A stretch of 39,338 nucleotides of DNA from Candidatus Coprocola pullicola (GTDB lineage Bacteria; Bacillota; Clostridia; Lachnospirales; Anaerotignaceae): assembly GCA_018715395.1 (NCBI GenBank), contig DVLQ01000039.1, positions 1 to 39,338 of the forward strand. The letters run 5' to 3'. The position numbers were made by a program, and so were the translations under genes. Shown here one piece after another: positions 1 through 39,338 of the stretch. The notes beneath the pieces were generated by a model. The model worked only from the letters and a program-made list of their open reading frames with translations. It did no database searches and was not told the DNA's origin. How positions within the stretch are numbered: the stretch's first letter is position 1; every line of letters starts with the position of its first letter.

Positions 1-332
1 AAAAGTATTTATGATGTATAGACTAAAAAATAATGATAAAAAGACAAAATGCAGGATTTATAATAATATAACCTTCCTAGTATAGTATAACATATAAAAG
101 ATTTATAAAAATTCTTTTACTATAAAAAAATAAGATTTTATGTGATATGTTAAAATACTTTTTATGATTTTGACAGAAAGTTTATAAACAGTAACAGAAA
201 ATACAATATTATAGCTGTAGAAGCAGAAACAATATTGAATAAGAAATTGACATTTGATATAATAAATGAGAAATATAATAAAATGATTCTTATAGCTGAG
301 TAATTGCTATGGATATTTTTATGGAGGTTGCA

Positions 333-1115
333 ATGTTACAAGAAGATCGATTTTTGAAAATATTGGATTACTTAAAACAAAAACCTATTGTAACTTTTGC
401 AGAACTTTCTCAAGTTACAGGGGCGTCGGTGGGAACAATTAGACGTGATTTAAGTAATTTGGAAAAAAATGGTATGCTTAATGTTGTTAGAGGCGGCGCA
501 ACGGCAAGAAAAGACGATATTACAAAACAAGCCTTTGATATAAGAGGACTTGAACATAAAAATGAAAAAAAAGAGTTGGTGCAGTTATTAGAAAACATTG
601 TAATAGATGGGCAGGCTATTGCCCTCAACAGTGGAACCACCAATGTGGAAACAGCGAATTTTTTGGTAGAAAATTATAAAAGATTGACTATTGTTACAAA
701 TAATTTAAGAATTGTTGATATATTAAGAAAAGCTGAAAATTTTACAGTGATTGTATTAGGAGGGGTTTTTGATAGAGAAGAATATGCAATTGGAGGAAAA
801 CAGACGGAAAAAGAAATACTTTCTTATAATTTTGATTTGTCTATTTTGGCAGTCAATGCTATTTCTGAAAAAAAGGGAATTACTGAATTTCGACCCAAGG
901 AGGTAAATATTATAAAAGCGTTTTTGCAGTCTTCCAAGACAAACGTTGTTGTAGCGGATTATAGTAAGTTTGACAGGATATCTTATATCAATGTTTGTGG
1001 TATTGAACAATTGGATTATATTATTTCAGATAGCAATGTAACAAAAGAACAAATAGAAAGATATACGAAAAGAGGAGTAAAGATGTGTACTCCAAAGATA
1101 GGTGATTATAATTGA
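333..1115 (+). CDS. DeoR-family transcriptional regulator
   Basis: N-terminal DeoR HTH (EDRFLKILDYLKQKPIVTFAELSQVTGASVGTIRRDLSNLEKNGMLNVVRGGA) and sugar-phosphate sensor-like C-terminus (LNSGTTNVETANFL). Start at 333 preferred over 309 because of ggagg upstream. Confidence 0.9.
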   Translation: MLQEDRFLKILDYLKQKPIVTFAELSQVTGASVGTIRRDLSNLEKNGMLNVVRGGATARKDDITKQAFDIRGLEHKNEKKELVQLLENIVIDGQAIALNSGTTNVETANFLVENYKRLTIVTNNLRIVDILRKAENFTVIVLGGVFDREEYAIGGKQTEKEILSYNFDLSILAVNAISEKKGITEFRPKEVNIIKAFLQSSKTNVVVADYSKFDRISYINVCGIEQLDYIISDSNVTKEQIERYTKRGVKMCTPKIGDYN

Positions 1116-1879
1116 TACAAAATGAAAGATTTTTAAGGATTATAGAATATTTGAAAGAAAATAGAACCGCAAATTTGAAAAAAATTGCAGAACTTAATGA
1201 TGTTTCCATTGATACAGTAAGAAGAGATTTTAAAGAATTAGAAAAAGAGGGAATGCTTAGAAGGGTAAGAGGCGGCGCTATATTTCATAATGTAGACATT
1301 ACACGACAAGGCGTTGATGTCAGAACAGCAACGCATAGCGATGAAAAAAAAGAAGTTGCAGGCTTGTTAAGTAGTTTTATACTGGATGGACAGGCTGTTG
1401 GACTTAATAGTGGAACAACTTGTGTAGAAGTTGCAAGATTTTTGACAGAAAATTATAAAAAATTAACAGTGATTACAAATAACTTGAAAGCTGTAGATGT
1501 TTTAGCAAAAGCAAAAAATTTTATAGTTATTATTCCCGGCGGAGAGCTGGATAGCAGTGAAAATGCCATTTATGGAGAAATATGTGAGGAAAGTATTTTA
1601 AAATATAATATTGATGTAGCAATATTTGGTGCTCATGCTATTTCTTTGGAAAAGGGAGTAACCGATTTTAGAATCAAACAGCAAGGTGTTATTAAAGCTT
1701 TATTAAAGTCTTCCAAAAAGAAAATTGCAGCAGTAGACAGTAGTAAATTTGACCAAATAGCGTATGTCAATGTTTGTGATTTAAAAGATATTGATATGGT
1801 ATTAAGTGATTCAAAGCTTTCTGAAAGTTTGAAGCAAAAGTATGAAAAGCAAGGAATAAAATTGATTACTCCAAAATAA
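1112..1879 (+). CDS. DeoR-family transcriptional regulator, paralog of the preceding gene
   Basis: Same architecture; TTG start overlaps the upstream stop (ttga). Confidence 0.88.
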   Translation: MIQNERFLRIIEYLKENRTANLKKIAELNDVSIDTVRRDFKELEKEGMLRRVRGGAIFHNVDITRQGVDVRTATHSDEKKEVAGLLSSFILDGQAVGLNSGTTCVEVARFLTENYKKLTVITNNLKAVDVLAKAKNFIVIIPGGELDSSENAIYGEICEESILKYNIDVAIFGAHAISLEKGVTDFRIKQQGVIKALLKSSKKKIAAVDSSKFDQIAYVNVCDLKDIDMVLSDSKLSESLKQKYEKQGIKLITPK

Positions 1880-1890
1880 ATAAAAATAGA

Positions 1891-1934
1891 ACTCAATCTC
1901 AAACGAAAATTGAGTGCTGAAAAAGCACTTTTTT
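1891..1934 (+). terminator. Probable intrinsic terminator with overlapping hairpins
   Basis: ACTCAAT..ATTGAGT and AGTGC-TGAAAAA-GCACT followed by TTTTTT. Confidence 0.6.
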
Positions 1935-2319
1935 GTTTGGGATTTTTTAATTTTTAAAATAATAAATAATTAATATTGTAGTAAAGATAATAGAATTTGC
2001 ATTAAAATGAAATATATTGTGAAAAAATGATTAAAATATATAATGATATTGCAAAATATTGCATATAAAATGAGTAATATTTAAAAATACAGCAAAATAT
2101 TATTGATATATAGCAAATAGTATGTTTTAATAAAACCATAATATAAAAACGTGGAAAAGAGAAAAAGGATGGTGATTATTATGAGGGTGAAAATATAAAA
2201 ATAAATGACAGAAAATGGAAAGACAGAATTTGGTAACTAGCAATGTTGCAGTGTATTTGTTATTGTTTTATTTTCAAAACTTTAGTAAATACTGTGCTTG
2301 TAAGAAAGGGGGAACTATT

Positions 2320-3633
2320 ATGAGTAAACCTGTTTCAAACGTTGAACATTATGGTTATACAGAAGCGGAAGAAAAAGTCTTTCATAAGTATGCAATAAGA
2401 ATGCTGATTGGATTTTCATTATTATATATTTTCTTCTATAATGGAAGACAAAATATGAATCTTGCAATTCCTCTTATGATTGAAGATTTTCAAGTTACAA
2501 AAGCAGATATGGGAATTGTAACATCGGCACTTTTTTGGTGTTACGGCTTTGGGCATTTATTCTCAGGACGGTTAGGAGAAATAATTGGTACAAAAAGATT
2601 TATATTTTGGGGTGTTGTACTTTCAGCATTATTGAATTTTATTATTAGCTTTCAAACTTCATTAATCGTAATAGCGATACTTTGGGGAATTAATGGTTTT
2701 GCACAGTCGATGGCTTGGTCTCCTGGAGTTTCTTTGACAAATAAGTGGTGACCAAAGGATAAACGTGGGTATGCAAGCGGTATCATAACAGGAGCTTCGG
2801 GATTAGCACAAGTTGCTACATATTTTTGTGTATTAGCTGCTTATGCGATTTCACCAAATACAAGTTGGAGAGCAGCTTTCAGATGGCCTTTAATCCCTAT
2901 GATAATTATATTGGTTGTTTTTGTCATTTTTGTAAAAAATGAACCAAAAGATGTTGGATTAAAAGATTTTGAAGAGCCGGATACAGAAACAGCAAAATTA
3001 AAGGCACAACGTATGGCAGAATTGAAAGAAAAAGGCGCCATATACCCATTTATTTGTCTTTTAAAAGAACCTAAAATGTGTGTATTTTTATTTATCATTG
3101 CCATTGGGGGCATTGGCAGATATGGCTTGTTAACATGGATACCTACCTATTTTAGTGAAGCATTGCATATGGATATTAAACAAGGTATTTTTTCATCTGT
3201 ATTACTTCCTGTTGGGCAGGCAGTAGCATTTTTTTTAATGCCATATTTAACAGATAAGATTTTTAAAGGAAGAAGAGAACCATTGCTGATTGTTTGCGGC
3301 GTAGTATCAGCGGTTTCTTTGGTATTGTTTCCAAGAATTACATCACAATTTGCAGCAAGCGCAATGTTATTTGTAGTAGGGCTTTTCTCTTCTGTAAATG
3401 GTATTGTTTGGGCATTTGCAGGTGATATTGGCACAAGAGCATTTGCAGGAACTGCAACAGGATTACTGGATTGGGCGGCTTATATGGGAGCGGCAGTGCA
3501 ATCTATATTATTTGGATATGTAAGCGGATATAGTTGGAATGCTGTATTTATTACAATAGCTGTACTTTATATTATGCTTATTTTGCTTGCATTGTCTGCT
3601 AAAAATATGAAAGTACGCGGAACAGCGCAATGA
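2320..3633 (+). pseudogene. MFS transporter, OPA family (GlpT/UhpC-like), interrupted by an in-frame TGA
   Basis: ORFs 2320-2751 and 2899-3633 lie in one continuous frame: ...SPGVSLTNKW*PKDKRGYASGIITGASGLAQ.... A single TGG>TGA change would restore the gene. Confidence 0.85.
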
Positions 3634-3648
3634 AAGGGAGGTATTAGT

Positions 3649-4785
3649 ATGAGTTATTTACCATTTTGTTCAGTAGAAATCGAATTTTCTAATATGCAAG
3701 GATTGCATGATTTAATTAATGAGTATAACAAAGATAAAAAAACATTAGTAATTTGTGATAGTTTTACAACTGACTTGTGGGATATTACAAAAGATATAGA
3801 AGCGGCAATGAAATTAGGTCACATGGCTTGGATAGATAAATGCCCCGGAAATCCTACACAACAAGATATTTTAAATGCACTTGAAAAAGTAGCTGATTTT
3901 GAACCTGAGCAGATTATTGCCGTTGGCGGAGGCAGTACAATAGACATTGCAAAAGCAGTTAGCGCTTTTTATGATTTATTAAAGAAAGAAGAAATCACCA
4001 TTGCCAATATTACAAAGGTTTTGAAAGAAAAAACTTATGCTACAACAGAGCATAATTTTATTGACATTATAGCTGTACCATCAGCAGCGGGTACAGGGTC
4101 TGAAGTAACACGTTTTGCTACCATTTGGGACGTAGATAAAGTATCTAAGTTTTCAATAGACTGTCAGCAAAATTATGCAAAAAAAGCTATTATTATCCCG
4201 GAATTAACATTGACTCTTCCAAAAAGATTGACTCTTTCTACAGGACTGGATGCGCTTTCTCATGCTACAGAGGCATTTTGGGCAAAACCAACTAATTATT
4301 TGGTAAAAGATATTGCACTAAGAGCCATTGATTTGATTATGACAAATTTACCAAAAGTTTTGGCAGACCCTGATAATATTACTTTAAGAACTGCAATGAG
4401 TCGAGGCGCATTATTAGCAGGAATTGCTTTTGCCAAAACAAGAACAACAGCCTGTCATTCTATCAGTTATCCTATTACAATGCAATATGGTATAGAACAT
4501 GGTCTTGCTTGTGCGCTTTCATTAGATGCTGTTTCTAAAATCAATCGAGAAAAAACAGAATTGGCAGATATGCTTTTTGAAGTTTTTCAAAAGCATGGCG
4601 GTTTACAAAATTGGATTGATAAAACCTGTGAAGGTATTGTTCAATTAAGATTAAGTTATTTTAATGTACCAAAAGAGGGAATTGATAAAATTGTAGAAGG
4701 AACGTTTACAAAAGGAAGAATGGATAATAACCCTGTTGATATTACACCGGAACAAGTAAAAGAAATATTACTTTCCGTTTATTGA
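3649..4785 (+). CDS. Iron-containing alcohol dehydrogenase (resembles phosphonoacetaldehyde/sulfoacetaldehyde reductase-type members)
   Basis: GGGSTIDIAKA nucleotide motif, PSAAGTGSEVT, DALSHATEAFW and HSISYPITMQYGIEHGLAC metal-ligand motifs. Subfamily from memory only. Confidence 0.85.
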   Translation: MSYLPFCSVEIEFSNMQGLHDLINEYNKDKKTLVICDSFTTDLWDITKDIEAAMKLGHMAWIDKCPGNPTQQDILNALEKVADFEPEQIIAVGGGSTIDIAKAVSAFYDLLKKEEITIANITKVLKEKTYATTEHNFIDIIAVPSAAGTGSEVTRFATIWDVDKVSKFSIDCQQNYAKKAIIIPELTLTLPKRLTLSTGLDALSHATEAFWAKPTNYLVKDIALRAIDLIMTNLPKVLADPDNITLRTAMSRGALLAGIAFAKTRTTACHSISYPITMQYGIEHGLACALSLDAVSKINREKTELADMLFEVFQKHGGLQNWIDKTCEGIVQLRLSYFNVPKEGIDKIVEGTFTKGRMDNNPVDITPEQVKEILLSVY

Positions 4786-4849
4786 TTTTTAAGGAATGTA
4801 AAATAGCATAGATTTTTCATATTAGTCTATTATTTTTAACTGGAAAAAA

Positions 4850-4874
4850 CCGAATGATTTCATTCGGTTTTTTT
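4850..4874 (+). terminator. Intrinsic terminator
   Basis: CCGAATG-ATTT-CATTCGG followed by a T-run. Confidence 0.9.
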
Positions 4875-4907
4875 GTATGTTTATATTGAAAACATTTTTA
4901 AAAATAA

Positions 4908-4951
4908 TTGACAGAAATGGAAGATTAATATATAATATACGTTATAACGTA
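4908..4951 (+). promoter_or_regulatory. Consensus sigma-A promoter with a 14-bp palindromic operator candidate at the start site
   Basis: TTGACA (4908-4913), 17-bp spacer, TATAAT (4931-4936), then TACGTTATAACGTA (4938-4951), a perfect palindrome. Confidence 0.75.
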
Positions 4952-5038
4952 CAAACAAACAAAATATTGTCCATTGATGAATGTTTTCTATCAGGATATA
5001 TTTAGAAAACAGATTGATAAAAAAAGGAGAATTTATAT

Positions 5039-5593
5039 ATGGATGATATAAACAATGTCATTGCGGATAATTTGAAAAGAATGAGAAAAGAAAACAGATG
5101 GAGCTTAGATACAGTAGCAGAAATGACCGGCGTTAGTAAAAGTATGCTGGGACAAATTGAACGAAAAGAATCCAGTCCTACTGTAGCAACGCTTTGGAAA
5201 ATTGCTACAGGATTACATATTTCTTTTACAGCATTGTTGGAACAATCCGAAAAGGAAGCAGAATTGATAAAAAAAGAAATGATAAAACCTTTGTTAAGCG
5301 ATGAGGGGCATTTTAGGCTGTATCCTTTTTTTCCTTATACTACCAAAAGAAATTTTGAAATGTTTTCTATTGAATTAGATGAAAATTCTAGATCTGTATC
5401 AGAGGCTCATGAAGCAGGTACAGAAGAACTGATACTTGTGTTTGAAGGTTGTTTAATATTAGAAATAGAAGGAACTTCTTACACTGTAGAAAAGGGAAAT
5501 GCCATTCGTTTTTTGGCAGATTATCCTCACATTTATAAAAATGGTGCAAATGGTATGACACGCATCTGTATGTTAATTTATTACAAAAAATAA
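5039..5593 (+). CDS. XRE-family regulator with C-terminal cupin domain
   Basis: HTH_3 (LKRMRKENRWSLDTVAEMTGVSKSMLGQIERKESSPTVATLWKIA) plus cupin-like C-terminus. Confidence 0.9.
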   Translation: MDDINNVIADNLKRMRKENRWSLDTVAEMTGVSKSMLGQIERKESSPTVATLWKIATGLHISFTALLEQSEKEAELIKKEMIKPLLSDEGHFRLYPFFPYTTKRNFEMFSIELDENSRSVSEAHEAGTEELILVFEGCLILEIEGTSYTVEKGNAIRFLADYPHIYKNGANGMTRICMLIYYKK

Positions 5594-5615
5594 ATTATTG
5601 AATAAGAAAGGGTGA

Positions 5616-7994
5616 ATGAAAATGAGTGCTACAGAAAGAATAGAAAGAATTCGTCTAAACTATGTTAATAGTAAGCCGGCTATTTCTTATCAAAGAGCTA
5701 AGATTTGGACACAGTCTCACAAAAAAACAGAAGGTAAACCGGTAGCCATTCGTCGTGCGCAAGCGTTTTATGATACTTGCAATGAACTTTGTGTTAATAT
5801 TTTTGCAGATGAATTAGTTGTAGGCTGTACCGGAGAATTTAGAAAATGCGGTATTTTGACGCCGGAATTTTCATGGACATGGGTAGATAGAGAAATGGAT
5901 CATTTTGCAACCCGTGCCCAAGACCCTTATGAAATGACAGATGAACAAAGAGAATTTGTAAGAAAAGAAATATTTCCTTATTGGAAGGATAAATCTTTAG
6001 AAGAGGCATTTTTAGCACAAATTTCAGAAGAAACCAAAACAGTAGCAGTAGATACAGGCTTTGTGGATACAGATTCTAAATGGCGTCAGGCAGTTGGAGA
6101 GGTTACGGCTGATTATGAGGATGTATTATTTAAAAAAGGTTTTGGCGGCATTAAAAAAGAGGCAGAACAATATTTGTCACAATTAGACGAAACTTCTTTG
6201 GAAGGTATGGAAAAAATAGAATTTTATCGTTCTATCATATTGGTTTGTGATGGTATCATTCGTTTGGCAAACCGTTATGCACAAAAGGCAAAAGAAATGG
6301 CAGAAATAGAAAAGGATGCCCAAAGAAAAGAAGAATTACTTCAAATTTCTCAAATATGCAGTGTTGTACCTGAAAATCCTCCAAAATCATTTAGAGAAGC
6401 AATACAATTTATGTGGTTTACACAATTAGGAGGCATATTGTCTGAAAATCCTTTAGCTTGGAACCCGGGACGTTTTGACCAATATATGTATCCTTATTAT
6501 AAACAAGACAAAGAAGCAGGACTGATTACACAACAACAAGCACAAGAATTGATTGAATGCTTATGGTTAAAGCTTTCTGAATGGGTTTGGACGATTTCTG
6601 CAAATACAGCAGATTTTTTTGCAGGGTATAATCAATTTCAAAATTTGACGGTAGGTGGAAGAACAAGAGATGGTAAAGATGCCACAAATGAAATTTCTTA
6701 TATGTGTTTAAAAGCAACGGAGGATACCCTTGCGCACCAGCCGGGATTGAGCGTAAGGATTCATCCGGATTGTCCGGAAGAATTTTTGTCCGCTGTGACG
6801 CATTTAGTAAGTAAAGGAACTGGTTTTCCGGCTATTCATAGTGATAATGCAGGCTATCAAATGCTTATTAATGCAGGTTATGAGCCGGAAGACGCCAGAG
6901 ATTGGTCAAACTGTGGTTGTGTGGTGCCTCATTTTAGAAAAACAGGAGAATGGACTTCTGCGGCAAATTTAAATTTTGCAGCAGCATTGGAATTTGCATT
7001 AAATGAAGGAAAAAGCCGTTTAACCGGTAAAAAGATTGCATTGGAAGAAAAGAATCCAAAAACTTTTTCTAGCTATGAAGAAGTAGAAAAGGCATTTTTC
7101 AAACAGTTTTCTTATTTAATCAAACAATCTGTTATTAGTTTGATTACAGCGCAAAGACTGCATGTGGAAATGGTTCCAAGACCTTTTATGTCTGCTTGTA
7201 TTGAAGAGTGTATGAAAAAAGGAAAGGATTTGACAAAAGGCGGTGCAAAATATAATATAGGTCCTGTTATCACAGGAATCGGCATTGCTGTGGTTGCAAA
7301 TTCTTTGGCTGTGATAAAGAAACTGGTATTTGAAGAAAAAATAGCTACCATATCTGAAATTATTGACGCCATTGATGCAAATTGGGAAGGATATGATATA
7401 TTAAGAGCAAAAGCACAATCTGTACCCAAATATGGAAATGATGATGATTATGTAGACGATATTGCAAGAAAAATCAGCAATTTCTTTTATGAAGAGGTAC
7501 ATCAATATAAAGATATTCATGGTTCTCATTTCCTTTCTGCATTTATGGGAATTTCCAACTATTTGCCTACAGGAAAAGTATTGGGTGCGACGCCGGATGG
7601 CAGAAAGGCAAAAGAACCGATTTCTGAAGGAGTCTCTCCCTATGTGGGAACAGATACTTCTACGCCATTGGCAGCAATGCGTTCTGCTGCAAAATTGAAT
7701 CAAGATATTCATAGTGGAGGTACATTGCTTAATCTTCGTTTGAATCAGGACTTAGTGGCTACAAAGAGAGGTCAGTCCAATTTAGGCGCTATGATACAGT
7801 CTTATTTTGCATTGGGAGCTTTCCATGTGCAGTTTAATACAGTATCAACAGAAGTGTTGAAAAAAGCCCAAGAACATCCTGAAGATTATAAAGATTTGCT
7901 GGTGAGAGTAGCCGGATATAGCACACAGTTTGTCAATTTATCAAAATCTATGCAAGATTCTATTATTGCAAGAAATGCTCATGAGAGCTTTTAA
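5616..7994 (+). CDS. Glycyl radical enzyme, PFL2/dehydratase-like family, unassigned reaction
   Basis: C-terminal glycyl radical motif LLVRVAGYSTQFVNLSKSMQDSIIARNAHESF; active-site loop DWSNCGCVVPHFRKTGEW; PFL2-like N-terminus. Followed by its activase. Confidence 0.93.
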   Translation: MKMSATERIERIRLNYVNSKPAISYQRAKIWTQSHKKTEGKPVAIRRAQAFYDTCNELCVNIFADELVVGCTGEFRKCGILTPEFSWTWVDREMDHFATRAQDPYEMTDEQREFVRKEIFPYWKDKSLEEAFLAQISEETKTVAVDTGFVDTDSKWRQAVGEVTADYEDVLFKKGFGGIKKEAEQYLSQLDETSLEGMEKIEFYRSIILVCDGIIRLANRYAQKAKEMAEIEKDAQRKEELLQISQICSVVPENPPKSFREAIQFMWFTQLGGILSENPLAWNPGRFDQYMYPYYKQDKEAGLITQQQAQELIECLWLKLSEWVWTISANTADFFAGYNQFQNLTVGGRTRDGKDATNEISYMCLKATEDTLAHQPGLSVRIHPDCPEEFLSAVTHLVSKGTGFPAIHSDNAGYQMLINAGYEPEDARDWSNCGCVVPHFRKTGEWTSAANLNFAAALEFALNEGKSRLTGKKIALEEKNPKTFSSYEEVEKAFFKQFSYLIKQSVISLITAQRLHVEMVPRPFMSACIEECMKKGKDLTKGGAKYNIGPVITGIGIAVVANSLAVIKKLVFEEKIATISEIIDAIDANWEGYDILRAKAQSVPKYGNDDDYVDDIARKISNFFYEEVHQYKDIHGSHFLSAFMGISNYLPTGKVLGATPDGRKAKEPISEGVSPYVGTDTSTPLAAMRSAAKLNQDIHSGGTLLNLRLNQDLVATKRGQSNLGAMIQSYFALGAFHVQFNTVSTEVLKKAQEHPEDYKDLLVRVAGYSTQFVNLSKSMQDSIIARNAHESF

Positions 7995-8006
7995 AAAAAG
8001 AATGTC

Positions 8007-8037
8007 AAAAACATCTGATGTAACGTCAGATGTTTTT
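8007..8037 (+). terminator. Terminator/attenuator between GRE and activase genes
   Basis: AAAACATCTGA...TCAGATGTTTTT hairpin with T-run. ORF start at 8030 lies inside it, so the later ATG is preferred. Confidence 0.7.
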
Positions 8038-8059
8038 GTTCTTAAAGGGAAGTGAAAAA

Positions 8060-8956
8060 ATGAAAGGATATATTATGCAGATACAGCCCTTTTCTGTCAA
8101 TGACGGAGAAGGAATTCGCACAACGATATTTATGGCAGGATGTCCATTGCGATGCAAATGGTGTTCTAATCCTGAAGGAATGACACAAAAGCCAAAAACA
8201 GCATTTTATGAAAAAGTTTGCATAGGATGTGGCATTTGTACAACAGTTTGTCATTTACATGGAGGGATTAATCTAAACGAAGCAAAGCAAAGAAAGATTT
8301 GCGATGGCTGTGGCAGTTGTGCCGATGTTTGTCCTAGACATGCAAAAAAACGTATGATAATAGAAAAAGATGTTTCACAAATTGTAGAAGAAGTGAAAAA
8401 GCATAGTTTATTTTATAGACAATCAGGAGGAGGCATTACATTTTCCGGAGGAGAAGCTACAATGCAGAAAGAATTTTTGGAAGAACTTTCTTTGCAGTTG
8501 TATGATTTGGGATTTCATTTGACAATAGAAACTTGTGGCTATTTTTGTTTTGACGATGTAAAAAGTATACTAAACCGTATGGATATGATTTTTATGGATT
8601 TGAAACACATGGACAACGAAAAGCATCTCTTTTTTACTGGAGTAGACAACAAAAAAATACTAGAAAATATAAAAAGATTAGAGGAAATAAATGCAGAAAT
8701 TATCATACGTATTCCTGTGATAAAAGGAGTGAATGCAGATAAAGAAAATATTGAAAAAAGCGGCGTCTTTGTACATAAGTATTTGCCAAAAGCAAAAATG
8801 GAATTATTGCCCTATCATAAGTTTGGTTTTGGAAAATATGAAGCACTGGGTTTGAAGGTACCGGAAGAGTCATTTCAAACTCCTACAGAACAAGAAATGA
8901 AAGAGCTAAAAAAAGTGATACAAAATATAGGTATTACATTGGTAAATTTTCAGTAA
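8060..8956 (+). CDS. Glycyl radical enzyme activating protein (radical SAM, two ferredoxin-type [4Fe-4S] motifs)
   Basis: NDGEGIRTTIFMAGCPLRCKWCSNPE (CxxxCxxC); CIGCGICTTVC and CDGCGSCADVC clusters; GGGITFSGGEA. Confidence 0.95.
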   Translation: MKGYIMQIQPFSVNDGEGIRTTIFMAGCPLRCKWCSNPEGMTQKPKTAFYEKVCIGCGICTTVCHLHGGINLNEAKQRKICDGCGSCADVCPRHAKKRMIIEKDVSQIVEEVKKHSLFYRQSGGGITFSGGEATMQKEFLEELSLQLYDLGFHLTIETCGYFCFDDVKSILNRMDMIFMDLKHMDNEKHLFFTGVDNKKILENIKRLEEINAEIIIRIPVIKGVNADKENIEKSGVFVHKYLPKAKMELLPYHKFGFGKYEALGLKVPEESFQTPTEQEMKELKKVIQNIGITLVNFQ

Positions 8957-8980
8957 TAAAAAAGACTCATGATTATATGA

Positions 8981-9380
8981 GCTTAGTGGGTCGAAAAAGC
9001 CTATTTGGGCTTTTTCGAGTTTCATTAATGAATAAAACATTACTTCTTTGTATAAGCTTTGCCTTACCAAAAGTCTTGCAATACAGGTTTTTATTCGGCA
9101 GAAATAAATTCTGTTTACGGATTGCATTGGGGAAAATTTTTGTTCTCCAAACTATTGCATGAATAAAAAGAATTTTTTTGACAATTTGGACTTGAAATCG
9201 AAGCGATGAAATTCATCACTAATGCCCAAAAGTGGTGAAACATGAGGTTTTTAGCAAATCCATCCAAAATAAAAAAGCCGAAATGCTAACAAAAGAAAAT
9301 TTCTCGAAATTTGCAAATACTTTAATACAAAGACATACGAAAGGGGTTATGACAAGGATAACTCGTAGTGATATGAGTTT
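8981..9380. repeat. Copy 1 (R1) of an intergenic structured repeat
   Basis: Similar to 16277-16480 and 16485-16688 (gcttagt..., tacaagctttgcctt-like core, gaaataaattc.gttt.cggatt.catt). Lies between convergent genes. Right limit uncertain. Confidence 0.65.
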
Positions 9381-9384
9381 TTTA

Positions 9385-10035
9385 TCATTTTGTTTCAACT
9401 TTTTCAAATAATATGTTTGGTAAGAAAGAAAATATTTTTACAAAAAATTTTGCGATAAATCCAACCAGCAATGCTGCAATAATGGTTCCTTGTCCCACTC
9501 CTTGTATGGTGTGAAAAAATAAAAAAGAAAAACAAAGGGCTATGATAGATATACAAGCATCAAATATGACTTTTGTATTTCCGAAATTTTTATTCCATGT
9601 CACAACAATGGCACGTACAAAAGATTCTCCCGGAAGCATAACAACATTTGCTAATATTTCAATATAAATACCAAAACCCAGTATAAGAGAGCCTAAAAGT
9701 AAATCCATTAGTTTCATAATATAAGAAGTTGGATGCATATATTGTAATAATAACATGGCTATATCAATAAAATATCCAAATAGTATGGAAACAGGGATTT
9801 GTAAAAGATATTCTTTTTTGAAATTCTTTTTTAATATGATAAATTGCAGTAAAATTAAAATAATACTGAATGCTATTGTAAATTGACCCAAAGAAAAAGG
9901 AAATTGCAGACTTAATACATAAGGAATAGAAGAAATGGGAGAAGTTCCCAGTTCAGCTTTTGTAATAAAAGCAACGCCAAAAGAGCTGATTAACAATCCT
10001 ACTAAAAATATAACGTAACGTTTTAATTTTTCCAT
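9385..10035 (-). CDS. YczE/YitT-like multi-pass membrane protein
   Basis: Hydrophobic; MEKLKRYVIFLVGLLISSFGVAFITKAELGTSPISSIPYVLS N-terminus typical of YczE/DUF6198-type proteins. Confidence 0.75.
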   Translation of the reverse strand: MEKLKRYVIFLVGLLISSFGVAFITKAELGTSPISSIPYVLSLQFPFSLGQFTIAFSIILILLQFIILKKNFKKEYLLQIPVSILFGYFIDIAMLLLQYMHPTSYIMKLMDLLLGSLILGFGIYIEILANVVMLPGESFVRAIVVTWNKNFGNTKVIFDACISIIALCFSFLFFHTIQGVGQGTIIAALLVGFIAKFFVKIFSFLPNILFEKVETK

Positions 10036-10213
10036 AAATGTTCCCCTTTCATTTTGTATAAATAAAAAATCCCCTTTCTTTGTAAAAAAAGAAAAAGGTA
10101 TAAAAAAGTAAACTAAAAAATAGTTTTGTAAAATAATAGCTATTGTTTATTTTAAAATAGAAATAAATAATTGTCAATAAACAGAAAACTAAAAAACAGT
10201 TTAAAGATATTTT

Positions 10214-10552
10214 TTATGTATGAAAAGCTTCGTCATAAATCCATAATAATAAAGATTTATAGATGAATTTTTTTTCATTGGCATTTAATTTCCAAACAAT
10301 ATTAAAAATTTTTTGACGCAAAAAAATAGCATTACTATATTCTTCATGAAAAGAAGAAAGAAGTATTTTAAAATCCATTTCAAAATAATTTGCCAATGCA
10401 ATGGCAGTATCTACAGAGGGTATGATGGTACCACGTTCAATTTGTCCTAAATAAGTTTCATGAATATTTAAAAATTCAGCAATATCAATCAATCTAAAAC
10501 CAGCCTGTTTTCTTAATGTTCTAAGGTTTTTTCCAAATATTTGACTATCGAA
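10214..10552 (-). CDS. XRE-family helix-turn-helix protein
   Basis: Frame extends upstream of the first ATG: IFGKNLRTLRKQAGFRLIDIAEFLNIHETYLGQIERGTIIPSVDTAIALANYF. RBS aaggag lies just upstream of an ATT codon near 10552, so a non-canonical start is possible. Confidence 0.7.
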   Translation of the reverse strand, partial: FDSQIFGKNLRTLRKQAGFRLIDIAEFLNIHETYLGQIERGTIIPSVDTAIALANYFEMDFKILLSSFHEEYSNAIFLRQKIFNIVWKLNANEKKFIYKSLLLWIYDEAFHT

Positions 10553-10715
10553 TATAATAATCGCTCCTTTTTGTATTTTCGCTCCTTATCATTATATTGG
10601 TAAAAATATAGCTTTATCGTATTATTAGTGATAATTGAAATATTTATAGCTATATTAAAGAAGAAAATAAATAATACTAAAAAAGAATAATAAAAAATAT
10701 GAAAAAATAGAATAT

Positions 10716-11473
10716 TTATTTATGACCTACAATCCATCTAAAACCAAAACCATAATAACCATCAATTTCTTTATGTCCTAAAAAGTATTTTTCTTCTTTT
10801 GTAACAATAAGTCCATTTTCAGTTTGTTTGAAAGAAGATATTACACAAAATCTGTCTTTTGAATTTTTACTGTCAATTTGCATTTGTATATCAGAAGCTC
10901 CTTTTTGTCTTAAAATAATAGAAGCATCTTATGGTGTTTATTTTTTATATTGTACTGTATTAGGTTTCATTTCTTCTCCGCTAAAATGCTCTAAAAGTTT
11001 GCTAAGCCCGCCATGAAATCCTCTTGATACAATGGAAAGTTTCCAAATATTATCTTTGTTATAGATTTCAGATAATATAATAGCTTTTTCTTGAGAAAAA
11101 AGACCCTTGAAAAGAAAAATTTTCTATTTCTACATTATTTTGATTGAGAATCATATTTCCTTTTGTAATATTACCCATAAGGGCGTTATCATCTGATGTT
11201 ACACAAAAGACAAGTTTGTTGATAAAAGAAGGAAGTCTGCTGATATTAATTTTAAAAATAGATTTTCCATTTGATGCATTCATAACAATGGCATTGTTTG
11301 GAGAGGAAGATTGATTATAAAAAACAAAATATCTATCATCATATAATTTTTTTATCAACTCCAAAACAGGTTACATGTAATTGTTTGGATTGTATCAATG
11401 CTGTAATTTCTATTTCGAAAATATTTTCTGATAAGAAGTCGTTTAGTTTTATTTTTTGCCCTTTTTTTAACAT
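10716..11473 (-). pseudogene. Decayed TerD-family (tellurite/stress resistance) gene
   Basis: Fragments in shifted frames: MLKKGQKIKLNDFLSENIFEIEITALIQSKQLHVTCFGVD / DDRYFVFYNQSSSPNNAIVMNASNGKSIFKINISRLPSFINKLVFCVTSDDNALMGNITKGNMIL / GFHGGLSKLLEHFSGEEMKPNTVQYKK. Confidence 0.75.
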
Positions 11474-11600
11474 ATGATTACCTCTTTCTAGTAATATATT
11501 ATATATCTCGTTTTGTAGCATTTCAATATATTTATTTCATAAAAACATATATATTGTCAAAATAGGACAGGTTGTTCTAAATGTTATGAAAATGATTAAC

Positions 11601-11637
11601 TTGTCAAAAAAGAATAACAAAAATTGTTTTTTGACAA
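11601..11637. promoter_or_regulatory. Perfect 11-bp inverted repeat between divergent terD-like and FGGY kinase genes
   Basis: TTGTCAAAAAA (11601-11611) / TTTTTTGACAA (11627-11637); both arms contain a TTGACA-like -35. Confidence 0.55.
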
Positions 11638-11682
11638 AATATATTATGTTAGAATAACTTAAAAAAAGAAAACAGGTATTTT

Positions 11683-13032
11683 ATGAAATATATTGCTGTA
11701 TTTGATGTTGGTACAACAGCTGTAAAAGGAGCCTTGATAAGAGAACAAGCAGAGGTATTGATAGAAAAAGAAATAGAAATTATAACTTATGTTGAAAAAA
11801 ATAATAAAACACAAAATCCAAAACAATGGTATGATGCTTTTTGTGAAACTTCAAAGATGTTTTGGAAAAGTTATATGCCACAACAAGTAGCAGGTATCGT
11901 TTTAAGTGGACAAATGCAAGATTTGATATTAATAAACAATGAAAATCAACCCGTTTGCAACGCTATTTTATATTCTGACAGCAGAGCTGTGGAAGAAGAC
12001 AGAGGAAATTCTCAGACGATTGAAAAAACAAGAAATATATGCTGTGACAGGAAATGATATGAATGGTTCTTTACCGATTGCAAAATTATTGTGGCAAAAA
12101 AATATCAAAAAGAACGATATAAACATATTAAAAAAATACTTTTTAGCAGTAAAGATTATATTGTATTATAACTAACAAATAGATTTATATCAGATACAAT
12201 CACTTGTTCAACAGTAGGCTGTATGAATATTTATAAAAAACAATGGGAAAAAGATTTTTTAAAAACATTGGATATTTCTTGGGAATTATTTCCAAAAATT
12301 GCATATGCTGATGAAATTGCCGCAAATGTGACAAAAAAAGCAGAGTCCGAAACAGGATATATACAAGGAACAAAAGTATATGTAGGTATGGGAGATGCCG
12401 GAGCCTCTACATTGGCAAGCGGCATTTCTCAGAAGGGAGAGTATAATATACAACTTGGTACTTCTAGTTGGGTAGCAGGCATATCCAACACAATGATAAA
12501 AAAAGAAGGTATATTTCATTTAGCAGGTATTACAAAAGATACCTATATCAATGTTGTGCCTTTTTTGAATGGAGGTAACGTATATCAATGGGCTACAGAT
12601 ATTTTTGCGGAAGGAAACTATGGTATGATGGAAAAATTATTGCAAAAAGCAGAAAAAAGTGACGTATTATGTTTACCGTATTTTGCAGGCGAACGTTTTC
12701 CGATACTGGATGAAAAGGCAAGCGGTATGTTTTTTGGTATCAAAGAAAAAACAACAAAGGCAGATTTGGCAAAATCTGTTTTAGAAGGCTGTGCCTTTTT
12801 TATTCGACAAGGTATAGAAACAATGGGAGAGCCTATTCAAAAAATTTCAATGATAGGCGGAGGCGCAAGAAGCAAAATCTGGTGCCAAATCATGGCTGAT
12901 ATATTACAGAAAACAATGATTGTATATGAAGATAGCACATTTTTAGCAATAAAAGCATTAGCTATGTTTGTAATGGAAAACAAGAAAAAAATCATATACA
13001 ATATGTTGTGTATGAACCAAAAAAAGAATTAA
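11683..13032 (+). pseudogene. FGGY-family carbohydrate kinase, multiple frameshifts
   Basis: MKYIAVFDVGTTAVKGALI (ATPase phosphate loop) and ...GIVLSGQMQDLILINNENQPVCNAILYSDSRA; continues in other frames; AYADEIAANVTKKAESETGYIQGTKVYVGMGDAGASTLASG; KISMIGGGARSKIWCQIMADI. Confidence 0.85.
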
Positions 13033-13196
13033 AAATATTTTATAAAAAAATATCATAAATTTTTTACAGCTTTATACTAGTATCAGCACCATACAGATAT
13101 GATAGTATAAATGTGTGTATTGACAATATAAGTAAATTTTGAGAAGATAAATGGATAAAAAGATAGTATGATACATACAAAGGAGAATAAAAAAAT

Positions 13197-13877
13197 ATGA
13201 AACTGATGATTGATGATGCAAATTTAGAAAATATTAAAAAGATTTATGAATTTTTTCCGATAGATGGCGTTACAACCAATCCATCTATATTAGCAAAGAA
13301 TAAAAAACAGCCCTTTGAAGTATTAAAAGAAATTAGAGAGTTTATCGGCTCGGAGGCACAACTGCATGTGCAAGTGATTGCAGAAGATGCCGATGGAATG
13401 AGGCAAGACGCTGATAGAATACAAAAAGAGTTAGGAAATAATACATATATCAAAATTCCTGCTACCAAGGAAGGTTTAAAAGCCATGAAAATGTTGTATG
13501 AAGAAGGTTTTTTTATTACAGCTACAGCAATTTATACACAAATGCAAGCATTTTTGGCTGCAAAAGCCGGGGCGGAATATGTTGCGCCTTATGTAAATAG
13601 AATTGATAATTTAGGTGCAAATGGTATTCGAACGACAAAAGAAATTTATGATATTTTTAAAAACAATGGATTCAAGACAAAAGTGTTGGCGGCTAGCTTT
13701 AAAAATTCACAACAAGTATTGGAACTTTGTACATATGGCATAGGAGCGTGTACTGTTTCACCGGATGTTTTGGAAGGCTTGATAAAAAATGATACTGTGG
13801 CAATGGCAGTGAAAGCATTTGCAAGAGATTTTGAAGGATTGTGCGGAACAGGCAAGACGATGGCAAATTGTAATTAA
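13197..13877 (+). CDS. Transaldolase / fructose-6-phosphate aldolase-like protein
   Basis: MKLMIDDANLENIKKIYEFFPIDGVTTNPSILAK, YIKIPATKEGLKAM (Schiff-base Lys), TATAIYTQMQAFLAAKAGAEYVAPYVNRIDNLG. Confidence 0.9.
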   Translation: MKLMIDDANLENIKKIYEFFPIDGVTTNPSILAKNKKQPFEVLKEIREFIGSEAQLHVQVIAEDADGMRQDADRIQKELGNNTYIKIPATKEGLKAMKMLYEEGFFITATAIYTQMQAFLAAKAGAEYVAPYVNRIDNLGANGIRTTKEIYDIFKNNGFKTKVLAASFKNSQQVLELCTYGIGACTVSPDVLEGLIKNDTVAMAVKAFARDFEGLCGTGKTMANCN

Positions 13878-14106
13878 AATAGTATTAAGAAATAAAAAAG
13901 TTTTTGTTTCATATGAAAAATAGTATACTAAAAAATAAAATTGTTATAAATGAATTTGTTAAGTTTATATGAAAATAAGAATATAACAATATTATAAAAA
14001 GTGATGATTCTATTTTCTTTATTGAGAGATAATGAATAAAAAATAAATTTATTATACTTTTGACATAGTTCTGTTATTGATATTATACTAAATAACAGAA
14101 TCGCAT

Positions 14107-14551
14107 GATTCTGTTAACTTAATATGAAAATAAAAGTACAGAAAAGACTTTTAAAAATACAATCATAAAAAAGAGCATACAAATAAAAGTGAACACCTGA
14201 AAAAATTTTTTAATATAAAAACCAGTGTTTTGCTTGTTCTTAAGAGTATGTAACATCTGCAACAGAAGCAGGTGCTTGTCTGAACAAATAAGAATGGGTA
14301 TGGATAAAATCATAATAAAACAAAAAATTAGAAATGATATCCAAAGCAGATTCAATACCCATAATTATCTTTTCCATAGCAATAAAGCCGATGAAAAAAG
14401 CAATGAGGACAAGAAATAGAAAAATCTTTAAAAGAAATGATGATATTTATGCACAATAACAGTTCCTTTGTGGGAGAAAAAGTTTTTGTTATAATTTTAT
14501 TGTACTTTCAATAAGAAACTGTTGCCTGTATCATTTTAACGTAACAGAATC
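14107..14551 (+). mobile_element. MITE copy A (445 bp), deletion derivative of the IS at 25631-26832
   Basis: Ends GATTCTGTTA / TAACAGAATC; retains part of the transposase C-terminal region read antisense. No clear target duplication. Confidence 0.75.
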
Positions 14552-14560
14552 CAATTTCAT

Positions 14561-14816
14561 GATTGTGTTCATTGAATATGAAAATAAAAGTAGAGAAATG
14601 CGCGACAAATATATTTTTGACGTCTGTATTTATATTTTCTCCAACGCCAAAAAGAATGAGAAAAGCAATGAGGACAAGAAATAGTAAAATTTTTAAAAGT
14701 AATGATGATATTTATGCACAATAACAGTTCCTTTCTAAAAGAAAAAGTTTTTGTTATAATTCTATTGTACTTTCAATAAGAAACTGTTGCCTATATGATT
14801 TTAACATAACAGAATC
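14561..14816 (+). mobile_element. MITE copy B (256 bp)
   Basis: Ends GATTGTGTTC / TAACAGAATC; perfect 8-bp target duplication AATTTCAT (14553-14560 and 14817-14824). Confidence 0.88.
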
Positions 14817-14841
14817 AATTTCATAAATAGGAGGAGAATGC

Positions 14842-16254
14842 ATGAAATTAAGGAAAAGAAAGAAATATTTTTTATTACTGTTGTCAGCGCCCATTTTTTT
14901 TAGTATTATGACAAAACGTCCAGAGGGAACCTCCATAGAAAGTTCTTATAAAGGAGCTTCTGCACTTACATTTTTATATGACTTAACTTATGAAAAAAAT
15001 GGAGAAATCATAAAAGAACAAAATATACTTTCAGCAGAATTGGATATGATTGAGCAAGCAGAAAATTTTATTTTATTAGATTTATTTTTATATAATGATG
15101 CTTACAATAAACAAATAGAAATTTATCCTCAAACAACAAAAATCATAACAGATGCATTGATTGCAAAAAAGAAACAAAAACCAGAAATGGATATTATATT
15201 TATTACAGACCCTATCAATGGTTTTTATGGAGCTTATGAAGAAAAAAATGCAAAGGCTATGAAGGAAAATGGTATCGTTGTAATAGAAACAGATTTAGAT
15301 AAATTAAAAGATTCCAATGCTTTGTATTCGGGATATTATCGTTTTTTTGTAAAACCATTTGGAAACAATGGGAAAGGATGGATAAAAAATCCTATGGATG
15401 AAACGGCACCGGATGTTAACATACGTTCTATATTAAAATTAGCAAATTTTAAAGCAAATCATAGAAAAACTTTGATTACAGAAAAAGAAGCATTGATTGC
15501 TTCAGCAAATCCTCATGACGCTAGCAGTTATCATTCTAATGTAGCTGTACGGTTTCAAAGTGATGTGATACAACAAATGATAGAAGGGGAACGAACTGTC
15601 GCAGATTTTTCTGGTACTGTGTTGCCAAATTTAGTTTATAAAGGTACTGCAAATACATATTTACCGGAAGTTCAGGTACGATATTTGACGGAAAGAGGAA
15701 TTTTTAATGGATTAATACAAAACATTCAACAAGCACAAAAGGGGGACTCGATTTACATAGGTATTTTTTATATTACAGATTTTGATTTATTAGATGCCAT
15801 TGAAGAAGCTGATAAAAGAGGGGTTTCCATTTATATTGTAGCAGACCCAAACAAAGATGCTTTTGGAATCAACAAAGATGGTTCTCCTAATCGTACAGTG
15901 TTAACACAACTGCATAAAAAAAGTGAAAATATACAAATTCGCTGGTATGATACCCATGGAGAGCAGTATCATACAAAAATGGCTTATTTTGATTTAAAGC
16001 AAAAGAATGTTGTAATACTTGGTTCGGGAAATTATACAAGAAAAAATTTAAAAGGATATAATTTAGAAGCGGATTTAGAAATTGTGACATCAAAAGAAAA
16101 TGCTTTTTCAAAAGAAGTATTTGATTATTTTCAGAGGATATGGCAAAATCAATCCGGAAACTATACAGTGCCTTTTGAAAACTATGAGGAAAATAGTATC
16201 ATAAAAAAATGGATTTATTATATACAAGAAACGACAGGACTTTGTACCTATTAA
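14842..16254 (+). CDS. Phospholipase D-like (PLDc) protein with N-terminal membrane anchor/signal
   Basis: Two HKD-like motifs: NHRKTLITEKEALIASANPHD and YHTKMAYFDLKQKNVVILGSGNYTRKN; hydrophobic N-terminus. Confidence 0.85.
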   Translation: MKLRKRKKYFLLLLSAPIFFSIMTKRPEGTSIESSYKGASALTFLYDLTYEKNGEIIKEQNILSAELDMIEQAENFILLDLFLYNDAYNKQIEIYPQTTKIITDALIAKKKQKPEMDIIFITDPINGFYGAYEEKNAKAMKENGIVVIETDLDKLKDSNALYSGYYRFFVKPFGNNGKGWIKNPMDETAPDVNIRSILKLANFKANHRKTLITEKEALIASANPHDASSYHSNVAVRFQSDVIQQMIEGERTVADFSGTVLPNLVYKGTANTYLPEVQVRYLTERGIFNGLIQNIQQAQKGDSIYIGIFYITDFDLLDAIEEADKRGVSIYIVADPNKDAFGINKDGSPNRTVLTQLHKKSENIQIRWYDTHGEQYHTKMAYFDLKQKNVVILGSGNYTRKNLKGYNLEADLEIVTSKENAFSKEVFDYFQRIWQNQSGNYTVPFENYEENSIIKKWIYYIQETTGLCTY

Positions 16255-16276
16255 AGAAAAGAAATGGTTTGCCATA

Positions 16277-16480
16277 GCTTAGTATGTCACAAAAGCCCCA
16301 TTGAGACTTTTGTAAGTTTGATTGATGAATAAAGCCTGCATACAAGCTTTGCCTTCACCAAAGTCCTGAAATACGGGATTTTTATGGGCGAAAATAAATT
16401 CCGTTTGCGGATTACATTCAGGGAATGAAGAGTTCCCTGAATGCTTGCACACATCAAAAGAAGTTTTTTGACAGTCTGAG
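16277..16480. repeat. Structured repeat copy 2 (R2)
   Basis: Near-identical to 16485-16688; perfect 11-bp hairpin CATTCAGGGAA-TGAAGAG-TTCCCTGAATG. Confidence 0.88.
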
Positions 16481-16484
16481 ATTG

Positions 16485-16688
16485 GCTTAGTATGTCACAA
16501 AAGCCCCATTGAGACTTTTATGAGTTTGATTGATGAATAAAGCCTGCATACAAAATTTGCCTTCGCCAAAGTCCTGAAATATGGGATTTTTATTGATGAA
16601 AATAAATTCCGTTTGCGGATTGCATTCAGGGAATGAAGAGTTCCCTGAATGCTTGCACGCATCAAAAGAAGTTTTTTGACAGTCTGAG
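16485..16688. repeat. Structured repeat copy 3 (R3), tandem to R2
   Basis: 204-bp unit matching R2; the array is flanked by 16-bp direct repeats GAAATGGTTTGCCATA (16261-16276, 16688-16703). Confidence 0.88.
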
Positions 16689-16722
16689 AAATGGTTTGCC
16701 ATATCTTTTTTTGTAAATAATA

Positions 16723-17418
16723 TTAAGGATAATATTGGTTATATTCTTCAGTATATTCTATAGCAGATTGCTGTTGCTGAAGTAAATGTTCTGCCTCTGC
16801 ACGAATTTTTTCCTCTTGTTGTTGACGTTGTTGTAATAAATGTTCTGCTTCCATACGAATTCTTTCTTCATATTGTTTGTTTTTGAGCTGAGCAAACATC
16901 TGCTCTTTATTTTGGAATGTAATGTTTTCAAAATAATAGATGTCTTCTATATTATCTATTTGTATATTCATATTTGTGGGAACGTATAATATAGCGTCTG
17001 GATAATTTTGCAGTTGTTTTACAATACTTTTATTGATGGTTTCTTTATCAAAAGAAAATGTTCCAAAAGCACGCTCTGTATAAATTTTTGCAGTTTTCTC
17101 ATCCGGATAAGAAACGGAAATTTTATTTGCAGAAGCATAGGTAATTTCTCCGGTGCCATATAATTCTAAATAGGCTGTATCGTTTGGTGATTGTTTTACA
17201 ACAATATCATTGTAGTAATAGTATCTGTCTGAAAAATCAATTTTTAATGTTTCTACAGACTGGTCAATTTCAATTTTTTCCGGTGTTAAGGTAGTAATTT
17301 GCAGCAAATTTTCTATGTTGTTAAGGGTTGTTTTGATACCAAGAGGAAGTGTGATTGCAAAACCAATTAATGAGATAAAAAATATTGCTGTAAAAGTTAA
17401 AGTGATTTTTTTGAACAT
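16723..17418 (-). CDS. Membrane-anchored protein of a PadR/HAAS operon, C-terminal Gln-rich coiled coil
   Basis: N-terminal TM segment; C-term ERIRMEAEHLLQQRQQQEEKIRAEAEHLLQQQQ. Family not recognised with certainty. Confidence 0.7.
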   Translation of the reverse strand: MFKKITLTFTAIFFISLIGFAITLPLGIKTTLNNIENLLQITTLTPEKIEIDQSVETLKIDFSDRYYYYNDIVVKQSPNDTAYLELYGTGEITYASANKISVSYPDEKTAKIYTERAFGTFSFDKETINKSIVKQLQNYPDAILYVPTNMNIQIDNIEDIYYFENITFQNKEQMFAQLKNKQYEERIRMEAEHLLQQRQQQEEKIRAEAEHLLQQQQSAIEYTEEYNQYYP

Positions 17419-17419
17419 A

Positions 17420-18178
17420 TTATACAGCCTCCTTTTTCAAAGCAGCTTTATTTTTTTTGAGAATGTAGTTTTTTATCAAAATGATATTTTTTATTAAAAT
17501 GTAGTAAGTTAATAGCGCAAACAATCCGCCCAAAGCAAAAGCAGCAATAGTGATAAATATAACAGATACAGAAATAAGCAGCGGTAAATAAGAGATAGAA
17601 AAGCCTAAGCAGAAAATACCAAATATACCGCAGCCCACGAAAAAAAGTGCTGAACCAATACAAAAGCTATATACTACTGTGATAAAAAATATTTGTAAAA
17701 AAGCAAATACAAAAAAAAGAAATATGGATTTTATCATAGAAACAATTCCATTTGTACCTTTTTTTACGTTTTCACTAATATGAGATGTACTTTGCTTTGC
17801 AGTATCTAAAATATCTGTAGACGCCATTTTATCACTAGCAGAACGAAATGTTTTTTCGGTGCCTTTTTTTAATGTAGCAAATGTTTTTTCTGTTCCCTTT
17901 TTTAATGTAGCAAATGTTTTTTCAGTACCTTCTTTGAGATTATGTAATGTTTGGTCTAATTTTTCTGTTTTCGTATTGCTCCCATATTCTTCTATAAATT
18001 GCTGTGCAATTATTTCAGGGTCTCCTAATTTGGCAGAAATTTCAGTATCTGTTTTATTTTGTCTTCTGCCGTCATTAAAATATTCTTCATAATCTCTTAA
18101 AATATCATCAATTTCTGATTTTGACATATGTTTTTTTAAAAGACTTTCTAAAGCTTGTAGATAGCTTTCTTTTGTCAT
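17420..18178 (-). CDS. HAAS/DUF1700-domain membrane protein
   Basis: MTKESYLQALESLLKKHMSKSEIDDILRDYEEYFNDGRRQNKTDTEISAKLGDPEIIAQQFIEEY, then C-terminal TM segments. ATG at 18178 is preceded by an RBS. Confidence 0.85.
   Translation of the reverse strand: MTKESYLQALESLLKKHMSKSEIDDILRDYEEYFNDGRRQNKTDTEISAKLGDPEIIAQQFIEEYGSNTKTEKLDQTLHNLKEGTEKTFATLKKGTEKTFATLKKGTEKTFRSASDKMASTDILDTAKQSTSHISENVKKGTNGIVSMIKSIFLFFVFAFLQIFFITVVYSFCIGSALFFVGCGIFGIFCLGFSISYLPLLISVSVIFITIAAFALGGLFALLTYYILIKNIILIKNYILKKNKAALKKEAV
17846..17945 (-). repeat. In-frame 33-bp tandem repeat in the HAAS-protein gene
   Basis: Encodes (L)KEGTEKTFATLKKGTEKTFATLKKGTEKTF, 11-aa period. Confidence 0.85.
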
Positions 18179-18247
18179 AAAAATCCTTCCTTTCAATGAT
18201 ATGGTTTATTATATATTACGAATATGATCAATAAAATCCTTCGTATG

Positions 18248-18574
18248 TTATTGATTTGTTTTTGATTTTCCTTTTAATATGTCATTGACCATTTGAGAAA
18301 ATTCTTGCCAATCATTTTCTAAAGAACCCAGATAGGCTTTGCCTTTTTCTGTAATATGGTAGTATTTTCTGGCAGGACCTATGGTGCTTTCTTTTAAATA
18401 AGTGACAAAATATTCCTCTGTAGTCAAGCGTCGCAATATGGGATAAACAGTCCCTTCGTTGATGTCTGTATAAGAGGCAATGCTTTGTACGATTTCATAG
18501 CCATACATATCTTGTTTTTTAATTAGAGCCAGCACACACATTTCGATGATGCCCTTGCGAAACTGTGTATTCAT
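18248..18574 (-). CDS. PadR-family transcriptional regulator
   Basis: MNTQFRKGIIEMCVLALIKKQDMYGYEIVQSIASYTDINEGTVYPILRRLTTEEYFVTYLKES. Confidence 0.93.
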   Translation of the reverse strand: MNTQFRKGIIEMCVLALIKKQDMYGYEIVQSIASYTDINEGTVYPILRRLTTEEYFVTYLKESTIGPARKYYHITEKGKAYLGSLENDWQEFSQMVNDILKGKSKTNQ

Positions 18575-18598
18575 AGAAAACCTCCTTTCTATTATTTG

Positions 18599-18995
18599 GA
18601 TTGTGTTATGTTAAAATGATATAGGCAACAGCAGTACAATAAAATGAACAAAAACACTGTTTGTCCCGGAAAGAAACTGTTTCTATGCATAAATATAAAA
18701 ATTACTTTTAAAGATTTTGTTATTTCTTGTCTATATTGTTTTTCTTATTGGTTTTATCGTTATGGAAAAGATAATTATGGGTGTGAAATCTGCTCTGGAT
18801 ATTCTTTCTAATTTTTTGTTTTATTGTGATTTTATCCATAACCATTCTGATTTGTTCGGACAAGACTCTGCTTTTGTTACAAGTGTTGCATACTCTCAAG
18901 AACAAGCAAACCACTGGTTTTTATTTTAAAAAAGTTTTTTAATCTCACTTTTATTTGTATGCACTTTTTTGAAATTACATTAAATTAACAGAATC
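18599..18995 (-). mobile_element. MITE copy D (397 bp)
   Basis: Ends GATTGTGTTA / TTAACAGAATC; perfect 8-bp target duplication ATTATTTG (18591-18598 and 18996-19003). Confidence 0.88.
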
Positions 18996-19016
18996 ATTAT
19001 TTGAACAGTTCTAGCT

Positions 19017-19053
19017 ATTACGTTGTAGTAATTATAACATACTACTTTGTAAT
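19017..19053 (+). promoter_or_regulatory. BlaI/MecI-type double operator around a -10-like element
   Basis: ATTACGTTGTAGTAAT (19017-19032) and TACTACTTTGTAAT (19040-19053) dyads flanking tataac. Confidence 0.6.
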
Positions 19054-19162
19054 AAACAATACTTGTTTATGAATAATATATTAATTTTTTCGAAAGAAAG
19101 GTTGGCAAATTGTTGCTACAGTTGTATGATATCAATATCATACGGATGTAAGAGTTGATGAT

Positions 19163-19534
19163 ATGGAAAAATTGATACGCTTATCAGATACAGAATTAGA
19201 AGTGAGGAAAGTGGTTTGGAAAAAGGAAAGCGGTGTTTCTACCTCTCAAATTAAAGCTGTTCTACACAAACAAAGACCATAGAATATTTCACCATTACAG
19301 ACACGTTTAAACCATTTGATAGATAGAGGATTTTTAAGCAGCTATAAAGAAGGAAAAAATAAATTATATCATATTATATATAGAGGAAGAAACTTATTTA
19401 GCATTTGAAAATTGTTGTTTTTTTAAAAAACTATATGAAAATTCTTTGATAAAATTAGTAGCCTCTCTTTATGAAAGTAAGTCTATTACAAAAACAGATT
19501 TGAAAGAATTAGCTAAGTTTATAGAAAAAAGATG
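19163..19534 (+). pseudogene. Decayed BlaI/MecI-family repressor
   Basis: MEKLIRLSDTELEVRKVVWKKESGVSTSQIKAVLHKQRP*NISPLQTRLNHLIDRGFLSSYKEGKNKLYHII..., interrupted by stop and frameshift. Confidence 0.8.
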
Positions 19535-19569
19535 AAGGAGCAATAGTATTAATTGTATATTTTGAAACA

Positions 19570-21279
19570 ATGTTTAAAATTTCTATAGAAATGATTCCTT
19601 TTTTGATTCTCCTTTTTTTATTGGAAAACAAAATCAGTAAGCAGTATAAAAGTATATTTTTGTATCATCTATACTTACTGCTTATTATAAGATTACTTTT
19701 GCTTGTTAGTGTTGGAGAATATGCTCTGCTGCAAATTTCTATTGCTAATATCAAATCAGATGAAATGGTTAGTCCAATACAAACAGAGCATAACGCTATA
19801 CAATTAAAAATACTACAAAGTTCTCCCCCTTTTTATGAAGAAAATGATGCTTCTATTTTGGCAGAAAAAGTAATCAGATAGATTATAAAAAATACTGATT
19901 TATGGTTGGGCTATAATAATAGTATTATAGTTGTTTTTAGCTATATTACAATATAGAGCATTTTAAAAAAATGAAAAGAGGAAGAATGTTCATAGAATCC
20001 GAAAATGTTATGCAAATATATCAAAGAGTATGCAAAGAAATGAATATTTAAAAAATACCACAGCTTTGGAATTGTCATGTGATACCAAGTCCTATGTGTT
20101 TTGGATTTTTGAAAAAGGGGATTTATATTACAATAGAAGATTTAACAGAAGAAGAACTGGAAATGCTTTTTAGACATGAGCTGTATCATTATAAAAGGCA
20201 GGATTTGTTTTACAAATTTTTATTGTTACTAGAGCATATCTGAAAAGTCCTATGTATTCATCATTTTAACAAAATGGCAATTGCAACAATATGAATAAAA
20301 GCAAAAAAGCAAGAGGCTAACTTATCATATCTAGTAACAATACGACGAAACTGTTTAAGTTTATGAAAAAAATATTCAACCAAATGTCGTTGCTTATAAA
20401 GATGCCAATCCATAAACCATGTTTTTTTGTATTGCGTTTGGGTGGTATCACACAGGTGTATAATGTATTCACAGATTTCTTCGCAACCATATGCTCTATC
20501 AGCACTAATACGACTACCATGAATATCTATTGTTTCAAGCCGAGAGAGGGCGGTGTTACTATCGTGGATTTGACCGCCGGACAGCAGAAATGAAATGGGG
20601 TTGCCTAATTCATCCACAATGGCATAAATTTTGGTACTTTTTCCACCATGACTTGTACCAATAAATTGATTGCATTCTGAATTTAAAGCCCTTTTTTAGC
20701 TCCTGCACTTTGTGGGTGTGCTTTGATATGAGCTAAGATTTTCTAAATCAGCATCAGTGTTTAAAATGTGAAAAACAGTTTCTAAAGTATCATCATCTCG
20801 CCATTTGCAGAATCTACTGTAAACACTTTGGTGAGGAGGATGTCGTCTTCCCATGCAGAACCACTGCGGACAAGCCACATAATTGCATTGAACATTGTTC
20901 TATTATTCCATTTTGGAGGACGTCCTGTTTTGGATACGGGAAAAAATCAGCAATGCGTTCCCATTCTGAATTGCTGAGTTCATATCGTTTTGCCATGTCT
21001 ATCATCTCCTATCCTATCCGGTATTACTATAACATATAATAGACTTTTGTGCACTTTTCACTTTTCAGATACGCTCTAGTTATTATCATTCATTTTTGGA
21101 ATTTTTTTGTGAGAGGATTAGTAAAAAAGGTAGAAAAGGAAATGGAACTTTACTGTGATGATTTTATGATGAAAAAATATACTGCTCAGAAAAGAAAAGT
21201 ATATAGTAATATGTTATTGTCTTTATTACAAGAAAGTACACTAAAAAGACAACTTTTTTATACTACATTTACAAAGTAA
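19570..21279 (+). pseudogene. Decayed BlaR1-like M56 metallopeptidase gene, interrupted by an IS5-family element
   Basis: Before the IS: ITIEDLTEEELEMLFRHELYHYKRQDLFYKFLLLL (HExxH). After it: VIIIHFWNFFVRGLVKKVEKEMELYCDDFMMKKYTAQKRKVYSNMLLSLLQES. Confidence 0.82.
20233..21075 (-). mobile_element. IS5-family insertion sequence with disrupted transposase
   Basis: Terminal repeats AGCATATCTGAAAAGT / ACTTTTCAGATACGCT; CTAG duplication (20229-20232, 21076-21079); transposase fragments YELSNSEWERIADFFPYPK, PHQSVYSRFCKWRDDDTLETVFHILNTDADLENLS, NPISFLLSGGQIHDSNTALSRL, WHLYKQRHLVEYFFHKLKQFRRIVTRYDKLASCFFAFIHIVAIAILLK. Confidence 0.9.
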
Positions 21280-21288
21280 TGTTGTGAT

Positions 21289-22534
21289 ATGAAAAAAAGA
21301 ATAGAAAATATATGGGAAGGAAGAAAAAAGAAAAGAGGATTTGTACTGTCTGTTCTGTGTAGTGTTGCTATTATGATGAGCTATGGATTGGTAGGTTGCA
21401 ACATGTAACAGCAAAATCAACAAGAATAAAGCGACAACACTATTAAGTCTTTTGCAATGTAAAACAAAATATGTAACAGATAATTCCACGGTGGCAAATA
21501 TACTCACTATACTAGACACTGTTGCTGAAGAAGTACAATGCAACGATTTTGAAATACAAAGCAGTCAAGAGCCTTATGACATTATTGTATGCTATAAAAT
21601 AAAAAATTAGGATACTGTATTGGATGGTGATGCTGTATGGAAATCAGATATTTTTCATTCTTATGAAGATCATAGTGCTGTATTGTTTAGTCTAATTGAT
21701 AATCTTGGATATGTGACATATGATTTTGTAAATGAACAGGACAAAAAAGTATGACAATAAACAGAGGGGAATTATTATTTTTAAATGATATTTCTCAAGA
21801 TGATATAGATTCGCCACAAGATTATAAAATTTTTGGGGGTCGGGTGTACACTCATTTTGATAAAATAAATATAACAGCAAATGAAGCAGAAGAACAAAAA
21901 CAGACAAATACTTTTTTGCAAGAAATGATGAAGATAGTTTGCCAAGATATATCAAAAAGAGATAACATTGTTTTGCAACAACAAATATATCCTTATGCTA
22001 TCTCTATATTGGAAGAACACAATGATTTTCCATAAAGCCATTTACTGTCAAATCATAAAGGGGAGCTTATGAATACTTTGCAAAGAAAACAAAACAAATA
22101 AGAGATTATGCTTATAAATATGCTTGTATATTCCCTCTCCAAAAGGAAAAAAGCATGAAACAGAAGAAGGAAGTGTTTTTGATTACTATGCTAAAGTAAA
22201 GTACAATATTTTTGAAGTATTACATCAGCCTCAAGGAAATGTGCTTTATTATATACAAACAGATATAAAACCTACAAAAATTGTATTAGATGCACAAGGA
22301 AATATAAAAAATATACAACAACCCATAGAAGGAGAATCTTTGAAGAATTCTGTGAAAGCAATGTGCTAAGAAGATACAGAAATGATACAATCTCTTTTGG
22401 AACAAAATGAAACCATGACAGATATAATATTTGGTTTAGAAAAATTACAAGAAGATATTGCATTATATGTTTACAAAAATCAGTTGGATATTTCCTTTTA
22501 TTCACTAGATGGCATTGATACAATATCATTATAA
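21289..22534 (+). pseudogene. Degenerate continuation of the BlaR1-like locus
   Basis: Scattered short frames (MKKRIENIWEGRKKKRGFVLSVLCSVAIMMSYGLVGC..., MTINRGELLFLNDISQDDIDSPQDYKIFGG...) with many stops. Confidence 0.5.
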
Positions 22535-22638
22535 AAATATATTTGTTGCAAAGTGAAAGTAGAGTTGTTAAAATAAAGGATATAAAAAACTTATATGTAT
22601 CAAATAAGACAAAGATGAAAAAAGGGATGGCGTAATCT

Positions 22639-23502
22639 ATGGAAAAGTCTTTGCTTGAAACATTACAACAACGATATGATGAAGGCAAGTATCAATTTAT
22701 AATAGATAAATTATTAGAAATAGAACCGGAAAAATGGGGATATGATTTAACTTGTCTTTTTGCTCGAGCGCTCAATGAATTAGGAGAGTATGAAGATGCT
22801 GTGGGATATCTTTTAAAGGTGGCAAAAGAAGGCAGAAAAGATTATATGTGGTATGTGAGAATGGGATATGCTTACTTTTTGCAAAAGCAATATCAAAAAT
22901 CCAATCAGATGTTTCAAAAAGCATTGAAATTACAGCCCAATAACCAAGAAATATTTCTTTTTGCAACATTGGCTTCCAGTGCGGAAAAAGAAGAAAATAT
23001 CCATGAGCATATAAAAGAAATGATAACACAACTGAAAAAAGTGGGTGAAAAAGCAGACTATATGACGCAAGAAGTAGAAGAAATTATACAAAAATTACCT
23101 GCTGAGGATTGTATATTAAATATTCATACACTTTTGAAAACATTTTCAGATGGAAATATTACATTTCATATTAAAAGAAATTTATTGAAAGACTGGAAAG
23201 GCTCTAGAAATTGCTTTGCTACTAATCGTATTATTATAGATGGTAAGAAAATCGGATTTATGTATCGGGATATACCAAAAGAAGGACAGGATGATAGTGG
23301 ATGGCGATTTACAGCAGGAGATGAAAGCAGCAGTTATATGGCGGATGAAAGAAATTTTGGCTTGTATGACTTGAATTTACTTTGCAATTACGACCCTGAT
23401 ATTATTTCTTTTTTAAACGCACCCTATGGCAAGGCGTATTATAGAGATGAACAAGGTATATTTCGTGAGGCAGAACCCCCAAAATTTAAAAAAAACCAAT
23501 AG
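22639..23502 (+). CDS. TPR-repeat protein with C-terminal DUF2185-like domain
   Basis: TPR-like YVRMGYAYFLQKQYQKSNQMFQKALKLQPNNQEIF; C-term CFATNRIIIDGKKIGFMYRDIPKEGQDDSGWRFTAGDESSSYMADERNFGLYDLNLLCNYDPDI. Confidence 0.75.
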   Translation: MEKSLLETLQQRYDEGKYQFIIDKLLEIEPEKWGYDLTCLFARALNELGEYEDAVGYLLKVAKEGRKDYMWYVRMGYAYFLQKQYQKSNQMFQKALKLQPNNQEIFLFATLASSAEKEENIHEHIKEMITQLKKVGEKADYMTQEVEEIIQKLPAEDCILNIHTLLKTFSDGNITFHIKRNLLKDWKGSRNCFATNRIIIDGKKIGFMYRDIPKEGQDDSGWRFTAGDESSSYMADERNFGLYDLNLLCNYDPDIISFLNAPYGKAYYRDEQGIFREAEPPKFKKNQ

Positions 23503-23611
23503 CCAATATTTATAAAACTCTAATATAGTTTTATTTTTAGAAAAAAATTTCAATTAAAAGTTCCGGAAATAATATTGATAAAAAAATCATTTATAATTTA
23601 CAAATAAAAAA

Positions 23612-23688
23612 TTTGATAGGTTTTCTGTATTTTTTTAGAAAGCCTATCAAATAAGACAATCTTAAAAGGGCAAATGCCTTTTTTTTAT
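23612..23688. terminator. Two terminator hairpins between convergent genes
   Basis: TTTGATAGGTTTTCT...AGAAAGCCTATCAAA and AAAAGGGCAAATGCCTTTTTTTT. Confidence 0.75.
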
Positions 23689-23697
23689 TTCAAAAAA

Positions 23698-24630
23698 TTA
23701 GTATTGTTTTGAGATGTAACTGCTGGCTGCAATAGCCGCAACTGCACCATCGGAACAGGCTGTCACAATCTGACGGAGAGGTTTTGTTCTAGTATCGCCT
23801 GCTACAAAAACACCGTCTATTTTTGTATGACAATCTTCAGAAGCAGAAAGATATCCTTCAGGGCTTGTGTCTAAAAAGTCTGATACAATATGATTGTCTG
23901 GAGCATATCCAATAGCAATAAAAACACCGTCTATCGGAATGGTTGAAGTTTCTTTTTTATGACTGTCATATATGTTGGCGGAGGTTACTTTGTGTCGCCC
24001 ATTGATTTTTGTAACTTGACTGTTATACATAATTGTAATATTTTTTCTTGCCATGACAGCGTCAACTAAAGCTTTTTCTGCTGTAAAAGTTTCTTTGCGG
24101 TGTACCAGCAACACTTTTTGGCATTGATTCGATAAAAAAAGAGCATCCTCTAACGCTGTATTGCCGCCCCCTACTATGATCACCTCTTTATTGCGAAAAA
24201 ACATGCCATCACAAGTAGCGCAATAAGATACGCCTTTGCCTGTCAATTCTTTTTCGCCAGAACAGTGTAAAAGACGTCGTTTTACACCATTTGCTACAAT
24301 GACTGCTTTTGCCATATAGGTATTTTTTGTTGTAACCACTGTTTTCGTTTTTTGAGAAAAATCCACAGACGTCACTTCTTCAAAACGAATGTTTGCTTTT
24401 AAGTCAATGGCTTGTTGATATAATTGCTGTGCAAAAATAGCTCCCGAAATAGAGCGAATAGCAGGATAATTTTCTATCTGGGATGTAATAGCGGCTTGTC
24501 CGCCATATAAATTGCCATCCAACACAATGACAGAAAGACCAGCGCGTAAAGCATAAATAGACGCTGTTATCCCTGCTGGACCTGCGCCGATAATCAACAC
24601 ATCAGCAGCATTTTTTTGTTTTGTAGCCAT
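23698..24630 (-). CDS. trxB: Thioredoxin reductase (NADPH)-like FAD flavoprotein
   Basis: DVLIIGAGPAGITASIYALRAG, YCATCDGMFFRNKEVIIVGGGNTALEDALFLS, GVFVAGDTRTKPLRQIVTACSDGAVAA. Start at 24630 chosen over the long ORF. Confidence 0.93.
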   Translation of the reverse strand: MATKQKNAADVLIIGAGPAGITASIYALRAGLSVIVLDGNLYGGQAAITSQIENYPAIRSISGAIFAQQLYQQAIDLKANIRFEEVTSVDFSQKTKTVVTTKNTYMAKAVIVANGVKRRLLHCSGEKELTGKGVSYCATCDGMFFRNKEVIIVGGGNTALEDALFLSNQCQKVLLVHRKETFTAEKALVDAVMARKNITIMYNSQVTKINGRHKVTSANIYDSHKKETSTIPIDGVFIAIGYAPDNHIVSDFLDTSPEGYLSASEDCHTKIDGVFVAGDTRTKPLRQIVTACSDGAVAAIAASSYISKQY

Positions 24631-24781
24631 AATGATAAACTCCTTTCCTGTTTTATTTTTATAATATAACAAAATATAACCCATTTCATACAAAAACGGC
24701 CTACTTCTTTTGACCAATGTATGGTATACTTTTAAAAGAAGTTTACCTTCTAATGATAAGAAAGGGGTGTATATAGTCAAT

Positions 24782-25630
24782 ATGATACAATGTTTGCAAG
24801 ATAGAATCAAGTTAAGTGATGAAAAGAATATGCCTGCTTTTGGCTTGGGATGTTATAAAGCAATGGATGCGGAAGTGGAAAAGGCTGTTAGAAGCGCTTT
24901 AGAAAGCGGATATACTATGATAGACACTGCTACAAGATATGAAAATGAATATTCTGTGGGAAAAGCTATAAAAGAAAGCGGTATTGATAGAGAAAAGCTG
25001 TTTGTTGTCACAAAGATATGGCCTACTTTTTACAACAAACCAGAAAAAGCCATTGAATATAGTTTAAAACAATTAAATATAGACTATATAGATATGTATT
25101 TGCTCCATTGGCCTGGTGTAGATGAAACAGCCAGATATCGTACATGGGAAGCGATACAAAAATATATGCAAAAAGAGTTAATTCAAAATGCAGGCGTTTC
25201 TAATTTTAAAATACATCACTTAAAAGGAATGTATCAAGCTTTTGGAAAAATGCCTGCAGTCAATCAAATAGAATTACACCCGTGGTATCCTCAGCAAGAG
25301 ATTACTTCTTTTTGCAAAGAAAATGATATTGCAGTGGAAGGTTGGGGACCCATTTTTAGAGGACATATCAAAGAGGCGCCTCTTATGGCAGAATTGGCAG
25401 AAAAGTATGGAAAATCTCCGGTGCAAGTGACATTACGCTGGCATATACAAAAGGGATTTATTGTGATACCAAAATCTTCCAATCCCGAAAGAATTAAACA
25501 AAATGCAGACGTTTTTGATTTTGAATTAACAACAGAAGATATGAAAAAAATTGACCAGTTAAGTTGTGGAAAACATTTTGGAAATGACTCGGATACTTAT
25601 ACAGGAGAAGATTTTCAATTTACTATTTGA
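24782..25630 (+). CDS. Aldo/keto reductase
   Basis: MPAFGLGCYKA, MIDTATRYENEYSVGKAI, IDYIDMYLLHWPG, GVSNFKIHHL, VIPKSSNPERIKQN. Confidence 0.93.
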   Translation: MIQCLQDRIKLSDEKNMPAFGLGCYKAMDAEVEKAVRSALESGYTMIDTATRYENEYSVGKAIKESGIDREKLFVVTKIWPTFYNKPEKAIEYSLKQLNIDYIDMYLLHWPGVDETARYRTWEAIQKYMQKELIQNAGVSNFKIHHLKGMYQAFGKMPAVNQIELHPWYPQQEITSFCKENDIAVEGWGPIFRGHIKEAPLMAELAEKYGKSPVQVTLRWHIQKGFIVIPKSSNPERIKQNADVFDFELTTEDMKKIDQLSCGKHFGNDSDTYTGEDFQFTI

Positions 25631-26832
25631 GGTTGTGTTAACATAATATGAAAATAAAAATGCAGAAAAAAATTTTAAAAATGTAATTCCAAAAAAGAGC
25701 ATATAAATAAAAGGGAACACTTGAAAAAATTTTTTAAACCAATGCTTTACTTGTTCTTGAGAATATGTAAAACCTGCAACATAGGCGAGTGGGCGTTCGA
25801 ACAAATCATAATGGCTATGGATAAAATGATAATAGAACAGAAAAATTGGAAATCAGATTCAAAACAATGGAATCCTTTTTTCGTTTTGTAATAAGATTTA
25901 AAAGTTTTATGGAAAGATTCTATCACATGATTACTGATATCATCATGAAAGCAATGGTAAACATGATATTTTGATTTCGGATAGACAAGCATAAGCGGCT
26001 AAATATCAAGACCATCTGCAACAACGATAATAGGAATTGTATCTGTGATATTGCGAGGCTTTTTAAAGAGTGTAAGAGCAGTATTGCTGTTTGTTACACC
26101 AGATAAAGCAATCACAACTGTTGTTTCAGAATCCAGCAATATCCAAATATCATGCTGCTGTTTTTTAATTTTAATATCAGTTTCATCAACGTGCCATTGA
26201 TTAGAGTATAGGTTAGACTTTTGCAGAAGAAAGTAAAAAAACGGTTTTGAAAAAAGCTGCAAAAGGGCAAATCCAACCATAAATAGAAATGTGAAAATAC
26301 AAACCGCAAGAATATTTGTATCTGCCTAAAAGAGCAGTAGACCTCAAATAAAGCGTAAGAGCATATAAAATAACATTTGGTGCAAAACGAAATATTTTAA
26401 AAGAAACTCTGGTAAATGCAGGAAACTTCTTTTTATAAAAGTTCAAATTAACAATAGAAACTTTAATAGAGTGGTTGGTCTTTTTAGAATTACATTTAAA
26501 ATGAATAAAAGAGTGGTATTTGTGTCAAGCAAAAATATTTTTGCCACAAATAGGGTATTTTGGGCAGTATTTGTCAGACGTTTTTATTTTGTTAGAATTT
26601 AAAGTAAAACAATGGTAACATTTGCAACAAATATATTTTTGACGTCTGTATTTCTCTTTCTCATAGCGATAAAGGAAATGACAAAAACAATGAAGATAAG
26701 AAATAGTAAAATTTTTAAAGGTAATTTTTATATTTATGCATAGAAACAGCTCTTTTCTGAGAGAAAATGTTTTCGTTTTAGGATACTTTCAATCAGGGGC
26801 TGCTGTCTATATCATTTTAAACGAATAGAATC
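25631..26832 (-). mobile_element. Degraded insertion sequence (about 1.2 kb, DDE transposase, IS6-like by 8-bp duplication), parent of MITEs A-D
   Basis: Perfect 8-bp duplication CTATTTGA (25623-25630, 26833-26840); ends GGTTGTGTTAAC / GAATAGAATC; transposase fragments NQWHVDETDIKIKKQQHDIWILLDSETTVVIALSGVTNSNTALTLFKK and HCFHDDISNHVIESFHKTFKSYYKTKKGFHCFES in broken frames. Confidence 0.88.
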
Positions 26833-26858
26833 CTATTTGATAAAAGGAGATATCAAAA

Positions 26859-27272
26859 ATGAATCAGTTTGAATTACTTGTTTGTTGTGTTGAAAATTAT
26901 AGCCACATTAAAAATGTAGCAAGCAATAAAGTTGCACATTCCTTTGGACAAAAGGGGATTTTTGAATTGCTTTTGGAAGGGTACGAGGCTTATTGCAATA
27001 TGGACGAAGGCTTTTTTATTGGTATGATAGATGGATATATGGAAAATACAACAGATGCACAACAGTCGGAATATAATAAACACAAACAAAGACAAGCAGT
27101 GCTTCCAAAGGTATTGAAACAAATTGCAAAAGAAAAAAATATGACAAAAATAGAAACCATAAAATCTTTTTATGCTTCTAAAACAGGAGAGGCTTTTGCC
27201 AATGACAGCACAGAGTATTATAATAAAACCCCTGAAGAATTGGTAGAACTCTACAATCAGGAAACAATATGA
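26859..27272 (+). CDS. Uncharacterised protein, possibly DUF3791-like N-terminus; overlaps cbiD by 4 bp
   Basis: ORF with RBS aaggag; ATGA overlap with cbiD. Family assignment tentative. Confidence 0.6.
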   Translation: MNQFELLVCCVENYSHIKNVASNKVAHSFGQKGIFELLLEGYEAYCNMDEGFFIGMIDGYMENTTDAQQSEYNKHKQRQAVLPKVLKQIAKEKNMTKIETIKSFYASKTGEAFANDSTEYYNKTPEELVELYNQETI

Positions 27273-28378
27273 ATCAAAAAAATTTAAAATGGGGATATAC
27301 AACAGGCAGTTGTGCCGCAGCAGCTGCAAAGGGAGCTGTAACATTACTTTTATTAGGTCAAAAACTGCAAAAAACTTCTCTTTTGACACCAAAAGGGATT
27401 ACATTACAGTTAGATTTTATCAACTGTAGTTGGAAAGGTGAAAAAACAATTTGTGGTGTAAAAAAAGACAGCGGCGATGACCCTGATGTGACAAATGGTA
27501 TTGTGATATATGCTACAGCAGAAAAAATTGAAAAAGGCATTATCATAGAAGGGGGAGAAGGCATTGGGCGTGTGACCAAAAAGGGATTGCAACAGCCTGT
27601 TGGCGCAGCAGCCATCAACAAAGTTCCTCGAGAGATGATAAAAAAATGTATTGAAGAAATTTCTGCATTGGCACAATATCATGGAGGCATTGCTGTAACC
27701 ATATGGACGCCGCAAGGAAAAGAAATTGCAAAAAAAACATATAATTCTAGGCTGGGTATTTTGGGAGGTATTTCTATACTAGGGACAAGCGGTATTGTAG
27801 AGCCTATGAGTGAAAGGGCACTGTTAGACAGCATTATAGTAGAACTAGGTATGAAAGCGGCTAATAGCAATCAAAATTTGATATTGACGCCGGGAAATTA
27901 TGGTCGCGCTTTTTTAAAAAAAGAGTATGGTATTGATGTGGAAAAAGCTGTTAAAATCAGTAATTTTGTAGGAGAAACACTGGATGCTGCAAAGCAATTG
28001 TCATTACATGCAATATTACTTGTAGGACATATTGGAAAACTGGTAAAAATAGCAGGAGGCATTATGCAGACTCATTCAAAATATGCTGATTGCAGAATGG
28101 AAATTATAGGAGTTCATGGTGCGATGGCCGGAGCCGATACCAAAACCATACAATCTATTATGCAGTGCATTACAACAGAAGAAGCGTTACTTTTATTAAA
28201 AGAAAAGGGATTACTGGAAAAAACAATGGATTCTATTTTAAAAAAAATGCTGGAGCATATGCAGTATAGACTGGGAGAAAAAACGAAAATAGAAGTGATT
28301 GTATTTTCTGAAAAATTGGGAGTTTTAGCTCAAACAAAGAATGTGGAAGCATTTTTAAAAAATTGGCGACAGCAATAA
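27269..28378 (+). CDS. cbiD: Cobalt-precorrin-5B C1-methyltransferase CbiD
   Basis: WGYTTGSCAAAAAKGA, DSGDDPDVTNG, GEGIGRVTKKGLQQPVGAAAINKVPREMI. Confidence 0.96.
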   Translation: MNQKNLKWGYTTGSCAAAAAKGAVTLLLLGQKLQKTSLLTPKGITLQLDFINCSWKGEKTICGVKKDSGDDPDVTNGIVIYATAEKIEKGIIIEGGEGIGRVTKKGLQQPVGAAAINKVPREMIKKCIEEISALAQYHGGIAVTIWTPQGKEIAKKTYNSRLGILGGISILGTSGIVEPMSERALLDSIIVELGMKAANSNQNLILTPGNYGRAFLKKEYGIDVEKAVKISNFVGETLDAAKQLSLHAILLVGHIGKLVKIAGGIMQTHSKYADCRMEIIGVHGAMAGADTKTIQSIMQCITTEEALLLLKEKGLLEKTMDSILKKMLEHMQYRLGEKTKIEVIVFSEKLGVLAQTKNVEAFLKNWRQQ

Positions 28379-28390
28379 AGGGGTGATGAT

Positions 28391-29200
28391 ATGGTACATT
28401 TTGTGGGAGCCGGCAGCGGCGCGGTAGATTTGATTACAGTACGAGGACAAAAACTGTTGAAAAATGCAGATGTGATAATCTATGCAGGCTCGCTGGTTAA
28501 TGCAGAATTGTTAAAAGAAGCAAAAGAAAATTGCATGATTTATAACAGTGCAAAAATGACACTAGAAGAAGTGATAAAAGTAATGCAAGAAAATAAAGAA
28601 AAAGAAATCGTTCGCCTTCATACGGGAGATACTAGTTTATATGGAGCCATTAGAGAACAGATGGACGCTTTAAAACAATTGCAAATACCGTATGATATTT
28701 GTCCCGGAGTCAGCTCTTTTTGTGGTGCGGCGGCAGCTTTGCAAATGGAATATACATTGCCAAATGTATCTCAAACAGTGATTATTACAAGAATGCCGGG
28801 AAAAACACCCGTACCGGAAAGAGAAGATATTTCTAAATTAGCCAAGCATCAGGCAACAATGGTTATTTTTTTAAGTGCAGGATTGTTGGAAGGGCTAGAA
28901 AAAAAATTGCAGCTTGGAGGTTGTCATAAAGATATGCCTGCCGCAATTGTGTATAAAGCGACTTGGGAAGACGAAAAAATAATACGCTGTAGTGTTTCTA
29001 CATTAGCAAAGTCTGCAAAAGAAAATCATATTACAAAAACAGCATTGGTGATAGTAGGAAATGTATTAGGAGATAACTATGAACGTTCTTTATTATATCA
29101 CCCTGATTTTTCTACAGAATTTAGAAAGGCAAAAAAAAATGAAATTATATGTCATAGGGTTTACAAAAAAAGGCACCACATTGGCAAAGAAAATTTGTGA
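28391..29200 (+). CDS. cbiF: Cobalt-precorrin-4 C11-methyltransferase CbiF
   Basis: MVHFVGAGSGAVDLITVRGQKLLKNADVIIYAGSLVN, RLHTGDTSLYGAIREQM, PGVSSFCGAAAALQMEYTLP. Confidence 0.96.
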   Translation: MVHFVGAGSGAVDLITVRGQKLLKNADVIIYAGSLVNAELLKEAKENCMIYNSAKMTLEEVIKVMQENKEKEIVRLHTGDTSLYGAIREQMDALKQLQIPYDICPGVSSFCGAAAALQMEYTLPNVSQTVIITRMPGKTPVPEREDISKLAKHQATMVIFLSAGLLEGLEKKLQLGGCHKDMPAAIVYKATWEDEKIIRCSVSTLAKSAKENHITKTALVIVGNVLGDNYERSLLYHPDFSTEFRKAKKNEIICHRVYKKRHHIGKENL

Positions 29201-30164
29201 AAAAATGGATGATGCAAATTGTTTTTCTATGAAATGCCAAGAAGAAGGAATTACAATGGTTTCTTCCTTAAAGAATTGGACAGAAAAAGCATTTCAAAAA
29301 GCAGACGGCATTGTATTTGTAGGCGCTTGTGGCATTGCTGTAAGAGCAATTGCTCCGTTTTTGAAAGAAAAATTTTGCGACCCTGCCGTTGTGGTAGTAG
29401 ATGAAAAGGGCAGTTTTGTGATTTCTTTATTATCCGGTCATGTGGGAAAAGCAAATATGCTTACTAATAAGATAGCACAAAAAATTAATGCTACAGCAGT
29501 GATTACCACTGCTACAGATATCAATAACATTTTTGCAGTAGATGTGTGGATAAAGCAAAAAGGGTTTTTATATTTGAAAAAAGAAGAAGCAAAGAAAATG
29601 ATGAAATGGATTTCCGCTGCATTATTGGATAAAAAAATAGTAGGCTTTGATACCATATTTGAATATGATGCATTGCCAAAGGGTATACAAGCAAAAAAAG
29701 AAGGTGAGATTGGAATTTCTCTTTCCATTTATCATGAAAAAAAGAAATTTGAAAAAACACTTTTTTTGATTGCGCCTATTGTACATATTGGTATAGGTTG
29801 TAAAAAAAATATAAGTTCTCAAGCGGTGGAAGAAGCTGTTTTTTGGATATTAAAAAAAGAAAATATCCCTATAGAAGCAGTAGAAGCGCTTTCCACCATT
29901 GATTTGAAAAAAAATGAAAAAGGGATTTTGTATTTTTGTGAAAAATATCAAAAACCGCTTCATACTTTTTCAGCAGAAGAATTGTCAAAAGCAGAAGGGA
30001 ATTTTACCGCGTCTGATTTTGTAAAACAAACAACAGGAGTAGACAATGTTTGTGAAAGAGCTGCTATATGTTCTTGCGATTATGGAAAATTACTTCTTCC
30101 CAAAAAAGTATACAATGGCGTTACAATTGCACTGGCAATGAAAAAAATGACGATTTCATTTTAG
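29139..30164 (+). CDS. cbiG: Cobalt-precorrin 5A hydrolase CbiG
   Basis: DGIVFVGACGIAVRAIAPFLKEKFCDPAVVVVDEKGSFVISLLSGHVGKAN, HIGIGCKKNISSQAVEEAV. Confidence 0.94.
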   Translation: MKLYVIGFTKKGTTLAKKICEKMDDANCFSMKCQEEGITMVSSLKNWTEKAFQKADGIVFVGACGIAVRAIAPFLKEKFCDPAVVVVDEKGSFVISLLSGHVGKANMLTNKIAQKINATAVITTATDINNIFAVDVWIKQKGFLYLKKEEAKKMMKWISAALLDKKIVGFDTIFEYDALPKGIQAKKEGEIGISLSIYHEKKKFEKTLFLIAPIVHIGIGCKKNISSQAVEEAVFWILKKENIPIEAVEALSTIDLKKNEKGILYFCEKYQKPLHTFSAEELSKAEGNFTASDFVKQTTGVDNVCERAAICSCDYGKLLLPKKVYNGVTIALAMKKMTISF

Positions 30165-30174
30165 GAGGAATTTT

Positions 30175-30906
30175 ATGAAACAAATATTATATGTTGTAGG
30201 AATTGGCGCTGAAGGCGGCGGCACTATGACAAAACAAGCACAGCAAACGCTTTCTCGTTGTCAGCTGATTGTAGGGTATCATGTTTATGTTGCATTAATA
30301 CAGAAAGACTTTCCGGATAAAATGTATTTTACAAGTCCTATGACACAAGAAAAGGAAAGAGTAGCCTATGCAATAGAACAATGTCAAAGAGGGATTGCAA
30401 CAGCAATCATATCCAGTGGCGACAGCGGTGTATATGGTATGGCTTCTCTTGTTTATGAACTGGCTGAAAATACAGATATTAGCGTGGAAGTCATTTCGGG
30501 TGTGACAGCTTGTTTAAGTGGAGGAGCTGTTTTGGGTGCTCCGCTTTCTCATGATTTTGCTGTTATCAGCTTAAGCGATTTACTAACCCCTTGGGAAGTG
30601 ATTGAAAAAAGACTGCGTTTGGCGGCAGAGGGAGATTTTGTAATTTGTATTTACAATCCATCCAGTAAAAAAAGAAAAGAATATTTGAAAAAGGCTTGTG
30701 ATATCGTACTAAAATACCAATCCCCCAAAACAGTATGCGGTATTGTAAAAAATATTGGCAGACAAGGACAGATAAGCAAAATATTAACATTGGAACAACT
30801 AAAAGACACTCAGGCAGATATGTTTACAACTGTTTTTATAGGAAATCGTCAAACAAAAATACGAAAAGGAAAAATGGTAACGCCACGAGGTTATGTTTAT
30901 GAATAA
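30175..30906 (+). CDS. cbiH: Precorrin-3B C17-methyltransferase CbiH
   Basis: VVGIGAEGGGTMTKQAQQTLSRCQLIVGYHVY, SSGDSGVYGMASLVYEL, YNPSSKKRKEYLKKACDIVLKYQ. Confidence 0.95.
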   Translation: MKQILYVVGIGAEGGGTMTKQAQQTLSRCQLIVGYHVYVALIQKDFPDKMYFTSPMTQEKERVAYAIEQCQRGIATAIISSGDSGVYGMASLVYELAENTDISVEVISGVTACLSGGAVLGAPLSHDFAVISLSDLLTPWEVIEKRLRLAAEGDFVICIYNPSSKKRKEYLKKACDIVLKYQSPKTVCGIVKNIGRQGQISKILTLEQLKDTQADMFTTVFIGNRQTKIRKGKMVTPRGYVYE

Positions 30907-32869
30907 AAAGATATTGCTTTTTGGAGGAACAACAGAAGGAAGAATGTTTGCACAATATTTATCTGGCACAAATGCGGATACAGATGTTGCAGTGGCTACA
31001 GAATATGGTCAGCAGCTTTTGCGGGAAAAAGAAAATTTGCATATCCTTTCTGGAAGAAAAGATATGTGTCAAATTCGGCAAATGATAAAAGAGCAAAGAT
31101 ATGTTTGTGTCATTGATGCGACGCACCCTCATGCAGTGGAGGTAACAAAAAATATCCAACAAGCTTGTCAGCAAACAAATACAAAATATTATAGACTTTT
31201 AAGAGAAAGTTGTGATGCTGAGGAAGGTGTTTGGGTAGATTCCATAGAAGAAGCAGTTTGTTTTTTACAAAAAACAACAGGAAATATATTTGTGACAACA
31301 GGAAGTAAAGAGTTAAACAAATTTAGAGTGTTGACTGATTTTTCTCAAAGAGTTTATGCTCGTATACTGCCTGTAGCAGAGGCAATACTTCAATGTCAAC
31401 AATATGGTATGACAGGAAAACACATCATATGTATGCAGGGACCATTTTCTACAGAAATGAATGTTGCACAGCTAAAACAAATACAAGCCAAATATATTGT
31501 TACAAAAGAATCGGGAAAAACAGGAGGGTTTCAACAAAAAATAGAAGCGGCACAACAAACCGGTGCATTGGCTGTTATCATAGGAAGAAAAAATATAGAA
31601 GAAGGTTTTTCTTTTTCTAAATTAACAGTAGAATTGCAAAAACAGTACTCTATTGTGGCAAAAAGACAAGTGACATTATTGGGAATTGGCGCAGGAGTGC
31701 ATACATTGACACAAGAAGGCAGACAAGCAGTACTGCAGGCCGACTGCATTATTGGCGCAAAGCGTATGATAGAGGCATTGTCCCATTTTGAAAAAGAGAG
31801 TTTTGTTAGCTACGAAAGTGAAAAAATTGCAGAATTTATTATAAAACAAAAACAGTATAAAAATATAGTTGTGGCTTTTTCTGGAGATATTGGATATTAC
31901 AGCGGTGCAAAAAAATTGTATGATTTGTTAAAGGATTTTGAAGTAAATACAATAAGCGGCGTATCTTCTGTTTCTTATTTTATGGCAAAGCTGCATACTT
32001 CTTGGGAGGATGCAAAGCTGTTGAGTCTGCATGGTAAGAAAGAGTCTGTTTTAGGACATATTTTACAAAATAAGAAAACAATTTTATTATTAGGAAAAAA
32101 AGACGATGCAGCAAATATTTGCTCTATGCTGTGTAAAAAAGGATTGAAAAATATAAGAGTCGTTTTGGGAGAAAATCTTTCTTATGATACAGAAAAAATA
32201 ACAAACGCTACAGCAGAAATATTACAAAACATACAAACGGCTCCTTTAGCAATATTATATATCGAAAATGAGCAATATTTACAAAAAAAACAACATTTTG
32301 GTATGTGTGATAATGCTTTTGTAAGAGGAAATGTTCCTATGACAAAAAGAGAAGTTCGTACAGTATTGCTTAGTTATATGATGCTAAAACAAGACGACAT
32401 TATTTGGGATGTGGGAGCAGGAACAGGTTCTGTTTCCGTAGAGATGGCGCTGCAATGCCCTTTTGGCACAGTATATGCCATTGAAAAAAAACAAAAAGCG
32501 CTTTTGCTTTTAGAAGAAAACAAACAAAAATGGCAGTGCTGGAATATGCAAATCATAGAAGGAAATGCACCGGAAATATTAAAACAACTGCCTGCCGCTG
32601 ATAAAGTGTTTATAGGAGGCAGCAGTGGCAGAGCAAAAGAAGTGATGAAAATCGCTTTAGAAAAAAATCCGCAAGCATACATTATAGCAACAGCTGTTAC
32701 AATAGAAACCATAAGAGATTTAGAGGAAAGCTTTTCTGAACTGGATATGCATTGGCAATGTACACAAATTGCTGTTACAAGAAGTGAAAATATAGGAAAG
32801 TATCACATGATGAAAGGACAAAATCCTGTATGGATATATTGGGGAAGCTCAACTATGAAAGGACAATGA
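30899..32869 (+). CDS. Trifunctional CbiJ-CbiE-CbiT fusion (precorrin-6A reductase + precorrin-6B/8 methyltransferase domains)
   Basis: CbiJ: KILLFGGTTEGRMFAQYL, VIDATHPHAVEVTKNI; CbiE: VTLLGIGAGVHTLTQEGRQAVLQADCIIGAKRM; CbiT: IIWDVGAGTGSVSVEMALQCPFGTVYAIEK. Confidence 0.92.
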   Translation: MNKKILLFGGTTEGRMFAQYLSGTNADTDVAVATEYGQQLLREKENLHILSGRKDMCQIRQMIKEQRYVCVIDATHPHAVEVTKNIQQACQQTNTKYYRLLRESCDAEEGVWVDSIEEAVCFLQKTTGNIFVTTGSKELNKFRVLTDFSQRVYARILPVAEAILQCQQYGMTGKHIICMQGPFSTEMNVAQLKQIQAKYIVTKESGKTGGFQQKIEAAQQTGALAVIIGRKNIEEGFSFSKLTVELQKQYSIVAKRQVTLLGIGAGVHTLTQEGRQAVLQADCIIGAKRMIEALSHFEKESFVSYESEKIAEFIIKQKQYKNIVVAFSGDIGYYSGAKKLYDLLKDFEVNTISGVSSVSYFMAKLHTSWEDAKLLSLHGKKESVLGHILQNKKTILLLGKKDDAANICSMLCKKGLKNIRVVLGENLSYDTEKITNATAEILQNIQTAPLAILYIENEQYLQKKQHFGMCDNAFVRGNVPMTKREVRTVLLSYMMLKQDDIIWDVGAGTGSVSVEMALQCPFGTVYAIEKKQKALLLLEENKQKWQCWNMQIIEGNAPEILKQLPAADKVFIGGSSGRAKEVMKIALEKNPQAYIIATAVTIETIRDLEESFSELDMHWQCTQIAVTRSENIGKYHMMKGQNPVWIYWGSSTMKGQ

Positions 32870-33219
32870 TGAAAAGAAAAATAATAGGAAGATTTGCAAA
32901 AAGCATGACAAAGTAAAATGTTTTGAAGACAACTTATCCAACTAAACATCAAGAGGTTATTTTTAACCATATCCATGTCCACAAAGGACATAAAAATACT
33001 TTAGAAAAAAGAGAAAATCATTTGTCTAACAGAAACGTCACTGTATTATAAATATGGACTGAAGCTAAAATGCTGATTAGAGAAAAGAAGCAGTACAATC
33101 TGAAACGCTTAAATAAAGCATCGCTGTTGCAATCTAATAAAGCAATTATTTCCCATTAGACTGAAGATATAAACAAGTGGGATTAAGTATAGGTATGGGA
33201 AAAATGAGTGAAATACAAT

Positions 33220-33475
33220 GGTTCTGTTAACTGAACATGAAAATAAAAGTACAGAAATTTGCGACAAATATATTTTTGATGTCTGTATTTATCTTTTCTA
33301 TAACCATAAAGGAAATGAGAAAAGCAATAGGGACAAAAAATAGAAAAATCTTTAAAAGTAATTTTTATATTTATGCATAGTAACAGCTCCTTTCGAGGAG
33401 AAACACTGTTTTAGTTCATTTTGTTGTACTTTCAATAAGGAGCTGTTGTCTATACCATTTTAACGTAACAGAATC
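33220..33475 (+). mobile_element. MITE copy C (256 bp) inside the cobalamin operon
   Basis: Ends GGTTCTGTTA / TAACAGAATC; 7/8 target duplication AATACAAT / AATACATT; matches copy B along its length. Confidence 0.85.
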
Positions 33476-33500
33476 AATACATTATATAGGAGAAAGTAGT

Positions 33501-34871
33501 ATGAAAATACCAAGAATACTTTTTGCCGCTCCTGCCAGCGGTATGGGCAAAACAACCATAACCTGTGGTTTTTTGGCTGTATTAAAAAAAAGAAATGTAG
33601 ATACCATTTCGTTTAAATGTGGTCCTGATTACATTGATACGCTTTTTCACAGCCATGTTTTGGGAGTGCCTTCTTATAATATAGATACCTTTTTAACAGG
33701 TGAAAAAAATGCTAAATTTCTTTTTTATAAAAATGCTGTAGGCAAAAAAATGGCTGTCATAGAAGGCGTAATGGGCTATTATGACGGATTGGGCAGCACA
33801 ACTTTAAAAGCCAGCAGTTATGATGTGGCAAATGTGACAAAGACACCTGTGATTATGGTCATACGTCCAAAGGGAATGAGCCTTTCTGTTGCAGCATTAC
33901 TAAAAGGTTTTTTGCAGTATCAACAAAAAAGCTATATAAAAGGGGTAATACTCAACGGTGTTTCACAAATGTTTTATCAAACGCTAAAAGATGTGATAGA
34001 AAAAGAATTGCCTATCAAAGTATATGGCTATTTGCCTCAAAAGCAAGAATTTGCATTGCAAAGCCGTCATCTTGGATTGGTGACGCCTGATGATACACAA
34101 CAGCTACAAAAAAAATTATATTACTTAGCAGAAGAAATGGAAAAAAATATGGATATAGAGGGGATTATGTCATTAGCAGAATCAGCAGAAGAATTGCCTG
34201 ACATGGTATTGCCAAAAAATGAAGTAGAAAAAAAATGTACTATTGCAGTAGCAAAGGATAGAGCATTTTGTTTTTATTATAAAGATAATTTACAGTATTT
34301 GGAGGAAAATGGATGTCAACTGGTCTATTTCAGTCCTTTAAAAGACAAAAATTTACCAAAAGAGGCAGACGGTATTTTTTTAGGCGGAGGATATCCGGAG
34401 CTATATGCCAAAGAGCTTTCTCAAAACAATACAATGATTGCAAGTATCAAAAACGCCATTGCGCAAGGCATGCCGGTATGGGCAGAATGCGGAGGGTTTT
34501 TATACCTTCATGAAACATTGCAGGATGCACAAGAAAAAAGCTATGCCATGGTTGGAGCTATAAAAGCCCACGCTTTTGGTGAAAAGCAATTAAAGCATTT
34601 TGGTTATATTACATTACAAGCCCAAAAAGACACATTTCTTTGCAAAAAAGGAGAAAGCATTCCAGCCCATGAATTTCATTATTGGCAAAGTACCAATCCA
34701 GGAAATGCTTTTTTAGCGGAAAAATATTCTAAAAAAAGAAGTTGGCAGTGTATTCACGACCAAAGAAATATTTTTGCAGGATTTGCTCACATTCATTTTT
34801 ATGGAAATACGATATTTGCAGATAACTGGATAAAGCAATGTATACAATGGAGGAGAGAAAAAAAAGTATGA
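33501..34871 (+). CDS. cbiA: Cobyrinate a,c-diamide synthase CbiA
   Basis: RILFAAPASGMGKTTITCGFLAVLKKR, FKCGPDYIDTLFHS, GGGYPELYAKELSQN, WAECGGFLYL. Confidence 0.95.
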   Translation: MKIPRILFAAPASGMGKTTITCGFLAVLKKRNVDTISFKCGPDYIDTLFHSHVLGVPSYNIDTFLTGEKNAKFLFYKNAVGKKMAVIEGVMGYYDGLGSTTLKASSYDVANVTKTPVIMVIRPKGMSLSVAALLKGFLQYQQKSYIKGVILNGVSQMFYQTLKDVIEKELPIKVYGYLPQKQEFALQSRHLGLVTPDDTQQLQKKLYYLAEEMEKNMDIEGIMSLAESAEELPDMVLPKNEVEKKCTIAVAKDRAFCFYYKDNLQYLEENGCQLVYFSPLKDKNLPKEADGIFLGGGYPELYAKELSQNNTMIASIKNAIAQGMPVWAECGGFLYLHETLQDAQEKSYAMVGAIKAHAFGEKQLKHFGYITLQAQKDTFLCKKGESIPAHEFHYWQSTNPGNAFLAEKYSKKRSWQCIHDQRNIFAGFAHIHFYGNTIFADNWIKQCIQWRREKKV

Positions 34872-35842
34872 AAAGAAATGTTTGTGCTATGTTGGCAGGC
34901 TTTTGTATGGATATGCTTTTTGGCGACCCTTCTGCATTGCCACACCCTATTTGCTGGATAGGAGGTTTGATAGCTAAAACGGAAAAAATATTGAGAAAAT
35001 ATCTTCCAAAAACAGAAAAAGCAGAAAAATGTGGTGGGATTTTTCTAATTTTTGTTATACTTTTGGTATCATTAACAATACCTGCTATATTTTTATATTT
35101 CATAGGTTTTTTTGGAATATTGCCCGTATTTTTGTTGGAAACGATAATATGCTGGTATATGCTTGCCACAAAATCTTTAAAAAAGGAAAGTATGGCTGTT
35201 TATAAAAAATTAAAACAAAATGATTTAAAAGGAGCAAGAAAGGCTGTTTCCCGTATTGTAGGAAGAGATACTCAAAATTTGACAAAAGAAGGCGTAACGA
35301 AAGCGGCGATTGAAACTGTAGCAGAAAATACCTCAGATGGCGTAGTAGCTCCTTTATTTTATATGACTATGTTTGGACCACTAGGGGGTGTGTTTTACAA
35401 GGCAGTCAATACAATGGATTCTATGGTAGGATATAAAAATGAAAAATATATTTATTTTGGAAGATATCCTGCAAAACTAGACGATATTATCAATTATATC
35501 CCGGCGAGGCTTTCAGCGCTTTTTATGATATTGAGTGCAAAGCTGTTAGGATATCATAGCAAAGACAGCTTTAAAATATGGAGAAGGGACGGCAGAAACC
35601 ACGCAAGCCCCAATTCTGCCCAAACAGAAGCGGCTTGTGCCGGCGCATTGGGCATACAGTTAGCAGGAGATGCATGGTATTTTGGAAAAAAATATAAAAA
35701 ACCGTTTATTGGTGATAAAAAAAGAGAAATTGTATCAGAAGATATTCAAAAAGCAAATCGTTTGCTTTATACTACAGCGATGATAGCGGTTTTTGCATTT
35801 TCTGTGGCAGGTGTTTTATTAGGAAAAAAAAGAATTGATTAA
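34868..35842 (+). CDS. cbiB: Cobalamin biosynthesis protein CbiB
   Basis: GFCMDMLFGDPSALPHPICWIGGLI, AVSRIVGRDTQNLTKEGVTKAAIETVAENTSDGVVAPLFYM, NTMDSMVGYKNEKY. Confidence 0.94.
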   Translation: MKRNVCAMLAGFCMDMLFGDPSALPHPICWIGGLIAKTEKILRKYLPKTEKAEKCGGIFLIFVILLVSLTIPAIFLYFIGFFGILPVFLLETIICWYMLATKSLKKESMAVYKKLKQNDLKGARKAVSRIVGRDTQNLTKEGVTKAAIETVAENTSDGVVAPLFYMTMFGPLGGVFYKAVNTMDSMVGYKNEKYIYFGRYPAKLDDIINYIPARLSALFMILSAKLLGYHSKDSFKIWRRDGRNHASPNSAQTEAACAGALGIQLAGDAWYFGKKYKKPFIGDKKREIVSEDIQKANRLLYTTAMIAVFAFSVAGVLLGKKRID

Positions 35843-35862
35843 GATGAGGAGGAACTTTTTTT

Positions 35863-36924
35863 ATGAGAACTTATAAACATGGCGGCGATGTATATAGTTA
35901 TGATGTAGAGATGGATTTTTCGGCAAATATCAATCCGCTTGGTATGCCGGAGTCTGTCAAAAAAGCTGTACAAGAATCTATTGCAGATTGTATTCACTAT
36001 CCAGACCCTTATTGCAGAGATCTGACAGCGGGTATTTCTAAAAAAGAAAATGTACCAGAGGAATATATTCTTTGTGGAAACGGGGCAGCAGATTTGATAT
36101 TTCGCTTTGTGTTGGCAAAACGTCCCAAAAAGGCATTGATACTGGCTCCTAGTTTTTCAGAATATGAAGGGGCATTGGCGGTAGGAGAATGTGAAGTTTC
36201 TTACTATACATTAAGTAATCAAAATGGTTTTCGTTTAACGGAGGATTTTCTTCATCAAATTACAGACGAGGTAGATACAGTTGTACTTTGTAATCCAAAT
36301 AATCCAACGGGAAGACTCATAGAGCCGGAATTATTAGAAAAAGTGGCAGAACAGTGCCAAAAAACAAATACATTTTTATTTTTAGATGAATGCTTTTTGG
36401 ATTTTATGGAAGATGGTAATGAAAGAAGTATGAAAAACAAATTGGCTGATAACAGCAGTTTGTTAATATTAAAAGCTTTTACAAAAATGTATGGTATACC
36501 TGGATTACGTTTGGGATATTGTCTTTGCAGTGATAAAGAACTGATTGAAAAAATGCGTTCTGCAAGCCAAAGTTGGGCAGTGTCTGTTCCTGCACAAGCT
36601 GCCGGAGTGGCGGCATTGGCAGAAACAAAATTTGTTGAAAATACAATTCAATTGATAAAGCAAGAACAACATTATCTTCTTTCGGAATTAAGAAATATAG
36701 GTATTCCTTGTTATCCTCCTTCTGCAAATTATATCTTTTTCAAGGAAGAACAGGGAATTTATGAAAGATTGTTAAAAAAGGGTATTCTTATTAGAAGCTG
36801 CCATAATTATCCCGGCTTGGAGCATGGCTATTTTAGAATTGCCATAAAAAGTCATGAAGAAAATGAAAAACTCATACAAGCTATTAGAGAAGTAATTAAA
36901 GAAGGTTCCATATGGCAAAGGTGA
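35863..36924 (+). CDS. cobD: Threonine-phosphate decarboxylase CobD (PLP-dependent)
   Basis: HGGDVYSYDVEMDFSANINPLGMPESV, NPNNPTGRLIE, LKAFTKMYGIPGLRLGYCL. Confidence 0.94.
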   Translation: MRTYKHGGDVYSYDVEMDFSANINPLGMPESVKKAVQESIADCIHYPDPYCRDLTAGISKKENVPEEYILCGNGAADLIFRFVLAKRPKKALILAPSFSEYEGALAVGECEVSYYTLSNQNGFRLTEDFLHQITDEVDTVVLCNPNNPTGRLIEPELLEKVAEQCQKTNTFLFLDECFLDFMEDGNERSMKNKLADNSSLLILKAFTKMYGIPGLRLGYCLCSDKELIEKMRSASQSWAVSVPAQAAGVAALAETKFVENTIQLIKQEQHYLLSELRNIGIPCYPPSANYIFFKEEQGIYERLLKKGILIRSCHNYPGLEHGYFRIAIKSHEENEKLIQAIREVIKEGSIWQR

Positions 36925-38420
36925 TTATGGTACAAGGAACAATGTCCAATGCAGGAAAAAGTTGGGTTGTAGCCGGGCTTTGTCGCATTTTTAGACAAGA
37001 CGGATATCATGTGGCACCATTTAAGTCGCAAAATATGGCTCTGAATTCGTTTATTACAAAAGAGGGGTTAGAAATGGGCAGAGCGCAAGTGATGCAATGT
37101 GAAGCGGCAGGCATTGAACCTTCTGTACAAATGAATCCTATATTATTAAAACCAACAAATGAAATAGGCTCACAGGTTATTTTAAATGGAGAAGTGATAG
37201 GAAATTTTTCTGCAAAAGAATATTTTCAAAAGAAAAAAGATTTTTTGCCAGAAATAAAAAAAGCGTATGATGTTTTAGCGGAAAAATATGATATTATTGT
37301 GATAGAAGGAGCAGGCAGTCCTGCCGAAATCAATTTAAAAAAAGATGATATTGTAAATATGGGTATGGCTGAATTGGCGGACGCTCCTGTGATATTGATA
37401 GGAGATATTGATAGAGGCGGGGTTTTTGCCCAGTTGGTAGGCACGATGATGCTTTTGGAAAAAAAAGAACAAAACAGAATCAAAGGTTTTGTGATCAATA
37501 AATTTAGAGGAGATGTAACTTTGTTACAGTCCGGTATTACTATGTTAGAGGAAAAATGTCAAAAAAAAGTGTTGGGGGTCATACCGTATTTATCTATTGA
37601 TATTGAAGATGAGGACAGTCTTTCACAGCGATTTGAAAAAAAAGAAAAAAGAGGGCTTTTGGATATTGCAGTCATTCATTTTCCTCATATTTCTAATTTT
37701 ACGGATTTTAATAGATTGGAAGCGATAGAAGGCATTTGTTTACGATATGTCAAAAAAACGTCGGAATTAAAGTGGCCTGATATGATTATACTTCCCGGTA
37801 CAAAAAACACCATAGAAGATTTACTTTTTATCAGACAAGAAGGACTGGAAAGTGCTATCAAAAAGCTCTCTCAAAAGGGAGTCATTGTTTTTGGTATTTG
37901 TGGAGGATACCAAATGATGGGTAATCTTCTTTCAGACCCTTATGGTATAGAAAAAAAGGGTACTATAAGAGGTATGCAATTGCTTCCGATTAAAACAATA
38001 TTTGAAAAGGAAAAAACAAGAACAAGAGTAAAAGGAAGATTTTTAACAGTTTTTGGAGATTTAAAAGAACTTTCGGAAAAAATATTTTGGGGATATGAAA
38101 TTCATATGGGAAAAACAGAAATAGAAAAAGGACAGCCCTTTACCAAAATAGTCAAAGAAAATAAAGATGATCAAATAGATGGAGTTCAAAATCAAAATTG
38201 TTATGGCACTTATGTACATGGTATTTTTGATGCAGAAGAAACCGCGCAGGCATTGATAAAAGCATTGTGCCAAAAAAAGAATATAGATTGCACAGATATA
38301 TTAAAAAATACAGTAAACTGGCAAGCTTATAAACAAAAACAATATGATTTGTTGGCAGATACCATAAGAAGTAGCTTGGATATGCAAGAGATTTATAAAA
38401 TATTGGAAGGAGGCAGATAA
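36912..38420 (+). CDS. cbiP: Cobyric acid synthase CbiP/CobQ
   Basis: MVQGTMSNAGKSWVVAGLCRIFRQDGYHVAPFKSQNMALNSFIT, IEGAGSPAEINLKKDDIVNMGMAE, GICGGYQMMG. Confidence 0.96.
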   Translation: MAKVIMVQGTMSNAGKSWVVAGLCRIFRQDGYHVAPFKSQNMALNSFITKEGLEMGRAQVMQCEAAGIEPSVQMNPILLKPTNEIGSQVILNGEVIGNFSAKEYFQKKKDFLPEIKKAYDVLAEKYDIIVIEGAGSPAEINLKKDDIVNMGMAELADAPVILIGDIDRGGVFAQLVGTMMLLEKKEQNRIKGFVINKFRGDVTLLQSGITMLEEKCQKKVLGVIPYLSIDIEDEDSLSQRFEKKEKRGLLDIAVIHFPHISNFTDFNRLEAIEGICLRYVKKTSELKWPDMIILPGTKNTIEDLLFIRQEGLESAIKKLSQKGVIVFGICGGYQMMGNLLSDPYGIEKKGTIRGMQLLPIKTIFEKEKTRTRVKGRFLTVFGDLKELSEKIFWGYEIHMGKTEIEKGQPFTKIVKENKDDQIDGVQNQNCYGTYVHGIFDAEETAQALIKALCQKKNIDCTDILKNTVNWQAYKQKQYDLLADTIRSSLDMQEIYKILEGGR

Positions 38421-39068
38421 GTGAAATTTGAATTGGAAGAAATAAAACCTGCTGATATTGAAAAAAGAAGCTTTCAAATCATTAGCAAAATATTGAAAAA
38501 AGAATATCCTAATGTGGTATTAAAAAAAGAAGAAGAACCCATTATCAAAAGAGTGATACATACAACGGCAGATTTTGAATATTTGGATACACTTTGTTTT
38601 TCTCATGATGCTGTAAAAAAAGGCAAAGAGGCGCTTCAAAAGGGTGTTTGTATTGTGACAGACACCCAAATGGTGAAATCCGGAATAAATAAAAAATTTG
38701 TAGAGTATTTAGGAGGAGAGGTCTACTGCTTTATGTCTGATGAAGATGTGGTGGAATTAGCAAAAAAGCAAAATATCACAAGAGCGATGGCTAGTATAGA
38801 TAAAGCAAGTACATTGAAAAAACCGCTTATTTTTGCAATAGGAAATGCACCAACAGCTTTGATAAGAATTTATGAATTGACACAAAAAAATCAATTCAAT
38901 CCTAAGTTAATTATTGGCGTGCCGGTAGGGTTTGTCAATGTGATACAGGCAAAGGAGCTAATATTGACATTAAACGTACCTTCTATTGTATCCAAAGGAA
39001 GAAAAGGAGGCAGCAACGTAGCGGCAGCCATTTGCAATGCGCTGCTTTATGAATTGATTCAAAGATAA
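38421..39068 (+). CDS. cbiC: Cobalt-precorrin-8 methylmutase CbiC (GTG start)
   Basis: RVIHTTADFEYLDTLCFS, VCIVTDTQMVKSGINK, FAIGNAPTALIRIYEL, IIGVPVGFVNV. Confidence 0.95.
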   Translation: MKFELEEIKPADIEKRSFQIISKILKKEYPNVVLKKEEEPIIKRVIHTTADFEYLDTLCFSHDAVKKGKEALQKGVCIVTDTQMVKSGINKKFVEYLGGEVYCFMSDEDVVELAKKQNITRAMASIDKASTLKKPLIFAIGNAPTALIRIYELTQKNQFNPKLIIGVPVGFVNVIQAKELILTLNVPSIVSKGRKGGSNVAAAICNALLYELIQR

Positions 39069-39211
39069 TCCTCTTTAACTTTGTGGAATCATAAAATACA
39101 AAAAAATGTCCTTATCAATGGGTATATTATATCCAAATTGAATAAAAAGTGATGCAATGAAGTAAAGCTTCAATCATTCTTATAAAAGAAAAATTCTACT
39201 ATTTACAATAT

Positions 39212-39338
39212 TGAACTGCACCCCATTTGTTAGACAGTATGATATACTGAATAACAAGTGGGGTGATTTTTATGCCAAAAGGAGTACCAAATAAACGATA
39301 TACACCAGAATTCAAGCAACTGGTGGTAGAAACGATGC
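39212..39338 (+). mobile_element. Left end of an IS3-family (IS150-like) element, truncated by the window edge
   Basis: TGAACTGCACCCCATTTGTTAGACA terminus; OrfA start MPKGVPNKRYTPEFKQLVVETM at 39272. Confidence 0.7.

Follow-up and report, generated by a model that had tools for sequence, protein, structure and literature searches.

A glycyl radical enzyme (GRE) encoded by Candidatus Coprocola pullicola falls, judged by its sequence, into a separate, well-defined family, here called the GCVVP clade, and its substrate is probably a small amine or amino acid, converted by an undescribed route. The CXE motif, a Glu two residues past the catalytic Cys that is conserved among GRE eliminases (PMC7077986), is absent from the enzyme, and Val takes its place in all intact members of the clade. 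The gene lies in a stretch of 39,338 nucleotides, referred to as the window.

Operon organization and regulation

The operon and its encoded motifs comprise the following features (window positions):

4843-4874, forward strand: intrinsic-terminator-like hairpin, forming the boundary between the Fe-ADH gene upstream and the GRE operon
4908-4936, forward strand: sigma70-type promoter, 12/12 consensus match, 17-nt spacer
4938-4951, no strand assigned: perfect palindrome TACGTTATAACGTA, proposed XRE-cupin operator, directly 3' of the promoter
5039-5593, forward strand: XRE-cupin transcriptional regulator, 184 aa
5616-7994, forward strand: GRE, 792 aa (ORF call, Pfam and NCBIfam profiles, structure search)
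6066-6101, forward strand: invariant pocket segment D151-E162 (D.DSKWR...GE)
6909-6941, forward strand: Cys loop NCGCVVPHFRK, N432-K442, with thiyl Cys435, Val436 and Val437, the last where CXE has Glu
7539-7559, forward strand: clade-specific active-site loop AFMGISN (642-648), replacing G-L/I-x-P-V/T
7905-7931, forward strand: glycyl radical loop RVAGYSTQF with Gly767 (sequence motif)
8006-8038, no strand assigned: hairpin between GRE and activase, -20.6 kcal/mol, z -5.9
8060-8956 (ORF 8030-8956), forward strand: radical SAM GRE activase, probable start ATG 8060, after the ribosome-binding-like site AAAGGGAAG

The defining elements of the GRE superfamily are all present: a C-terminal RVxGY Gly loop, a thiyl Cys loop, the barrel fold and a radical SAM activase, in which the radical SAM domain is accompanied by two ferredoxin-type clusters. 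The GRE scores 744 bits for the PFL-like and 109 bits for the Gly_radical Pfam domain, and its AlphaFold model (mean pLDDT 93.6) has CutC as its best Foldseek match (TM 0.98). The canonical glycyl loop RVAGYSTQF and the thiyl-Cys candidate NCGCVVPHF noted in the first-pass annotation are exact (Gly767, Cys435), and the Val that it placed at Cys+2 is indeed found there, as Val437. This is the sole full GRE in the 3.0 Mb genome; microcompartment (BMC) shell-protein genes, already noted as missing from the window, are missing from the whole genome as well.

The core module of the clade consists of an XRE-cupin (or GntR-FCD) regulator, the GRE and the activase. Of 66 clade loci, 40 have an XRE-cupin homolog and a further 7 a GntR-FCD homolog; counts over these loci, including those for the operator below, are not independent, as some of the 66 are near-duplicates. 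Among 28 control GRE loci, XRE-cupin homologs are found in none and a GntR-like protein in one (26% identity). With at most two mismatches, TACGTTATAACGTA occurs within 250 bp upstream of the XRE or GRE gene in 28/66 clade loci, and 32 sites are located in the 30 kb directly upstream of clade XRE/GRE genes versus 6 in 1,203 kb elsewhere. A regulon search of the Candidatus Coprocola pullicola genome gave no site with fewer than two mismatches beyond the one in the window. This layout is that of a locally regulated single-operon function in which the regulator is predicted to bind the palindrome. The hairpin at 8006-8038 may act as an attenuator, reducing activase output.

The upstream MFS and Fe-ADH genes were considered as operon partners and rejected, as the terminator lies between, they fall outside the promoter/operator unit, and they are not conserved in relatives. 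The MFS transporter gene (organophosphate/galactonate-type, 2215-3633) contains a single in-frame TGA at 2749 in an otherwise open frame, and thus has either a nonsense mutation or a sequence error at that base. Another sugar gene of the window is also disrupted: that of an FGGY carbohydrate kinase (11683-13032) is split into two ORFs, with a transaldolase/FSA gene following. Further along are genes for a TPR protein with an Imm33 immunity domain (22639-23502) and for cobalamin biosynthesis (27269-34871; CbiD, CbiJ/TP-methylase and a CobB/CobQ-like amidotransferase).

Phylogeny and distribution of the GCVVP clade

A scan of species genomes identified about 50 clade loci at 59-90% identity to the GRE, beneath which there is a gap, the next relatives being at most 41% identical. 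In a maximum-likelihood tree the clade is supported at 100/100, and it forms one branch (100/99) with the N-methyl-cis-4-hydroxyproline dehydratases (8id1, 8iof) and with CutC, the latter as a single row on one long branch; HypD and the other sampled CXE enzymes fall apart from it. CutC and these dehydratases all have N-methylated amines as substrates. The loop CGCVVPH is not due to chance, since all intact clade members read carry it while Cys+2 is Glu in 27/27 outgroup GREs.

Carriers are found in the Bacillota, Synergistota and Pseudomonadota, with a further one in a MAG labelled Deltaproteobacteria that the tree tool assigned to Myxococcota, and include anaerobes of gut and sediment, cryptic strains of the C. 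difficile lineage, Sporomusa and others. Their distribution is patchy: 18/245 genomes in the order, all from one family, and 4/391 other genomes in the rest of the class. The window GRE shares 88-90% identity with the copies found in a neighbouring genus, Anaerotignum lactatifermentans among them, versus 74% with copies of its own genus, which suggests that it arrived by horizontal transfer.

Several copies in the clade are damaged. Those of L047 and L051 are frameshifted and that of L017 has an in-frame stop. The copy in L131 (about 9272-9281; carrier genome G382) is decayed, with a frameshift and without residues 432-456, which include the Cys loop; the latter loss led us to reject selenocysteine at the broken loop.

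Active site of the GRE

Residue equivalences are taken from alignment, and distances are inferred. Compared to the CutC pocket residues (PMC12451663; PMC7077986), F335, F341 and T447 of the GRE correspond to F389, F395 and T502, and W325 and Q513 are common to both, whereas CutC Y208 and Y506 are replaced. K155 and R157 are invariant across the clade and absent from CutC, and AFMGI replaces GLYPV. The Asp216-Glu491 acid pair of CutC is incomplete, with E162 at the position of Asp216 and V437 in place of Glu491. The HypD residues H160, D278 and E436 are not kept either (E, A and V in the GRE), and the carboxylate-binding S334 of HypD is Phe335. Of the residues of B12-independent glycerol/propanediol dehydratase (GDH), H164, H281, S282 and E435 are all replaced: E162 aligns with H164, and L280/A281 stand in place of H281/S282.

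The distance between His160 and the CXE Glu in HypD is 2.5 A (PMC7077986), and E162 could thus place a carboxylate near the site left empty in the GRE. E162 is shared with the 8id1 family, which has both Glu162 and the CXE Glu and, from these residues, looks like an evolutionary intermediate.

Relation to characterized enzymes

The GRE reaches none of the NCBIfam equivalog cut-offs for CutC, HypD, HpsG, HpfG, HPAD, IAD and PFL. It scores 723.5 bits with the choline TMA-lyase CutC profile TIGR04394 (cut-off 1050), 613 bits with the HypD profile NF043068 (cut-off 1100) and 160 bits with the PFL profile (cut-off 994), and IAD and HPAD scores are far under their cut-offs. TIGR01774 (PFL2/glycerol dehydratase-type GREs) is barely passed, at 680.5 versus 678.2 bits. 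No solved structure falls inside the clade, and our literature search found no relevant description of the GCVVP motif or of the clade's organisms. The earlier statement that the enzyme has no assigned substrate thus holds, and no characterized clade with Val as the standard residue at Cys+2 was encountered.

Among characterized solved structures, 8id1 (N-methyl-cis-4-hydroxy-L-proline dehydratase) has the highest identity to the GRE (39-40%) and shares K155, E162, N283, H408, W430 and C433 with it. In contrast to the GRE, 8id1 and the D-isomer enzyme 8iof retain CXE (GCVET) and have Ser or Ala at the position of F335; they also form a clade of their own (100/100), outside of which the GRE lies. 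CutC (PDB 5a0u, 5fau) is the best match in fold and shares the pocket positions above, with an acidic residue at D216, but differs at E491, Y208 and Y506 and in that the GRE genome is without microcompartment genes. HypD is similar in fold, in the pairing of GRE and activase and in its connection to amino-acid metabolism, but is 34-37% identical and differs at the four residues named. B12-independent glycerol/propanediol dehydratase shares the fold (TM 0.96-0.97) and none of its four mapped residues.

The first-pass annotation took the Val to argue against diol/lyase chemistries. This holds insofar as Glu is standard in such enzymes (PMC7077986; PMC6181972). As an exclusion it is too strong, since the nearest relatives are themselves lyases or dehydratases (CutC and the N-methyl-4-hydroxyproline dehydratases) and since Glu162 sits where HypD has His160, a residue in contact there with the very Glu that is missing here. 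That the GRE is not a lyase is therefore not established.

Neighbouring genes in other clade loci

Most clade loci have no conserved partner beyond the core module. A CPG2-like M20 hydrolase is encoded adjacent to the GRE or close by in 7/66 clade loci versus 0/28 control GRE loci, the carriers being Sporomusaceae, Anaeromonas, Dethiosulfatibacter, an uncultured clostridial MAG (L019) and one other Anaerotignaceae genome. Individual loci among these additionally encode YjiG/YjiH, DUF5058, D-serine ammonia-lyase (DsdA), N-acylamino-acid racemase (NSAR-like) homologs or a family III CoA-transferase. Genes for branched-chain amino acid (BCAA), methionine or lysine/threonine biosynthesis adjoin the GRE in some lineages. 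Taken together, the M20 hydrolases, YjiG/H, racemases, D-serine lyase and biosynthesis neighbours suggest an amino-acid-like substrate. These metabolic partners vary by lineage and are absent from the window, and may be incidental.

In Mogibacterium (L022 261-9969, L028, L050), ilvD, leuA, leuC, leuD, leuB, ilvA and ilvE are found directly upstream of the GRE, with a gene for a DUF815 AAA protein lying between.

Proposed function and alternatives

Our preferred reading, held tentatively and at somewhat less than even confidence, is that of an inducible GRE whose substrate is an ammonium-bearing amino acid, possibly in N-methylated form, and in which E162 takes over the position or function of the lost Cys-loop Glu; in its wider form, this reading also allows for chemistry other than elimination. 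The operon would be a free-standing, inducible one-enzyme catabolic module, in which the XRE-cupin regulator binds the palindrome beside the promoter and the operon is expressed in response to a small ligand. By homology and from the conserved parts, the activase would install a radical on Gly767, which would pass to Cys435 and lead to H abstraction from the substrate. The pocket would be a CutC-like aromatic, ammonium-binding one without Cys-loop Glu, with Glu162 on the opposite strand facing the substrate. Most likely, the latter would be a small compound combining ammonium and carboxylate groups (an amino acid, N-methylated amino acid or betaine) and without the hydroxyl served by the CXE Glu; Glu162 could be an ammonium anchor, or a base for C-N or C-X elimination. 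The grouping with CutC and the N-methyl-cis-4-hydroxyproline dehydratases, the identity to 8id1, the pocket residues, the fold match to CutC, the conserved regulator and operator and the M20 and associated neighbours speak for this reading, whereas the variable partners, the biosynthesis genes adjoining the GRE in some lineages, the replaced Y208/Y506, the K155/R157 absent from CutC, the Phe335 at S334 and the single long CutC branch in the tree would count against it.

It is possible, if rather doubtful, that the family is isofunctional and catalyses a reaction new to GREs, enabled by a shift of the catalytic carboxylate out of the Cys loop and onto the opposite strand, at E162; examples could be radical C-N cleavage, C-C cleavage or isomerization of a hydroxyl-free amino acid or betaine. 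Chemistry other than elimination, by which a C-C bond is made or broken as in PFL and X-succinate synthases (XSS) or an amino acid or 2-oxoacid is isomerized, appears unlikely. Published CXE GREs are eliminases and decarboxylases (PMC7077986; PMC6181972), no CXE Glu is reported as catalytic in PFL and XSS, which share the GRE fold, and the clade-specific loop change is large. PFL employs a Cys pair instead (PMC12338860), and C433 and C435 flank G434 here; yet these are not adjacent, and C433 is common to the CXE-bearing 8id1. Sequence, tree and fold moreover place the GRE with CutC-type enzymes and far from PFL and XSS, to which similarity is low, and XSS-type accessory genes are absent from the operon. 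A dehydratase or lyase acting on a hydroxylated substrate, in which the base has switched strands and Glu162 substitutes for the CXE Glu, seems quite improbable: the apparent 8id1 intermediate and the contact of HypD His160 with Glu436 (PMC7077986) agree with it, but the acid/base partners of the diol and hydroxyproline enzymes (GDH His281/Ser282, HypD Asp278) are Leu and Ala in the GRE.

We consider a role in branched-chain or aspartate-family amino acid biosynthesis, such as 2-oxoacid supply, to be highly improbable. The Mogibacterium ilvD-leuACDB-ilvA-ilvE genes are closely spaced on the same strand as the GRE, other Mogibacterium have lysC/thrC, Sedimentibacter copies have ilvB/ilvC nearby and L017 has met genes; however, the adjoining pathway differs in each lineage, the very patchy presence of the GRE argues against biosynthesis, and Candidatus Coprocola pullicola has a normal IlvD/IlvC pair elsewhere. 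Replacement of dihydroxy-acid dehydratase by the GRE was rejected, as IlvD adjoins IlvC in this genome and the carriers G011 and G027 lack both. Least probable to us is an aryl- or alkylacetate decarboxylase; the pocket is lined with aromatic residues and has lost the polar diol ligands, but known GRE decarboxylases retain the Cys-loop Glu, with Glu1 kept in HPAD and IAD (PMC6181972), and the scores with both profiles are low.

The CXE glutamate is regarded as the hallmark of GRE eliminases. Its absence from an entire conserved family implies either that another group acts as catalytic base or that the reaction is a new one. The three genes form a compact target for expression and screening, and the operator and regulator could serve to report the substrate.
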